From Pseudanabaena sp. PCC 6802 (GTDB lineage Bacteria; Cyanobacteriota; Cyanobacteriia; Pseudanabaenales; Pseudanabaenaceae), in NCBI RefSeq assembly GCF_000332175.1, contig NZ_KB235914.1:69966-133965 (forward strand): DNA of 64,000 bases, written 5' to 3'. Shown piece by piece: positions 1 to 64,000 of the stretch. Position numbers and translations under genes: made by a program. A model generated the notes under the pieces. It was not told the origin of the DNA and made no database searches. It was given only the letters and a program-made list of their open reading frames with translations. Numbering within the stretch: position 1 is the first letter of the stretch; the number at the start of each line of letters is the position of its first letter.

Positions 1-196
1 CGGGCTGAGATCTGATACTTGCAACCTGTTCGACAGCTGATTTCAGCCAGCGCTGCTTGCGATGAATTAGATCTGGAACTCGATCGAGATCGTAACCCAC
101 TGGTACTACGACTTCGATCGCGCCCAAGGTGTTTACATTCAGGCTGACATTTTTGGCTCTATGGCTAACGCGAACTGAATAATTTGGTAAAGACAT
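1..196 (-). CDS. YgjP-like (DUF45/M48-type) metallopeptidase, N-terminal part
   Basis: Open reading frame on the minus strand from an ATG at 196 that runs off the left edge, so only about 65 residues are visible. It begins MSLPNYSVRVSHRAK and continues through a region with LGAIEVVVPVGYD and a later HRKQRWLKSA. This resembles the N-terminal beta-rich part of YgjP-like proteins (DUF45), whose zinc-binding HExxH motif lies further downstream, outside the window. The start sits about 35 bp from the stop of sat, on the same strand, so the two could be co-transcribed with sat upstream. Family assignment rests on the N-terminal pattern only; the catalytic part is not visible. Confidence 0.6.
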   Translation of the reverse strand, partial: MSLPNYSVRVSHRAKNVSLNVNTLGAIEVVVPVGYDLDRVPDLIHRKQRWLKSAVEQVASIRSQP

Positions 197-229
197 AAGT
201 CAATCGTGTCATATTCCTGGTTGCCCCAA

Positions 230-1432
230 TTAAATCTGAAATTCCGCAGGAACTTCTGCCATTGCCATTTGATGCATGACCTTAGCTAGTTCGGCTGCTA
301 CTTCGGGGCGAGAAAACTCGGGTGGCGGACATTCGCCGCGGCGGAGCATTTCGCGAACTTTTGTCCCCGATAAGTGAATCCGCTCTTCTGGAAGGCTAGG
401 ACTGGTTTTGGTTGTCGCCATGCCTTTGGTACGGGTGCAGTAAAAAGCGTGCTCGAACATGAGCGGTGTAATGCCTAGTTCGCCAGGTTCAAATTCGTCG
501 AAAATATACTGGGCATCGTAGGTGCCGTAGTAGTCGCCCACCCCCGCATGATCGCGCCCTACAATAAAGTGGGTGCAGCCGTAGTTTTTGCGGAGAATGG
601 CGTGGAATATGGCTTCGCGGGGGCCAGCATAACGCATGGCAGCGGGGTTAATTGCCAGGATCACCCGATCCTGGGGATAGTAATGCTCCAGCATGATTTC
701 ATAGCAGCGCATCCTGACATCGGCGGGGACATCGTCGCTTTTAGTGGCTCCGACGAGGGGATGAAGAAATAGACCATCGACTATTTCTAGGGCGCATTTC
801 TGGATGTACTCGTGGGCGCGGTGGATGGGGTTGCGGGTTTGGAAGCCCACGATCGTGCGCCAACCTTTTTCGGCGAATAGTTCGCGCGACTCGGCGGGAT
901 CGATTTGGTAAGTGGGGAAATTGGGATGGGGGCGGCGTTCCAGCAACCAGATATCTCCGGCCAGGTAGGTATTGCCTTGGGTATAGACCACTTTGACACC
1001 TGGGTGGCGGTCTTCGTTAGTGCGATAGACGTGCAGCGCTTCTTTGAGTTTGTCGTAGGTATATTTTTGGCTCAGTTCCAGCACGCCGATGAAGAGGCCG
1101 TTGGGGTCGTCGAGCCTGACTAAACTACCAATTTGCAGGGGGGCAGCGATCGCTTCATCCACGGGCAAGGTAATTGGAATTGCCCAGGGTAGCCCGTTAG
1201 CCAGTCGCATATTCATTACGACTGACTCGTAGTCCTCTTGATTCATAAATCCGGTGAGGGGACTAAAGCCGCCGATCGCAATGAGTTCGAGGTCGGATAG
1301 CGATCGCTCTGTGAGTTGGACTCTGGGCAAGAATTCAGCTTTGCTGAGGAATTCTTGCCGCTGGGCCTCCGATACCAAGCGGTTAACGAGATGTCCACCA
1401 TGTGGTGCAATTGCTTTAGATGAGCGAACCAT
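230..1432 (-). CDS. sat: Sulfate adenylyltransferase (ATP sulfurylase)
   Basis: 400-residue protein of the monomer-type ATP sulfurylase family, which makes adenosine 5'-phosphosulfate and pyrophosphate from sulfate and ATP, the first step of assimilatory sulfate reduction in the cytoplasm. Visible signatures are [11 protein letters not shown], the substrate-binding motif with its HxxH-like core, and the downstream GRDHAG motif. There is no fused APS kinase domain, as usual for cyanobacteria and plants. The length fits the roughly 390-residue bacterial form. The start is the ATG at 1432, giving [13 protein letters not shown]; the PHGG stretch is typical of the N-terminus of this family. It is followed closely on the same strand by the YgjP-like gene. 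Confidence 0.97.
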
Positions 1433-1493
1433 AAATTTTTATTAACTAGCTACCTTTTAGTATTTAAACCTAATAAGCGATCGCCAACTCAAT

Positions 1494-2543
1494 TTAGTGC
1501 GAGTTTGTTAGTTCGTTCGCTCTAGCCGCTAAGGTAGCTTCTACAATTTCCACTACATTTTGGCTGGTCAGATCTGGACGATTTAAAATTTGTTTGAGTT
1601 CTTCTAGGGCTAGATCGTACTCTTTCTCAAATTTTGCCAGTGGCAGGGGAGGTTTGGCATGTTTAGGCGATCTCCCTACCTTGAGAATTGCTTGGCGTAC
1701 CTGTGCTGTAATTTCTTTAGTAAGTTCAACCTGGGCGCGTTGCCGCAGTAATTGATAACCGCGAGCGCTAGTTGCGTACATGGGTGGTAGTCGATTTAGT
1801 GCATAGGCAGCAATTTCTGTCATATCAATCTGGCTGCTTACCTCTGGTGGAACATCACGCATTAAGTGTTGAGCGACCAGGACAACTAACTTTTCTAAAA
1901 CGTTACTAAAGCCAAGTTGCGCTTTCAAAACGTATGACCCAAGTTCTTCATATTCAATTGCAGTACTGTCAACTGCTTTGATGGCATCCGTCCAACTGGC
2001 ATCGCGAAGTTGGATCAGTCCCATTCGACGCTTGGATCTTTGTAGGTAGCCCTTAATATCGATTACTGCGCTGCGCTTGCCCCTGCTAAGATGTTTGATA
2101 CTTTCTTGCAGAGTAGTTTCGTCCTCGATTACAGGTTCTTCCTTTTCTGTCTGCATAACTGCGAGCAAAGCACTGGGAACATCTCGCCAACGTAGTTGCT
2201 CTCGCTCTAGAATTTTGCCCAATTTAACTAGAGATCTAGCTTTACAGAACAACTCGTCTTCGGGCAGTGGGGTATGGTCATGTAAAGGATCTCCTATTTG
2301 TAAGACCGCGATCGCACGACGCACATTATTAAAGATCTCCTCTTCTAAGTCATTCAGGGCACGATTGTGCTGGTGCGCCCACCCAATTTCAGTGGTGACA
2401 TATAGGGGTGGCAGGCGATTCAGTGCAAATGCTGCTATTTCGCTAATGCTTATCTGCTGCTTGATGTCTGCACGCAAATTATCAAGTTGCGCAGTTGCAT
2501 TTTTGACAACTATATCCTCTATGACATTTTTAAAGCCTGACAT
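1494..2543 (-). CDS. Tandem ComFB-domain protein
   Basis: 349-residue protein containing two copies of the ComFB domain. The first copy starts near residue 3 with NVIEDIVV and carries the hallmark ALNRLPPLYVTTEIGW; the second starts around residue 205 with NVLEKLVVLVAQ and carries ALNRLPPMYATSARGY. About 90 residues of basic, charged linker separate them (GKRSAV, YLQRSKRRMG). ComFB was named from Bacillus competence operons; single-domain cyanobacterial members have been reported as cyclic dinucleotide receptors. I infer that this duplicated version could bind ligand in cis or act as a two-site receptor. No other recognised domain is present. It lies 61 bp upstream of sat on the same strand, with no obvious functional tie. 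Confidence 0.8.
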   Translation of the reverse strand: MSGFKNVIEDIVVKNATAQLDNLRADIKQQISISEIAAFALNRLPPLYVTTEIGWAHQHNRALNDLEEEIFNNVRRAIAVLQIGDPLHDHTPLPEDELFCKARSLVKLGKILEREQLRWRDVPSALLAVMQTEKEEPVIEDETTLQESIKHLSRGKRSAVIDIKGYLQRSKRRMGLIQLRDASWTDAIKAVDSTAIEYEELGSYVLKAQLGFSNVLEKLVVLVAQHLMRDVPPEVSSQIDMTEIAAYALNRLPPMYATSARGYQLLRQRAQVELTKEITAQVRQAILKVGRSPKHAKPPLPLAKFEKEYDLALEELKQILNRPDLTSQNVVEIVEATLAARANELTNSH

Positions 2544-2638
2544 ATACCCACCAACCTCAGTCTAATCAGGTAATTACAGTCTACAATCTGGGCATAAGCA
2601 TTGTGCAGATGGAAAAGCTCGGAAAAAGCAAGTAGTTT

Positions 2639-2740
2639 TATAGCTGTATACAGATTCTGATAGTTCAGGAGGGTGTGACGGCTGTGCCCCCACCCAGGGG
2701 TTTCCCCCCTGCACCCATTCTGAGCCTGTCAGCTATAGCC
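2639..2740 (-). repeat. Copy of the modular hairpin repeat family (diverged)
   Basis: About 100 bp bounded by TATAGCTGTATA and GCTATAGCC, with a C/G-rich core containing two hairpins (GCTGTGCCCCCACCC and AGGGG...CCCCTGCACCC). In reverse orientation it lines up with the copy at 51150-51253 over its whole length, including the end sequence, the CCCCTGCACCC block and the ...CCTGT..GCTATAGC end. It occupies the gap between the ComFB gene and the secreted protein gene. No coding capacity. Confidence 0.75.
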
Positions 2741-2820
2741 ATGACCTAGATATGCAAAGTTAATGACAGCTCATCTTTAATTTGTCTGTATCTTACCCAG
2801 GCGGGGAACAAATATATCAC

Positions 2821-3303
2821 TTATGGGCGTGGCGCAAAGGGATTGCTAAGATTAGCACGAAAAGGGGTTGCATCTAAGTTAGCAGGCTCCATTGCCCAAG
2901 TGCCAGACTCGTTGGAAAATTCAGCTAGTGTCCTTTGCCTGCGATCTTTCAGGACAATACCGTAATTACGATCTATTGCGCTATTACCAAGCCTTTGCAT
3001 GAACGAGTAGCGCTTTATGTAATCAGCCGCATCCCAAACACTAAGATTGACGACGATCCTCACTACCCGCAGATTAGGATCGATGGTGAGGCCCTCAACT
3101 AAACCTTCATCAACTCGCTCGCTCGCCCACCACAGGCTGGGTTGAACTGGCTCTATGGGAACTGTAACTGACTTAACTTGAGCCTGCGCGCCAAAGGCAA
3201 TTATTGGCGATAGCAATAAGCATACAAATAACCCCAGAGGATATCTGTGCTTCTGCCCCGATTGCCGATCGCTTGTTGTTTCTAAACCTCGATCTATTCC
3301 CAT
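2821..3303 (-). CDS. Small secreted or lipid-anchored hypothetical protein
   Basis: I place the start at the ATG at 3303 (MGIDRGLETT), giving 160 residues; the longer reading from 3411 lies inside the aldo/keto reductase gene and is unlikely. After a basic N-terminus there is a hydrophobic stretch, LGLFVCLLLSPIIAFGAQAQ, consistent with a signal peptide cleaved after AQA. The mature part has no motif I recognise; it contains VRIVVNLSVWDAADYIKRYS, suggesting a small beta-rich periplasmic domain. Its start overlaps the end of the upstream reductase gene by 10 bp, so translation is probably coupled. Function unknown. Confidence 0.7.
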   Translation of the reverse strand: MGIDRGLETTSDRQSGQKHRYPLGLFVCLLLSPIIAFGAQAQVKSVTVPIEPVQPSLWWASERVDEGLVEGLTIDPNLRVVRIVVNLSVWDAADYIKRYSFMQRLGNSAIDRNYGIVLKDRRQRTLAEFSNESGTWAMEPANLDATPFRANLSNPFAPRP

Positions 3304-4421
3304 AATCGCTTGCCCTCTTGGGTATATAAACGTTGATGCGTATCGCGCAATAGTGTGGGGATATCTAACTTTTCCGGACAGCGGGGTAAACAATCGCCGC
3401 AGTCGGTACATTTAATAGCTTTGCTACCTGGAAACCAGTGCCCAGCGTTTTCAAACATTTTATAGCGATATTTGCCAAATTCTTGCATATCGAAGGCGAT
3501 CGCCATATTCCGCAGTCGCAACACCTCTGGAATATTAATATTTTCAGGACAGGGCAAGCACTCGAAACACTGGGAGCAGCGATCGCTACCCAATCGATCG
3601 TACTGACGATCTAGTTTCGCTAGTAGGGATGCTTCCAAGTCGGATAGCGGCTCGTCGCAATCCCAAGCAACTCGATGAGCCTCGAATTCTTGGGGATTGG
3701 CCGCACCGAGACTGAGCGTGTGCACGCGCGGATCGGCAAGCAAAAAGCGATCGTTTAGCTGCACGGGCGTGTAGGGATGGCACAGTTGCCGCAGTTTATT
3801 TGAGGGGTTGTACAGCATACCGCCTTTATCAGAGGGGGAGATGATAAATACGCCCATATCTTTTGCGTGCGCTAGTTGCACGGCGGGCTGATTGCGCTGG
3901 TTGAAATAGTAGTAATGCAGGTTAACAGACTCGAATAGATCGGTATCGATCGCTGCCAGGATTACTTCTAGGGGTCCATGGGTGGAAAAACCGACGTGAC
4001 GAATAATTTTCCGATCTAAGGCTTCTCGTACAGCTTGCATGCAACCGTTGGGACGCTGCACCATCTCCAGGTGCTCCCAGGTATTGATGCCGTGCAGATC
4101 GAAGTTGTCGATGTAGTCCAGATGCATTTTTTGCAGGGACTGCTGGATATACTGGCGCATCGTATCGGCATCCGGCATGGGTGGAATTTTAGTGGTGACA
4201 TAGAGGCGATCGCGCTGCTCGTGCAATCCAGTCCGAAATGCGGCACCAATAAATTGCTCGCTTTTGCCATATCCCTTAGCGGTTTCAATGTGGTTAATGC
4301 CCAGTTCAACAGCCTTGAAAGTGGTAGCGACGGCATTTGACTCCGATTGCAAGTAACGCATGGTGCCAAAGGAAAACACCGACAGGAGCATCTCAGTTTT
4401 GCCAAAGCGTCGATAGCGCAT
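3294..4421 (-). CDS. Aldo/keto reductase with C-terminal 4Fe-4S ferredoxin-like region
   Basis: 375 residues. The N-terminal two thirds are an aldo/keto reductase TIM barrel (MRYRRFGKTEMLLSVFSFGTMR, then GINHIETAKGYGKSE with the catalytic-type Asp/Tyr region altered to ETAKGYG, and VGFSTHG). The C-terminal region has two cysteine clusters, CSQCFECLPCPENINIP and CTDCGDCLPRCPEKLDIP, typical of the aldo/keto reductase subfamily that binds iron-sulfur clusters. Such enzymes are widespread in cyanobacteria, but their substrates are not well defined. It is the upstream member of a two-gene unit with the secreted protein at 2821-3303. The start ATG at 4421 is the conserved MRYRRFG beginning. Confidence 0.9.
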   Translation of the reverse strand: MRYRRFGKTEMLLSVFSFGTMRYLQSESNAVATTFKAVELGINHIETAKGYGKSEQFIGAAFRTGLHEQRDRLYVTTKIPPMPDADTMRQYIQQSLQKMHLDYIDNFDLHGINTWEHLEMVQRPNGCMQAVREALDRKIIRHVGFSTHGPLEVILAAIDTDLFESVNLHYYYFNQRNQPAVQLAHAKDMGVFIISPSDKGGMLYNPSNKLRQLCHPYTPVQLNDRFLLADPRVHTLSLGAANPQEFEAHRVAWDCDEPLSDLEASLLAKLDRQYDRLGSDRCSQCFECLPCPENINIPEVLRLRNMAIAFDMQEFGKYRYKMFENAGHWFPGSKAIKCTDCGDCLPRCPEKLDIPTLLRDTHQRLYTQEGKRLWE

Positions 4422-4493
4422 AGTTGATTTAACAGTTAATATTTGTAAGCATCATCCAGATTGTCAAATTCCTGAATTATTACCTCTACTTTT

Positions 4494-4913
4494 ATGTTTA
4501 TGCGCTGGGGTTATGTTTCTACGATCGCTATCCTGGTGGCGATCGCACTGCCTGTAACTAATGTAGCTTGGGGCAAGCCTGATGATTCAAGCATTGCGCA
4601 AAAAGCACAAAAACTTGACTGCTCTAAGGCGATAACTCAGCAAGACTTGAACGAATGCGCGGCACGAGACGCTAAAGTTGCGGATCGCAAGCTCAACCAA
4701 GTCTATCAAAGGTTAATTGCCAAGCAGAGCGGATCGCAAAAAGCAAAGCTCGTAGAGGCACAGCTAGCCTGGATTAAATTTAGAGATAAAGCCTGCGACT
4801 TTGCTTACGGTAGGTCTGGCGGCGGCTCGATCGCTCCTCTCCATTACTCTGGTTGCCTGCGCAGCCTGACCATACAACGCACCAAAGATTTGGAAAGCTA
4901 TTTGGAAGATTAG
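4494..4913 (+). CDS. LprI-family (DUF1311) secreted protein
   Basis: 139 residues with an N-terminal signal peptide (hydrophobic YVSTIAILVAIALPVTNVAWG) followed by a domain of the LprI / lysozyme inhibitor type. Recognisable features are the conserved first cysteine in LDCSKAITQQDLNECAARD, the LNQVYQRL helix, the AQLAWIKFRDKACDF motif and a final cysteine in YSGCLRSLT. Four cysteines (DC, EC, AC, GC) suggest two disulfide bonds in the periplasm. The name comes from a mycobacterial member that inhibits lysozyme; for this protein an inhibitor role is only inference. It is divergent from the aldo/keto reductase and followed by another small secreted protein. Confidence 0.85.
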   Translation: MFMRWGYVSTIAILVAIALPVTNVAWGKPDDSSIAQKAQKLDCSKAITQQDLNECAARDAKVADRKLNQVYQRLIAKQSGSQKAKLVEAQLAWIKFRDKACDFAYGRSGGGSIAPLHYSGCLRSLTIQRTKDLESYLED

Positions 4914-5036
4914 CTAGGAATTAGCTTGCAGATAAAAATCAAATCCAAGATTGCGCTATTTTCCAGCTAATTTGGGTAGGCTAATGAAACAAGTCTAGAT
5001 ACGCAAGTCTGGGCAAAAGCAATGCTAGTCATACTT

Positions 5037-5074
5037 AAATTAGGGGAATTAAAATAAATTAGGGGAATTAAAAT
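5037..5074 (+). repeat. Tandem duplication of a 19-bp unit containing the ribosome binding site
   Basis: Two head-to-tail perfect copies of a 19-bp unit, AAATTAGGGGAATTAAAAT, at 5037-5055 and 5056-5074. The second copy supplies AGGGGAA as Shine-Dalgarno sequence for the ATG at 5073, whose first two bases are the last two of the repeat. The first copy places an identical Shine-Dalgarno 19 bp upstream, without a start codon. Seen directly in the sequence. Confidence 0.9.
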
Positions 5075-5417
5075 GTTCAAGAAAAATCATGTCTTTGCGT
5101 CTATTGCACTGCTGGCGCTGAGTACCGTAGCGCTGCCCAATGCTGCTTCAGCAGAACAATGGTATTTCTACGTCCGTAATAATTCGAGTGCTGCCATTAA
5201 ACAACTTCTGGTTTCTGAAAATGGTAGTAGCTGGGGCTACTTTGACATTGGTTCGGGGGTTGGAGTCGGTGCCCAAGCAAAAATGATTTGGGATAGCTCG
5301 ACAAACAATCAAGGTTGCAGCCAATTGATTAAAGCTGTATTTAGCGACGGCAGCGAAAGTCAGCCAAGTCGGATCGATTTTTGTAAAAATCTAGACGATC
5401 CGATCGTGTTCCAATAA
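5073..5417 (+). CDS. Small secreted protein of unknown function
   Basis: 114 residues. A clear signal peptide (MFKKNHVFASIALLALSTVA... ending ASA) precedes a mature domain of about 87 residues that starts AEQWYFYVRNNSSAAIKQL. It has two cysteines (NNQGCSQLIK and IDFCKNL) that could form a disulfide. The spacing of aromatic and Gly residues suggests a small beta-sandwich. I do not recognise a named family. It has its own ribosome binding site in a tandemly duplicated unit and is closed by a rho-independent-type terminator, so it is probably a single-gene unit. Confidence 0.75.
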   Translation: MFKKNHVFASIALLALSTVALPNAASAEQWYFYVRNNSSAAIKQLLVSENGSSWGYFDIGSGVGVGAQAKMIWDSSTNNQGCSQLIKAVFSDGSESQPSRIDFCKNLDDPIVFQ

Positions 5418-5452
5418 AACCGCTGATACCCACAAGCAACTTTTCAAGAAAT

Positions 5453-5492
5453 AAAATGGGGACTGTCGCTGAAATGGCAGCCCCCATTTTTT
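5453..5492 (+). terminator. Rho-independent-type terminator
   Basis: Hairpin with arms AAAATGGGG and CCCCCATTTT plus inner pairing of ACTG with CAG, followed directly by Ts. It lies 35 bp after the stop of the small secreted protein gene and before the aminopeptidase gene. Because A- and T-runs flank both sides, it could work in both directions. Confidence 0.75.
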
Positions 5493-5583
5493 GATGCGAG
5501 TTGCCAATTCGCACAGATCGCAACCCCGAGCGATTGCTTAAAATTGTGATGCGATCGCTAATTTATTTTGAGAGGAAATATCT

Positions 5584-8160
5584 ATGGCTAATTGGGACAC
5601 AGACAACGGTAACGGCAAGCGCAAATCTTTTCAGATGCCCGGAGCCAAGCCCCACTACAATCCCGATCGCCCAGGGCAAGTAGAACATATCAGTCTGGAT
5701 CTCAGCGTCGATATTCCGAATAAAACATTGCGGGGAGTTTGCCAAATTCGCCTGAACCCCGTGCGCAATGGCATTACCGATCTCGAACTCGACGCGGTCA
5801 ATCTGGAAATTGCATCGGTGCAGGTTGGTAATATCGCCCAGCAATTTGACTACGATGGTGAATGCTTAAAAGTAAAGCTGGCTAAGCCGACGGCGATCGG
5901 CGATCGCGTCGCGCTAGAAATTAACTATGCTGCCGTGCAACCGCAACGGGGGATCTATTTTGTCACGCCCACGGAGCATTACCCCAAGAAACCCACGCAA
6001 GTATGGACGCAGGGAGAAGATGAGGATTCCCGCTATTGGTTCCCCTGCTTTGACTATCCCGGCCAGCTTGCCACCTCCGAAATTAAAGTGCGCGTGCCCG
6101 GTCATCTCATGGCAATTTCCAACGGCGAGCTAGTCAGTACCTCTCAAGATGGTAATGACAAGATTTACCATTGGGTGCAGCGCGAAGTACATCCTAGCTA
6201 TCTGGTGACCTTAGCGATCGGGGATTTTATCGAGGTCAAAGATAATTGGCGCGGCATCCCTGTTACCTACTATGTCGATCGCTCGCGCACGGCAGCCGAA
6301 GCCGTCTTGAGCATGGGCAAAACGCCGCGCATGATCGAGTTTTTCAGCCAGAAATACGGCTACGACTATGCTTTCCCCAAATACGCGCAGGTATGCGTAG
6401 CCGACTTTATCTTTGGTGGCATGGAGAATACCTCCACCACATTGCTAACCGATCGCTGCGTTTTAGACGAACGCGCCGCTCTGGACAATCGCGGTACGGA
6501 AAGTCTGGTGGCGCACGAACTGGCGCACCAGTGGTTTGGCGATCTGGTTGTAATCAAACATTGGTCCCATGCCTGGGTAAAAGAAGGTGCTGCTACTTAC
6601 GCTGAGGTGCTGTGGACGGAGCACGAATATGGTGCCGAAGAAGCCGCCTATTATCGCCTGGGCGAAGCGAGTCGCTACTTCACCGAAGATGCCGAGCGCT
6701 ATCGCCGTCCGATGGTTACCCATGTCTATCGCGAAGCGATCGAGCTATACGATCGCCACATTTACGAAAAGGGCGGCTGCGTCTATCACATGCTGCGCAC
6801 CGAGTTGGGCGACGACTTGTTTTGGCAATCCATCCATACTTTCGTGCGGCAGAACGCCCACAAAACCGTGGAGACGATTGACTTGATCAGAGCGATCGAG
6901 CAAACGACTGGGAGAAACGTTCTCTTTCTTTTCGATCAATATGTCTTCCGGGGCGGACATCCCGAATATAAAGTTGGCTACAGTTGGGATGAGGATAACA
7001 AGCTAGCCAAAGTCACGGTCGCGCAAACCCAAGAGGAACTATTCGACCTCAAAATTCCGATCGCTTTCGGATTTGAAGTACAGAACGGACAGCAAGCAGT
7101 GACTCAAAAGACATTTACGGTGAGAGTATTTGAGAAAGAACAGGCTTTCTACTTCCCATTGGAGACTAAGCCCAGCTTTATCAGCTTCGATCGCGGCAAC
7201 AACTATCTCAAACAAGTGACTTTGGAGTATGGACTTGCAGAGTTGAAAGCAGGATTGCAGTTCGATCCCGATCCGCTGGCAAAGATTCAGTGCGCGCAGG
7301 CATTGGCAAAGAAAGGCAACCTGGAAGCCGTGAAAGCGCTGGAGAAAGCCCTGCTGGAGGAGTCATTCTGGGGCGTGCGCGTGGAGGTAGCTGACGCTCT
7401 CGCTGCGATTAATTTAGATCAAGCCTGTGCCGCTCTGGTTAAGGGATTGGGAGATAAAGATGCCAGGGTGCGCAAGGCGGTAATTAGCGGCCTGAGCAAG
7501 TTCAAAACCGAATCCAGCTTGCAAGCGATTAAGCCCTTCGTGCGCAAAGGCGATCCCAGCTATTTAGTGGAGGCAGCCGCTGCTACCAGTATCGGCGAAA
7601 TTGCTGCCGCGCTGCCTGACTACGAACCGGATAAGGTCATCAAATGGCTGCGCGAAGTTCTCAAAGAGGAGGAAGGATGGAACGAAGTGGTTCGTTCCGG
7701 CGCGATCGCGGGTTTAGCCAAGTTAAAAGAATCCGACGAAGCCCTGGATATCGTCATGAAATATACGGCACCCGACGTACCGCAACCGCTGCGTTTGGCA
7801 TCGATTCGCGCCCTAGGAGCGATGGGTAAGTCTCAGACGAAACCCAAAACCGACAAAATCTTGAACCGCTTGCAGGTATTGGCGAGCGAAACCTTCTTTC
7901 TCACCCAAGTTTCCGTCGTCAGTGCTTTGGGACAGGTGGACAGTCCGGCGGCGATTGGGATATTGCAGGCTCTAGCCGATGGCACGCCAGACGGTCGAGT
8001 GCGCCGCATGGCGGATGAAGCGATCGCAAAAGTACAGAAAGCGATCGGAGCCGATGCAGGTATCAAGCAATTGCGCGAGGAAATGGATAAGTTAAAGAAA
8101 GAGAATCAGGAGTTAAAGAGTCGGTTGGAAGCGATCGAGGCAAAGACGGTTAAGGGCTGA
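5584..8160 (+). CDS. M1-family aminopeptidase with C-terminal HEAT repeats
   Basis: 858 residues. The N-terminal part is a zinc aminopeptidase of family M1: GGMENTSTT (about residues 278-286) is the exopeptidase signature, HELAHQW at 311-317 gives zinc ligands H311 and H315 with catalytic E312, and E334 in VKEGAATY is the third ligand 18 residues on. From about residue 560 the protein changes to HEAT-like helical repeats (for example DARVRKAVISGLSKF, VRSGAIAGLAKL, PLRLASIRALGAMG). It ends in a heptad-rich coiled coil (about residues 830-855). It probably removes N-terminal residues from cytoplasmic peptides; the repeats suggest a docking surface. Ribosome binding site GAGAGGAAA precedes the ATG. 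Confidence 0.95.
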   Translation: MANWDTDNGNGKRKSFQMPGAKPHYNPDRPGQVEHISLDLSVDIPNKTLRGVCQIRLNPVRNGITDLELDAVNLEIASVQVGNIAQQFDYDGECLKVKLAKPTAIGDRVALEINYAAVQPQRGIYFVTPTEHYPKKPTQVWTQGEDEDSRYWFPCFDYPGQLATSEIKVRVPGHLMAISNGELVSTSQDGNDKIYHWVQREVHPSYLVTLAIGDFIEVKDNWRGIPVTYYVDRSRTAAEAVLSMGKTPRMIEFFSQKYGYDYAFPKYAQVCVADFIFGGMENTSTTLLTDRCVLDERAALDNRGTESLVAHELAHQWFGDLVVIKHWSHAWVKEGAATYAEVLWTEHEYGAEEAAYYRLGEASRYFTEDAERYRRPMVTHVYREAIELYDRHIYEKGGCVYHMLRTELGDDLFWQSIHTFVRQNAHKTVETIDLIRAIEQTTGRNVLFLFDQYVFRGGHPEYKVGYSWDEDNKLAKVTVAQTQEELFDLKIPIAFGFEVQNGQQAVTQKTFTVRVFEKEQAFYFPLETKPSFISFDRGNNYLKQVTLEYGLAELKAGLQFDPDPLAKIQCAQALAKKGNLEAVKALEKALLEESFWGVRVEVADALAAINLDQACAALVKGLGDKDARVRKAVISGLSKFKTESSLQAIKPFVRKGDPSYLVEAAAATSIGEIAAALPDYEPDKVIKWLREVLKEEEGWNEVVRSGAIAGLAKLKESDEALDIVMKYTAPDVPQPLRLASIRALGAMGKSQTKPKTDKILNRLQVLASETFFLTQVSVVSALGQVDSPAAIGILQALADGTPDGRVRRMADEAIAKVQKAIGADAGIKQLREEMDKLKKENQELKSRLEAIEAKTVKG

Positions 8161-8276
8161 CGAGTAATCTTATGCTGCAAGTCCTCGATGGGGAAAGCAC
8201 TAGCATCAAGTCGATTTGAAGATGCCAGTTAGACAAGCCTCATCGACAAGCGATCGCGGGCAGATCGTTAAATTTA

Positions 8277-8401
8277 CACGACTTGGAAGGTTATTTTGAA
8301 AACCTTGCCAAATAAGGGACTTAGAGGATGAGCATTTTAGCCTTTTCAACGAGGATACTGGGTTTCAGCCCTGTAACTGAGTGCTAACCTTCCAAGTCGT
8401 G
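8277..8401. mobile_element. 125-bp MITE with 17-bp perfect terminal inverted repeats
   Basis: Perfect inverted ends CACGACTTGGAAGGTTA (8277-8293) and its reverse complement (8385-8401) enclose about 90 bp without coding capacity. The element is flanked on both sides by the direct repeat AAATTTA (8270-8276 and 8402-8408), which fits a 7-bp target site duplication. This is the expected layout of a non-autonomous miniature transposable element mobilised by a transposase in trans. No matching full-length element is present in the window. Confidence 0.85.
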
Positions 8402-8499
8402 AAATTTACCCTATTCGGTGGAGAACGAGCGATCGCTTGGATAAGCCAGCAATTTGAAATTGCGCCAACCTTCAACCAAAACCTACGGAGAACAGAAAA

Positions 8500-8709
8500 A
8501 TGACGAACAGAGAGTTTTATGTTGTGATTGAAAGAGATGAAGATGGAATATATGTTGGTGAAGTCCCCCAACTCAAAGCTTGCTATAGCCAGGGAGAAAC
8601 TATTGATGAGCTAATGCAAAATATCCGCGAAGTCATTGAAATGTGCCTTGAGGAACTTGAAGAACGATCGACTACTGAATTCATTGGCATTCAGAGGGTG
8701 GTGGTCTAG
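8500..8709 (+). CDS. hicB: HicB-family antitoxin
   Basis: 69 residues. The partial RNase H-like HicB fold is visible: FYVVIERDEDGIYVGEVPQL, a conserved acidic-aromatic pattern, then YSQGETIDELMQNIREVIEMCLEE. No DNA-binding domain is attached, so this is the short HicB form. It overlaps the downstream hicA start by one base, the usual antitoxin-first arrangement with coupled translation. The ribosome binding site CGGAGAA lies 8 bp upstream of the ATG. It is expected to neutralise HicA by binding it. The upstream 125-bp MITE is close enough that it could have altered the promoter. Confidence 0.9.
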   Translation: MTNREFYVVIERDEDGIYVGEVPQLKACYSQGETIDELMQNIREVIEMCLEELEERSTTEFIGIQRVVV

Positions 8710-8936
8710 TGGCAAAACTCCCAAACCTAACCGGAGAAGAACTGATTGCTGCACTTCAAAAGATTGGTTTCTATATAGTGAGGCAAAAGGGTAGCCATGT
8801 TCGGATGAAGCACGAAGATAATAGAGTTGTCTCTATTCCCGTTCACGTCGGTAAGACAATTGGTAAGGGGCTACTTTTGAAGATTCTTCGAGACAGCGAT
8901 TTAACTAAAGATGAATTGCTAAATTTGCTAGAATAA
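8709..8936 (+). CDS. hicA: HicA-family toxin (mRNA interferase)
   Basis: 75 residues starting at GTG, whose first base is the last base of the hicB stop. The double-stranded-RNA-binding-like HicA fold is shown by LIAALQKIGFYIVRQKGSHVRMKH, with the invariant glycine and catalytic histidine in GSH (H30), and the downstream IPVHVGKTIGKGLLLKILRD segment. HicA toxins cut mRNA and tmRNA when free of HicB. Length and motifs are intact, so the pair is probably functional. Confidence 0.92.
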   Translation: MAKLPNLTGEELIAALQKIGFYIVRQKGSHVRMKHEDNRVVSIPVHVGKTIGKGLLLKILRDSDLTKDELLNLLE

Positions 8937-9042
8937 TCCAACATTTGCTGGAAATTCCCAAAAGCCAGAGTAGAACGTGCGATCGCCCAGATAAACCAAC
9001 AACTTGCAGCGATCGAGCGTAAATTAATCTCATGGAGGCACA

Positions 9043-9324
9043 ATGTCTGAAATTACCCTCAACCCAGAGCAACTGAAGGAAATTTTAAAAAGTGCGATCG
9101 TGGAACGGCTGCACGAGAACCGAGAAGAAGTTTCCGATTTTCTGGCAGAAATTATCGAAGACGTGGCGATGGAACGAGCGAGCGCCGAAGGTGAAACAAT
9201 CGAAATTTTTAGCCGCGAGCCGATATTTTGCGATCGCTGCAGCAATTTAAAAATTTACCAAAGAGCGATCGCAACTCTTCACCCCAAGCAGAATGACTAT
9301 AATCTAAAAAAATGCAAACGTTGA
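9043..9324 (+). CDS. Antitoxin-like small protein with an atypical C-terminus
   Basis: 93 residues. The first 60 (starting MSEITLNPEQLKEILKSAI) resemble short helical antitoxin-like proteins common in cyanobacteria that are encoded just upstream of RelE/ParE toxins. After about residue 60 the sequence becomes IFCDRCSNLK and ends in a basic tail, KKCKR, read through HIP1 octamers. This looks like run-on into non-homologous DNA rather than a native C-terminus. No toxin gene follows directly; the next reading frame is a decayed DUF4258 gene. A good ribosome binding site, TGGAGG, precedes the ATG. I consider it a possible orphan or truncated antitoxin; the family name is uncertain. Confidence 0.5.
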   Translation: MSEITLNPEQLKEILKSAIVERLHENREEVSDFLAEIIEDVAMERASAEGETIEIFSREPIFCDRCSNLKIYQRAIATLHPKQNDYNLKKCKR

Positions 9325-9332
9325 AATAAGAG

Positions 9333-9594
9333 ATGAAAGAAATTCGCTTTAGCGAACATGCTCAATTAAAAATGGAGGTTTTAGCGAGTCATGAAATAAT
9401 CATCGATACAAACTTTGTAATGGAAACGGTGCGATCGCCAGACAAACTGGAAACAGGGGGAAGCGGATAAAACAATCGCACAAAAACGTTTAGACGAAAA
9501 TTTAGTGCTTCGAGTCATTTATCGAGAATTCAATGCTTTTATTTTAATCGTCACCCTTTATCCTGGCAGGAGGTCTAGATATGAAAAAGATTAG
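9333..9594 (+). pseudogene. DUF4258 toxin-like gene, frameshifted
   Basis: From the ATG at 9333 the frame reads MKEIRFSEHAQLKMEVL... to PDKLETGG, then hits a stop at 9468-9470. Shifting frame at the run of five Gs (9456-9460) restores a coherent C-terminus: EADKTIAQKRLDENLVLRVIY, then FILIVTLYPGRRSRYEKD, ending at 9592-9594. The HA..KM start, the LRVIYRE strand and the VTLYPGRRSRYE end are typical of DUF4258, a RelE-like fold. It overlaps the DUF2283 start by 14 bp, the normal layout of this pair. A one-base change in the G-run is the simplest cause; a sequencing error at a homopolymer is possible. Confidence 0.8.
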
Positions 9595-9775
9595 TTATAG
9601 CAAAGATGTTGATGCTCTCTTAATTGAACTTTCCAACGAGCCAATTGCCTATGCTGAAGATGAAGGACAAGTGATTTTGCATTATTCTCAAGATGACAAG
9701 CTAGTTCTGGTTGAAATCCTGGATTTTCGACGCTTTATGTCAAATGAAACTGTGACTGCATTATTAGCCTCCTGA
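9581..9775 (+). CDS. DUF2283 protein (antitoxin-like partner of DUF4258)
   Basis: 64 residues, MKKISYSKDVDALLIELSNE..., followed by ILHYSQDDKLVLVEILDFRR: the compact beta-rich DUF2283 pattern (Y....D.L.I.....................D.....V.IEIL). DUF2283 genes regularly follow DUF4258 genes in cyanobacteria and the pair is generally taken as toxin-antitoxin-like; that is inference from context. It is intact, whereas the upstream partner is frameshifted, so it may be an orphan antitoxin. Ribosome binding site GGCAGGAGG lies upstream of the ATG. Confidence 0.85.
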   Translation: MKKISYSKDVDALLIELSNEPIAYAEDEGQVILHYSQDDKLVLVEILDFRRFMSNETVTALLAS

Positions 9776-9792
9776 CAAAATTGCTAAAACAG

Positions 9793-9907
9793 ATATAGCG
9801 GTTTTCACTTGAGAACGGGTTTTATTTTTGGGGTGAAGGGGTTCCACCCCTTCTTGGGGGCAACGCCCCCAAACCCCCTACTTTTTCTGATCTGAAAACC
9901 GCTATAT
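9793..9907 (+). repeat. Modular hairpin repeat, TATAGCGGTTTTC-ended type with full core
   Basis: Outer inverted ends ATATAGCGGTTTTCA and TGAAAACCGCTATAT enclose a core with two nested hairpins: AAGGGGTTCCACCCCTT and TGGGGGCAACGCCCCCA, followed by AACCCCCT. The same core, slightly changed, is found inside the differently ended copies at 33909-34056 and 51150-51253, whereas copies with the same ends at 27653 and 42263 lack the core. It starts about 20 bp after the DUF2283 stop. Confidence 0.85.
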
Positions 9908-9994
9908 GTAACGACAATAGAAACCGATCGAGCAACGGCAACTGCTTGGATAGATCGGCAACTCGAAGCTTTAGGGTTAAAACTGACATGACTA

Positions 9995-10533
9995 TTGCGG
10001 CGATCGATTAGATATTTACCTGGTGACATCGGGGCTGCACAAACTAAAGTCTAGCAGCGCGGACTCCGAGAAAAGCAATGAATAAATCAGGATTTGGCAT
10101 AACCCAGAACCACTTAAGTTTCAAGAGGATGGCTGCAAGCTCCTGCTCAGGCAAAAATTCACAACAATTAACAAAGTCGCTTTTCGGTTGCAGTTTGCAA
10201 GCTGGGATCGCTAACCAATCAACGAAAAAGCGTCACCAGACAATCGCCTGTATATTATTAAAACCCTTACATTACAAGAGATAAGGTTAATTTGTCTTTT
10301 GTTTTTATTTTATTAAAATTAAATACACAAAACCAATTAAAGTGATATTAAAGATTTCTAGAGGGGGTTTGAAACCTATGGGGACTTAATAAAAAAATAT
10401 ATTGACTAATTAAGCTGATTTAGAGCCACATATCTTTTGCGATGCTCTTTTAATTGGGTCTGCGATCGTCAATAATGCTGACAAGTGCATATCAAATTTT
10501 TTTGACTGTTTTGGATTAATTGGAGAATATAAA
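9995..10533. other. Gap upstream of chlL; no gene recognised
   Basis: About 540 bp. A 68-codon frame at 10078-10284 has no ribosome binding site and no recognisable pattern, so I do not call it. The segment 10290-10530 is very AT-rich and presumably contains the chlL promoter and leader. A TTGACT at 10402-10407 could be a -35 box but I see no matching -10 box. The first part (9909-9991) reads as a short tail ending QLEALGLKLT, apparently the relic of a lost gene. Confidence 0.5.
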
Positions 10534-11388
10534 GTGAAACTAGCAGTATATGGAAAGGGTGGCATTGGTAAGTCCACCACTAGTTGCAATATCTCGGTTG
10601 CTCTAGCCAAGCGTGGCAAAAAGGTTTTACAAATTGGCTGCGATCCAAAACACGACAGTACCTTTACCCTCACTGGTTACCTAATTCCAACGATCATCGA
10701 CACCCTGGCTGAAAAGGACTATCACTACGAAGATGTGTGGCCGGAAGATGTAATCTACAAAGGATATGGTGGTGTGGATTGCGTCGAAGCAGGCGGGCCG
10801 CCAGCAGGGGCAGGTTGCGGCGGCTATGTTGTTGGAGAAACCGTCAAGCTCTTAAAGGAATTAAATGCCTTCGATGAATATGACGTAATTTTGTTTGACG
10901 TATTGGGTGACGTAGTTTGCGGTGGATTTGCCGCACCGCTCAACTATGCTGACTACTGCTTGATCGTAACCGACAACGGTTTTGATGCTCTATTCGCTGC
11001 CAATCGCATTGCTGCTTCTGTCCGCGAAAAATCTCGCACGCACTCTTTGCGGCTGGCTGGCTTAATTGGCAATCGCACCAGCAAACGCGATCTAATTGAT
11101 AAGTACATCAACCACGTACCCATGCCAGTTCTGGAAATTTTGCCCCTGATTGAAGATATCCGCGTATCGCGGGTTAAAGGCAAGACTTTGTTTGAAATGG
11201 CAGAGACCGATCCGGATCTCAACTACGTTTGCGATTACTATCTCAATATTGCCGATCAGCTATTATCGCTACCTGAAGGCGTAATTCCCAAGGATGCTGC
11301 CGATCGCGATCTATTTACCCTACTCTCTGACTTCTACCTCAATCCCACCACTCCCAAGGTAGAAGAATTAGATCTAATGATGGTTTAG
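10534..11388 (+). CDS. chlL: Light-independent protochlorophyllide reductase, iron-sulfur ATP-binding subunit
   Basis: 284 residues starting at GTG ([15 protein letters not shown]). This is the nitrogenase-iron-protein-like L subunit of dark protochlorophyllide reductase. As a homodimer it hydrolyses ATP and passes electrons to the ChlN-ChlB component, allowing chlorophyll synthesis in darkness. The P-loop GKGGIGKST is at residues 7-15; the cluster-ligating cysteines are C95 (AGCGG) and C129 (VVCGG); CDPKHDST follows the first strand. Length matches the family. chlN follows 199 bp downstream, separated by a hairpin repeat. The 4Fe-4S cluster makes the enzyme oxygen sensitive. The ribosome binding site is TTGGAGAA. 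Confidence 0.97.
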
Positions 11389-11440
11389 GTCGAGAGCATT
11401 TGATTGGCGATCGGTTGATGGATTTTTGATGGGCGATTCG

Positions 11441-11510
11441 GTAGGGGCAGGTTTGGCTAGAGTTCTTTGATTTTCATCAATAAATCTCGCGCAAAACCTG
11501 CCCCCTACAT
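11441..11510. repeat. Inverted repeat between chlL and chlN
   Basis: GTAGGGGCAGGTTT (from 11441) and AAACCTGCCCCCTAC (ending near 11510) form an imperfect long hairpin with about 40 bp between the arms. Similar GTAGGGGCA / TGCCCCTAC-ended hairpins are seen at 53058-53137 and, partly, at 37685-37758. It lies inside the chlL-chlN spacer and could affect read-through or mRNA stability. Confidence 0.65.
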
Positions 11511-11578
11511 TAAATCTACCCCTACATCAATGGATTATTCTCAGAAACAATTTCAGCAACAATTAACTTAAAAAATAG

Positions 11579-12985
<1,407 letters not shown>

Positions 12986-13015
12986 CGTTGCTCGCAAAAT
13001 AACCCTAAATCATGA

Positions 13016-13049
13016 GGGCATTCTCAGTGGGGGATGTCCTTTTTTTATT
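13016..13049 (+). terminator. Probable terminator after chlN
   Basis: A weak stem GGGCAT...ATGTCC (with one G-T pair) is followed by TTTTTTTA, about 30 bp after the chlN stop. The stem is short, so efficiency is doubtful. The remaining 200 bp up to alaS show no gene. Confidence 0.5.
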
Positions 13050-13250
13050 AATGTGGTGAGGAGATTTCGGCAAACAGGAACTATCGCCGCCTATGCACAA
13101 GGAGGGTGCCGTTGATGCAAAGTGTCCTCTTTTAAGTGAAAAACGCAATAGCGCAACGGAGCCGTGAGAGTACGTCAAAAAATAGGCAAACCATAGACCG
13201 TAGGCGTTAACATAATAATTAAGTAATTTTAACTTCTGTAACCCTTTGCC

Positions 13251-15890
13251 ATGTCTAGCTTTCCTGCTCTCACTGGTGCTGAAATTCGCGATCGCTTCCT
13301 CAAGTTCTTTGCCAAGCGCGACCACAAAGTTTTGCCTAGTGCATCTCTAGTACCCGAAGATCCGACGGTGCTGCTGACGATCGCGGGGATGCTACCATTC
13401 AAGCCCATATTTCTAGGACAAAAGGAGGCAGAGGTTCCGCGCGCTACCACTTCACAGAAATGCGTGCGTACCAATGACATCGAGAATGTCGGGCGCACGG
13501 CGCGGCACCATACCTTTTTTGAAATGCTCGGTAACTTTAGCTTTGGCGATTATTTCAAAAAAGAAGCGATCGCCTGGGGCTGGGAGTTAGTTACTAAGGT
13601 TTACAAGTTGCCTAGCGATCGCCTGGTGGTGAGCGTCTTTTACGAAGACGACGATGCCTTTGCCATTTGGCGCGATGTTATTGGCATTCCCGCCCACCGC
13701 ATTCAGCGCATGGGCGAGGATAACTTCTGGGCATCAGGCCCAACTGGCCCCTGCGGGCCGTGTTCTGAAATCTTCTTTGATTTCAAGCCCGAGGAAGGCG
13801 ATGACAAGATCGATCTAGAAGACGATTCGCGCTTTCTGGAAATCTACAATCTCGTATTTATGGAATTAAATCGAGATGCTAACGGTCATCTCACACCGCT
13901 CAAAAAGCAGAATATCGATACGGGTATGGGCTTAGAGCGCATGGCGCAAGTATTGCAGCGCGTTCCCAATAACTACGAAACCGATCTGATTTTCCCCATC
14001 ATCAAAACCGCTGCTGATATTGCTGGCATCGACTATCACAAGAGTAATGAGAAAGTTAAAACTTCGCTGAAGGTGATTGGCGATCACGTTCGCGCTGTCG
14101 TGCACATGGTTGCCGATGGTATTACTGCCTCGAATGTTGGCAGAGGTTACGTACTGCGTCGCCTCCTGCGGCGGGTCGTGCGGCACGGTCGTCTAATCGG
14201 CATCGAACGGGAATTTACCACCGAGGTAGCCGAAACCGCGATCGCTCTATCCGAGGCAATCTATCCTAACGTCCGCGATCGCGAAACTGCGATTAAAGCA
14301 GAGTTGCAGCGAGAAGAAAACCGCTTCCTCCAAACCCTGGAACGCGGTGAGAAGTTATTGGCAGAAATCCTGGAGCGCCCTGACACCCAGAGCAGCAAGA
14401 CGATCGGCGGTCAAGATGCATTTACGCTCTACGACACCTATGGATTTCCATTAGAGCTGACCCAAGAGATAGCCGAAGAGCAAGGTTTAACTGTGGATAC
14501 CGAGGGCTTTGATGCGGCAATGCTAGAGCAGCAAGAGCGTTCTAAAGAAGCTCACGTCGATATCGATCTGATGACGCAGGTAAATTGGTCAGATCTGGTT
14601 AAGGAAGTAGGTAAGACAGAATTTCTGGGCTATACCCACCTCAGCAGCGATGCCCAGATTAAACTGATGCTAGTGAATGGCATCAGGGCTGAGTCTGCCC
14701 ATCCTGGCGATCGCGTTCGCCTGATTCTGGATCGCACGCCTTTCTATGCCGAATCAGGCGGACAAGTAGGCGATCGCGGGTTTATTTCCAGCGAGAACGC
14801 CATTATTCGCGTTGACGACGTGCAAAAAGAGTCGGATTTATTCTTGCACGTCGGGCATGTCGAACGCGGTACGGTTTGTGTTGGCGAGCAGATAAACGCC
14901 CAGGTGGGAGTTTCCCAGCGCCGCCGCATCCAGTCTCATCACACAGCAACACATTTGCTGCAAGCGGCACTCAAAAAAATTGTCGATCCTAACGTCTCGC
15001 AAGCAGGTTCGTTAGTGGCGGCAGATCGGCTGCGCTTTGACTTCAATCTACCGCGTCCCGTCACCGCCGACGAACTGCAACAGATCGAGGCTCAAATCAA
15101 CAATTGGATTGCCGAAGCCCATACTTCCCACATTGCCGTGATGCCGATCGCCGAAGCCAAAGCCAAGGGTGCGATCGCCATGTTCGGCGAAAAATACGGC
15201 GCAGAGGTGCGCGTAATCGACATCCCAGATGTGTCGATGGAACTATGCGGCGGCACGCACGTTACAAATACGGCGGAAATCGGTTTGTTTAAAATAATGT
15301 CTGAAGCTGGAGTTGCTTCTGGTATCAGGCGCATTGAGGCGGTGGCAGGACAGGCCGTACTCGATTACCTGGCAGTGCGCGATAGCGTCACGCGGGATCT
15401 AAGCGATCGCTTCAAGGTCAAGCCAGAAGAAATCTCGGATCGCATTACCAACTTACAGAACGATCTAAAAACTGCCCAAAAACAAATCGAGAGCTTGCAG
15501 CAGGAACTCGCTTTAACTAAAGCTGAAAGCCTACTAGCCCAGGCAGAACCGATTGGCAAGCATAAAATCCTCGTGGCTCAGCTAGATAATGTCGATGCCG
15601 AATCCCTCAAAACCGCTGCTGAAAATCTCCTGGCTAAGATCGGCAGTGGCGGTGTAGTACTCGGCTCCGTTCCCGAATCGGGCAAAGTTAGTTTAGTCGC
15701 GGCATTCAGTGGCGAGTTAAACAAGCAGGGCTTGCAGGCCGGAAAGTTTATCGGCGCGATCGCCAAAATCTGCGGTGGTGGCGGCGGCGGTCGTCCCAAC
15801 CTGGCACAAGCAGGTGGCAAAGAGCCTGATAAACTGCCAGAGGCTTTAAAAGTCGCGCTCGAACAACTAAAAAAAGCCTTAACCAGTTAG
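13251..15890 (+). CDS. alaS: Alanyl-tRNA synthetase
   Basis: 879 residues with full family architecture. The class II catalytic domain is at the N-terminus ([21 protein letters not shown], then [14 protein letters not shown] and [14 protein letters not shown]). The editing domain carries the zinc-type motifs HTATH (H564, H568) and CGGTH (C666, H670). The C-terminal part has a coiled coil (about 720-760) and a glycine-rich DHHA1-type segment, [15 protein letters not shown]. It charges tRNA-Ala and hydrolyses mischarged Ser- and Gly-tRNA. Length is typical. It has its own upstream region and is closed by a 10-bp perfect hairpin shared with the convergent yajQ. Confidence 0.98.
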
Positions 15891-15912
15891 GAAATACCAA
15901 GATACAGACTCA

Positions 15913-15933
15913 AGGGTGGGCAATGCCCACCCT
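15913..15933. terminator. Perfect 10-bp hairpin between convergent alaS and yajQ
   Basis: AGGGTGGGCA and TGCCCACCCT pair perfectly around a single A. It lies between the 3' ends of two convergent genes, 22 bp after the alaS stop and 10 bp before the yajQ stop, and probably stops transcription both ways, although no T-run follows. A related GTAGGGTGGGCAATG fragment occurs at about 61810. Confidence 0.6.
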
Positions 15934-15943
15934 ACTATAACTG

Positions 15944-16435
15944 CTAGCGATAGTTGGTAAATTGCAAGGCGACTGGGAAATCCTCGGATTTTAGGGCTTG
16001 AATTACGGCTTGCAAGTCGTCTTTGGATTTAGCTGAAACCCGCAGAGCGTCGCCCTGGATCGATACCTGTACCTTACTAAAGCGATCGCGCACTAATTTT
16101 GATATTTTTTTGGCGAGATCCTGCTCGATACCTTTCCTGAGTTTAATTGATTGCGTTACGCGGTTACCGCTGACAGAATTTACCTCACCGTAGTCGAAAA
16201 TTTTGAGCGACAGGTTGCGCTTGAGCGCTTTCGTTTGCATGACATCAACTACAGATGTCAGCGTAAATTCGCTGTCGGTGTTAATAGAGATCGCGTCTGC
16301 TTCAAGTGAAATTTCGGTGTCAGTACTTTTTAGATCGTATCTGCTGGCAACTTCACGCCTTGTTTGGTCTAAGGCATTGACCAATTCCTGACGGTCAAAT
16401 TCACTTACGATGTCAAAGGAAAAACTAGATGCCAT
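15944..16435 (-). CDS. yajQ: YajQ-family nucleotide-binding protein
   Basis: 163 residues, the standard YajQ/UPF0234 length, with the start [21 protein letters not shown] and the internal motifs [10 protein letters not shown] and [15 protein letters not shown] near the end. The fold is two ferredoxin-like domains. A Xanthomonas relative was reported to bind cyclic di-GMP and affect gene expression; general function is unsettled and RNA or nucleotide binding has also been proposed. It is monocistronic here, convergent with alaS and divergent from the PATAN-REC gene. Confidence 0.93.
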
Positions 16436-16774
16436 AGTTATTGTTTTTTAGTGCTATAAGAGCCAAGCACCCGAGTGGGTCAAAACTCAGTTGAGTTATT
16501 CAAAATCCAGTTGATAGATTTTAAAGGTTTTTGGGTATACTCTTGACTAAACTAGAAGTAATGTAGCCTTTGAATTTTAATAATTGAAGCATACTACAAT
16601 ATCAAACTACCCCCTAATCTGTAAGTTTTAATGCTTGAGATATCTACGAATGCGCCATAATCTTAATCAATAGCTAGGTGAGCGCGCAGTAAGGATTTCT
16701 GAGTCAAAGCTCCAATGTAGTAGCGATCGCAGCTTGATTTTTTACCAAGATTACTCGTACTTTGAATTTAATTG
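16436..16774. other. Divergent regulatory gap between yajQ and the PATAN-REC gene
   Basis: About 340 bp, AT-rich, with no reading frame of interest. It must hold both promoters. I see no clear -35/-10 pair or operator that I can defend. Confidence 0.5.
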
Positions 16775-18094
16775 ATGAACACAAACACAACTGATACTAG
16801 TAAAGCCTTTGCTAGCCAGAGTTTGGCAATGGGTTCGCCCATCGAAGTCTTAGAACAGTTTTGCGGTCGTCAAGTCACCGGTCGTCTGTTTTTTAAAACC
16901 GATCGAATTAGCTGGATCGTGCGACTTGAGTCAGGGAAGGTGACCTATGCCAGCCACTCAGTAGAGCCATTCGATCGATTGGTTTGTCATATGCGTTACA
17001 TGAGTCAAAATGTACCAGCTTTGACCAAAGAGTTTCGGTCTCAGGTCTGCGTTATGTTTGAGGATGCCAAAGATCCTGCTGATAGCGACACTGGTGGGTT
17101 TGCCGAAGATGACCCCTTTAGAGCAAATGAATATGCAGCTCTGTGCTGGCTAGTAAATCAGCAACACCTTAACTACGAGCAAGCTGCCAAGATGGTAGAA
17201 GATATGACCAAAGAGGCGATCGAACCTCTGTTCTGGTTAGATGAGGTGGATTACACGTTTACTAAGAGTATTGGCAATCCAGTGACACTGTGCAGGCTGG
17301 AGTTTGAAAATGTTGCCAACCACTGCTTGCAAAGGCTCAGGCTTTGGCAATTGTTTGCACCGCAAACCTGGTCGCCATATCAGCGCCCCTACTTTTTTGG
17401 TCAAACCGATCAGCAAAAAAAGCTTTTGCCCGAGTTACAACTACATCAGAAATTTGCCACTATCCTTAAGGGGTTTAGCTTCAGGCATCTAGCCGTTTTA
17501 TTAAACAAAGACGAACTAAAAGTCGTTGGTAGTTTAATGCCATACGTATGCGAAGAGGTTGTGATGCTTAGAGATCCACAACCACCCTTCGATCTCCTGC
17601 CCAAGATACCGACAACCATACCAACGGCTTTTCAGCGCCTAGCCCCGCAAAATAGCCCTGCCGCAGTCGAGTCAACTACTGACGATACGGCGGGTATGAG
17701 TGGAGCGCTGGAAGCTCCTATCAATCAAACGGTATATAAAATTGCCTGCGTCGATGATAGCCCCACAGTTTTGAGCGAGATTGGTAGATTCTTGGATGAT
17801 GGCAGTTTTGAGGTGTTTGCCATTAACGATCCCTTAAAGGCGTTAGTTCAAATGCTCAAGATCAAACCCGATCTGATTTTGCTAGATGTCACCATGCCGA
17901 AAGTGAGTGGATACGATCTTTGTAAACTGTTACGCAACAGCGCTGCTTTTAAACAAACTCCTATCATTATGGTCACTGGTAATACGGGCTTAATCGATCG
18001 CGCCAAAGCCAAACTCTCAGGTTCTACTGACTATCTGACCAAGCCGTTTACCCAAGATGGATTGTTAAAAATGATCTTCCGCTATCTTTCCTAA
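16775..18094 (+). CDS. PatA-type response regulator (PATAN + receiver)
   Basis: 439 residues from the ATG at 16775; a TTG just before it is not needed. The N-terminal 230 residues form a PATAN (DUF4388) region, with GSPIEVLEQFCGRQVTGRLFF and WIVRLESGKVTYASH. The C-terminal 120 residues are a receiver domain: acidic pocket VDDSP, phosphoacceptor D371 in LILLDVTMP, and the conserved lysine in YLTKPF. This is the architecture of PixG/PilG/PatA proteins, which control type IV pilus motility, phototaxis or heterocyst pattern in cyanobacteria. A CheW-like gene follows 132 bp later, but the CheY, MCP and CheA genes that normally complete such loci are absent, so this may be an incomplete or dispersed chemotaxis-type system. 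Confidence 0.9.
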   Translation: MNTNTTDTSKAFASQSLAMGSPIEVLEQFCGRQVTGRLFFKTDRISWIVRLESGKVTYASHSVEPFDRLVCHMRYMSQNVPALTKEFRSQVCVMFEDAKDPADSDTGGFAEDDPFRANEYAALCWLVNQQHLNYEQAAKMVEDMTKEAIEPLFWLDEVDYTFTKSIGNPVTLCRLEFENVANHCLQRLRLWQLFAPQTWSPYQRPYFFGQTDQQKKLLPELQLHQKFATILKGFSFRHLAVLLNKDELKVVGSLMPYVCEEVVMLRDPQPPFDLLPKIPTTIPTAFQRLAPQNSPAAVESTTDDTAGMSGALEAPINQTVYKIACVDDSPTVLSEIGRFLDDGSFEVFAINDPLKALVQMLKIKPDLILLDVTMPKVSGYDLCKLLRNSAAFKQTPIIMVTGNTGLIDRAKAKLSGSTDYLTKPFTQDGLLKMIFRYLS

Positions 18095-18109
18095 AGATAG
18101 CAGTAGAAG

Positions 18110-18185
18110 GCTCGGTTAATGCAGGGGGTGTGAGGACTGCATCCCACGCAGAAGTTTTATCCCTCCGCCCCCTCCTCAGCCTTAT
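18110..18185 (-). repeat. Degenerate copy of the modular hairpin repeat
   Basis: In reverse complement it contains CTGCGTGGGATGCAG followed by TCACACCCCCTGCATTAAC, which lines up with the CTGCGTGGGGGCGCAG core and following CACACCCCCTGTCCTAAC of the copy at 51150-51253. The outer inverted ends are eroded. It occupies the gap between the PATAN-REC and CheW-like genes. Confidence 0.55.
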
Positions 18186-18226
18186 GGTAGGCGTACTTTA
18201 TCTTTGAATTTTGGTCATCAAGCACA

Positions 18227-18727
18227 ATGGGAACCCGCGATCGAAGCAGCTCTCTCTCTGCTGCTAAATCTACCAAAGTAGCCGATCCTCCCACCGATCG
18301 CTACCTAGAGATTCAAGCCAACTCTGATACCACGCTTGCTCTCCCAATGGCAAGCGTGCAGGAGGTACTGACTATTGAGGCAACCAACATCGTCCCAATC
18401 CCTAATATGCCCGCATGTATTTTAGGGATATTGAACCGCCATAGCCGAGTTTATTGGGCGATCGATCTGGCAACACTACTGGCATGTCAGTCTGTGGATA
18501 TGGTTACTCATAATTTCAATGTGGTCATCGCGATCGCAGGAGGTATGCCGATCGCGATCGTCGTGCATAAAGTAATCGGGATGGTTACTGCCGATCGCCT
18601 GGAATCTACTGTCAGTCATTTCCCCGCACATCTGCAACCATACCTGCAAGGTCGCGCCCTACAGGCCAACCGCGAGTTGGCTGTAATCAAGGTAGAAGCA
18701 ATTTTGCAAACACCAGGCTTATTTTAG
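18227..18727 (+). CDS. CheW-like chemotaxis adaptor
   Basis: 166 residues with a CheW fold: YLEIQANSDTTLALPMASVQEVLTI, then IVPIPNMPACILGILNRHSRVYWAIDL, where the LGILN..G.V..V.DL pattern is the CheW signature. CheW proteins link chemoreceptors to CheA kinases. It sits after the PATAN-REC gene, the same order as pixG-pixI-type loci. The N-terminal 25 residues are Ser/Thr/Asp-rich and probably disordered. Only 10 bp separate its stop from that of the convergent tamB-like gene. Confidence 0.88.
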   Translation: MGTRDRSSSLSAAKSTKVADPPTDRYLEIQANSDTTLALPMASVQEVLTIEATNIVPIPNMPACILGILNRHSRVYWAIDLATLLACQSVDMVTHNFNVVIAIAGGMPIAIVVHKVIGMVTADRLESTVSHFPAHLQPYLQGRALQANRELAVIKVEAILQTPGLF

Positions 18728-18737
18728 CCACCGCGCA

Positions 18738-21700
18738 CTAAAATCTTGTCTCAAATTCGATTGAAGCACCGTTGTTACCCTTGAAGTCGCTGTTGGTGCG
18801 CACTAGAGTATTGGGGTTGATGCGGTAGCGCAGGGTATAGCTCGTGGGCTGGCTGGGATCGTTGAGCACGCCCCGCACGGATACAGAAAAACTGCGGCTG
18901 ATATCTATGGCTGCCTCCGCCGCTAAGCCCAGGGTACTACCCCGATTGCCCACTGGGGTTGTGGTGGTAGGGCTGAGGTTGAATTCAGAGAGGTTGAGGG
19001 CATCCCCGATCGCATCCTGGAGGAAGGTAATTACCGTGCCACCTGCTAGATTGGCTAAGGCTGCTGCCGGATCGCCACCTACCTGCTGGAGCAAGCCGCC
19101 GCCAATTAAAGCCAGCAACTCGGCTCGGGTACGAGGCGGGCTGCTGCGCAGGTCGAGATCTTCTGGTCTGATATTGAGCGCAAAGCCAGTCAAGGTTGCC
19201 TGCACCTGTAAAGTGCGCTGCGATCCAAAAATACTAACTGGCGTGCTGGCGGGATTGGCAAAGGCATCGAGGGGTGTATTAGCGGCGGAAATGGGGGCGC
19301 GGGTAATCTCAGAAATAGAACCGAGCATGCGGACGTTGAGTTTGGGGTTGAGTCCTTGATCGGGAATGAACTCAGCGTAGTTGTCAAAGGCGCGATCTAA
19401 GCGAAAGCGAGCGGCGATCGCGTTCAGTTGACCGCGCAGAATGTTGATTTTGCCCGACGGTTGAATATTCGCCAGAGTACCATTCACGCGGACATCGCCT
19501 TCCACCAAAAAGTTCATGAGTGGGGCGCGGGTAATCTGGACGTTATCCCTTAGTTTGACAATTAATTGGTTGAAGCCAACATCAAAGTTGCTATCGCCAT
19601 TAGTTTTTGGTGCTTCATCTGTGGGGCTAGTACCAGCTAAGTTATCGCCTCCTCCAATCGTAATGCGTCCGTTCGAGAGCGCGATTTCACCGCTCAGCAC
19701 TGGCGCAAGGGCTGCACCTCGTACCACTACAAATCCATTGGTAGCTCCAGCATACAGATCTTTAAGTTCCAGATTTAAGCGCTCCGCATAGAGAGTGAGG
19801 GGATTATTAAACTCCGGCTTATCCTCGGTAAAGAGATCGGGATTGGAAATCGCTAAAATGCCCTTAGCGGTTAATTTACCATCGCTAAAGTTACCAGTGA
19901 TGTTAGATTCCAGTCGATCCAACCCAAAATCAATAGTTCCTTTTAAGTCCGTGACGTTACCTGGCAGACCGGCTACCTGCACAGAAGCTCCCTCCAGGAC
20001 GATCTGTCCCGTTACCTGCGGTCGGCGGGTGGTGCCGCTAATCGCTAGCATCGCCTTCCCTTTCCCATCTAACCAGCGCACGGGTTGGTTGAGGATGTTG
20101 ATAAATGCTAAACCTTCATTTTTGACATCAATATCTAACTTGAGAGAATTTCCACCACTGACCAGGGCGAATGGGAGTCGATAGGGAATATCACCGGAGA
20201 TATTTAAAGGTTCGGTACCGTCAACCTGCATCAAACTCTTAAACTTAAACCGACCGTTGCTATAGTCAAAGGTGCTGCTCACGGATTTGAGCGCCTGACG
20301 ATTGATCGTCGGATCGCTCAGAGCGATCTTGCCTTCAGCTTTCGGATTGAAGAGACTGCCGCCGATTGTAGCCGTCCCGTTGGCATTACCAGTTACGTCT
20401 ACGGGAATGTTCGTAAAGATGGGCAGCGATCGCAGCGATTCAATTGGGAAATTCGACAGTTCGATCTTACCAGTTTGCTCTAACAGACCTAGCCTTGCGT
20501 CAACAATTTGACCAAAACTGTCACCGGACTGGAGGCGCAACCGATCTAGCTTGAGCGTGTTATTGCGGAATTGCCCCTTACCGCTGACATCATCCACTGC
20601 CAGTTTGCCATACTCCCATTGTTTTCCGCTGATGTCAAAACTGAGTCCAAAACCACTGCTTTTCGTGCTGGTGAAGTTAATCGTGCCATCGAGCGAGCCC
20701 TTAATTTCGGATAATGGCGGCATGGGATTATTGGCGGCAGCGATCTCTTCCTGCTGTGCGATGCGAGCGTCGATCTGCGAGAAATACTCCAGTTGCCTGT
20801 ACAGTGGCGAATCGCTCAGTCCAATTGTTTTTAGTGGTTGCAGAGAAGCCGCTTTACCCAGCTTGGGTGCCTCTAAGCCCTGTGCCAGGCTATTGAAATC
20901 GAACCACTGTAGTGCCGTAAAGATATCCTGAATTTTGCCATTCGTAGCTTTGACCTGACCCTGGATCTGAGTTTCCGCGCTTGGGGTATAGGCAAGTCTA
21001 AACGTATATTCCCCCTGGCTGCTAAGTTCGTCGTTGGTAAGCAGCACCCTACCATTCGTAATATTGGCATTACCATTGGCATAGGACACTTTCGCTACGA
21101 GGCGATCGGCCTGGGCGCGACCGAAGCGGGGGCGATCGATCGCTACGTCGCCCACCGCACTAGGATTCTTACCCAGACTCACAGCTAGTCGGCTAGATAA
21201 TTTGCCATCCAAATTGGACTGGCCTGTAAAACTGCCCAGCACCGCCAGTGGGAAGTTCGCGATCGCCACATCCAGTAAATCGCTGCGTCCGCCGGAGCGC
21301 TTGCCCGTCGCCGTTGCCTCCGCCAGTTTCACGTCGAAGTCAATCGGTTGAAAGCGGCTGTCCAGTCTGGCCGCAATGCGATCGCTATTACCCTGCAAGT
21401 CCATTTTTAGACCTTGCTTGAGATCGAAAGTTAACGGCCCCGCCAAACGGGATTCAAATGCCACGCGATCGAGCTTGAGATCGTCTAATTGCAAATTGCC
21501 TTCGAGACGCGGCGATGTTACGGCACCGCGCACGCTACCGTTAAAATTCGCCACGCCAGTCGGTAATTTCGCGTTACCTGGGGCAAGACCAGCCGCTAAC
21601 TGGGCAATCTGGACATCGCGAACACCAAGTTTGCCTGAAACATTAAGCTGTTCGGGTGCTCCAGACAGGTTGCCATCGAAATTGAGAATGCCTGCCGTAC

Positions 21701-23762
21701 TGGCTGAAAGTGCTGGCACAAAAGCTCGCAACTGACTGAGGCGCAGATCGCGGGAAGTCAGATCGAGATCGATGTTACTGACCCCAGTGGGCAGCTTTTG
21801 CTCGTTAAAAGCCAGATCCACCCTACCCTTAGCCGAGAGGTAGTCACCCACCTGCACGCTAGGCACGAATAAGCTTTTGCCGTCCCACCGCAAGCGCGTT
21901 GTAATGGCATCGGGGACGGCAGCAATGGCATTGTCAAAATTCAGATCCGCCTCAGCCACAATCCGATCTAGATCGAAGCTGCCGGAAGCACTATCGAGGA
22001 GCACTATGCCAGAAACCCGCCCTCTTTGGTCGGGGGCGAGGGCGGCGAGCGGGATGTTATCGCCAGCTAATCGTGCTTGCCATGCCCGATTCCCCGTAAG
22101 GTTAAGACTACCAGATGCTGCCACCAGACCTGCGGGGAATTGAACGGTGGTATTGCGCACCGTCAAGACATTGTTGGCAAGCAGCAATTCACCCGTGGCG
22201 GGATAGGCGGCATTGGGCGCGTCAAACTGCGTCAACACCTGAAGGTTGTCCGTTGAACCGTAAACCTGCACGGCGGCATTCACGATCCCGATCGCGGCGG
22301 GTAATTTCGCCTCGTAGAGTTGCGCTACCTTTTCGGCATTTATCCCAGTTACGTTAAAGGCAAACAAGGTGGAGGTAGGCTGTTTACCTGTGGGTAATTT
22401 GAGTTGCCCTTCGCCCTGAATCTTGGCATCGACCGCCGATGTTGCCTCAATGCGACTAAACTCTATGGTAGTGAAGTCTTTGGTGCCGATCCTGCCTTTT
22501 ACCTGGTTCAAAGTGAGGCGATCGACCGTAACGGGCTTAGTCGAGGCAAATGTGGCATTCATCACGGGCTGCTTGCCCGTAACCTTGATATTGGCTTTCA
22601 TTTCACCCGCGATCGCAACAGGAGTTTTGACTCCAAAAGACTGGATCGCTTTAGCAATGTCAGTTGGCATCAGATCCGCATCCAGGTTAAAGCCCTTCTT
22701 GCCGATCGTGCCATTGGCGCGTGCCTCTAAGGCTCCATAGTGAGCTGATATGGCTTGTAAAGTTGTGGTACCGCCATCAAACTGAACGGTACCAGACAAT
22801 TTAGTTACTAACTGCGGCAAGTTGGCGATTTTCAGGCTGAGATCTTTGAGCTTTACCGTGCCCTGCAAGGCGATCGCATCCTCTGGCTTGCCTCCAGGAC
22901 GAACGATCGCGTTGAGATTGCTATCGATCCTGCCCTGTACGGGCTTAACCGGGATATTAGGTAATATTCCTTTCAGGGATGTGGCGATCAAATCTTGCGA
23001 TCGCAGTTGCACGTTCCCCTCACTATTGGAAAGGTTCCAATCGGTGGATACGTTAATATCGCCGCCATTTTCGCGCTGCGACTCAATCGCTCTGGCTAGC
23101 TGGGCGGGATCGGGCGTGGCATTGCCAACGGTAAGTTGTGGTAGTACTACCCTGCCGCCACCATTAGCCCGCACGGTTTGATTATTAGGATTGGTAATTT
23201 GCCAGTTACTCTGGATCTGCAACCGATCTAGCGTCACCAGGCGATCGGCATGGCTAGGCTGGAGCGTAATTCTGCCGTCTTCGATCTTGACCGTTTTGAG
23301 GTCGATCGGCGACTCTGCGGGTTTTCCATCGGTTTCTGGCGGAGAAAAATATAGACCCGTCGCTATATCCTGTTTTAGAAATACCTGTGGCTTTTTTACC
23401 GTGACATCAACACCGAGCTTTGATGTCTGGATATACCGCAGCGCGTCAATTTGAACGTCTATGGCATCAACGGTCAGGAAATTCTGAAATTTATCTGTAG
23501 CGGGGATTTCAGAACGACCGAACTGCACGCCACTCAGACTAACCCGTTCCACCTTACCTAACTTAACGGGGCGTTTTAGCGTCTTTTGTAATTCCGCTTC
23601 GACCAGGGGCGACAGGCGCTCGTTGAGGAAATGCCTCCCGTACCAAAATGTACCCAGGCTTGCAGCAGTCAGACCAAGGGTTACACCCACTCCAACGCGA
23701 CCAAGAGTTTTAGTGCGCGTACTTGATGGCGTTGATGGCGGCAGCATTGGTGCTTGTCCCAC
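18738..23762 (-). CDS. TamB-family translocation and assembly module protein
   Basis: 1674 residues. A single N-terminal transmembrane anchor (VGVGVTLGLTAASLGTFWYG, about residues 23-42) is followed by a very long beta-rich region full of repeated G.I.I.G..... and L.G....GN.. strands, typical of AsmA/TamB/DUF748-like proteins forming a hydrophobic groove across the periplasm. The last 450 residues match the TamB C-terminal domain (DUF490): RGQLNAIAARFRLDRAF, FALNIRPEDLDLRSSPPRTR, LLALIGGGLL, and the terminal ...SIEFETRF ending in F. In proteobacteria TamB works with TamA in outer-membrane biogenesis and probably in phospholipid transport. It is monocistronic here. Confidence 0.92.
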   Translation of the reverse strand: MGQAPMLPPSTPSSTRTKTLGRVGVGVTLGLTAASLGTFWYGRHFLNERLSPLVEAELQKTLKRPVKLGKVERVSLSGVQFGRSEIPATDKFQNFLTVDAIDVQIDALRYIQTSKLGVDVTVKKPQVFLKQDIATGLYFSPPETDGKPAESPIDLKTVKIEDGRITLQPSHADRLVTLDRLQIQSNWQITNPNNQTVRANGGGRVVLPQLTVGNATPDPAQLARAIESQRENGGDINVSTDWNLSNSEGNVQLRSQDLIATSLKGILPNIPVKPVQGRIDSNLNAIVRPGGKPEDAIALQGTVKLKDLSLKIANLPQLVTKLSGTVQFDGGTTTLQAISAHYGALEARANGTIGKKGFNLDADLMPTDIAKAIQSFGVKTPVAIAGEMKANIKVTGKQPVMNATFASTKPVTVDRLTLNQVKGRIGTKDFTTIEFSRIEATSAVDAKIQGEGQLKLPTGKQPTSTLFAFNVTGINAEKVAQLYEAKLPAAIGIVNAAVQVYGSTDNLQVLTQFDAPNAAYPATGELLLANNVLTVRNTTVQFPAGLVAASGSLNLTGNRAWQARLAGDNIPLAALAPDQRGRVSGIVLLDSASGSFDLDRIVAEADLNFDNAIAAVPDAITTRLRWDGKSLFVPSVQVGDYLSAKGRVDLAFNEQKLPTGVSNIDLDLTSRDLRLSQLRAFVPALSASTAGILNFDGNLSGAPEQLNVSGKLGVRDVQIAQLAAGLAPGNAKLPTGVANFNGSVRGAVTSPRLEGNLQLDDLKLDRVAFESRLAGPLTFDLKQGLKMDLQGNSDRIAARLDSRFQPIDFDVKLAEATATGKRSGGRSDLLDVAIANFPLAVLGSFTGQSNLDGKLSSRLAVSLGKNPSAVGDVAIDRPRFGRAQADRLVAKVSYANGNANITNGRVLLTNDELSSQGEYTFRLAYTPSAETQIQGQVKATNGKIQDIFTALQWFDFNSLAQGLEAPKLGKAASLQPLKTIGLSDSPLYRQLEYFSQIDARIAQQEEIAAANNPMPPLSEIKGSLDGTINFTSTKSSGFGLSFDISGKQWEYGKLAVDDVSGKGQFRNNTLKLDRLRLQSGDSFGQIVDARLGLLEQTGKIELSNFPIESLRSLPIFTNIPVDVTGNANGTATIGGSLFNPKAEGKIALSDPTINRQALKSVSSTFDYSNGRFKFKSLMQVDGTEPLNISGDIPYRLPFALVSGGNSLKLDIDVKNEGLAFINILNQPVRWLDGKGKAMLAISGTTRRPQVTGQIVLEGASVQVAGLPGNVTDLKGTIDFGLDRLESNITGNFSDGKLTAKGILAISNPDLFTEDKPEFNNPLTLYAERLNLELKDLYAGATNGFVVVRGAALAPVLSGEIALSNGRITIGGGDNLAGTSPTDEAPKTNGDSNFDVGFNQLIVKLRDNVQITRAPLMNFLVEGDVRVNGTLANIQPSGKINILRGQLNAIAARFRLDRAFDNYAEFIPDQGLNPKLNVRMLGSISEITRAPISAANTPLDAFANPASTPVSIFGSQRTLQVQATLTGFALNIRPEDLDLRSSPPRTRAELLALIGGGLLQQVGGDPAAALANLAGGTVITFLQDAIGDALNLSEFNLSPTTTTPVGNRGSTLGLAAEAAIDISRSFSVSVRGVLNDPSQPTSYTLRYRINPNTLVRTNSDFKGNNGASIEFETRF

Positions 23763-23958
23763 AACTTTTCTCCTGCAACTCCCACATAGATTGCTATTTC
23801 GATCGGATTCGGTGCCAAATTAAAACTATTGGCTCTGCTGTATCGATGTACTGTAAGACATAAAGCCCAAGTGCCCAGCTAACTGAATCTTGCTATAAAT
23901 AGCGTTCTCACCTGACCCACTGTAACATTGTTGAAGCTAGAGTTAAAGGAAAAAAACA

Positions 23959-25794
23959 ATGAATCGAGAGCAGCGGCGCAAAGCTATGAAAAAACAATCG
24001 GTGTCACCTCTCGGTAATTTAGTACCCGATCCGGCTACAGATCCAGCCACAGATCGCGGCGATCCCCTGGAGGCTGCCCTGTCTCTGCACAAAAGCGGTC
24101 AACTCCAGCAGGCTCAGGTACTCTACGAGAAAATTTTGAAATCTCAACCCCGTAATTCCAAATTATTAAATTATTTGGGCGTGCTCAAAACCCAAATTGG
24201 CGATCGCGCTGGGGCAATAGATTTATTGGAAAAAGCCGTTAGTCTAGAGCCTCAGAATTTTGGCTACCTGAATAATTTAGGTAATGTCTATCGTGCGGCA
24301 GATCGCCTTACGGATGCGATTGACTGCTACCAAAAAGCACTGCTAATAAATCCCCAATCGTCAGACTCCCATTTGAATTTAGGCATTGCCTTAACCGAAC
24401 GAGGAGAGGTAGCCGCCGCCATTCAAGCCTTTGAAACCGCACTCGCTGCCAATCCCTACCATCCTCGCGCCCACATTACCCTGGGCGATCTATTACAGTC
24501 TCAAGGCGAGTTGGATCGGGCGATCGCCTCTTACCAAAAAGCGATCGCGCTGCAACCCAACAATTTTGACGCTTTAACATCCCTGGGCATGGCTTTCTAT
24601 CGTAAGGGCTATCTCCAGGAATCTCAGCGCACCTACGAACACGCGCTAGCGATCGAGCCTTTCTCCACATCAGCGCTCGCCAATATTGCCGCTACTTTCT
24701 ACGAGCAGGGCAGAATGGATATGGCTGTTGCCTGCTACCGCGAAGCGATCAATATCGAGCCGCAAAATGCCGACGCTCGGATCAATCTGGGATTTCTTAT
24801 GGGGCAGCAGGGTAACTACACCGAGGCCGAGGCGTATTATCGCAAAGCCATTGAGTTAGCACCAAATGCCCCCAAAGCAATTATGGGCTTAGCTGAATTG
24901 CTCGGCTCGCAAGAGCAGTGGAGATCGGCTATTCCCTTATACGAACAGATTGTCGCAGATGACGAAGATCGTAGCGATCTGCAATTGGAGGCACGAGCGC
25001 AGTTTGGGATTGCTTTGCGGGCGATGGGGGATCTGACGGGAGCGATCGCTCAGTTCGAGCAAGTACTGCACACAAATCCCCAACACATTAAAGCTAATGC
25101 CCATCTAGGTTTAACCCTACAATTGCAGGAGAATTGCACTACCCAATTCTCCCCACAGACAATTTTTAACTACGAGCAGTCAGTCAAACGATATCAACTC
25201 GAAATACCTCAGGGATTTAAGGATTTGCAGGAGTTTAACGCTCAATTGCGAGACTACATCTATCAACATCCAACATTATTAGCCGATCGCGCTGGCAAGC
25301 CGATTAATAAAGGGAAACAGACCTACGAGATATTTACCGATAGCACGGCGGTTATGCAGGCTCTCAGTCAAAGCATCAACGTCTGCTTGCAGGATTATTT
25401 CTCTCAATGTGCTGCCACTAACCATCCTTTTTTTCAAGCGATCCCAACGAAATGGAATTTGAGTGGTTGGGCAGTAGTACTTTCCCCCCAAGGCTTCCAA
25501 ACCGCACATATCCATCCTGAAAGTTTTTGTAGCGGCGTTTATTACATCCAAGTCCCAGACAGCATCTCTCACAGCGATACTCATGAGGGATATCTCAGCT
25601 TTAGCAACCTTTTCCCAAATGAACCTGAAAATCAGAGATTGCAAAAATATACAATCGCACCGCAGGAAGGGCTATTAGTTCTATTCCCTTCCTATTTCTG
25701 GCATTCTACGATTCCATTTAGCGGCGATTCCCTTCAGGATGCGCTCCGCCGCGATCGCATCTGCATCTCTTTTAACGTCATTCCTAATGACTGA
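23959..25794 (+). CDS. TPR-repeat protein with C-terminal 2OG-Fe(II) oxygenase-like domain
   Basis: 611 residues. Residues about 35-395 contain at least nine tetratricopeptide repeats (for example NNLGNVYRAADRLTDAIDCY and LNLGIALTERGEVAAAIQAF). The C-terminal 200 residues match the putative 2OG-Fe(II) oxygenase group that is often fused to TPRs: WAVVLSPQGFQTAHIHPE with H517 and H519, SGVYYIQVP, and FPSYFWHSTIPF with H582; the basic RDRICISFNV end is the usual co-substrate strand. I infer a protein or small-molecule hydroxylase recruited through the TPRs; the substrate is unknown. The basic start MNREQRRKAMKK has no signal peptide, so it is probably cytoplasmic. Its 3' end overlaps the convergent fmdB by 11 bp. 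Confidence 0.9.
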   Translation: MNREQRRKAMKKQSVSPLGNLVPDPATDPATDRGDPLEAALSLHKSGQLQQAQVLYEKILKSQPRNSKLLNYLGVLKTQIGDRAGAIDLLEKAVSLEPQNFGYLNNLGNVYRAADRLTDAIDCYQKALLINPQSSDSHLNLGIALTERGEVAAAIQAFETALAANPYHPRAHITLGDLLQSQGELDRAIASYQKAIALQPNNFDALTSLGMAFYRKGYLQESQRTYEHALAIEPFSTSALANIAATFYEQGRMDMAVACYREAINIEPQNADARINLGFLMGQQGNYTEAEAYYRKAIELAPNAPKAIMGLAELLGSQEQWRSAIPLYEQIVADDEDRSDLQLEARAQFGIALRAMGDLTGAIAQFEQVLHTNPQHIKANAHLGLTLQLQENCTTQFSPQTIFNYEQSVKRYQLEIPQGFKDLQEFNAQLRDYIYQHPTLLADRAGKPINKGKQTYEIFTDSTAVMQALSQSINVCLQDYFSQCAATNHPFFQAIPTKWNLSGWAVVLSPQGFQTAHIHPESFCSGVYYIQVPDSISHSDTHEGYLSFSNLFPNEPENQRLQKYTIAPQEGLLVLFPSYFWHSTIPFSGDSLQDALRRDRICISFNVIPND

Positions 25795-26050
25795 GCATCC
25801 AGGGGCGGCCTTTGGCGCTGCGAGGGCTGTTGTTCCTCTCGCGATCGCTAGTATTCACGACGCGCGGTTCGGAATTCACGCCAATTTGACTGCGGAGGGA
25901 AGGGGAAAGCGAAACTAGTCCAGCGGTTGAATAAATTCTACGCGCTGGCACCTCGCAAGTCGGACAGGCTAGAGGGTTGCTAGCTTCGCTAATCGGACGA
26001 AAGCAGTCGAATACGCCGCAGGTATCGCACTTAAATTCGTAAAGTGGCAT
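25784..26050 (-). CDS. fmdB: FmdB-family zinc ribbon regulator
   Basis: 88 residues. MPLYEFKCDTCGVFDCF and CPTCEVPARRIYS give the two CxxC pairs of the FmdB/CxxC_CXXC_SSSS zinc ribbon. In methylotrophs FmdB was proposed to regulate formamidase expression. It lies 17 bp downstream of fmdA on the same strand, supporting that assignment. The serine- and basic-rich C-terminal half is variable. Confidence 0.9.
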   Translation of the reverse strand: MPLYEFKCDTCGVFDCFRPISEASNPLACPTCEVPARRIYSTAGLVSLSPSLRSQIGVNSEPRVVNTSDRERNNSPRSAKGRPWMLSH

Positions 26051-26067
26051 AACAGGTTGAGATTCAA

Positions 26068-27243
26068 TCAGGTTGGCAGGATATTACGTTCGAAGATGGC
26101 AGTAGGAACTGCGATCGTGCAGCAAGCATTGGGAATATCGACAATGCCGCTAATGCGACCTTCACAGGGGGCTGCACCCAGCAGCAGATAAATCTGCTCG
26201 CCCGTATAGCCAAATTTCTTGAAATACTCAATAGCATTTAGACAGGCACGGCGGTAAGCCACATGCGCGTCCAGATAATATTGCTTGCCTGTAAACTCAT
26301 CGACAGAGATACCTTCAAAGACAAGGTATTCGGAATAACGCGGTTCGACCGGACCTGGTTTAAAAATTGGATTTGTCAATCCATATTTTTCTACGCCACC
26401 CTTGATTAAATCTACATGCAGATCTATATACCCAGCCATCTCGATCGCGCCGCAGAAGGAGATCTCTCCATCGCCCTGAGAAAAGTGAATATCTCCCATT
26501 GACAGCTTGGCTCCTTCCACGTAGACGGGGAAGTAGATGCGCGAACCCTTGGACAGATTCTTGATGTCGCAATTGCCGCCATGCTCGCGTGGTGGTACTG
26601 TACGAGCAGCTTCCCGAGCAACTCTCTCATACTCCGCACCCGTGAGGGAACCTAAAATCGCGTTTTTAGGATTTGGCAAAGCGGCCAAGGGTGGAACTCG
26701 CTCTGGATTAGTGGCAAATAGTTCTGCTTCTCGTTTATTCCACGTTGCCAGTAACTCGTGTGAAGGCGCGCAGCCAATTAAGCCTGGGTGTGGAATCCCC
26801 GCAAATTTAACATCCGGGATGTGGCGCGATGACGCATAAATACCTTGAATGTCCCAAATCGCTTTTTGGGCAATGGGGAAGTGGTCGGTGAGAAATCCCC
26901 CACCATTCTCTCTTGCGAACAAACCTGTAAAGCCCCATTCATAGTCAGAGAGAGTACCAACATCAAGAAGATCGACAACCAATATATCACCTGGTTCAGC
27001 CCCGTTGACATAAATTGGGCCGCTCAAAACGTGCACGACGCTCAGATCGACATCTCGTACGTCATCCGCACTATCATTATTACTAATTTGTCCATCTGTC
27101 CAATCCTTACATTCAATCCGAAATACAGCTCCAGGATTCACAGAAACAATTGCTGGAATATCGGGATGCCAGCGATTGTGTCCGACTAGCTCCTGCTCCG
27201 TAAGTGGTTTATTCAAGTCAACCTTAAATAAAGTCTCAGGCAT
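26068..27243 (-). CDS. fmdA: Formamidase / acetamidase
   Basis: 391 residues of the FmdA_AmdA family, which hydrolyses formamide (or acetamide) to the acid and ammonia. Recognisable are NRWHPDIPAIVSVNPG near the start, GPIYVNGAEPGDILVVDLLDV, HPGLIGCAPSH, REHGGNCDIKNLSKGSRIYF and GDIHFSQGDGEISFCGAIEM, the metal-site region of the family. The cytoplasmic product would release ammonium as a nitrogen source. It forms a two-gene unit with fmdB. The start ATG at 27243 has a good spacing to AGGAGAAAAA upstream. Confidence 0.95.
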   Translation of the reverse strand: MPETLFKVDLNKPLTEQELVGHNRWHPDIPAIVSVNPGAVFRIECKDWTDGQISNNDSADDVRDVDLSVVHVLSGPIYVNGAEPGDILVVDLLDVGTLSDYEWGFTGLFARENGGGFLTDHFPIAQKAIWDIQGIYASSRHIPDVKFAGIPHPGLIGCAPSHELLATWNKREAELFATNPERVPPLAALPNPKNAILGSLTGAEYERVAREAARTVPPREHGGNCDIKNLSKGSRIYFPVYVEGAKLSMGDIHFSQGDGEISFCGAIEMAGYIDLHVDLIKGGVEKYGLTNPIFKPGPVEPRYSEYLVFEGISVDEFTGKQYYLDAHVAYRRACLNAIEYFKKFGYTGEQIYLLLGAAPCEGRISGIVDIPNACCTIAVPTAIFERNILPT

Positions 27244-27567
27244 AATTATTTTTCTCCTACATGGATATTTTTTCAGTCACAAGATAGGAATAAAAAGCAA
27301 ACTAGATCCCTTTCTCTTTACTACAAGAAGATCCCACCTGTAAATTTTCGTTGATGTCTGCATGTAGGGGCAGTTTTTGTCAGATACAGGCACTTACGAA
27401 CGATAGGATTGAGATTTTTAGTTGTGTATATTCAATCGATAGTTGGTACTTTCAAAAGTCATCCTAGAATTTTAAACTGCCAACAAACTGTATTGTTTAC
27501 TACATTTAACCCAAGATTACTGTGAAATCAATATGCGATTTTAATTTGCAGTAATGATGAATTAAAT

Positions 27568-27586
27568 AATGATTATTATTATCATT
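27568..27586. promoter_or_regulatory. Fur-box-like palindrome
   Basis: AATGATTATTATTATCATT has perfect 6-bp arms AATGAT/ATCATT around 7 bp and resembles the A/T-rich GATAATGATAATCATTATC-type Fur site. It sits just upstream of the -35 box of the MerR-type promoter, in the fmdA/VOC intergenic region. AT-rich DNA can look like this by chance, so I treat it as tentative. Confidence 0.35.
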
Positions 27587-27595
27587 TTTAATTGC

Positions 27596-27626
27596 TTGAC
27601 TCTCCGGTTAGAGGAGGGTGTTTACT
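27596..27626 (+). promoter_or_regulatory. MerR-type promoter with 19-bp spacer
   Basis: A -35 box TTGACT (27596-27601) and a -10-like TTTACT (27621-27626) are separated by exactly 19 bp. The spacer is centred on an inverted repeat, ACTCTCC-GGTTAGA-GGAGGGT, with one mismatch between arms. Over-long spacers carrying a CTCC...GGAG dyad are the hallmark of promoters activated by MerR-family proteins such as BmrR and Mta. The MerR gene lies two genes downstream, so autoregulation of the VOC-MerR operon is the natural inference. Confidence 0.75.
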
Positions 27627-27652
27627 TATTGCAAGCACGAGATTAACAGTTA

Positions 27653-27690
27653 GTTCTATAGCGGTTTTCATCTGAAAACCGCTATAGAAC
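27653..27690. repeat. 38-bp perfect palindrome (core-less modular repeat)
   Basis: GTTCTATAGCGGTTTTCA and its exact reverse complement are separated by TC only. These are the ends of the repeat at 9793-9907 without its G/C core. It falls between the MerR-type promoter and the VOC start codon, so the transcript leader would fold into an 18-bp hairpin ending about 20 nt before the ATG. There is no following T-run, so it is not a standard terminator. Confidence 0.85.
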
Positions 27691-27711
27691 AATAAATCAG
27701 GACAATAAATT

Positions 27712-28140
27712 ATGGAACTTGGTAGCATCAACCACCTTGCTTTGACAGTATCTAATCTCCAGTATTCTGAAGATTTCTATAACTTCTTTCTAGGCTTTAT
27801 GGGCTACGAGCAAGGAGAGAAAACAGAGCATCTAATTCTTTGGTTTAGTCACAATGGCGTTGTGACAATTTCTCCTGCTAATCCATCCTCTCCAAACCAA
27901 AATCACGATCGCTACTCGCCAGGGTTGCATCATTTAGCATTCAGTGCTGACAGCCGCGAGCAGGTAGACGAACTGTATCAAAAGCTTGTAGATAGAGGAG
28001 TTGAAATTCTAGATACACCAGCGGAGTACGACTACTTGCCAGGCTACTATGCCGTTTACTGGCTGGATCCAGATGGCATTAAGCTAGAATTTGTCCATAC
28101 ACCAAATTGGCCGCCAACAGAACACCCTGACTCGTGCTGA
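27712..28140 (+). CDS. VOC-family (glyoxalase/bleomycin-resistance-like) protein
   Basis: 142 residues of the vicinal-oxygen-chelate fold. INHLALTVSNLQYSEDFYN opens the first beta-alpha-beta module, GLHHLAFSADSREQVDELY opens the second, and GIKLEFVHTP closes it; the histidines at the start of each module and the glutamate of KLEFVH occupy the usual metal-ligand positions. Such proteins isomerise, cleave or sequester small molecules including antibiotics. It is 26 bp upstream of a BmrR-like regulator and behind a MerR-type promoter, which suggests an inducible response to a small toxic compound. The actual ligand is unknown. Confidence 0.88.
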   Translation: MELGSINHLALTVSNLQYSEDFYNFFLGFMGYEQGEKTEHLILWFSHNGVVTISPANPSSPNQNHDRYSPGLHHLAFSADSREQVDELYQKLVDRGVEILDTPAEYDYLPGYYAVYWLDPDGIKLEFVHTPNWPPTEHPDSC

Positions 28141-28166
28141 ATACCGTTACTTAAGAGGTTGAGAGA

Positions 28167-28979
28167 ATGCTCAAAATTGGAGATTTCTCCAAATTAGGAG
28201 AGATATCAATTAAAACTCTACATCACTACGACCAAATGGGTCTGTTGACACCGATCGCGATCGATCCAGATTCGGGCTATCGCTATTATTCTGTCAAGCA
28301 GTTGCCTCGGCTAAATCGCATCCTCGCGCTTAAAGATTTGGGGCTTTCGCTAGAGCAAATTCGCATTCTACTCAATGAAAATGTCTCTTTTGAGCAGATG
28401 CAGGGAATGCTGCGCCTCAAGCAAGCTGAGTTGCAGCAGAACATCCAGGAGCAGCAGCAAAAACTAATGCGCGTTTCCATGCGCCTCAATCAAATTGAAA
28501 AGGAAGGAATTATGCCAAACTACGATGTCATTATCAAGAAAGTCGAGCCAATTTGGGTTGTCTCAATCAGAGAGATGCTGCCGAGCTACTATGCGATTGG
28601 TTCCTTATATGACGAACTAGAACAATTTCTTCGATCTGCTGGTGTAAAGAAGTGGGGTTATTCTCTAGGGATCTGGCACGACCCTGGGTATAAAGAGAGC
28701 GAGGTTGACAGTGAAGCCGCGATCGCGATCGATGCACCAATAGCGGGAAGCGATCGCATTAAAGTATACGAACTACCAGGCTGCGATCTCGCGGCAAGTC
28801 TCGTCCACCACGGTAGCTATAAGGGTTTCCGCGAGGCTTATCAGAATTTGATTAGTTGGATTGAAAATAACGGCTATCAAATTATTGGTGCGAACCGAGA
28901 GATCTACCTAGAATCCGGCCCCGATCCTGACAATGAATCCTACGTTACGGAAATAATGTTTCCGGTTCAGAAAGTTTAA
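28167..28979 (+). CDS. MerR-family regulator with GyrI-like effector domain (BmrR-type)
   Basis: 270 residues. The MerR winged-helix DNA-binding domain is at the start (MLKIGDFSKLGEISIKTLHHYD, then GYRYYSVKQLPRLNRILALKDLGLSL). A long dimerisation coiled coil spans about residues 75-110. A C-terminal GyrI-like domain begins at YDVIIKKVEPIWVVSIRE and includes LPGCDLAASLVHHGSYKGF, the typical ligand pocket strand. This layout is that of multidrug-sensing activators such as BmrR and Mta. The ribosome binding site is AGAGGTTGAGAG. It is co-transcribed with the VOC gene and likely acts on the 19-bp-spacer promoter upstream. Confidence 0.92.
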   Translation: MLKIGDFSKLGEISIKTLHHYDQMGLLTPIAIDPDSGYRYYSVKQLPRLNRILALKDLGLSLEQIRILLNENVSFEQMQGMLRLKQAELQQNIQEQQQKLMRVSMRLNQIEKEGIMPNYDVIIKKVEPIWVVSIREMLPSYYAIGSLYDELEQFLRSAGVKKWGYSLGIWHDPGYKESEVDSEAAIAIDAPIAGSDRIKVYELPGCDLAASLVHHGSYKGFREAYQNLISWIENNGYQIIGANREIYLESGPDPDNESYVTEIMFPVQKV

Positions 28980-28998
28980 ACTGCAATCAGTACAAAAT

Positions 28999-29050
28999 GC
29001 ATAGCGATCGCACCTCAAGCTTCCTCAAAAGGCAATCGCGATCGCTATGC
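28999..29050. repeat. Inverted repeat built on HIP1 octamers after the MerR gene
   Basis: GCATAGCGATCGC (28999-29011) and GCGATCGCTATGC (29038-29050) form a 13-bp perfect stem with a 26-nt loop. It lies 20 bp past the MerR gene stop. There is no T-run, but it could act as a 3' stabilising hairpin or weak terminator. Confidence 0.6.
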
Positions 29051-29071
29051 CTTAAAGATAACTTGCGTCTA

Positions 29072-29949
29072 AGAAGCCATTTAGGAAGTAAAAGGCGCAC
29101 CAAAAGCAGGTATAAATACTGATGAAGTCTAGTATAAACCTGAAGAGATGCGCCGATCCTATAATACCGATTTATCCAACCAAGAATGGGAAATTATCGC
29201 ACCCATGCTACCCAAACCATCAAAATGGGGTAGGCCACCCAAAACAAATATGCGAGAGTTACTGAATGCCATTTTCTATATACTCAAAAATGGTTGTACA
29301 TGGCAGAATCTACCCCATGACTTTCCGCCTTACTCAACGGTCTATTTCTACTGGCAAAGGTGGGAAAGAACTGGGCTACTGGAGGAGATTAATCGCAAAT
29401 TGAGCCAACAATTTAGGGAAAAGGTTAGTAAAGAGGCGACCCCAAGCTTGGTGAGTATCGATAGCCAGAGTGTGAAGACAACAGAAAGTGCGGGCAGTCG
29501 AGGTTTTGATGGCGGTAAGCAAATCAAGGGCAGAAAACGCTTCGCTATGGTTGACACCTTGGGCTTAGTTGTAAAGGTGTTGGTGTGTGCAGCTAACATC
29601 GGTGAAAGAGCAGGAGCTAAGCAGTTGTTACAGAATCTCACATCTCCATTACCACGATTAGAGAAAATTCTGGTTGATGCTGGATTCTCTGGTGATGAAA
29701 TCACACAATGGGTCAACGACAACTTCGGATGGCTTTGGGAAGTTAGCAAACGGGCAGACAATCAGAAAGGTTTTGTAGTGGAGTCAAAGCGTTGGGTGGT
29801 AGAGCGAACCTTTGCTTGGTTAGGTAATTGTCGTAGACTAAGCAAGGATTATGAATTTTATGAGCAAATGTCTGAATCGTTTATTTACTTGGCTTTAATC
29901 CGCAAAATGCTAAGAAATCTGGCAACTGCGACTTCCTAAATGGGTTCTA
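29072..29949 (+). mobile_element. IS5-family insertion sequence
   Basis: About 880 bp with 18-bp inverted ends: AGAAGCCATTTAGGAAGT (29072-29089) and, at the right, the complement of AGAACCCATTTAGGAAGT (29932-29949), two mismatches apart. It contains one intact transposase gene. I could not define a target duplication. Its right end forms the last codons and stop of the neighbouring minus-strand gene, suggesting that the insertion truncated that gene. Confidence 0.85.
29148..29939 (+). CDS. IS5-family transposase
   Basis: 263 residues. The DUF4096-like N-terminal domain (LSNQEWEIIAPMLPKPSKWGRPP and GCTWQNLPHDFPPYSTVYFY) is followed by a DDE domain: SIDSQSVKTTESAG with the first Asp, KILVDAGFSGDEI with the second, and VVERTFAWLGNCRRLSKDYE with the final Glu. 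All three are intact and there is no frameshift, so the enzyme may be active. The stop overlaps the right inverted repeat. Confidence 0.95.
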   Translation: MRRSYNTDLSNQEWEIIAPMLPKPSKWGRPPKTNMRELLNAIFYILKNGCTWQNLPHDFPPYSTVYFYWQRWERTGLLEEINRKLSQQFREKVSKEATPSLVSIDSQSVKTTESAGSRGFDGGKQIKGRKRFAMVDTLGLVVKVLVCAANIGERAGAKQLLQNLTSPLPRLEKILVDAGFSGDEITQWVNDNFGWLWEVSKRADNQKGFVVESKRWVVERTFAWLGNCRRLSKDYEFYEQMSESFIYLALIRKMLRNLATATS

Positions 29950-30210
29950 AAAGTAGTTCCATGAATCTAGATGACAGAACTGATAGGGACTGAGTACTGC
30001 CTCACCATGATTTGGAATCCAGACGCTCCAGTTACCATCGTCATATTCGCACATCAGTAAAGCTTCATCAAAGCTATAAGGGTTGGGCAACTCTAGCAGT
30101 TTTACCCATGTCGAAGGCTCGTATTGCTGTTGCGGTTGCTTAGGTGAGAGCAAAAACTTACACTCTGGGCGATCTAGCGTTGAAACTGGTGGCAAAGTAC
30201 CGTTTTTCAT
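29947..30210 (-). CDS. Hypothetical protein, 3' end formed by the IS5 element
   Basis: About 87 residues from the ATG at 30210 (MKNGTLPPVSTLDRPECKF); a TTG 6 bp further up is less likely. The second half, NPYSFDEALLMCEYDDGNWSV followed by WIPNHGEAVL, resembles short uncharacterised cyanobacterial proteins with the pattern YSFDEALLLC...W.AWIPDHGEA. The last codon and stop lie in the terminal inverted repeat of the IS5 element, so the original protein may have continued a few residues further. No function known. Confidence 0.6.
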   Translation of the reverse strand: MKNGTLPPVSTLDRPECKFLLSPKQPQQQYEPSTWVKLLELPNPYSFDEALLMCEYDDGNWSVWIPNHGEAVLSPYQFCHLDSWNYF

Positions 30211-30514
30211 ATGCAACTACCTAAAACAATTATGTGAACAAATTAAAATATTAAGCTCTCGGCAAGAAAATCTTAAAAGTTTCTGTAACAAAAACTACCA
30301 AACTCCTAACTATAAATACAAGTATTTGTTGTGTAAATTTACAACGGTTTGCAAACCTTGACATGATGCCAAGTCCTGTTTAGTTACCCCCTTTTGCTTG
30401 AAGTCAGCCTTCGCGGCTGGTTGACTGACAAAACGGGTGCGATCGGAATTTTGTGTATCGAGCCTCTGAAACAGCGTAAATACGTACTTCAGGACTCAAT
30501 AGACCTCTTGCAAA

Positions 30515-31135
30515 TTAGCCAACTGAGGAGCCTTGAGAGCGTTCAAAATTGTAGAGACCAGCAATTAGATTGCAACGCAAACCAAAGCGGTGACGACGAT
30601 TGCGATAGCGTCCAGATAAGATGCGGAAGATCTTCAAGCGGCGATTAACATGCTCAATGCCAACCCGTTGGCGCGCAAGTTGGCGGTTGAACGCTTTCTG
30701 CTCAGGCGTAAGCTGACCACCTTTCGGTTTCTTGTGGGGTAAGCGGCAGTAGAGATGCAGTTTCTGGATGCCTTGATAACCCTTGTCCTGCAAACTCTCG
30801 GTTTGAGGATGGAAATGGATGCCAGAAGCTTTGAACAGCTTGAAATCATGCCGTCGCCCCTTGCCGAAAAACGTACAGATAATCTGCCCAGTAAGAGCGT
30901 CAATTATGAGTTGACATTTGAGCGTGTGCCCTTTCTGTTTGCCGCTATAAAAGGCACGTTGGTGCCGCTTAGGACGCTCAATGCGAGTTTCAGTCACATC
31001 AACGTCGCGACTGTAGGTATCCCAAAGCCCCGCACCAACTGGCGCTTCCCAGGTAGTCGAAAGCGACGTGAGCGGATTAAAGTCTCCTCTACCCAATGCA
31101 CTATTCGACAAACTGTAGACTCGCTGATGCCCCAA
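30515..31135 (-). CDS. IS5-family transposase, catalytic frame (orfB)
   Basis: Meaningful sequence begins about residue 45 with RDVDVTETRIERPKRHQRAF (first Asp) and goes on through YSGKQKGHTLKCQLIID, QDKGYQGIQKLH (second Asp) and RVGIEHVNRRLKIFRILSG (Glu). The upstream 40 residues are antisense-like read-through of orfA, so this part is made as an orfA-orfB fusion by a -1 frameshift in the overlap (about 30994-31060). Programmed frameshifting is known for this IS group; a decay mutation is the alternative. The C-terminal NFERSQGSSVG reaches the end of the element. Confidence 0.8.
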   Translation of the reverse strand: MGHQRVYSLSNSALGRGDFNPLTSLSTTWEAPVGAGLWDTYSRDVDVTETRIERPKRHQRAFYSGKQKGHTLKCQLIIDALTGQIICTFFGKGRRHDFKLFKASGIHFHPQTESLQDKGYQGIQKLHLYCRLPHKKPKGGQLTPEQKAFNRQLARQRVGIEHVNRRLKIFRILSGRYRNRRHRFGLRCNLIAGLYNFERSQGSSVG

Positions 31136-31356
31136 CTAGTGGCGATGTGAAAGTAGGTGCGATATTCCCGCCAATACTCGAAGGCAACCAATATGCGGTC
31201 TTCTAGTCCGAGTTTAGGCTTGGCTCCAGGTGTTGGCGTTGCTCGCCACTCTGGTTTAAGCACTTTCACAATTGCTTTGAACGTATTAGTCTCGATACCA
31301 AATCGACGCTTAAAGTGTGCAGCAGGTAGGGTTTGCGCTATTATATAGTTCATCAT
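30994..31356 (-). CDS. IS5-family transposase, N-terminal frame (orfA)
   Basis: 120 residues with a helix-turn-helix-type domain of the DDE_Tnp_4 group: HFKRRFGIETNTFKAIVKVL, PKLGLEDRILVAFEYWREY and HIATSWGISESTVCRIVHWV. Coherent sequence ends near LPGKRQLV; the remaining residues (RGFGIPTVATLM) are out of frame. The catalytic domain continues in the -1 frame (orfB). Confidence 0.85.
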   Translation of the reverse strand: MMNYIIAQTLPAAHFKRRFGIETNTFKAIVKVLKPEWRATPTPGAKPKLGLEDRILVAFEYWREYRTYFHIATSWGISESTVCRIVHWVEETLIRSRRFRLPGKRQLVRGFGIPTVATLM

Positions 31357-31479
31357 CAGGACGCTTTTTCGTTATTGCTATGTCCTGATATTTTCCTATC
31401 TTGGGGTTCTTTGGCAACTCAACCTCAACCTAATCTGCAAGAGGTCTAATTTACACAAAAATCTGAACACTCTCTTGTA

Positions 31480-31620
31480 GACGCGAAGTGGCTTCTCGCA
31501 GCATAGCTGCAGCTACAAGGACGAAATCCGCTTGCGCGGATTGTCAGAACCCTCGGTAGATATAGTCTGCGTAGGCAGACTTTGTTTGTGTAGGCGCGAA
31601 TTTATTCGCCAGCCATTAGC
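31480..31620. repeat. Cluster of four short hairpins (interspersed cyanobacterial repeat)
   Basis: Four adjacent small inverted repeats: GTAGACGCGAAG...CTTCTCGC with GTAGC, ATCCGCTTGCGCGGAT, AGTCTGCGTAGGCAGACT and GCGAATTTATTCGC. Strings such as GTAGGCGCGAATTTATTCGCC are common intergenic repeats in filamentous cyanobacteria. It lies between the IS5 element and the 3' end of the GDYXXLXY gene. Confidence 0.6.
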
Positions 31621-31649
31621 TTCTTTAGGACTACCTTTTTGCTGATGAG

Positions 31650-32264
31650 CTAAAAGCGATAGTTACGATCGCCTGCCCATAGCTGAGTAGCAACAGCACG
31701 ACCGTTCGCATCGACTTTAATCTCCACAGCACCAGATTGCTTGCGATTGGATTCAGTTACAGCATTGTTTACCTCCTTTCGCAACTCCTCTGGCATGTAA
31801 TAGGTTTCTAAACCGTATTCAATGCGTCCGTAATTGACAGTACCTTTGAGTGCTACTCGATTGGCAGGTAAATTCATAGGAAGAGATGTTTGAATTTGCA
31901 CTGGTTTCCAGGGTTGTGGGATCTTGCTACTCCCTTGTGGGGCTTCTAGAATCAAGTAAAACCCGGTTTGATTAGGGATAGAAAGTGAGCTGTGGTTGTA
32001 ATCTAGTCGCCTGGGTAGAGTTTCCCAACCTGGTAATTTTTTGATATTCTCAACAAGAGAAATCTCATAAGTCAAAGTTTGCGAATACCCGCGTAGGAGA
32101 TCGTAAGGATCTATGGGAATAGTTTTAAGCACTACTGTCCGCCCTGATATCTCGGTATATAAAGGCGGAATGGCGATCGATAACAATAGTAGAGCTTGAA
32201 AGCCCAGGGGCAGTAATAGTCGCCAGAGTCGCAATGGTTTATTTGCAGTTATAGTTGCAGTCAT
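31650..32264 (-). CDS. GDYXXLXY-domain membrane protein
   Basis: 204 residues. One N-terminal transmembrane helix (LLLPLGFQALLLLSIAIPPL) is followed by the GDYXXLXY signature in modified form, DPYDLLRGYSQTLTYE. A second conserved segment, VNYGRIEYGLETYYMPEELR, includes the G...YGLE.YY.PE motif. It is encoded 2 bp after the DUF2157 gene, and the two families are regularly paired in bacteria. Function is unknown; a membrane complex of the two is inferred. The extra-membrane part is on the outer side, judging from the short basic N-terminus. Confidence 0.9.
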   Translation of the reverse strand: MTATITANKPLRLWRLLLPLGFQALLLLSIAIPPLYTEISGRTVVLKTIPIDPYDLLRGYSQTLTYEISLVENIKKLPGWETLPRRLDYNHSSLSIPNQTGFYLILEAPQGSSKIPQPWKPVQIQTSLPMNLPANRVALKGTVNYGRIEYGLETYYMPEELRKEVNNAVTESNRKQSGAVEIKVDANGRAVATQLWAGDRNYRF

Positions 32265-32266
32265 GG

Positions 32267-33892
32267 TTAGTCTTCCGTAGTGCTGGGTAGATCGATATTA
32301 GATGTGTGAGGGCTGGATAGTCGCATATGGCGCTCGAACCAAATTCCGGCGACGCTTACACCAATGCCGCAAAGCACAAAAACAAATGCTTTCAATAGTA
32401 GAGCGGTATCGTATTCAAACAAGCGAGAGAGAATTTGCATTATTAAAAGGATAACGCCAGCCCAAAAAGGTATTCGTTGCGATTTTTCAAGAGATTCGCG
32501 AATAAGTCCAACAGCAATGAGAAAAAGCAGTACGTTATAGATAAAAGTGGCAACTTCAGGAATTTGCCCCAATCCTCCATGCCACAGGATCGGTAAAGCC
32601 GCGATCGCGCAGAGTACGCCAATCGCAATCTGTCCCTTCTTCGCATCACCTTCGCCCGAATTCCTTGGCAATCGGAATAGCCGCAGATAACTAACGATTG
32701 CGCAGCCAGTAAACAGAACGATATTAACCAAACTCGGCCATCGATCGAAGGTTGGAATATTTCCCAGAGGTGATGCATCACCGCGCCAGTTCCAGGCTCC
32801 ATAAAATGAGAACGCATAACATGCGATACTCAAAATTACCAGACCCAGTCCCCGTGCTAAAGGTGTAAAGTTGGGCAGATCGATTCCACTACCTGCCCGT
32901 TCGTGCCCGAATAAACGACTGAATAAGCGACCAAATAAAGCATTATCGTAGGCCCAAGGTAACAATGGGATGAGAAAGATCGCGATCGCTCCTAAAAAAT
33001 ATGATGGCAAGTTGAATTCTCTAAGATACGCAATACTAGGTACTAAGCCTGCCAAAATCAGCAATCCTGACAGGATGAAGACTGCTCGCGATCTCAAGTA
33101 ATAAGCGAGCGGCAGAAATAGCAATGCCGCAACCATTGGTAAGTATTGCACTAGGAACCACGCCACAAAATTTCTCTCGCTTAAGGTGGGATAGATAATG
33201 TGATTGCTGTACGCCAGAGCCACGATTGCGAGCGCCAGAATGCTAATACTGCGAGATCGACACCAGTAGGCTAAAGGGACAAAGAGTAGTGCAGCGATCG
33301 CCAGCATATTCTCAGCGATTGCCAACGCCAGCGTATCGGCTGCAGTGGCGAGCCAGGACTCAGTAAAGTGATACCAGTAGCCCAAACCGATTAAGATCAG
33401 CGCCATAACGCCGAGAGGTATGTAGCGCAAGCTATACGCCATTGCCAGCACGGCAAATCCCCACATAAACAGCAGGGCATAAAGCGAGCCAGTGACGTGG
33501 AAAATCTGTCCCATCAGGGCAATATTGGCACCCATAACAAAAGCACCCAGCAGCAAAAGTGCCTGCCCCAGGCGCTGCCAGCGTTGGGCGTGCTGCCAGA
33601 GTCTGAATCCCAACCAATTAGCAGCAAGCAAGACGGTGAAAAGCAACCCTGCTCTCAGTTCGCGGGACATACCTTGCCAGTTTGCTGCCACGAAGGTGAT
33701 GGTACCTAGCCCGACAAGTATGCCACCCAGGCCAATTAGAATAATGGCAAAGTTACTACGAGCATTGACATCCAGAGTATTGAAACTGTATCGCGCCGCC
33801 AGTTGCTCGTACTGACTGCGATCGATTAGCGATTCTGAAAGCCAGCGATCGGCTTCCTGGCGAAGCTGGCGGCGAAACTCTTCTAATTTCAC
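32267..33892 (-). CDS. DUF2157 multi-pass membrane protein
   Basis: 541 residues. A soluble N-terminal helical hairpin (EEFRRQLRQEADRWLSESLI) leads into about 14 hydrophobic segments, the first being IILIGLGGILVGLGTITFVA followed by the conserved AANWQGMSRELRAGLLF, the DUF2157 signature. The C-terminus is polar. It is upstream member of a tight two-gene unit with the GDYXXLXY protein. The family has no established role. Its promoter region is interrupted by a modular hairpin repeat that starts 17 bp before the start codon. Confidence 0.9.
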   Translation of the reverse strand: MKLEEFRRQLRQEADRWLSESLIDRSQYEQLAARYSFNTLDVNARSNFAIILIGLGGILVGLGTITFVAANWQGMSRELRAGLLFTVLLAANWLGFRLWQHAQRWQRLGQALLLLGAFVMGANIALMGQIFHVTGSLYALLFMWGFAVLAMAYSLRYIPLGVMALILIGLGYWYHFTESWLATAADTLALAIAENMLAIAALLFVPLAYWCRSRSISILALAIVALAYSNHIIYPTLSERNFVAWFLVQYLPMVAALLFLPLAYYLRSRAVFILSGLLILAGLVPSIAYLREFNLPSYFLGAIAIFLIPLLPWAYDNALFGRLFSRLFGHERAGSGIDLPNFTPLARGLGLVILSIACYAFSFYGAWNWRGDASPLGNIPTFDRWPSLVNIVLFTGCAIVSYLRLFRLPRNSGEGDAKKGQIAIGVLCAIAALPILWHGGLGQIPEVATFIYNVLLFLIAVGLIRESLEKSQRIPFWAGVILLIMQILSRLFEYDTALLLKAFVFVLCGIGVSVAGIWFERHMRLSSPHTSNIDLPSTTED

Positions 33893-33908
33893 AATATATC
33901 CTCATTAT

Positions 33909-34056
33909 TATAGCTATAGCCAATAGGCTTAGGACGGGGTGCAGGGGTTCCACACGGCAGTGGCTCTAGCGGGGAACCCCCAAGACTGCCCTGCCTCCCC
34001 TGCGTGGGGGCGCAGCCCCCAAACCCCCTGTCCTAACAGATCTGTCTGCGGCTATA
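33909..34056 (+). repeat. Modular hairpin repeat, TATAGCTATAGCC-ended type with extra insert
   Basis: Starts TATAGCTATAGCCAATAGGC and ends CAGATCTGTCTGCGGCTATA. Outside the insert it is almost identical to the 104-bp copy at 51150-51253. About 43 bp are inserted after GGGGTTCCAC and carry their own inverted parts (GGCAGT...ACTGCC and GGGG...CCCC). It lies directly upstream of the DUF2157 start, in what must be the promoter region. Confidence 0.85.
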
Positions 34057-34212
34057 CATCTCTAAAATCTCCCGATCGAGAGTATGGCACTGAGGAAAGC
34101 TATGCGGACGGGTTAATGTGACACAACCGCGATCGGCACAAACATAACTGCGTTGGTGTGGATGGTGCAGAGGTTATCAGCAGGAGTCCGAGGTTATCTG
34201 CCGCAGAAAATG

Positions 34213-35201
34213 TTCGCTCATCTGGGGAAGCAGGTGAAATGGCAAAATAAGAGTGGGCCGATTGCATGAATTGTCAAACTAGCCATGATAAAGTTTCCCC
34301 TGACAGAGTTGTTAGACGAGCAAGCCTGCTACGACTGGTTACTAAAGATCCTACATCCTGGGGGTTTGCATTGTCCAAACGGGCACGCTCTACCGGACAG
34401 ACAAGCACCACACGACCGCAAACGCACCCCCATTGTGAAATACAAGTGTCGGGAATGCGGCAAAGTGTTCCATATATTTACAGGCACAGACCTGTGCGGT
34501 AGCCATTACAACTGTGGCACGATTGTGCTGCTGTTGCGGGGATTCTTACAAGGGCAAACAACACAACACATAGCAGAGGAGTTAGGACTTGACTATAGGA
34601 CGGTATTGGCCTGGCGGCATCGCATCCAAGGCCGAGGATTTGCACATTTGATTAACACAGCCATTCCCGATCAAGAGTCAGAGATGGACGAGATGTTTCA
34701 GAATGCGGGGGAAAAGGAGCCAAACACGACCCGATTACCGACCCACCGCGACGACGAGGCAATCAACGCAAAGGCAAGGGCACGATGGCAAATGACCGTC
34801 CACCCGTTGTCGGCACCGTTGGACGCAGCAGTGGTCAGATCCGTCTGAAGGTTTGTGACAATACCCAACAAGTAACCATCCAACCGCAGGTGGAGGCAAC
34901 CACTTTACCTACCGCGACTGTCTATACCGATGAATCCGATGCCTATAACCGCGTACCTGCTTCAGGTCGTGGGCATCAAACTGTATGTCACTCGCTAGGG
35001 GAATATGCCCGAGATGCGGATGGGGATGGCTTTTGCGAAGTGCATTGCAATACTATGGAGGGAATTTGGGTTGGGTTGCGCAATTTCCTGCGTCCGTTAT
35101 GTAGGCATATTCGAGTGGTCATACAATCTACGTTGGATTGATTCTGACTTCCTCCGTCGTCTTCTCATGCCTCCTTCCACCTATTTACCTAGATGAGCGA
35201 A
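34213..35201 (+). mobile_element. Decayed IS1595-type insertion sequence
   Basis: Ends TTCGCTCATCTGGGGAAGCAGGTG (34213-34236, first 20 bases TTCGCTCATCTGGGGAAGCA) and the complement of TTCGCTCATCTAGGTAAATA at the right (to 35201) share TTCGCTCATCT and AGGTG. The transposase inside is broken by at least two frame changes. No clear target duplication remains. Confidence 0.75.
34285..35196 (+). pseudogene. IS1595-type transposase (ISXO2-like), frameshifted
   Basis: Frame 1 from 34285 reads LDEQACYDWLLKILHPGG, the zinc-ribbon region CPNGHA...KYKCRECGKVF, and ETD-type EMDEMFQNAGEK. Near 34715 the coherent protein moves to another frame (ANDRPPVVGTVGRSSGQIRL, VYTDESDAYNRV, DGDGFCEVHCNTMEGIWVGL). 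After LRPL it moves again (IFEWSYNLRWIDSDFLRRLL) and the usual HKKYLSGY segment is missing. So at least one indel and a small deletion inactivate it. Confidence 0.85.
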
Positions 35202-35244
35202 TTTGCCATATCCACCCTATGCTTTAGAAGCCAAAACAGTCAAA

Positions 35245-35877
35245 CTAAATGCTCGATTCTCCAGCTAGTCTACCGAGATGCTTTAAGATACTCACAACGG
35301 CGTACAGATCGTTGCCCCGTTTAATTGAGAACAAATCCGATTCCGCATATCTTGGTTGTTCTTGTTTGTTTAGTTTCAGGAAAATAAACTCACTCCCATT
35401 CGTGACAAAGCCAAATGCTGGTTTAGTTGCTTCTGGATTAGCCATCATGTAAGTCAATGCCTGCGGTATGCCAACCTCTAAGGAATAGGCAGCTTTTTTG
35501 GCTTCAATTGCCACAATCCAAAATTGCGGCTTGAATACTAAAATATCAATTCGCCCGCGAATTACAGTACCACTATCCTCCGAGACAATTTCTACAACCT
35601 CCTCAGCTTTTAGATAAAAAGGCGATCGATAAAAACCTGCTAGCCGCAGTAATGGACCTAAGATGACAAGTTTGACAATAGGCTCCAGCATAGTGTAACG
35701 AGACAAATGCCAATAGTCAGCTTTGACATCATCCAGGGCTTGCTTTTCGGCATTATTAAGTTCAGGCACGCTCTCTTGCCATTCTCTAAAGAACTGCGGA
35801 TCGTCACTGCGCTCCAACCCAAATAAGTTGCTTAGTTGAGCTAGATCGATATCCGTTGCTGGAATTGTCTGCACCAT
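35245..35877 (-). CDS. PD-(D/E)XK nuclease-like protein (HsdR N-terminal type)
   Basis: 210 residues. GRIDILVFKPQFWIVAIEAKK gives the D...ExK pattern of restriction-type nuclease cores, preceded by LEPIVKLVILGPLLRLAGFY and followed by VGIPQALTYMMA. This resembles the N-terminal nuclease domain of type I restriction subunits encoded as a stand-alone protein; many cyanobacteria carry such genes away from any methylase. No helicase, specificity or methylase gene is nearby, so it may be a solitary nuclease or an inactive remnant. A strong ribosome binding site, AGGAGG, lies 9 bp before the ATG. Confidence 0.75.
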   Translation of the reverse strand: MVQTIPATDIDLAQLSNLFGLERSDDPQFFREWQESVPELNNAEKQALDDVKADYWHLSRYTMLEPIVKLVILGPLLRLAGFYRSPFYLKAEEVVEIVSEDSGTVIRGRIDILVFKPQFWIVAIEAKKAAYSLEVGIPQALTYMMANPEATKPAFGFVTNGSEFIFLKLNKQEQPRYAESDLFSIKRGNDLYAVVSILKHLGRLAGESSI

Positions 35878-35985
35878 TTACATATACCTCCTGGATTTAA
35901 ATATACCTGAATGGGATTGAGATATTTGCCATCCACTGCTCCTGTAATTATTGACATATTCTCTCGCGGGCACCATCTAAAATCG

Positions 35986-37608
35986 CTAAACGCTTTGTTG
36001 ACTCAGTTCGTAAACGGGCGCGATCGCTTTGAGTCTCAGTTTGGGATGGTCTGACTCCACTTGATTGAGATTCCATTGATTCTTAAATAGTAAGACTGGT
36101 CTATCCCAGCTATCTTTGACGACAAACGTGTTAAATAGCCTGCCAGCGGCATCGAGAGCTTCCCAGCCGTCTTCTACCCAACGGGCAACGGAATAGGGTA
36201 GGAGTTCCAGCATGGATTCTACGCCATATTCATTTTGGAGGCGGAACTGCACTACCTCAAATTGAAGCTGCCCCACTGCGCCCAGGATGGGGTCGCGTTT
36301 GGCTTCATCGACGGAATACATAATCTGAATTGCTCCCTCTTCCTGGAGTTCCATCACGCCCTTGCGAAATTGCTTGAACTTAGAGGGGTTGGGATTGCGC
36401 AGGTAAGCAAATAGCTCTGGCGAGAAACAGGGAATGCCTTCATACTGGAGTTTCCTGCCCGCGCAAATCGTATCGCCGATCGCAAACGCGCCCGGATTAT
36501 TTAAGCCAATTACATCCCCCGCATATGCCTCAGCCAAGATCTCGCGATCCTGCCCGAATAGTTTCTGGGCGTGGGATAGCCGTATTGTTTTCCCAGTGCG
36601 CACGTGCGTTACAGTCATGTCCTTCTCAAACTTGCCGGAGCACACCCGCACGAAGGCAATGCGATCGCGATGCTTAGGATCCATATTGGCCTGCAACTTA
36701 AACACAAACGCGGAAAATTCCTCATCGATAGGGGAAACTTCACCAATACTGCTGTCATGTACGCCGGGTTTAAGCGCGTGTTCCAAAAAGGCTTTGAGAA
36801 AAAGCTCCACGCCGAAGTTGGTCATGGCGCTCCCAAAAAAGATGGGAGTCATGGCACCGCGATGTAGAGCCTTCTCATCCCACTCGGCACCCAAACTCTC
36901 CAGAACTTCCAATTCTTCCTTAAATTGCGCCAGCAAATCGCTGTCAATTGATACCTCCCAACTGGGATCGTCGAAGGGTAAAATCTGCACGTCCGCTTCC
37001 CTTTGTCCGTGCCCGCTGCGACGGAAGAGATGCACGGTATGGCTGCTGCGATCGTACACGCCTTTAAAGCGATCGCCCGTCCCGATCGGCCAATTCATGG
37101 CATAGGGGGCTAAGCCTAATTCTTTCTCAATTTCGTCGAGTAGTTCTAATGGCTCGCGGGTAGGGCGATCCAGCTTATTAATGAAGGTAAAGATGGGTAG
37201 CGATCGCATTTTGCACACCTCAAACAGCTTGCGCGTCTGAGTTTCCAAGCCCTTCGCGGCATCGATCAGCATCACAGCATTATCCGCCGCTGCCAGGGTG
37301 CGGTAGGTATCTTCGCTAAAGTCTTTGTGGCCAGGTGTATCCAGTAGATTGACGCAGCAATCGTTATAGTTAAATTGCAAAACCGTGGAGGTAATCGAAA
37401 TCCCCCTTTGTTGTTCTAACTCCATCCAGTCAGATGTAACGTGGCGCTGCGATGCCCGCGCCTTCACCGCGCCGGCCAGGTGAATTGCGCCTCCATACAG
37501 CAATAGTTTCTCAGTCAGGGTAGTTTTACCCGCATCCGGGTGAGAGATAATCGCAAACGTGCGGCGGCGATCTACTTCTTTTTCTAACTCTTGCTGTAAT
37601 TGACTCAT
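35986..37608 (-). CDS. prfC: Peptide chain release factor 3
   Basis: 540 residues of the RF3 GTPase, which recycles RF1 and RF2 from the ribosome after termination. G-domain motifs are [15 protein letters not shown] (G1), [11 protein letters not shown] (G2), [16 protein letters not shown] (G3) and FINKLDRP (G4, NKLD). The RF3-specific C-terminal domain ([20 protein letters not shown]) is present. Length equals the family norm of about 530. It stands alone on the minus strand, with its own promoter region of about 190 bp shared with a short repeat. Confidence 0.97.
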
Positions 37609-37684
37609 AAATATTTCGGCGATTCAGATGCTAGATCATAGCGTAACTGAAATTCTTATGGCGTTGTTATCTATCGTTTTTTCG

Positions 37685-37758
37685 TGAATAGTTGTCTATG
37701 GAGGCAATTCCCTGCAATCGGCTGCGGCTTAGGGCAGGCACAGAGGCACTGCCCCTAC
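37685..37758. repeat. Intergenic repeat sharing the GGCACAGAGGCACTGCCCCTAC block
   Basis: The block GGGCAGGCACAGAGGCACTG followed by CCCCTAC (37731-37758) recurs at 53096-53137 with nearly the same sequence. The left arm TATGGAGGCAATTCCCT is a diverged form of TAGGGGCAATCCCTTG. It fills the gap between prfC and recQ. Confidence 0.7.
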
Positions 37759-37801
37759 ATCGTTGGTTTACCGTCTTGCGAGGTTTGCCTGAATCGTTCT
37801 T

Positions 37802-39256
37802 TCATTTGCGGGCACAGCAGCGATCGCAAGCACCGCATCGCAAATTCCTGGCTTCGCGATCGAAGCCAAAAGCCTGCATTAAAAAAGCCCAGCGACAAGT
37901 ACGGGTGCGGATGTATGCTTGCATTTCTTCTAGGGGCGCTTCATCAAATTCAATCTGGATTTGCTTGTCGCCATGCAGTTCGTAGTCAAACGGGCTGTGC
38001 CAGGTCAGCTTTCCCGCACTGTGCAATAAGCCCAAAGCGATCGCGGCATCGGTATGGGTATGCGTCACGGTCTCATAATTGCCGCGATTTGGTAGTTTTG
38101 AGATGAGTGATTGGGCGCGACGTTGCAGGTTTTGCTGCTGTTGGACGAAGAAGGATTGGCGATCGCGATCGCTGGCATCCAGCCAGCCCGTCGGCTCGCT
38201 CACCAGCATTAATGCCTGCGCTGGTTTGCCGTCCCGTCCTGCCCGTCCCACCTCCTGAATGTATTCTGCCAAAGTCAGTGGCGCTTGATAGTGCAGCACC
38301 CAGCGCGTTTTGGGGTTGTTAATCCCTAGCCCAAAGGCGGAGGTGCAAACGATAAATTGATATTTGCCTACGAGCCATTCCTGCTCGATGCGGCGGCGTT
38401 CTTCTGTAGGCAGCCCAGCATGGTAGGCGGTGGTATACAAAGATTGACCGTGAAGCGACTGGCTTTGCAGCCAGGTGGCAAGAGCCTCGGTTTCGCGGCG
38501 ACTGCGCATATAGATAATCCCTGGTTCATCGCGATGAGCTTCGATAAACTTGAGGCACTGGCGTTTGCGTCCGGCGACCGTCCAGGCGATCGCCACGTTT
38601 AAGCTCAGATTGGGACGATAGGGACTGGTACGAATAATCTGGGGGTTTTGCAGTTGCAGGCAGGCTTGCAGTTCCTGTTGGGTATGCGGATCGGCAGTGG
38701 CGGTAAATGCGGCGACTGCGATATTGCTGCGATCGGGGGATTTCTGCCGGAGTAGCGCGGCGCGAACTGCGCCCAAACGTCGATAGGCAGGGCGAAACGA
38801 GTCTCCCCACTGCACCAAACAATGAGCTTCATCCAACATCAATCCAGCGATTTCGATCTCTGGCTCGCACAAACGCTTCCATACGGGCTGGCTCAGTAGA
38901 GTTTCTGGCGAAACGTACAGCAAGCGCAATTTGCTCAAGTTTTGTAAAACCTGTCGGCGCTCTGGAGTACTGAGAGTGCTATTGAGCATGGCAACTGGAA
39001 GTCCACGCGCCTGTAAATCCTGGACTTGATCCGCCATTAGCGATAGCAGAGGGGAAATCGCAACGGTCAACCCTTCCTGGAGCAGCGCTGGCAACTGGAA
39101 GCAAATCGACTTACCGCTACCTGTGGCGAGGATAACCAGGCTATCTCGACGTTGCATCAAAGCCTCAATTACTTCTCTTTGCGGATAGCGAAAATCATCG
39201 TATCCCCAAATTCGCTGGAATGCATCCTGGATCGCCTCCCAATTTACCTCTTCCAT
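37802..39256 (-). CDS. recQ: RecQ-family ATP-dependent DNA helicase
   Basis: 484 residues. Walker A is ATGSGKS (44-50), the DEAH box is at 142-145, and later helicase motifs appear as AFTATADPHTQQEL, TTAYHAGL and QEVGRAGRDGK, the last being the RecQ motif VI with arginine finger. A zinc-binding cysteine set ends the protein (LRCGACDRCCARK). There is no HRDC domain, so this is the short RecQ form. It unwinds DNA 3' to 5' during recombination and repair. The ATG is 44 bp from the divergent Uma2 gene start. The convergent 3' neighbour is prfC's upstream region. Confidence 0.93.
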   Translation of the reverse strand: MEEVNWEAIQDAFQRIWGYDDFRYPQREVIEALMQRRDSLVILATGSGKSICFQLPALLQEGLTVAISPLLSLMADQVQDLQARGLPVAMLNSTLSTPERRQVLQNLSKLRLLYVSPETLLSQPVWKRLCEPEIEIAGLMLDEAHCLVQWGDSFRPAYRRLGAVRAALLRQKSPDRSNIAVAAFTATADPHTQQELQACLQLQNPQIIRTSPYRPNLSLNVAIAWTVAGRKRQCLKFIEAHRDEPGIIYMRSRRETEALATWLQSQSLHGQSLYTTAYHAGLPTEERRRIEQEWLVGKYQFIVCTSAFGLGINNPKTRWVLHYQAPLTLAEYIQEVGRAGRDGKPAQALMLVSEPTGWLDASDRDRQSFFVQQQQNLQRRAQSLISKLPNRGNYETVTHTHTDAAIALGLLHSAGKLTWHSPFDYELHGDKQIQIEFDEAPLEEMQAYIRTRTCRWAFLMQAFGFDREARNLRCGACDRCCARK

Positions 39257-39894
39257 CTCTACCTGCTACAATTTGTCTATAGCCATCTAAGGAAATAGCG
39301 ATGACTGCTCTAACCATAGATCTTAGTCCTATTGTGCAACTTACCCGCACTGAGTTTTATAAACTCTGTGCGGCCAACCCCGATCTGAATCTAGAGCGTT
39401 CAGTCCAAGGAGAATTAATATTGCCTTGGCAATAAAATAGAATGCAATCTATAGCGCAGCATAAATAATAGATGGATGCTTAAAGTAACTCCTAATGTGG
39501 GCAGGCAATCTCTGCAATTTCTGCAGTTGAGATAGCACTCTATGTTTTAATTGACTCAGGTTTCGCGTCAAAGGTTTGGCATGAACTCGCTGTTTAACAT
39601 CACCATTGAGGTACTCTACTGGATTCAACTGCGGTGAATAGGAAGGTAAATAAAATAACTCGATCTCCTGGGAGTGCTGCTCTAACCATTGCTGGACGGG
39701 GCGCTCTCGGTGGACGGGATGACGATCCACGATCCAAAACAGTTTGGCTGAGCGCTTGTCAATCAACCGTTGCAGAAATTCAATAAATACTGGAGCCGTC
39801 AAGGTACAGGTGTAAAGCATAAATTGAATCGTACCTTGATGGCTGATGCTAGCAATGAAATTCAACCTTGTCCGTTCGCGTTTACTGGGACGAA

Positions 39895-41245
39895 GAGACT
39901 GATCAGAATTTTGTGTAAGCGGTCTAGAATCACAAAAACCAAGGAGACCGCAACATGTTAAGAGGCAAACAAGCAACTAATCGTACAGATGAACTACTAG
40001 ACGAGTTGGTGTCAGAGTGCCATAGCCCCGAGGACATTCTAGGAGAATCGGGCTTACTGAAGCAACTGAGTCAACGACTAATCGAGCGAGCGCTCACGGG
40101 AGAGCTGAGCCATCACCTCAAATCAAGCACGCCTAAGGGAGAGGAAGCGGTAGAAGACGAAGTTGTGCGACGCAACAGCCGCAATGGCTACTCGCAGAAG
40201 ACGGTGCAGTCGCAACAGGGCGAAATGGAGTTGTCGATACCGCGAGACCGTAACGGCGAGTTTGACCCCGTGCTGGTACCGAAACACCAAAGGCGAATAG
40301 CAGGACTCGATGAGAAAATCCTGGCTATGTATGCACGGGGATTAAGCACCCGAGACATTAGTGCTCAACTCGAAGAACTCTATGGTGCCAAGATCTCCGC
40401 CGCACTCATCAGTGAGGTCACTGATGCAGTTAGCGACGAGGTCAAGGCTTGGCAGTGCCGTCCCCTGGAACCTGTATATCCCATCATTTACCTCGATGCC
40501 CTCTACGTGAATATCAAGGTGTCGGGTCGGGTGAGCAAGCGAGCGGTCTATGTCGTCTTGGGTATTACGGTTGAGGGCAACAAAGAATTGCTTGGGCTGT
40601 GGATTGGGGAGGTGGAATCCGAAGGCGCTAAGTTCTGGCTCAAGGTGCTGACTGACCTCAAAAACCGTGGGGTCAAGGACATTCTGATTGCCTGTTGCGA
40701 TGGCTTAGTGGGATTCCCCCAGGCGATTGAGGCTGTTTTCCCGCAAACCCAGGTGCAACTATGTATTGTGCATCTGATCCGCAACTGTTTGCGTCATGTG
40801 CCCTGGAAAGACGCTAAAGCTGTTGTGGCTGACCTCAAGCCCATTTATCATGCTGCCACTTTGGCAGAAGCCGAAGCTGCGCTTGAGGCTTTTGCCGCCA
40901 AGTGGGATCGCCTATACCCCGCGATTAGCCAAATCTGGCTGCGCCATTGGCAGAACATTATCCCCATCTTTGACTATCCCATGGACATCCGCAAAGTCAT
41001 CTACACTACCAATGCCATTGAATCCCTCAATCGCTCCCTGCGCAAGGTGATTAAAACCAAGGCTGTCTTCCCCGATGAGGAATCTGTCTTCAAGCTCATG
41101 TTCTTGGCCATGCATAACATTGCCAAGCGTTGGACTCGCCCCCTTAAAGATTGGAAGGCAGCGTTGTCATATTTTGCTATCCTATTCCCAGGACGTTTAA
41201 ATTACTGACCTTATTTCTCGCTTACACAAAAATCTGAGCACTCTC
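39895..41245 (+). mobile_element. IS256-family element with 8-bp target duplication
   Basis: 1351 bp. Inverted ends start GAGACTGATCAGAATTTTGT at the left and GAGAGTGCTCAGATTTTTGT at the right (complement), extending to TGTAAGCG. The octamer GGGACGAA is present directly before (39887-39894) and directly after (41246-41253), an exact target duplication as known for IS256. It contains one intact transposase gene. Confidence 0.95.
39955..41208 (+). CDS. IS256-family (mutator-type) transposase
   Basis: 417 residues of the transposase_mut family. Features are LTGELSHHLKSSTPKGEEAV near the start, NGYSQKTVQSQQGEMELSIP, RDRNGEFDPVLVPKHQRR and the catalytic region with IYLDALYVNIK (first Asp), ILIACCDGLVGFPQAIEAVF (second Asp) and the final Glu in TTNAIESLNRSLRKVIKTK. 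Length and motifs are complete. The start ATG at 39955 has AAGGAGACC upstream. It is probably functional and may also act on the IS256-end relic at 30441-31466. Confidence 0.96.
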   Translation: MLRGKQATNRTDELLDELVSECHSPEDILGESGLLKQLSQRLIERALTGELSHHLKSSTPKGEEAVEDEVVRRNSRNGYSQKTVQSQQGEMELSIPRDRNGEFDPVLVPKHQRRIAGLDEKILAMYARGLSTRDISAQLEELYGAKISAALISEVTDAVSDEVKAWQCRPLEPVYPIIYLDALYVNIKVSGRVSKRAVYVVLGITVEGNKELLGLWIGEVESEGAKFWLKVLTDLKNRGVKDILIACCDGLVGFPQAIEAVFPQTQVQLCIVHLIRNCLRHVPWKDAKAVVADLKPIYHAATLAEAEAALEAFAAKWDRLYPAISQIWLRHWQNIIPIFDYPMDIRKVIYTTNAIESLNRSLRKVIKTKAVFPDEESVFKLMFLAMHNIAKRWTRPLKDWKAALSYFAILFPGRLNY

Positions 41246-42262
41246 GGGACGAATTTCAGGCGGATGTCCCTTGGGGGCGTAGCCTCGCCCCCCATACTCA
41301 TCAGAACTGAGTCCCGATTCATCTCCCCACTCGATGTCGGCACCTTCTGCTTGCGCTTGGCGCTCAATCGCGGGATATTCTTCCTGTAACCAGCGTTTCA
41401 CGGCGGCGGGGTCTTGCTCGTAAGCACGTTCGATGGGCTTCTGAGGGCTGTAGCCCCATCGTTGGAGATATTCCCCCACTGTGCGTATCGGCATCTCCAC
41501 TCCTAATTCTTGCTCGATTAGTGTTTGCACGGCTCGTCTAGTCCACAAGGCGCTCTCGATCTGGTAATCCTCTGGACTATGCCCCTGCAGCATCGCCGCA
41601 ATGGTTGCTTCCTCTGCCGCACTTAAAGTTCGCCCTTCCCCCACCTCTCGTCCTCGTCTCTGCTGAAACAGGGCTGCTTCTCCATAATCTTGATACGCCC
41701 ACCACCACTCGCTAATCGTGTTACGATGAATCCCCAGGTACTCACTGATATCACATACTCGTTTCCCTTGCTCTCGCAGTCGGATCGCTTGCTGACGAAG
41801 GTAATTTTGCGTCTCTATCGATAGGTGTCGGCCATCGGGTTTATTCATGTCAAACCTCCTTGTGCCTTTACTTCTATTATCCTATGCTTTCTTTTTCATT
41901 GCCGAAGCAATAGTTGTGCCACCCGCTGGCGGTGAAACAGGTAGTCAGAACTCAGATATTACAACCGATTTAAATCTTTGGAACCGTCAGGCTAAGATAG
42001 GTAAATGCTTCGATTCATCAACGGGCTTTAGCTTGCCGAACGGGGGCGATCGCTCTCTTGATGCGGCATGGATTCCCATTGAGAAATGGCAGGCACTCAC
42101 ATCCAAAGAGCGGCAAGGCTTTTTACCCTTCAGTCCTGATTTCGCGATCGAACTACTCTCTCCTTCAGATTCGTGGAAACTGGGACAACAAAAAATGGAG
42201 AAATATATGGAGAATGGTTGTCGGCTGGGCTGGTTAATCGATTCAAAACATCGGCGTGTTGC

Positions 42263-42292
42263 TATAGCAGTTTTCATCTGAAAACCGCCATA
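42263..42292. repeat. Core-less palindromic repeat inside the Uma2 3' end
   Basis: TATAGCAGTTTTCA-TC-TGAAAACCGCCATA, almost identical to the 38-bp palindrome at 27653-27690. It interrupts the Uma2 frame after HRRVAI. Deleting it and one TA restores a reading into HSGQAGGKLD, which fits the family's GQA..LD segment. This points to insertion at a TA dinucleotide. Confidence 0.75.
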
Positions 42293-42381
42293 CACTCAGG
42301 CCAGGCAGGCGGAAAACTGGACATAGATCTATCAATTAGGCTTTCTTTGTCTTCCTATCCTTACATATTTATGACTACCAA

Positions 42382-43092
42382 CTATTGATTGCTGAAGGCG
42401 GCAAATTTTAGAAGCACTCTGTAAATATTTCCGCCCTGCTGCAGAGTCCATGCTTCGCGATCGGTAGGGATATGTTCGGGATAGATGTCGCGATCGGCAA
42501 ACTGCCCCCTACCCGCAAGGTTGACAAATCGCGGATCTGCTTCAAAATGCTTTAGCATCTCCTGTGCCACCATCAGGATATCTGATTGCAGTAGGACTTG
42601 TGCCCCAGGCACGAGCAACGCGCTCAAATCCTGGACTAACTGCGGCTGTACTACGCGCCGTTTATGCTGGCGGCGCTTAAACCAGGGATCGGGAAACTGA
42701 ATCGTTAACTGTTGGATTTTATGGCGCGGTAATAGACCTGCCAGCGAAGTGTTGGCATTGCAAAATATGTAATGCAGGTTGTGCAGATTTAGCGATCGCT
42801 GTGCGGCGATCGCGCTATGCACTAATGGTTCGCGAATCTCCAATCCCAACCAATTCCAATCTGGCTTGAGTTGCGCCATCTGCAAAATATACTCACCCCT
42901 GCCACAACCGATATCCAGACTGAGGGGTTTTGACCAATCAGCATAGACCGCTTCCCAATCCGGCGGCTGTGTGGCAGATTGATACCTTTGTCCCAGCGGA
43001 TTGACATGCTCTCTAACCCGTACCCGCTTGATCGGGCCTAGATTTGAGCTTGGTATATTCCCCGCTGGAATTGAAATCGACTGTGAACTCAT
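42382..43092 (-). CDS. trmB: tRNA (guanine-N7-)-methyltransferase
   Basis: 236 residues. The SAM-binding motif is LDIGCGRGEYIL (59-70), and the family signature QFPDPWFKRRQHKRR lies around residue 132-146; GGNIYRVLLKF ends the protein. It methylates G46 of the tRNA variable loop. The N-terminal 20 residues (SSQSISIPAGNIPSS) are not conserved-looking, so a downstream start is possible, although RVRVREHVNPLG is a usual early motif. It is monocistronic, with its start next to a fragment of an aspartic protease gene on the opposite strand. Confidence 0.95.
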   Translation of the reverse strand: MSSQSISIPAGNIPSSNLGPIKRVRVREHVNPLGQRYQSATQPPDWEAVYADWSKPLSLDIGCGRGEYILQMAQLKPDWNWLGLEIREPLVHSAIAAQRSLNLHNLHYIFCNANTSLAGLLPRHKIQQLTIQFPDPWFKRRQHKRRVVQPQLVQDLSALLVPGAQVLLQSDILMVAQEMLKHFEADPRFVNLAGRGQFADRDIYPEHIPTDREAWTLQQGGNIYRVLLKFAAFSNQ

Positions 43093-43109
43093 AAATATAT
43101 TTGGAACAC

Positions 43110-43288
43110 TTGTTGATGCAGAATTTGAGATCTATATTGGGCTTGTAATTTGGGATGGGCAATATCGCGAGATTTACATCAATGAGGCGGAGACAATTCC
43201 TCTGATTGGGATGCGACTATTGCGGGGCTACGATTTGCGGATTCAAACAATTGAGGGTGACATTGTTACAATTAAAGCCTTGGACTAA
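43110..43288 (+). pseudogene. 3' fragment of a clan AA (retropepsin-like) aspartic protease gene
   Basis: The readable part, EFEIYIGLVIWDGQYREIYI followed by NEAETIPLIGMRLLRGYDLR and VTIKALD, matches the C-terminal half of small bacterial retropepsin-like proteins (...G.V.WDG..R.V.V......PL.GM.LL.GY.L.I). The half with the catalytic DTGA is missing and no start codon fits, because the upstream sequence belongs to trmB. It is therefore a truncated remnant, not a functional protease. Confidence 0.75.
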
Positions 43289-43324
43289 AGCAAGGGGATG
43301 TCCCCCTTTCTTATAAGTTAAAGG

Positions 43325-44320
43325 CTAGCTGGTATACCAACTAGGTAGAAGCAAAATTGGTGGGTCGTCGCTAGATAGACCAGTGCTAGAATTTTTGAGC
43401 AACCTCGGTGCCACTGCATCTATAAGCGAATTTAAAGGTGAAGCTAGTTGTAGATTAGTAGAAGCCCCAGAGAAAAGCTGATCCAGAAACCGCTCGAACG
43501 AGCTGGAGCCGCGCTCGATTGGCAAATCGGTACTTTCAGGAAGATTAAATTTCGCTCTAACTTGTTTGCGCAGATCCGCAACTGCATCATCGTAGGTACC
43601 GATCGCATCTACCAGACCGTTCTCCTTAGCTTGAGTCCCCGTATAGATGCGCCCATCTGCCAGCTTGCGTACCGCTGCCACATCCATTTTGCGACCTTTG
43701 GCCACATCAGCCACAAATTCTTCATAGGTACTTGTTAACAGTCCTTGTAATAATTCCTTTTCTGGGTCGGAAATTGGTCGAAAAGGCGAAAAAATATCTT
43801 TATATGGTCCAGTTTTAATAGTTTGTGGCTCTACACCAATCCGGGTGAATAATTCCTTGACATTCAACCCGCTTAGAATTACGCCAATACTGCCAGTGAG
43901 CGTACCCGCATTGGCGTAGATCTTATTAGCCGCACTAGCAATGTAATAACCGCCGCTGGTAGCTTGATCCAGCATACTTACCACTACTGGCTTCTTTTCT
44001 GTTAATTTCTTAACCGCTTCATACACTTCCTTACTAGCGCCCACCGTACCGCCAGGACTGTTAATCGTCAGTAAAACGCCTTTGATACCGCTTACATCCT
44101 CAATCTCCATGAGGCGGTTGCGCACGGCGATCGCGCTATTCAACCCAGTACGCGCGCCTGTAATTGCACCGTCGATACTAATTAATTCCAAGCGATCGCG
44201 ACCTTTCTCTATACTTTTGAGACTAAATGCCTCGTCTGCCTGACGGCGTTGAATGCCAAAAGCTGTTGCCACAAAGCAAACGGCTACGAGTACTAAAGCG
44301 ATAATCCGGTTGAGTTGCAT
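43325..44320 (-). CDS. sppA: Signal peptide peptidase SppA (short form)
   Basis: 331 residues, peptidase family S49. A signal anchor (IIALVLVAVCFVATAFG) is followed by the protease domain with the Ser-Lys dyad: S122 in QATSGGYYIASAA and K174 in GPYKDIFSPFRPI. It corresponds to the half-size bacterial SppA rather than the double-domain E. coli enzyme. It degrades cleaved signal peptides at the membrane. It lies behind atpA on the same strand but is separated from it by a strong terminator, so it should have its own promoter. Confidence 0.93.
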   Translation of the reverse strand: MQLNRIIALVLVAVCFVATAFGIQRRQADEAFSLKSIEKGRDRLELISIDGAITGARTGLNSAIAVRNRLMEIEDVSGIKGVLLTINSPGGTVGASKEVYEAVKKLTEKKPVVVSMLDQATSGGYYIASAANKIYANAGTLTGSIGVILSGLNVKELFTRIGVEPQTIKTGPYKDIFSPFRPISDPEKELLQGLLTSTYEEFVADVAKGRKMDVAAVRKLADGRIYTGTQAKENGLVDAIGTYDDAVADLRKQVRAKFNLPESTDLPIERGSSSFERFLDQLFSGASTNLQLASPLNSLIDAVAPRLLKNSSTGLSSDDPPILLLPSWYTS

Positions 44321-44344
44321 AGGACTGAGCTAGAAAATTTAAGC

Positions 44345-44391
44345 GAGAAAAATACTCCCCTCTAATAAAGCATAGCTTTATTGGAGAGGAG
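44345..44391 (-). terminator. Strong rho-independent terminator after atpA
   Basis: On the minus strand CTCCTCTCCAATAAAGC pairs with GCTTTATTAGAGGGGAG around a TAT loop (17-bp stem, one mismatch), followed by TATTTTT. It ends about 25 bp past the atpA stop and thus closes the ATP synthase transcript before sppA. Confidence 0.88.
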
Positions 44392-44415
44392 CCAAAAATT
44401 AGATAAATTGTGGAA

Positions 44416-45945
<1,530 letters not shown>

Positions 45946-46017
45946 CTAATTGATAGTTTGGGATAGTTTGGGTAGATGAAAAACCTGGATAATTAACGAT
46001 TAATAATTACTAAATTA

Positions 46018-46578
46018 TTAATAGCTACTAACAACAAGGTTGCTGGTGAAGCGTCGCAGTTGTCCGCGAATACTGGCATCAACAATTTGAGAGCCAACCT
46101 TAACGATCAAACCGCCGATTAATTCGGGATCGACTTTGATTTGCAATTCTACGCCCTGGGCATTGGTCATCTCTCTGACTCTATGACGCAAAGTATTTTG
46201 CTGATCGTCGCTCAATGGAACAGCTGATGTCACTTCTGCAAAGGCAATCTGGTTCATCTGGCGCAGTAATGCCTGAAACTTCAAACATACTGGTTCTAAG
46301 AAAAGAATGCGACTGCGATCTACTAATAACAGTAGAAAATTTAAAGTCAAGGGATTAACTTGCGAACCAAATACACTGTTAATCGTTGCTTTCTTTGCTT
46401 CATCTTTAATCAAAGGCACTGACAAAAAGCGCTTGAGATCGTCCGAGCTTGAAAGTGCAGCTAAAATCAACTCCACATCATTGCCGATATCTCCAACTAA
46501 GCCCTGTTCCTTTGCTAAAGACATCAGCGCTTCGGCATAAGGTTCTACTATTGTTTGACTAAGAGAACTTGATTTCAC
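46018..46578 (-). CDS. atpH: ATP synthase F1 subunit delta
   Basis: 186 residues, the OSCP/delta stalk protein linking F1 to the peripheral stalk. Motifs: VEPYAEALMSLAKEQGL near the start and LIGGLIVKVGSQIVDASIRGQLRRF at the end (the delta signature). The start is a GTG whose last base overlaps the stop codon of atpF, so translation is coupled. Cyanobacterial literature calls this gene atpD. Confidence 0.96.
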   Translation of the reverse strand: MKSSSLSQTIVEPYAEALMSLAKEQGLVGDIGNDVELILAALSSSDDLKRFLSVPLIKDEAKKATINSVFGSQVNPLTLNFLLLLVDRSRILFLEPVCLKFQALLRQMNQIAFAEVTSAVPLSDDQQNTLRHRVREMTNAQGVELQIKVDPELIGGLIVKVGSQIVDASIRGQLRRFTSNLVVSSY

Positions 46579-47111
46579 TATTTTGCTCCTAGCAATTCAA
46601 TACTGCGATTTACCAACTGCTGCTGCACGGAATCGCTGAGACCGCGATCGAAATGAGCTCTGACTCCAGCCAATGCTTTCTCGGCAACTTGCTGTCTGAG
46701 TTGAACGATCGCTCTTTCTTGTTCCGTCGCAATCTCGCGTGCGGAGGCTTCTCTCAAGCGCTCGATGTCGGCGGCAACAGTGGCAAGAATCGCATCGCTA
46801 GCTACTTTGGCATCTGCCTGCGCGGCGGCTTTAATGCGATCGCATTCCGACCGAGCCTGTGCCAGCTTCTCCTGCTGGTCTGCCAATTGCTCGACCGCCT
46901 CGCGCTTGCGTTTTTCAGCGTCAGCGATCGCCGTTTCGATTACCTCAAGACGCTGGGATAAAATCTTACCCACAAAACCGCGACCTGCGTAGACTACCCC
47001 GCCTAAAAGAATCAAAATGTTGATCAGGTTAGTCCCAAAGATATCAAAATTGATACCAAATCCAGATGCCTCACCTGCTTCACTTGCAAGTAGGAATAAA
47101 CCAATACTCAT
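46578..47111 (-). CDS. atpF: ATP synthase F0 subunit b
   Basis: 177 residues. One N-terminal transmembrane segment (LINILILLGGVVYAGRGFVG) is followed by a long charged helix (about 55-150) that forms the peripheral stalk with b'. The N-terminal extension, SEAGEASGFGINFDIFGTNL, is typical of the cyanobacterial and chloroplast b subunit. It overlaps atpH by one base and follows atpG (b') after 49 bp. Confidence 0.95.
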   Translation of the reverse strand: MSIGLFLLASEAGEASGFGINFDIFGTNLINILILLGGVVYAGRGFVGKILSQRLEVIETAIADAEKRKREAVEQLADQQEKLAQARSECDRIKAAAQADAKVASDAILATVAADIERLREASAREIATEQERAIVQLRQQVAEKALAGVRAHFDRGLSDSVQQQLVNRSIELLGAK

Positions 47112-47160
47112 AAGTCAGTCATTTGTCGTTTATCTTTTGTCTTCGTCCGATCGCTGGCAC

Positions 47161-47667
47161 CTAGCTATGCACTAGATCGCCCAGAATCTTCTCCAAAATT
47201 TGTCTGCTGAGTGCTTCAACTTGAGCGTTCAAGGAGGCTTCAGCGGCTTGCTTTTGCGCTTCCACTTCCGCTTTGGCACTTGCTAATTGCGCCTGACCTT
47301 CCTCCATAGCTCTGGCGATTTGCGCAGCGCGATTCTTAGCTGCCTCATCTGTCGCTGCTAACACCATCGCTTGAGCAGATTTACGAGCTGTAGCTAGCTC
47401 TTGCTCGTATTGCTGTGCCAGTGCGGTTGCTTTCTCCAAGCGCTCTTTGGCATCAGAGATATTGTTGCGTACGTAATCGTTGCGATCGTCAATAGCCTTA
47501 GTTAAAGGCTTAAAGAAAAACACATTGAGAACGGCAACCAGAATTAAAAATTGCACAACCATTAGCGGCAAAGTTGCGCCGATATCAAACAGCCCACCGC
47601 TCTTTTCCGCAGCTTCTACAGCTTCGGTCGCGATCGGCAACGTCCAATGCAATGTCCAGAATGTCAT
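47161..47667 (-). CDS. atpG: ATP synthase F0 subunit b'
   Basis: 168 residues. N-terminal membrane segment [20 protein letters not shown], then [20 protein letters not shown] and a long coiled-coil stalk helix. Having both b and b' is characteristic of photosynthetic bacteria and plastids. The preceding 20 residues are hydrophobic-polar mixed ([20 protein letters not shown]). Also called atpF2 or atpX. Confidence 0.95.
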
Positions 47668-47778
47668 GAGAATCTAAGCCTAGGTAGCGAAAAGTTAGCC
47701 CAACTGCTATTTAACAATCCAATTGTGCTATTAGCTGTTAGCCAGTAAGGCTAATAGCCAATAGCTTAAGTAAGAGCC

Positions 47779-48057
<279 letters not shown>

Positions 48058-48127
48058 TTACTTTGACATCTATCGTATGTTTCATGCATTCAGGCACTGC
48101 CTGAATCAACTGAGCCCTTAATTAATG

Positions 48128-48883
48128 TCAGTGCTCATGCTCTTCTCCACCGTGACCTTCCATTGCTTCACCAATGTATGCCGCCGCTAATGTCGAAAAA
48201 ATCAAAGCCTGGATGGCACTAGTAAATAGTCCCAGAGCCATTACAGGTAGCGGTACAAACAAGGGAATCAATAGAACGAATACCGCAACCACCAACTCAT
48301 CTGCCAAAATATTGCCAAACAGACGGAAGCTGAGTGAGAGGGGGCGAGTGAAATCTTCTAGAACCCAGATTGGCAAAAGGAATGGCGAACCTTCAATGTA
48401 CCTACTAAAGTAGCCCAAGCCTCTCCTGCTTAATCCTGCGTAAAAGTACAGCACGGATACCAAAAGAGCCAACCCCACTGTAGTATTCAGGTCAGCAGTA
48501 GGTGCCGCCAACTCCCCTTCTGGTAATTTAATTAGCTTCCAAGGAACGAGCGCTCCCAGCCAATTGGAAACGAATATAAATAGAAAGAAAGTACCGATGA
48601 AAGGAACCCAATTGCGATATTCCTTCTCACCCATCTGATCTTTGGCAATGCCCTGCACGAATTCCAGCACATATTCCATAAAGTTCTGCAATTTGGCTGG
48701 AACGCGTTGGATATTCCGAGTAGCTATAGCAGACGCTATAACCAGCACGGCAATTACAATCCAGGTCATAATCATAACTTGACCGTGGATTGACAGGTTG
48801 CCAATTTGCCAATAGAAGTGTTGGCCCACTTCTAAAGTGGCAAAGTCTGTTATTTGAGCGTAAGAAAACAATCGTTCGATCAT
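48128..48883 (-). CDS. atpB: ATP synthase F0 subunit a
   Basis: 251 residues with five to six membrane helices. The essential arginine is in [15 protein letters not shown], the subunit a signature, and the C-terminal helix ends in ...[19 protein letters not shown]. The C-terminal tail is His/Glu-rich (GHGGEEHEH). It provides the proton half-channels next to the c-ring. Cyanobacterial name atpI. Confidence 0.97.
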
Positions 48884-48919
48884 GATTTATTCAGTTGAAA
48901 CCTTTTGACAGGCCAAATT

Positions 48920-49351
48920 CTAGGTAGAACGAGTACGCATTAGATCCTGGAACGTATATACCAAGATTGCGACTTTGTAGGTCATAAATCCTAGGAACAC
49001 AGGCAGAATATGTAGCTGCTGTGCACGAGCTGCTGCAACGATCGCGACAGAGACCAGGACAAACCGGGAAAACTTAGAGTAAATAAGCTGTTTCCGTTCT
49101 TTCCCTACTCGATCAATATCCTTCGCCAGCATTCTTAAGTACACCACACCAACGATCGCACCCAACAAATAATTCAAGGCTAGATTCGATCCGCAAATAC
49201 CCCATACTGCCAGGCCAATTACCCCAGTCAGCAATAGCGTAATTGCGTATAGCTTGAACTTAAGGTCACCGTACTCATCGACGCGATCGCCTGAGTTATT
49301 TAGGTCTGCCTCTGAGCGTTCGATGCTTTTCTTCGCGGGGATAACTTTCAC
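48920..49351 (-). CDS. atpI: ATP synthase I-type protein (Atp1)
   Basis: 143 residues with four predicted membrane segments (YAITLLLTGVIGLAVWGICG, LNYLLGAIVGVVYLRML, FVLVSVAIVAAARAQ, ILPVFLGFMTYKVAILVYTF). It is the small hydrophobic first gene of the cluster, thought to help c-ring assembly or Mg uptake in other bacteria. First gene of the transcript; about 290 bp upstream region shared with a divergent secreted protein gene. Confidence 0.88.
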   Translation of the reverse strand: MKVIPAKKSIERSEADLNNSGDRVDEYGDLKFKLYAITLLLTGVIGLAVWGICGSNLALNYLLGAIVGVVYLRMLAKDIDRVGKERKQLIYSKFSRFVLVSVAIVAAARAQQLHILPVFLGFMTYKVAILVYTFQDLMRTRST

Positions 49352-49384
49352 TTGCAGGCTAAACTAACTCGCTGTTGTTTACAC

Positions 49385-49420
49385 AACAAAAATAATTGTT
49401 AAAACAAAAATAATTGTTAA
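49385..49420. promoter_or_regulatory. Tandem 18-bp dyad repeat upstream of the atp cluster
   Basis: Two exact head-to-tail copies of AACAAAAATAATTGTTAA (49385-49402 and 49403-49420). Each copy is itself a dyad, AACAA-N6-TTGTT. They lie 34 bp upstream of the atpI start. The spacing of 18 bp (not a multiple of 10.5) and identity suggest either a recent duplication or a double operator. Function inferred only from position and symmetry. Confidence 0.6.
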
Positions 49421-49643
49421 GCAAACCGTTGATAAGCATAACACGATGAGTGTCACACTTCTTTTCATATTGGGAACTTTGTGGCAGGCCAAAATTGTGT
49501 CAATCTTAAAATTCTCTGATGGGGAACTTTAGTGGCGCGCTCGTACGTCTGCACGTTCGCGATTAAAGCTAGATCTAAAGATTGTGTTAGGTTTAATCCG
49601 AAAAGTAATATACTGTCACTAAATTTTTTGCGCTCGACCCAAT

Positions 49644-50210
49644 ATGCTCACTTCGGCTGTAAATCCCCGCAATGTTAAGTCACTGCTCGCCTCTGCGATC
49701 GTAGTTGGCGCTTTATTCCCTGGTGTTTCAGTAGCTCAGAACCCACAGGCACTCGATACATCACCCAGACCCAACTCCCTCAACAGCAGCGTTTTTAGCC
49801 TGCAAGGCGGCGAGCGCTTAATGGCGGAGGCGATGTCGGCTGTGGATAAGCAAAACTATGACTTAGCCGTGACCAAATTGCAGGATGCTCGCCAAGTCTA
49901 CAATCAGTTATCTAATTTCTATCAAGAGCTAACCACTAGCTTTGCTGGCATCGATAATCGGATTTCTGAAAGTCATCGCCAGAAAGCTTTGCAAGCAGCG
50001 CAATTACGAGATAAGTCCACCTATCAGCTTGCAGTTGTCTATCGTGCCAAGAATCAACCCGAGCTAGCCGTACCGCTTTTAGTGCAGCTAATTCGCAGTC
50101 AAGCCCCGACCCGCGAGCTTGGCCAGCAAGCCTATCAGCAACTTTACGAACTTGGCTTTGTGGACATGGCTTATCCCAACAGTCCTGCTCCTGCTACTCC
50201 CCAGAAATAG
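49644..50210 (+). CDS. Secreted helical-repeat hypothetical protein
   Basis: 188 residues. The N-terminus has a signal peptide-like segment (SLLASAIVVGALFPGVSVAQ). The mature part is alpha-helical, with AEAMSAVDKQNYDLAVTKLQ and DKSTYQLAVVYRAKNQPELA, which look like two TPR-like units. A short Pro/Ala tail ends the protein. Conserved-looking in cyanobacteria but without known function as far as I can tell. It is divergent from the atp cluster and 70 bp upstream of the methyltransferase gene. Confidence 0.75.
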   Translation: MLTSAVNPRNVKSLLASAIVVGALFPGVSVAQNPQALDTSPRPNSLNSSVFSLQGGERLMAEAMSAVDKQNYDLAVTKLQDARQVYNQLSNFYQELTTSFAGIDNRISESHRQKALQAAQLRDKSTYQLAVVYRAKNQPELAVPLLVQLIRSQAPTRELGQQAYQQLYELGFVDMAYPNSPAPATPQK

Positions 50211-50280
50211 CCCATACTTAAGTAGCTGGGAGGATGTGCGATCGCGATCGCCTTAACGCATCAACTTACATTATTTATGT

Positions 50281-51144
50281 ATGCCAGAGCTAAATTCGCG
50301 CATCCGAGACTTTTATGATGCCTCTTCAGGTTTGTGGGAGCAGATCTGGGGAGAGCACATGCACCACGGTTATTATGCCCCCGGCGAAACCAGCCAGAAG
50401 GATCGCAGGCTGGCTCAAATCGACCTGATCGATCGCCTTTTAGCATGGGCATTACCATCAGACTATACGCCCACATCTATTCTGGATGTGGGCTGCGGTA
50501 TTGGTGGCAGCGCTTTGTATTTAGCCGATCGCTACGACTTCAGAACCTACGAAGATCGGCAGGTTACCGGGATTACGCTCAGCCCCGTACAGGCAGAGCG
50601 AGCCTCAGCTAGAGCTATAGAACTGGGACTGCAATCGCGATCGCAATTTTTAGTAGCCGACGCGATGGCAATGCCTTTTCCCGATCGCAGCTTCGATCTG
50701 GTGTGGTCCTTGGAAAGTGGCGAGCACATGCCAGATAAGGCAAAATTTTTACAGGAATGCGATCGCGTTTTGAAACCGGGTGGCAGGCTCATTTTGGCCA
50801 CCTGGTGTCATCGAGATACCTCTAAACGCGCGCTTAGTAATGACGAACTTCAACATTTACAGCGTATATATAATGTCTACTGCTTGCCCTATGTAATTTC
50901 GCTGTCCGAGTATGAAGCGATCGCCCGCCGCATGAATTTTCGACAGATTAAAACCGCAGATTGGTCGGAGGCAGTGTCTCCATTTTGGGATGAGGTAATC
51001 GAATCGGCGATCTCGCCCGCAGCTATTTGGGGTGTCTGGCGATCGGGACTCAATACATTGATAGCAGCATTATCTCTGCGCCAAATGGCAAAGGGCTATG
51101 CACGGGGTTTAATTAGGTTTGGCATTTTGGCAGCTACTAAATAG
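50281..51144 (+). CDS. Gamma-tocopherol methyltransferase-like SAM methyltransferase
   Basis: 287 residues. The N-terminal YDASSGLWEQIWGEHMHHGY motif is typical of tocopherol C-methyltransferases and related enzymes (cyanobacterial Slr0089 type). SAM-binding motif ILDVGCGIGGSALYLADRY lies near residue 62-80, followed by AMPFPDRSFDLVWSLESGEH (motif II) and LKPGGRLILATWCHRD (motif III). These enzymes methylate gamma-tocopherol to alpha-tocopherol, or related plastoquinol precursors. Compared with plant enzymes it has no transit peptide, as expected. The enzymatic substrate within this family cannot be fixed by reading alone. Confidence 0.85.
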   Translation: MPELNSRIRDFYDASSGLWEQIWGEHMHHGYYAPGETSQKDRRLAQIDLIDRLLAWALPSDYTPTSILDVGCGIGGSALYLADRYDFRTYEDRQVTGITLSPVQAERASARAIELGLQSRSQFLVADAMAMPFPDRSFDLVWSLESGEHMPDKAKFLQECDRVLKPGGRLILATWCHRDTSKRALSNDELQHLQRIYNVYCLPYVISLSEYEAIARRMNFRQIKTADWSEAVSPFWDEVIESAISPAAIWGVWRSGLNTLIAALSLRQMAKGYARGLIRFGILAATK

Positions 51145-51149
51145 CTTGT

Positions 51150-51253
51150 TATAGCTATAGCCAATAGGCTTAGGACGGGGTGCAGGGGTTCCACCCCTGC
51201 GTGGGGGCGCAGCCCCCACACCCCCTGTCCTAACAGATCTGTCTACGGCTATA
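51150..51253 (+). repeat. Modular hairpin repeat, TATAGCTATAGCC-ended type
   Basis: 104 bp from TATAGCTATAGCCAATAGGC to GTCTACGGCTATA. The core contains CAGGGGTTCCACCCCTG and TGGGGGCGCAGCCCCCA hairpins side by side, then CACCCCCTGTCCTAA, which pairs with TTAGGACGGGGTG near the left end. It starts 6 bp after the methyltransferase stop and may serve as its terminator. Same family as 2639-2740 and 33909-34056. Confidence 0.88.
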
Positions 51254-51468
51254 AAAGTATGCAGGGGATCTGAAGTTTTAGCGATTGCGTAAAATAAAGC
51301 ATTAAAATACTGAATGCTTTGTTAGCATTCACTAGAATCTACACAGCATCAATGCCTCATAAGGAATGATGGTTGTGCGTAACGTTTAGTCTGGCTTTAC
51401 CCATAAGGGTTCTGAACCAAAGTTCTGAAATCAAATGCTCGTGTAGTTTGCCCATATCTCAGTAAATT

Positions 51469-53052
51469 ATGCCCAAAATTCTTGTTTCTGACCCAATTGA
51501 CCAAGTAGGGATTGATATCCTGTCTCAAGTCGCTACTGTCGATGTTAAAACAACGCTTAGTCCCGCAGAAATTATCCAGGTTATTCCGGAATACGATGCG
51601 ATCATGATTCGCTCGGGGACTAAGTTAACCAAAGAGATCGTTGAAGCTGGCAAAAACCTCAAAATCATCGGTCGTGCTGGCGTTGGGGTAGATAACGTTG
51701 ATGTTCCAACCGCCACGCGCCAAGGGATCGTTGTAGTTAATTCACCGGAAGGAAATACGATCGCTGCCGCCGAGCACACCCTGGCAATGATGCTTTCTCT
51801 GTCTCGGTTTATTCCCGAAGCAAATACCTCGCTCAAGTCTGGCAAGTGGGATCGCAAGAGCTTTACCGGGGTTGAGGTATACAAGAAAACTTTGGGAGTA
51901 ATTGGCCTGGGTAAAATCGGCTCCCATGTTGCTACCGTAGCGCGGGCTATGGATATGAAACTCCTGGCATACGACCCGTTTTTAACGGCTGAACGGGCTG
52001 AAAAGTTGGGAGTTAACTTAGTAGATTTGGAAATATTACTGCGTGAATCCGACTACATTACATTGCATCTACCGAAAACCAAGGAAACCTATCACCTGAT
52101 CGATGCTGAAAAAATTGCGATTATGAAGCCAGGCGTGCGGATTGTTAACTGTGCCCGTGGAGGCATTATCGACGAAGCCGCGCTCGCAGCAGCGCTCCAG
52201 AACGGCCAGATCGCAGGTGCAGCCCTGGATGTATTTGAAAACGAACCTTTAGAGCCAGATTCTCCTCTGCGGCAGATTGGCTCGCAGTTGATTTTAACCC
52301 CTCATTTGGGAGCCTCGACAGAAGAAGCACAGGCAAATGTCGCGATCGACGTAGCCGAACAAATCCGGGATGTCCTACTCGGTCTGCCTGCTCGCGCCGC
52401 TGTAAATATCCCTGGCTTGGGCCCCGATGTGTGGCAAAAACTGAAGCCATACCTACAGCTAGCAGAAATGTTGGGTAACCTGGTGGGGCAGTTGGCTGGC
52501 GGGCGCGTCGATACGCTTGACGTGCGCTTGCAAGGTGAAATTGCCAGCAGCGAAAGTCAACCAATTGTGGTAGCAGCCCTGAAGGGATTGCTCTCCCCTG
52601 CTCTGCGCGAACGGGTCAATTTTGTCAATGCGAGTCTGGAAGCTAAAGAGCGCGGTATCCGAGTCACTGAAACCCGCGATGCTACGGTCGAAGACTACAC
52701 TGGTTCGCTGCACCTGACTGCCAATGGTCTGCAAGGGCAGCAATCGGTCACCGGAGCTTTGCTGGGTAAATCGGAGTTACGCATTACCAACATCAATGGC
52801 TTTCCCATTAATGTGGCACCAACCAACTACATGCTACTGACCTTGCATCGGGATATGCCGGGGATCATTGGTGGTATTGGCTCTTTGTTAGGTAATTTCA
52901 ATGTCAATATTGCCAGCATGCAGGTTGGTCGTCGCATTGTACGCGGTGAAGCTGTAATGGTACTAAATATCGACGATCCTCTGCCTCCTGGTCTTTTGGA
53001 AGAGATTATGCGAATTCAGGGCGTAAAAGATGCTTATGTTGTGAATTTGTAA
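51469..53052 (+). CDS. serA: D-3-phosphoglycerate dehydrogenase
   Basis: 527 residues, the long type. NAD-binding domain has GLGKIGSHVATVARAMDM, flanked by IGRAGVGVDNVDVPTATRQG and the catalytic-site segment ILTPHLGASTEEAQ with its His. Residues about 320-450 form the intervening (ASB) domain and the last 75 an ACT domain (LLTLHRDMPGIIGGIGSLLG), which usually binds serine. First committed enzyme of phosphorylated serine synthesis. It is preceded by a 215-bp spacer after the hairpin repeat. Confidence 0.97.
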   Translation: MPKILVSDPIDQVGIDILSQVATVDVKTTLSPAEIIQVIPEYDAIMIRSGTKLTKEIVEAGKNLKIIGRAGVGVDNVDVPTATRQGIVVVNSPEGNTIAAAEHTLAMMLSLSRFIPEANTSLKSGKWDRKSFTGVEVYKKTLGVIGLGKIGSHVATVARAMDMKLLAYDPFLTAERAEKLGVNLVDLEILLRESDYITLHLPKTKETYHLIDAEKIAIMKPGVRIVNCARGGIIDEAALAAALQNGQIAGAALDVFENEPLEPDSPLRQIGSQLILTPHLGASTEEAQANVAIDVAEQIRDVLLGLPARAAVNIPGLGPDVWQKLKPYLQLAEMLGNLVGQLAGGRVDTLDVRLQGEIASSESQPIVVAALKGLLSPALRERVNFVNASLEAKERGIRVTETRDATVEDYTGSLHLTANGLQGQQSVTGALLGKSELRITNINGFPINVAPTNYMLLTLHRDMPGIIGGIGSLLGNFNVNIASMQVGRRIVRGEAVMVLNIDDPLPPGLLEEIMRIQGVKDAYVVNL

Positions 53053-53057
53053 GTGCC

Positions 53058-53137
53058 GTAGGGGCAATCCCTTGTGTTGCCCTGGGATGATTTTTAGGAC
53101 AGGCACAGAGGGGCAGGCGCAGAGGCACTGCCCCTAC
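53058..53137. repeat. GTAGGGGCA-ended inverted repeat
   Basis: GTAGGGGCAATCCCTTG at the left and GCAGAGGCACTGCCCCTAC at the right form a large imperfect hairpin with an inner duplicated GGCACAGAGG/GGCGCAGAGG segment. It begins 6 bp after serA and runs 4 bp into the stop end of the 59-codon minus-strand gene. A partial copy occurs at 37685-37758. Confidence 0.7.
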
Positions 53138-53313
53138 TTTGTAATTGGCCTTGCGGGAATAGGCGCGCTCTCGTTACCTGGCACAACTTTGCTGGTTGGC
53201 GTAAGTAGTGGTAAAGCCAGCGTTAATATAGCGATCGCCGCTAAACTCAACGCGAAGGAACGACCAAAGTGAGCGTTTGGTAAGTAATTCTTTTCAACTT
53301 TTTGAGGTGACAT
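53134..53313 (-). CDS. 59-residue single-span membrane protein (hypothetical)
   Basis: Minus-strand frame from the ATG at 53313, MSPQKVEKNYLPNAHFGRSF, then ALSLAAIAILTLALPLLTP, a single membrane span, and a Pro-rich tail ending APIPARPITK. The composition (basic N-terminus, one helix, polar tail) is that of a genuine small membrane protein. The stop lies in a repeat shared with other loci. Frame was read by hand from the sequence; no family is recognised. No strong ribosome binding site is visible, so confidence is limited. Confidence 0.5.
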   Translation of the reverse strand: MSPQKVEKNYLPNAHFGRSFALSLAAIAILTLALPLLTPTSKVVPGNESAPIPARPITK

Positions 53314-53733
53314 GGGAGTACCGTCTAATAATTATTTGACCTTAGTCAAGGATTTACTGGAATCTGATACGGAAATATACAAGATTAATTCCCAGAGGAG
53401 AATCTAGCTGAAGTGATGTCTAAATGAAGGTATTAATCGCTACAAAGACTTATGCATTTAGTCTTATGTATGGCGAGTTAGGTAATTGCTACTAGCGTTG
53501 CAAATCATAAACTTTACAACATGGGGAGTAGGGGGTGAACCCCCGGCCAAATATTTGTTTTGACTTAGGAATGGTAATGACGGATTTTGCGATATTGCTA
53601 AGATTTTAACCAGATGATAGTTTAACAGCTTTTGTCTTAACTCGGTGCAGGATGGATCGGATTTGGGGTACTCTCAATACAGTTTCCTCCTTAGCCCCAA
53701 GCATATTTCGCTATAATCGCGCTAGCTCGTATC
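53314..53733. other. Upstream region of the multi-receiver regulator gene
   Basis: About 420 bp without a gene. A TATAAT at 53712-53717 could be the -10 box for the gene at 53734, but that would leave a leader of only about 10 nt and the -35 position (CCTTAG) is poor. A small GGGGGTGAACCCCC hairpin lies at about 53533-53546. I see no other element. Confidence 0.45.
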
Positions 53734-56517
53734 ATGAAAATTCTATTGGTAGAAGATGATGAAGCTACAGTCAATTTATTGCAACTAGCCTTTTCCCGGC
53801 AACAATACACGATTGATGTTGCCCTAGATGGGAACACGGGTTGGCAGTTTGCCGAAAGTAAGGACTACGATCTGATCCTGCTAGATGTAATGCTGCCCAA
53901 GCTAGATGGAATTAGTTTTTGTCGTCGTCTGCGATCGCAGCAAAAATACGTGCCAGTGTTGATGATGACAGCCAGAGATGCTGTCAGCGATCGGGTGCTG
54001 GGTTTGGATGCTGGGGCTGACGATTACCTGGTCAAGCCCTTTGAGTTGAGCGAATTAGCTGCTAGAGTGCGATCGCTGCTCAGGCGGGGCAAGGATACAG
54101 CCGTATCCAAATTGACATGGGGCGATATTCATATCGATACGGTGCGCGGAGAAGCATATTACCGCGACAGCCCCCTTCAACTATCTCGCAAAGAGTATGC
54201 CATTTTAGAACTATTCCTGCGGCACCCCAAACAAATATTTGCCCCACCTAAAATTATCGACTTGCTCTGGTCTCTTGATAGTACCCCTGGCGACGAGACA
54301 GTCAAGGCACATATTAAGGGGCTGCGTAGAAAATTAAAAAAATTAGGAGCGCCTCCCGATGCAATTGAAACTGTTTACGCTCAGGGCTATCGCCTCAACC
54401 CAGCTTTGTTGGCCGAGACAACTACAACTCAGTCATCCTACGCTAAGCCGAAAGGGGAGAGAAAAACCGATGTCGACCTGCCGGAGTCAGCCGAACAGCG
54501 GATGATGGCCAAGGTGGCTCAGATCTGGCAAGCTAATAGGCTCAATAGCGTTGCCTATGTCACGCTGCTAGAGCAGTCCGCAAATTCACTAGCTTTAGGC
54601 AACTTTGCCAACGAACAGGTGCAGGAAGCAGCCCAGGTGGCACATAAATTAGCTGGTTCCCTAGGCATGTTTGGGTTTCAAGACGGCTCTGGGTTAGCCA
54701 AGCAGATAGAGCAACTATTACAAACGCCTGACTCGCTAGATCGCCAGCAAATCGAGCAAATTAGCAATTTTGTGTCCGAAATACGACATGTAATTGAAAC
54801 GGCTGCCGTCCCAAATGCACCTTCTCCTCCTCCCCAGGCTCAACCTTTAGAGGAAGAGCAAAGACCTTTATTATTGGTTGTAGATAGCGATCGCGAATTT
54901 GCCCAACGACTGGCAGCAGAGGCGGTGGCGCGCGGCTATAGAAGTGAAATCGTATCTACTCCCAATGCAGGGAGGGAGTGGATTGCCCGCGAACCCCCGG
55001 TTTGTGTAATTACGGAGCTATGCTTTCCTGGCGAGTCAGAACAGCCCGGGCAGGTCTGGCAATTTTTGAGGGAGTTACAGTCTGCTCCCTTTGACATTCC
55101 AACAGTCACGCTGACTGCTAACGATAGTTTTTCCGATCGCTTAGAAGCAGCTAGGTGTGGCAGCCGAATTTTCTTACAAAAAACTTCTGCTCTATCTGCG
55201 ATCGTAGAGTCGGTAACTCAGTTACTCAATCGCGACTCCAGTAGCACGGTTAGGGTTTTAGCGGTAGATGACGATCCGCAAATATTGGAGCTATTACACA
55301 GCCTGCTGGAGCCGCACGGCATTCAGGTAATCTCCCTCAACGATCCATCGCGATTTTGGCCTGTTTTTGAAGAAACAGTGCCAGATATGATAATTCTCGA
55401 TATCAAAATGTCAGACATCAATGGAATCGAACTCTGTCAAATCATCCGCAGCGACCCCACCTGGCATCTGATGCCGATAATTTTTCTCACTGCCCATACC
55501 GACGAACCGACCATCCAAAGTCTGTTTGCCGCTGGTGCCGATGACTGGATCGCTAAGCCCGCCACCACTTCGATGCTGGTGACTCGGATTTTCAATCGTC
55601 TAGAACGCATCCATAGATTGCGCTTGCAAGCAGAAGTCGATCCCCTTACAGGTGTATCGAATCGCCGCAAGTCTGGAGAGGAAGTCAAACGCTTGATCGG
55701 TCTGGCAAAGCGCTACGAACAGCCATTCTGTCTGGGCGTTCTGGACTTGGATAAGTTGAAGTTGATGAACGAGCGATATGGTAAGAACTGCGGCGATCGC
55801 GTACTGCATACCATAGGCAACCTGTTACCCCGCCAGTTTCGCAATGAAGATGTGGTCGCCTGTTGGGGCGGCGGCGAATTTATCGTTGGCATGTACGGCA
55901 TCACCAAAGCCGATAGCGTAGAGCGTTTAGCAGAAACCCTGGAGAACATCCGCCAAATTGAATTCTGCGATCCTAAAGGTCATAGGTTTAATGTCACGCT
56001 CAGTGCTGGTGTAGCCCAGTATCTAGTCGATGGGGCAGATCTCGATATGTTATATAAATCTGCCAGTGGAGCCTTATACCAAGCAAAATCTACCGGACGC
56101 GATCGCGTTCTCCCTGTTGGTTGGCAACCACCCCATCCAGAACATCAGTTTACTACTGATGTCGTATTAGTTTCAGATGAAACAATAATTCCCTATCAAC
56201 TCATCCGCGATCTAGGGAGAAGGGGATTTCACGCCCACTGGCGATCGGACTATCATGGAGCAGTCGATAACCTTTGCGACGCTAGTCTCAGACCCAGGGT
56301 AATTATTTTAGGAGCAGCTCCACCGGATCTAAGTCATCTGGAGTTGCTCAAGCGCCTCAAGCGTAAGAAGGTACTGCAACCCATTCGTGTCATCTTACTG
56401 AGCGATGATTCTAGCGAAGCTCAACAAGCAATGGGCTTGGGAGCTTTTGACTACGTAGTTCGACCCTGGACAGTCTCTGTTTTATTGCAAAGGCTACGTC
56501 GTGCTTTAAAACCTTGA
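53734..56517 (+). CDS. Multi-domain response regulator (REC-wHTH-Hpt-REC-REC-GGDEF-REC)
   Basis: 927 residues. Order: REC1 (1-115, phosphoacceptor D51), OmpR/PhoB winged helix (about 125-225, SRKEYAILELFLRHPKQIF), Hpt domain (about 255-350, H304 in AHKLAGSLGMFGF), REC2 (about 380-495), REC3 (about 505-620, RVLAVDDDPQ and ILDIKMSDINGIEL), GGDEF-type domain (from DPLTGVSNRRK at about 636) and a C-terminal REC4-like domain. REC2 has Glu in the Asp position (VCVITELCFPG) and REC4 has no Asp (VIILGAAPPD). The diguanylate cyclase motif reads GGGEF (712-716) instead of GGDEF, so cyclase activity is doubtful. It is followed by a histidine kinase and a single-domain regulator, forming one operon. Probably a phosphorelay hub with DNA-binding output. 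Confidence 0.93.
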   Translation: MKILLVEDDEATVNLLQLAFSRQQYTIDVALDGNTGWQFAESKDYDLILLDVMLPKLDGISFCRRLRSQQKYVPVLMMTARDAVSDRVLGLDAGADDYLVKPFELSELAARVRSLLRRGKDTAVSKLTWGDIHIDTVRGEAYYRDSPLQLSRKEYAILELFLRHPKQIFAPPKIIDLLWSLDSTPGDETVKAHIKGLRRKLKKLGAPPDAIETVYAQGYRLNPALLAETTTTQSSYAKPKGERKTDVDLPESAEQRMMAKVAQIWQANRLNSVAYVTLLEQSANSLALGNFANEQVQEAAQVAHKLAGSLGMFGFQDGSGLAKQIEQLLQTPDSLDRQQIEQISNFVSEIRHVIETAAVPNAPSPPPQAQPLEEEQRPLLLVVDSDREFAQRLAAEAVARGYRSEIVSTPNAGREWIAREPPVCVITELCFPGESEQPGQVWQFLRELQSAPFDIPTVTLTANDSFSDRLEAARCGSRIFLQKTSALSAIVESVTQLLNRDSSSTVRVLAVDDDPQILELLHSLLEPHGIQVISLNDPSRFWPVFEETVPDMIILDIKMSDINGIELCQIIRSDPTWHLMPIIFLTAHTDEPTIQSLFAAGADDWIAKPATTSMLVTRIFNRLERIHRLRLQAEVDPLTGVSNRRKSGEEVKRLIGLAKRYEQPFCLGVLDLDKLKLMNERYGKNCGDRVLHTIGNLLPRQFRNEDVVACWGGGEFIVGMYGITKADSVERLAETLENIRQIEFCDPKGHRFNVTLSAGVAQYLVDGADLDMLYKSASGALYQAKSTGRDRVLPVGWQPPHPEHQFTTDVVLVSDETIIPYQLIRDLGRRGFHAHWRSDYHGAVDNLCDASLRPRVIILGAAPPDLSHLELLKRLKRKKVLQPIRVILLSDDSSEAQQAMGLGAFDYVVRPWTVSVLLQRLRRALKP

Positions 56518-56543
56518 GCGGCTTATCTAAATACAGCATAGCT

Positions 56544-59231
56544 ATGATCGACAACCAGCCACAAACCCAAACCAGCCCTTCTCTGCTGCAAGCCATTTTC
56601 GAGCGTAACCCAGATGGCATCATCGTTACCGACGATAATTGTACTTGTGTAGAGGCAAATGCGGCTGCATGCAATTTACTAGGCATATCTAGAGCCGAAT
56701 TAATTGGTCGTAGCGTGACGTATTTTCTGGAATTGCGGTGCATTTTAGCCCAAAGTGGCTGCAATTTAGTGTCAACTGAAATTTCCAGAGCGGGATGTCG
56801 CCTGCATCGCACGGATGGGAGCCTGCGAGAGGTAGAGTATGCAGTAGCCATAAACTGTTTGCCCGGTCTCCACCTGATTACGCTAAGAGATAGCAGTTAT
56901 ACCCAAACTATGGGGGCTGAACTGCTCCATCAGAGTGAAGAACGTTTCCTCACCCTGGTTGAGACCTCAAGCGATTGGGTGTGGGAAATTAATGAGAACA
57001 TGACTTATACTTACTCAAGTCCTAAGGTAACGGATATCGCGGGCTACAAACCAAGCGAGATTATTGGTAAAACTCCTTTTGAGTTGTTACCAGAGCGCCA
57101 GGCGCAACGTATGGCTAGAGCATTCGATGTTATTACCAGTCGGCGCGAGCCTTTCTATAATCTGGAAAGTTTGCACGTTCATAAGAACGGTCATCTCATT
57201 GTTGTAGAGACTAATGCTGCTCCCATTTTCGATCTAGATGGAGAATTTCGAGGCTATCGTGGCATCAGCCGGGATATCACCGATCGCAAGCGTGTCGAGA
57301 AATCCCTCCGAGAAAGAGAACTGCAAATTGCCGCGATCGCCAATAATATCTCCTGTTCGATCTACCGTCTGGTCGTGCGCGCAGATAAAACAATGGAGAT
57401 GGTATTTATCAGTACGGGTTTGTATGAGATTACCGGTATATTACCAGAGACGGTAATGGCCGAGCCGCAGAAATTCTTCGATCTAATTCACCCTGAAGAT
57501 CGCGATCGATGCAAGTGCGTACTCCAGGATGCAGTAAACTCTTTACAACCGTTTACCCAGGAGTTTCGCTTGATCTCCACTACGGGCAAGGTGAAATGGG
57601 TGCGTAATAGCGCTCACCTATCATCGCTGGATGTAGATATTGCGATTGATGGCGTGCTTATAGACATTAGCGATCGCAAGCAAGCAGAAGAAGCTTTACG
57701 CCAAAGTGAAAATAACTTAGCTGAGGCGCAAAGGCTAGCTCACCTGGGCAGTTGGCAGTTCGATTTAGCTACGCAGACTCTAGTGTGGTCTGATGAAGCA
57801 TTTCGCATCTTTGGCTTAGAAGTGGGGCAACCAATTCCAACCTATCGAGAATTGCTGAAGAATTACGGCTTGCGAGATGCGAAGAAGATCGCCGCATCCC
57901 TGAGGCAGGCGATCGCCCATAATAAGCCATTCGAGATCGAAGCTGAAATCACCAGATTGGATGGGAGCTTGCGCTATCTATTAGTGAGGGGCAATCCTCT
58001 ATTTAACGCTCAGGGAGAAGTTTCGCAGCTATTTGGAATGATGCTGGATATTACCGAGCGCAAGCAGGCAGAAGTGGCAATGGCCGACCTCGCAGCGATC
58101 GTGAAATTCTCGGATGAAGCCATTATTGGCATGACACTCAGCGGCACGATCACGAGCTGGAATTTGGGCGCTCATCTGATCTACGGTTATACTGAGGAAG
58201 AAGCTGTTGGTCAAAACATCATCAACTTACTGGTGCCTCGCGGTGAGATAATCGGTATCTCAGGACCAGATTCTAGAGCTGCTCAAGATATCATTAGCTA
58301 CTACACCACGCCACACATGCGCAAAGATGGCAAGATTATTGAGGTACTGATGACGATATCACCAGTCAAAGATGCATTTGGCAATATTACTGGTAGTTCC
58401 GTGATCTCTAGAGATATCAGCGATCGCCGAGCTGTAGAAAGGCTGAAAGATGAATTTATCTCGATTGTCAGCCACGAACTCAGAACTCCATTAACTGCTA
58501 TGCATGGAGCGTTAGGGCTTTTGCTTACGGGCAATCTTGGCAAGTTAGAACCAAAGGGGCAGCGCATGTTAGAAATTGCTGTTGATAATACCAGCCGTCT
58601 GGTGCGACTCACCAACGACATTCTCACACTGGAAAGCCTGGAGTCAGGCAGAGTGCAGCTATCTCAGAAAATTTGTAATATTACCGATCTACTCGAACAA
58701 GCGGTACGTAGTATGCAGCCAATTGCTGATAAAGCAGGAGTTACGCTGTCTATATCTCCTTTATCAGCCAAGATAGTTGTGGATGGAGATCGCATCATTC
58801 AGGTTCTCACTAATTTACTCAGTAATGCCATCAAGTTCTCTCCCCCCAATGAGTCGGTTGAATTGAAGGCTACTATAGAGAGCGATCGCCACCTCCTCCA
58901 GCCCAGTGGGTGGGAGTTTCAATCGGATGACTCGCGGCAACAAGTTCTACTAATTACCGTACGGGATTATGGCAGAGGAATTCCATCTGATAAGTTAAAT
59001 GTCATTTTTGAGCGATTTCAACAGGTTGATGCCTCCGACAGTCGGCAAAAAGGAGGAACGGGACTGGGTTTAGCGATTTGTCGCAGTATCGTCCAACAGC
59101 ACGGCGGTCGGATCTGGGTAGAAAGCATTGTCGATCGAGGCAGCACTTTTTTCATCAGTCTGCCAATCTCAGTGCCACGAGCGATGCGGGGGCGATCGCT
59201 CCCCAGCCGAGATATGCGTGTAATTCTGTAG
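56544..59231 (+). CDS. Multi-PAS sensor histidine kinase
   Basis: 895 residues from the ATG at 56544; a TTG at 56514 overlaps the upstream stop and would add ten residues. Five PAS domains are visible, starting near residues 12, 130, 259, 389 and 515 (for example LVETSSDWVWEINENMTYTY and LAHLGSWQFDLATQTLVWSD). HisKA follows with H644 in SIVSHELRTPLTAMHG. The HATPase has NLLSNAIKFS, DYGRGIPSDKL and GGTGLGLAICRSIVQQHGG. No membrane segment is visible, so it is a cytoplasmic sensor. No cysteine or chromophore motif identifies the stimulus. It is encoded between two response regulators, its likely partners. Confidence 0.95.
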   Translation: MIDNQPQTQTSPSLLQAIFERNPDGIIVTDDNCTCVEANAAACNLLGISRAELIGRSVTYFLELRCILAQSGCNLVSTEISRAGCRLHRTDGSLREVEYAVAINCLPGLHLITLRDSSYTQTMGAELLHQSEERFLTLVETSSDWVWEINENMTYTYSSPKVTDIAGYKPSEIIGKTPFELLPERQAQRMARAFDVITSRREPFYNLESLHVHKNGHLIVVETNAAPIFDLDGEFRGYRGISRDITDRKRVEKSLRERELQIAAIANNISCSIYRLVVRADKTMEMVFISTGLYEITGILPETVMAEPQKFFDLIHPEDRDRCKCVLQDAVNSLQPFTQEFRLISTTGKVKWVRNSAHLSSLDVDIAIDGVLIDISDRKQAEEALRQSENNLAEAQRLAHLGSWQFDLATQTLVWSDEAFRIFGLEVGQPIPTYRELLKNYGLRDAKKIAASLRQAIAHNKPFEIEAEITRLDGSLRYLLVRGNPLFNAQGEVSQLFGMMLDITERKQAEVAMADLAAIVKFSDEAIIGMTLSGTITSWNLGAHLIYGYTEEEAVGQNIINLLVPRGEIIGISGPDSRAAQDIISYYTTPHMRKDGKIIEVLMTISPVKDAFGNITGSSVISRDISDRRAVERLKDEFISIVSHELRTPLTAMHGALGLLLTGNLGKLEPKGQRMLEIAVDNTSRLVRLTNDILTLESLESGRVQLSQKICNITDLLEQAVRSMQPIADKAGVTLSISPLSAKIVVDGDRIIQVLTNLLSNAIKFSPPNESVELKATIESDRHLLQPSGWEFQSDDSRQQVLLITVRDYGRGIPSDKLNVIFERFQQVDASDSRQKGGTGLGLAICRSIVQQHGGRIWVESIVDRGSTFFISLPISVPRAMRGRSLPSRDMRVIL

Positions 59232-59242
59232 GAACGATAGCG

Positions 59243-59617
59243 ATGGATACGAAGTGCGTGCTAATTGTTGATGATGAACCTGACATCCGCGAAGTCGCGC
59301 AGGTCAGCCTGGAGATGATGGGAGGATGGCAAGTGTTGACCTCCGATTCTGGTCGAGATGGTCTTGCCAAGGCTAAATCCGCACAACCCAATGCTATCTT
59401 GTTAGATGTGATGCTACCAGATATGGATGGGCCGACAACATTTCAAAATTTGCAAGCCGATCCGTTGACTGCTCATATTCCTGTAATTTTCCTGACAGCC
59501 AAAATCCAGCCAGTCGATCGCGCCCGCTTTACTAATTTGGGAGTTACGGCAGTTATTGCTAAACCTTTCGATCCGTTAACCTTAGCTAAGCAGGTAGCTG
59601 AGGTATTGGGTTGGTAA
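59243..59617 (+). CDS. Single-domain (CheY-like) response regulator
   Basis: 124 residues from the ATG at 59243, 11 bp after the kinase stop; a longer frame from 59078 lies within the kinase gene and is not used. VDDEPD gives the acidic pocket, ILLDVMLPDMDG the phosphoacceptor Asp, and VIAKPFDPLTL the conserved Lys. There is no output domain, so it may pass phosphate to the Hpt domain of the large upstream regulator or act through protein contact. Third gene of the operon. Confidence 0.93.
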   Translation: MDTKCVLIVDDEPDIREVAQVSLEMMGGWQVLTSDSGRDGLAKAKSAQPNAILLDVMLPDMDGPTTFQNLQADPLTAHIPVIFLTAKIQPVDRARFTNLGVTAVIAKPFDPLTLAKQVAEVLGW

Positions 59618-59651
59618 GACTTTCAGGCTATTTTGTTTGACTATAAGGATA

Positions 59652-59723
59652 AGCCGATGATGAGATTTGAACTCACGACCTGCTGATTACGAATCAGCTG
59701 CACTACCGCTGTGCTACATCGGC
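59652..59723 (-). tRNA. tRNA-Thr (anticodon CGU)
   Basis: 72 nt on the minus strand. Acceptor arms GCCGATG / CATCGGC pair perfectly; D arm GCAC-AGCGGTA-GTGC; anticodon arm GCTGA-TTCGTAA-TCAGC with anticodon CGT; T arm GTGAG-TTCAAAT-CTCAT. CCA is not encoded. It reads ACG codons. It is convergent with the response regulator gene, 34 bp from its stop. Confidence 0.95.
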
Positions 59724-59877
59724 ACATACACATAATTTGTATATTAATTTGTAAATTTGTATAAATTCACAAATTGTGGAACAAATTATAGCATTTTGTG
59801 ACTTTATAACTGATTCATTTCTTGCGGGATCGAGTAATATACTTCATTGACTTAGTGGTTTAGACGGACTTAAAAAT

Positions 59878-61731
59878 ATGGAATTTCAAGCCTTTGTTCA
59901 CGGTGTTTTTGCTAGCACGCAATCTGCCGCCAGTGATGATGCTAGCCGTACGCAAGATCTAAACTTTGTCAACGCAGCATTCAAGTCAGCCCTGACTGCA
60001 AAGGTGGCCTTTTACACCGCGATCGCGGTAGCTGCCTCGATCGGTAGTTCCCTCACAAGTTTACCCATATTTGCGGCTGAGTACAGTGCCAGTACGTCCG
60101 ATCTACAGAGCTTACTGGCGAGTAGGGGCTTCTATGGTGGCGAAGTTGACGGCATTGCAGGAGAAAAGACCAAACAAGCTATTATCAAGGCTCAGCAATT
60201 CTACGGTTTAAATACTGATGGTATTGTGGGTGAAGTAACTTTAGTCGCTTTGCAAGAAGATAAAGCGGAATCATCAACGGATGCAGCGATCGCCACAAAT
60301 ATCTCGGTATCCGATTTGCAGAATTTATTGGCCAAGCGTGGTTTTTATAAAGGTGATATTGATGGCGTCTTTGGCACCAGTACCAAAGACGCAGTGATTC
60401 AAGCTCAAAAATTTTATGGCCTGACTCCCGATGGGATTGTGGGTAGCAAGACTGTTGCAGCCTTAGAGGCAGATACGGATGCGGCTCAAACTGCCTCCAG
60501 CCTAACGGGCGATGATGTTGTCAGGCTGCAAAAACTTTTGACCTCAAGAGGATTTTACAGTGGGCCAATTAGTGGCTTTATCGGCAACCTGACTAAAGAA
60601 GCAATTCTCAAGGCACAAAAGTTTTATGGGTTGACTGAGGATGGCGTACCTGGTAAAGCAACATTTGCAGCTCTAGAAGCCGATAGCGAGTACAACAAAT
60701 CAGCGAAGACAGAAGATATCAAGCACGTACAGAGTTTGCTAGCAGAGCGGGGATTTTACAAAGGAGAGATCGATGGTGTCCTGGGTGAAGGCACCAAAGA
60801 AGCCATCCGTACGGCTCAAAGGTTCTATGGTTTAACAGTTGATGGTGTAGCAGGAGCTGGGACTATTTCCGCTTTGAGTGGGAACAAGGCCAGACGAGTA
60901 TCAACCCACTCCACACCGCCTGCTAAATCGGTTACAGCATCGAGCGATCGCACCGCAACCAGGACGACTACTGCAACGCGGACTCCATCTGCGCCAGAAA
61001 AGATCGCTAGCAAGCAACCTCCTGCCAAAACTGCGTCAAAGCCCAACTCTCCCGCTAAAATCGCAGCTAAACCAGCCCCTGCAAAGCCAGAGGTTCCAAA
61101 AGCTGCTACTAAGCCTGCACCGACTCCCTCTAAAGTAGAGAAGCCAGCCGCAAGCCAGGTGACAGTGAAGCCCAATCCTACTAAACCAGTTGCTACTAAA
61201 ACTACACCTGCGCAAGAGACGACCAAAGTCACAGCAACTAAACCCGCACCCACAGCAGAGAAACCAGTGGCTTCTAAGCCCGCAGTTACCAAATCGGCTC
61301 CTAGTAAGGAAGCAGCCAAACCCGATCTAGCCACCAAGCCCACTCCCGCAGATATGCCTAAGGTTGAGGATCCTGCGCCCGCACAGCCAACAGCCGTCAA
61401 ACCAACACCTGCTGCTAGTCCTGAAGTGGCGAACCCTCTTACTGCCCCACCACAGCCAACCCCAGAAACAACTGCATCGATTGAGCCATCCAATCCTACC
61501 AGCACTAAGCCTGGAACAAACAATAAAAACGTGCAGGTATCGGATTTGCAGAAACTGCTCGCTACGCGTGGTTTTTTCACTGGTTCCACCACGGGAGTAA
61601 TGGATAATGAAACCAAGAATGCGATTATGAGAGCTCAAAGTTTCTATGGTCTGACTCCTGCGGATGGCGATCCATCCTCGGCATTAGTCGAGAGTCTAAA
61701 TCGCGATCCTTTTGTAGCTAAAGATAATTAA
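59878..61731 (+). CDS. Peptidoglycan-binding protein with five PG_binding_1 domains
   Basis: 617 residues. After a 50-residue N-terminus there is one hydrophobic segment, VAFYTAIAVAASIGSSLTSL, ending near FAAEYSA; the long polar lead before it makes an uncleaved anchor or a Sec signal both possible. Four consecutive PG_binding_1 domains follow (about 75-345), each with LQ.LLA.RGFY.G..DG..G..TK.AI..AQ.FYGL. Then comes a Lys/Pro/Ala/Thr-rich linker of about 200 residues and a fifth domain near the C-terminus (LQKLLATRGFFTGSTTGVMD). The linker may span the cell wall. It probably binds peptidoglycan without enzymatic activity, as no catalytic domain is visible. Confidence 0.93.
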   Translation: MEFQAFVHGVFASTQSAASDDASRTQDLNFVNAAFKSALTAKVAFYTAIAVAASIGSSLTSLPIFAAEYSASTSDLQSLLASRGFYGGEVDGIAGEKTKQAIIKAQQFYGLNTDGIVGEVTLVALQEDKAESSTDAAIATNISVSDLQNLLAKRGFYKGDIDGVFGTSTKDAVIQAQKFYGLTPDGIVGSKTVAALEADTDAAQTASSLTGDDVVRLQKLLTSRGFYSGPISGFIGNLTKEAILKAQKFYGLTEDGVPGKATFAALEADSEYNKSAKTEDIKHVQSLLAERGFYKGEIDGVLGEGTKEAIRTAQRFYGLTVDGVAGAGTISALSGNKARRVSTHSTPPAKSVTASSDRTATRTTTATRTPSAPEKIASKQPPAKTASKPNSPAKIAAKPAPAKPEVPKAATKPAPTPSKVEKPAASQVTVKPNPTKPVATKTTPAQETTKVTATKPAPTAEKPVASKPAVTKSAPSKEAAKPDLATKPTPADMPKVEDPAPAQPTAVKPTPAASPEVANPLTAPPQPTPETTASIEPSNPTSTKPGTNNKNVQVSDLQKLLATRGFFTGSTTGVMDNETKNAIMRAQSFYGLTPADGDPSSALVESLNRDPFVAKDN

Positions 61732-61742
61732 TTAGCGATCGG

Positions 61743-61785
61743 CGGTCAGCAGCCAGCAGTCAGCTTTTGGCTGATATAATTAGGA
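61743..61785 (+). promoter_or_regulatory. Short inverted repeat and TATAAT box before the 283-residue gene
   Basis: CAGTCAGC-TTTTG-GCTGATA forms a small hairpin in a string of CAG/GTCAGC repeats (AGCAGCCAGCAGTCAGC), a sequence type common between cyanobacterial genes. It overlaps a TATAAT at 61775-61780, which could be the -10 box of the gene starting at 61855. No convincing -35 box. Confidence 0.35.
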
Positions 61786-61854
61786 TTCATGGAGATCGAG
61801 ATCTCAGTGGTAGGGTGGGCAATGACCTTACTGGACGTGCGGTATGATTTAGGT

Positions 61855-62706
61855 ATGAAACTATTGAAGCTGGCTGTTAATCTCGGTGCGATCGCAGGGT
61901 TCATAGGTATTGCTTTAGCACTTCAGTTGCCCCGACTCAACCAAAAGCTAGCGGGGCAAACGCCTGAAGCAGATCGTCAGCTTGTAGAGCAGGAGAGGGC
62001 GCGGCTGCAACTGTTCAAAAATTTGCCAGCTAGCGGACTGGGCTTAAATAACGTAATTTCAAATTTGACGTTTTTAAATTTTTTGCAATACTTTGGCGAT
62101 GAAAAAGCCAGGGTAGAAAGTAAGACTGGTTACACTCTAAGTCCCTATTACTTTGAGATTATCGTAGATCGCGATCCGCGTTTTCTTTACAGCTATCTGT
62201 TTCTCTCTACCAGTGTTTCGATCTATGCCGGTCAGGCTCAACGAGCCATTGAAATGTACAGTAAGGGATTAAAGTCGCTGTCCCCAGAGCAAATGGCCTA
62301 TGCCTATACTGTCTGGCGGCGCAAAGGGGTAGATCAGTTGCTATTTCTAGGCGATGTGAAAGGGGCAATGGAGTCTAACTTTAAGGCGGCAGACTGGGCA
62401 AAGCGCGGCAAATTCGGTCCCGATCTAAACTTTGGGTCTCAAGGTCTGTCAGAAGCTAAGGGCGACCTTGCTCGACAATTCCGCGAGACAGCAGAGTTTT
62501 TGCGCGACAGCCTTAACAGCAACGATGCCAAGAAAGTTGCAGAAAATATTAAAAGAGCCAGAATTGCTTCCTGGAGCGATGTTTTACAGTATGGCGTTGA
62601 CAAAAGAACGCGGGAGATCGCTGCAATTGAGCTGAGCAAATTAGATGTTGATGTCGAATTTAAAGAAGACGGCACTTTCAAACTCACACCGCGTCAATTT
62701 CCCTGA
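61855..62706 (+). CDS. Membrane-anchored hypothetical protein with TPR-like helical domain
   Basis: I place the start at the ATG at 61855 (MKLLKLAVNLGAIAG), giving 283 residues. The longer frame from 61789 would read through an interspersed GTAGGGTGGGCAATG repeat. The first 30 residues form a membrane anchor (LAVNLGAIAGFIGIALALQL). The rest is helical, with FLSTSVSIYAGQAQRAIEMY and AYTVWRRKGVDQLLFLGDVK indicating TPR-like repeats. Similar proteins are widespread in cyanobacteria without assigned function, to my knowledge. It follows the peptidoglycan-binding gene on the same strand, a possible envelope connection. Confidence 0.75.
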   Translation: MKLLKLAVNLGAIAGFIGIALALQLPRLNQKLAGQTPEADRQLVEQERARLQLFKNLPASGLGLNNVISNLTFLNFLQYFGDEKARVESKTGYTLSPYYFEIIVDRDPRFLYSYLFLSTSVSIYAGQAQRAIEMYSKGLKSLSPEQMAYAYTVWRRKGVDQLLFLGDVKGAMESNFKAADWAKRGKFGPDLNFGSQGLSEAKGDLARQFRETAEFLRDSLNSNDAKKVAENIKRARIASWSDVLQYGVDKRTREIAAIELSKLDVDVEFKEDGTFKLTPRQFP

Positions 62707-62778
62707 ATTTCGCCATAGGGTGTAGCTAAGTGCGGTATTTCTCACTCAAGAAATTATTATGGGCAGCGATCGCCACCA

Positions 62779-63036
62779 GTGCGATCGCTACAAATTCCCG
62801 TCCTATTTATTCACGGCACCAAGGATGATGTGGTGCCGATGACTATGAGCCAGCGGCTCTATGATGCCGCGCCGGAACCCAAGCAACTGCTGCTCGTACC
62901 AGGAGCAGGACATTACCGCATTTATCAGCCAGGGGCAAACTCGTATTTACGGGAGATCGAGAAATTTGTCAAAAACACCGAATCTGTCAGAATGGCAAAG
63001 CACGGCGATATAGTCGATCCAGCGTTGCTGAATTAA
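62779..63036 (+). pseudogene. C-terminal fragment of an alpha/beta hydrolase gene
   Basis: The readable 85 residues begin at a GTG inside a HIP1 context and contain only the last third of an alpha/beta hydrolase: SLQIPVLFIHGTKDDVVPMT with the catalytic-type Asp, and LLLVPGAGHYRIYQ with the final His. The nucleophile serine part and lid are missing. The 72 bp before it do not continue the fold. It is therefore most likely a remnant, although a small independent protein cannot be excluded. Confidence 0.7.
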
Positions 63037-63043
63037 TAACCTA

Positions 63044-64000
63044 ATGGCGAATCGAATTTTAATCGGTGTTAGCGGTGGCATTGCCTCTTACAAGGTTTGC
63101 GAAGTCGTATCGACACTGGCTAAACAGGGCGATCGAAATAACCAAAGCTCTTCAGAAGTCAGAGTAATTTTGACTCAGGCAGCGACTGAATTCGTCACGC
63201 CTCTAACTTTTGCTACCCTATCTCGTCACGCCGCCTATACCGACTCCGATTTTTGGCATCCAGGTCATGGCAGACCGCTACACATTGAGTTAGGAGAATG
63301 GGCAGATTTATTACTCCTGGCACCCGTAACTGCCAATACTTTGGCCAAACTTGCCTATGGCATGGCGGATAATCTGCTGACGAATACGGTTTTGGCATCC
63401 AGGTGTCCGGTGTTAATGGCTCCAGCCATGAACGCGACTATGTGGGAACAGTCAACCGTGCAGCAAAATTGGTGCCATCTATTGGCTAACGAGAGATATT
63501 TTGCGATCGCCCCAGGTAGCGGTATCCTCGCCTGCGATGCCGTGGGAGCAGGGCGGATGGCAGAGCCAGCCGAGATTTTAACTTATATCGAGTCGCTGTT
63601 ATGGACGCGGGGCAAGCGCGATTTAGTCGGAAAGCGCGTCCTGGTAAGTGCGGGTGGCACGCGGGAATTTCTCGATCCGGTGCGGTTTATTGGCAACCCC
63701 GCTACGGGCAAACAGGGCATTGCGATCGCCCATGCTGCCCTACATCGCGGTGCCGATGTCACGCTCGTGTTGGGAAATGCCGAGGCAAATAAACAGGTAC
63801 TGCCTACTAGTGCCAATTGTCGAGTTGTTGGCGTGGTGTCATCCGCACAAATGCACCAGACAATGCGACAGGAATTTGGCAACGCCGATCTTACGATTAT
63901 GTCCGCAGCGGTGGGCGACGTGCGCCCCGCTCATTACAACGATCGCAAAACCCCAAAATCTCAACTACCGACCTCATTACCGCTCGATCCGATCGCTGAT
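63044..64000 (+). CDS. coaBC: Bifunctional phosphopantothenoylcysteine decarboxylase/synthetase, N-terminal part
   Basis: Open frame from the ATG at 63044 to the right edge, 319 codons. CoaC domain: MANRILIGVSGGIASYKVCE, the catalytic-His region HIELGEWADLLLLAPVTANT and the APAMNATMW motif (PxMNxxMW). CoaB domain begins about residue 195 with GKRVLVSAGGTREFLDPVRF followed by IGNPATGKQGIAIA, its CTP-binding region. Together they convert phosphopantothenate and cysteine to phosphopantetheine in coenzyme A synthesis. A small polar insertion (GDRNNQSSSE) follows helix 1. The end lies outside the window. Confidence 0.95.
   Translation, partial: MANRILIGVSGGIASYKVCEVVSTLAKQGDRNNQSSSEVRVILTQAATEFVTPLTFATLSRHAAYTDSDFWHPGHGRPLHIELGEWADLLLLAPVTANTLAKLAYGMADNLLTNTVLASRCPVLMAPAMNATMWEQSTVQQNWCHLLANERYFAIAPGSGILACDAVGAGRMAEPAEILTYIESLLWTRGKRDLVGKRVLVSAGGTREFLDPVRFIGNPATGKQGIAIAHAALHRGADVTLVLGNAEANKQVLPTSANCRVVGVVSSAQMHQTMRQEFGNADLTIMSAAVGDVRPAHYNDRKTPKSQLPTSLPLDPIAD

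Follow-up and report, generated by a model that had tools for sequence, protein, structure and literature searches.

What does a DNA-binding response regulator do with four receiver domains and a diguanylate cyclase domain whose catalytic motif is broken? The question is raised by a gene in the window, by which we mean the whole stretch of 64,000 nucleotides of Pseudanabaena sp. PCC 6802 analyzed here. Its open reading frame runs without interruption on the forward strand from the ATG at 53734 to the stop codon at 56517 and yields a product of 927 amino acids. The Pfam matches in it are Response_reg (8.8e-74), in four separate stretches, Trans_reg_C (1.4e-19), Hpt (5.3e-10), and GGDEF (4.1e-31). 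The frame and the Pfam matches bear out what a sequence-only reading had described, namely, four receivers together with DNA-binding, Hpt, and GGDEF-like domains in one protein.

53734..56517, + strand: response regulator of 927 aa with the order REC1-wHTH-Hpt-REC2-REC3-GGDEF-REC4 (ORF and Pfam)
53734..54087, + strand: REC1, aa 1-118, active site complete, phosphoacceptor Asp51 at 53884-53886 (Pfam, alignment)
54106..54399, + strand: OmpR/PhoB winged-helix DNA-binding domain, aa 125-222 (Trans_reg_C, 1.4e-19)
54517..54828, + strand: Hpt domain, aa 262-365, His304 at 54643-54645 (Pfam, 5.3e-10)
54865..55224, + strand: REC2, aa 378-497, pseudo-receiver in which Glu428 (55015-55017) replaces Asp (alignment, AlphaFold strands)
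55252..55599, + strand: REC3, aa 507-622, active site complete, phosphoacceptor Asp556 at 55399-55401 (Pfam, alignment)
55630..56112, + strand: GGDEF domain, aa 633-793, predicted to be catalytically dead (Pfam, 4.1e-31; motif)
55840..55851, + strand: I-site RxxD, R703-N-E-D706 (alignment)
55867..55881, + strand: degenerate A-site GGGEF, aa 712-716, with Gly714 in place of the metal-binding Asp/Glu (sequence, alignment)
56155..56505, + strand: REC4, aa 808-924, C-terminal pseudo-receiver with Gly860 (56311-56313) at the Asp position (Pfam, alignment)

The earlier reading was also right about the phosphoacceptor positions, which hold Asp in REC1 and REC3 (D51 and D556), Glu in REC2 (E428), and neither in REC4 (G860). 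In the sequence and in a 74-row alignment, the catalytic sets of REC1 (E7-D8/D51/T79/K101) and REC3 (D512-D513/D556/T586/K608) are complete; the equivalent sites of REC2 are D384-S385/E428/T461/K483, and with S385 its second acidic metal ligand is absent as well. A receiver with a full active site followed by a Trans_reg_C winged helix identifies an OmpR/PhoB-type regulator, and the PDB matches over about residues 1 to 221 are OmpR-family regulators. The Hpt assignment is based on His304, the Pfam match, and helices within residues 253 to 356 of an AlphaFold model.

Could the Asp in REC2 and REC4 merely be shifted, a case that the sequence-only reading had set out to be checked by alignment and structure prediction? 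In the AlphaFold model, strand beta3 of REC2 (424 to 428) ends with E428, and G860 comes directly after beta3 of REC4 (856 to 859); because the predicted strands place both residues like D51 and D556 in REC1 and REC3, the Asp is missing and not shifted, and the alignment likewise rules out a shift. The model (7 sequences; mean pLDDT, 67; pTM, 0.28; GGDEF domain mostly below a pLDDT of 50) is too weak to show how the domains pack or where c-di-GMP would sit. REC2, with E428, S385, and alternating strands and helices, and REC4, with a Pfam stretch and five alternating strands and helices, are thus pseudo-receivers. None of the 19 REC4 domains aligned has Asp at this position, which is occupied by A (6), E (5), G (4), or S (4).

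The window protein is a member of a widespread cyanobacterial family with the architecture REC-wHTH-Hpt-REC-REC-GGDEF and about 800 residues. A search of 58 genomes with the whole protein gave matches in 25 at E<=1e-100, most of them ending near residue 793 or earlier and hence without REC4. Plasmid records of Leptolyngbya, Nostoc, Chroococcidiopsis, and others hold relatives that match to residue 817 at most and are mostly annotated as response regulators. With the C-terminal 297 residues as the query and up to six candidates scored per genome, 81 of 388 genomes of the class matched at E<=1e-35, and REC4 was present (query residue >=293 reached) in at least 18 rows, the window included. Judged by titles and the beginnings of abstracts, no study of this architecture was recognized in the open-access literature searched.

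The alignment comprised 19 REC4-bearing proteins (18 rows from the class search and 1 from the family search) and 55 REC4-less proteins, which are a sample. Left out were L008, which has no full open reading frame reaching the GGDEF domain, the GGDEF-less family members of ~630 residues, the duplicates L155 (identical to L025) and L156 (identical to L007), and some REC4-less or fragmentary rows; the fragments L142, L144, and L149 were counted only where the column was present. A pattern scan of genome contigs yielded mostly ordinary OmpR regulators, because the peptide patterns fell in the REC1-wHTH part, and 6 of its 80 loci served solely for the structure alignment.

In a tree built from 497 columns, with the catalytic and I-site motif columns removed, a single branch separates the 19 REC4-bearing proteins from all others (support 91/82) and recurs in 92% of 200 bootstrap trees. 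The topology suggests a single gain of REC4 in this lineage, and the domain appears to be non-phosphorylatable in every sampled member. The window protein clusters with L025 and a seven-protein branch at 98/85, and five of those seven proteins keep GGEEF. If catalysis was never regained, it was lost separately in the window/L025 lineage(s), L146/L181, and the other branch of ten proteins; under simple parsimony with regain allowed, one change in the catalytic motif suffices.

The two sites of the GGDEF domain have fared differently in this clade. In the window protein the A-site at residues 712 to 716 reads GGGEF and lacks one acidic metal-binding residue, as had been noted earlier, and R703-N-E-D706 is followed by five residues and then by G712, the spacing between RxxD and the GGDEF motif known from PleD. 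A broken A-site combined with an RxxD so placed is the signature of a degenerate GGDEF c-di-GMP receptor of the PopA/SgmT type. Among the REC4-bearing proteins, an intact GG[D/E]EF motif is present in 5/19 (broken in 14), the metal-binding Asp671 in 8/19, and RxxD in 19/19; the corresponding counts without REC4 are 38/55, 45/55, and 33/55. Within the broken-motif proteins, RxxD is kept in 14/14 with REC4 versus 5/17 without (Fisher p = 9e-5) and in 13/13 versus 5/17 when the window protein is excluded (p = 9e-5), values that overstate independence because the REC4 clade is one lineage. After thinning of near-duplicates at 90, 75, 60, and 55% identity, p was 9e-5, 7e-4, 0.003, and 0.009, respectively, with RxxD in 9/9 versus 3/9 at the last step. 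On the tree, RxxD changed 0 times in the REC4 clade and 11 times elsewhere, with 4.5 changes expected in the clade from its branch length at the rate seen elsewhere (P(0) = 0.011); these tests are not mutually independent, and independent-pair tests had few pairs. Retention of the GGDEF domain for binding explains the pattern better than decay does, and RxxD retention can also have folding reasons.

Is the domain of the window protein an enzyme? The GG[D/E]EF motif is broken and Asp671 is still present; of the A-site residues that were checked, E/D714 alone is missing, and D671, K676, N679, D688, K785, and R789 are kept. Because GGGEF lacks a metal ligand, no synthesis of c-di-GMP is expected, and the domain is likely catalytically inactive. 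Gly/Val substitutions such as those in the GGGVF motif of SgmT are stated to inactivate WspR in the available part of PMC3509222, which cites Malone 2007. A Gly at the third position also occurs in the REC4-less proteins L174, L180, L189, and L195.

It is unlikely, though slightly less so than the other alternatives, that the domain has remained a cyclase that is active, always or under some conditions, by itself or together with a partner subunit. The protein would then unite a transcription factor with a diguanylate cyclase, as many of its REC4-less relatives do. Residual or heterodimeric activity is possible because only one catalytic residue was lost, and the architecture does not require inactivity because five REC4-bearing proteins keep GGEEF. 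The preponderance of the canonical motif in the REC4-less proteins fits this alternative, as do reports, in the accessible portions of the sources, that a noncanonical motif can be active (VCA0965, with the first-position change AGDEF; PMC3974145) and that CbrR, with a very divergent motif, has a low c-di-GMP output (PMC8779298). However, it is precisely a metal ligand that the third-place Gly removes, and sister proteins have gone further, with Asp671 also missing in 11 of the 14 REC4-bearing proteins with broken motifs. A domain that probably senses c-di-GMP rather than making it, like PopA or SgmT, is the reading that we prefer. The source genome encodes 24 GGDEF and 14 EAL domains, and 17 of the 23 other GGDEF domains are canonical; therefore, c-di-GMP should be present. 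The same genome also holds a REC4-less paralogue with a canonical GGEEF (L026, L159) at G000:C1:587338-589743, followed by a receiver-like open reading frame of 137 residues.

A second alternative, that the GGDEF domain, REC2, and REC4 are passively decaying remnants without function and that the working protein consists of REC1-wHTH and an Hpt-REC3 relay, seems to us improbable. It would account for the ~630-residue family members found in several genomes, in which the match ends before the GGDEF domain, and for the family-wide decay of REC2. Yet the GGDEF domain is as conserved with REC4 as without (mean majority-residue fraction, 0.64 versus 0.61), and by this measure the fold itself is not decaying. 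RxxD is invariant in the REC4-bearing proteins, and so are A733 and E737 downstream of the motif (19/19 each), positions at which the REC4-less proteins have Ala in 5/55 and Glu in 16/55. REC4 itself, with its invariant R830-G831, has persisted in a single clade across long branches (subtree length, 8.2). A switch is seen in the column of Arg731 of the window protein, which lies in the helix following the motif: it holds Arg in 53/55 REC4-less and Trp in 8/19 REC4-bearing proteins.

Which of the receivers are likely to work? All five REC residues are present in REC1 in 13/16 proteins with REC4 and 51/53 without, and in REC3 in 14/18 and 51/55; the Hpt His is kept in 13/15 and 54/55. Conservation thus points to REC3, Hpt, and REC1 as the phosphorelay core. 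The full set is found in REC2 in only 6/18 and 17/53 proteins and in REC4 in 0/19. REC2 mostly keeps its Asp (14/18 with REC4, 48/53 without), and Glu occupies this position in 2 of 72 aligned REC2 domains, those of the window protein and of L168, whose REC2 has also decayed. REC2 appears to be a receiver decaying family-wide, with Glu428 as a nearly private step, and after this conservation check Glu428 was dropped as a candidate for a conserved phosphomimetic.

The term phosphomimetic-type, which the sequence-only reading had applied to REC2, is not supported by this comparison. We also consider improbable the wider scheme to which it belongs, in which Glu428 locks REC2 on, the transcription factor is gated by its two active and two altered receivers alone, and the GGDEF domain is only a scaffold: Glu428 occupies the very position of the phosphoacceptor, T461 and K483 are retained, and Glu can partly mimic phosphate in some receivers (PMC12632262, available part), but this Glu is rare in REC2, Ser385 removes a metal ligand, the available part of PMC4395418 describes Asp-to-Glu changes as often not activating and Glu as the commonest residue in Asp-less receivers (26%; Gly, 11%), and a pure scaffold leaves the unbroken RxxD retention unexplained. 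What stands of the earlier interpretation is that the regulator binds DNA, that its GGDEF domain is probably inactive, and that two of its receivers are non-phosphorylatable; between the two roles that it had offered for the GGDEF domain, sensor is better than scaffold because RxxD is selectively kept. The earlier interpretation did not bring in the I-site, the one-time gain of REC4, or the REC3-Hpt-REC1 relay together with the kinase and lone receiver encoded alongside.

Some REC4-bearing relatives have lost parts of the relay. The REC1 Asp is missing in L152 and L153 and the Hpt His in L150 and L157; REC1, Hpt, or REC2 is broken or missing in L152, L153, L154, and L157, with no Hpt His column in L153 and L154. 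This suggests further stepwise loss in these four proteins, with RxxD still kept. Next to L150 lies a gene for a separate REC-Hpt protein (L150:4568-5455), which gives the impression that a different gene has taken over phosphotransfer.

Directly downstream of the regulator lie two genes that may take part in the relay.

56544..59231, + strand: histidine kinase with PAS repeats, HisKA, and HATPase_c, without a receiver (ORF, Pfam)
59243..59617, + strand: single-domain receiver of 124 aa, likely the third gene of the operon (ORF, Pfam)

The kinase frame opens at a TTG at 56514, and its likely start is the ATG at 56544, 26 nt past the regulator stop. A kinase and/or a lone receiver adjoins 8 of the 16 REC4-bearing relatives fetched with flanks: the kinase is downstream on the same strand in L141, L142, L146, L155, and L156, divergent in L143 and L145, and upstream in L151, and a lone receiver accompanies it in L141 (in the order of the window), L142, and L146. 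No kinase was recognized at the other 8 of these 16 loci (L144, with its upstream flank missing, L147, L148, L150, L152, L153, L154, and L157).

We hypothesize, with about even confidence, that the window protein is a transcription factor of the OmpR type that responds to two inputs, a phosphorelay and c-di-GMP sensed through a retired cyclase. The adjacent PAS histidine kinase would phosphorylate the stand-alone receiver or REC3, from which the phosphoryl group would pass to the Hpt residue His304 and on to Asp51 of REC1, and REC1 would control the winged helix. The GGDEF domain would make no c-di-GMP and instead bind it at the RxxD I-site, and binding may gate the relay or DNA binding. REC2 and REC4 presumably serve as protein-protein surfaces and not as switches. 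More tentatively, we suggest how this arrangement arose: a built-in diguanylate cyclase may have become a c-di-GMP receptor in a lineage that gained REC4 once and lost catalysis repeatedly and the I-site never, such that phosphorelay and c-di-GMP are integrated in DNA binding and REC4 is a partner surface for the messenger-bound GGDEF domain.

PopA of Caulobacter crescentus has the layout REC-REC-GGDEF and is not known to have the DNA-binding domain, the Hpt domain, or the C-terminal pseudo-receiver of the window protein. Both proteins have receivers before a GGDEF domain with a broken A-site and an intact I-site, and a receptor role of the window protein is proposed by this analogy. PopA is described as a degenerate GGDEF receptor of c-di-GMP in PMC3509222 (available part). 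The same part of that source describes SgmT of Myxococcus xanthus, which binds c-di-GMP at its I-site (RHPD) and has the A-site GGGVF; both are two-component proteins with a GGG-F type A-site and an intact I-site, and binding by the window protein is predicted. SgmT differs in being a kinase and in having no equivalents of K442/R446, where the window protein keeps K785 and R789, and the Arg of its secondary site (R794, 31 residues after the RxxD Arg) is absent from the window protein, which has Glu734 at +31 by ungapped count. CdgK-CdgS of Anabaena PCC 7120 is likewise a cyanobacterial kinase with a GGDEF response regulator in a REC/Hpt phosphorelay, but CdgS is an active cyclase for which the available part of PMC9927289 mentions no DNA-binding domain, and the Hpt belongs to the kinase. 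Over residues 508 to 793, REC3-GGDEF of the window protein aligns with receiver-cyclases of the DgcR type (PleD/DgcR; PDB 1w25 and 6zxm), which have the canonical motif in place of GGGEF and lack the wHTH, Hpt, and REC4. The REC1-wHTH half is that of an ordinary OmpR/PhoB-type regulator such as cyanobacterial RpaA and RpaB, which stop after the winged helix. The two altered receivers, REC2 with Glu and REC4 with Gly and without its catalytic residues, are typical Asp-less receivers according to the accessible parts of PMC12632262 and PMC4395418, although here they sit inside a multi-receiver regulator. By analogy, the nearest counterparts are PopA and SgmT as receptors and CdgK-CdgS as a kinase-GGDEF relay in cyanobacteria; none that we found described has the combination seen here.

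If our hypothesis is correct, the window protein connects c-di-GMP directly with transcription within a cyanobacterial two-component regulator, and its relatives form a natural series from canonical to broken cyclases in which an enzyme can be watched becoming a receptor. For multi-receiver proteins, conservation across relatives tells a working relay (REC3-Hpt-REC1) from receivers that are surfaces only. Farther downstream in the window, at 59878-61731, lies a gene encoding five peptidoglycan-binding repeats and a Pro/Ala/Lys-rich stretch.
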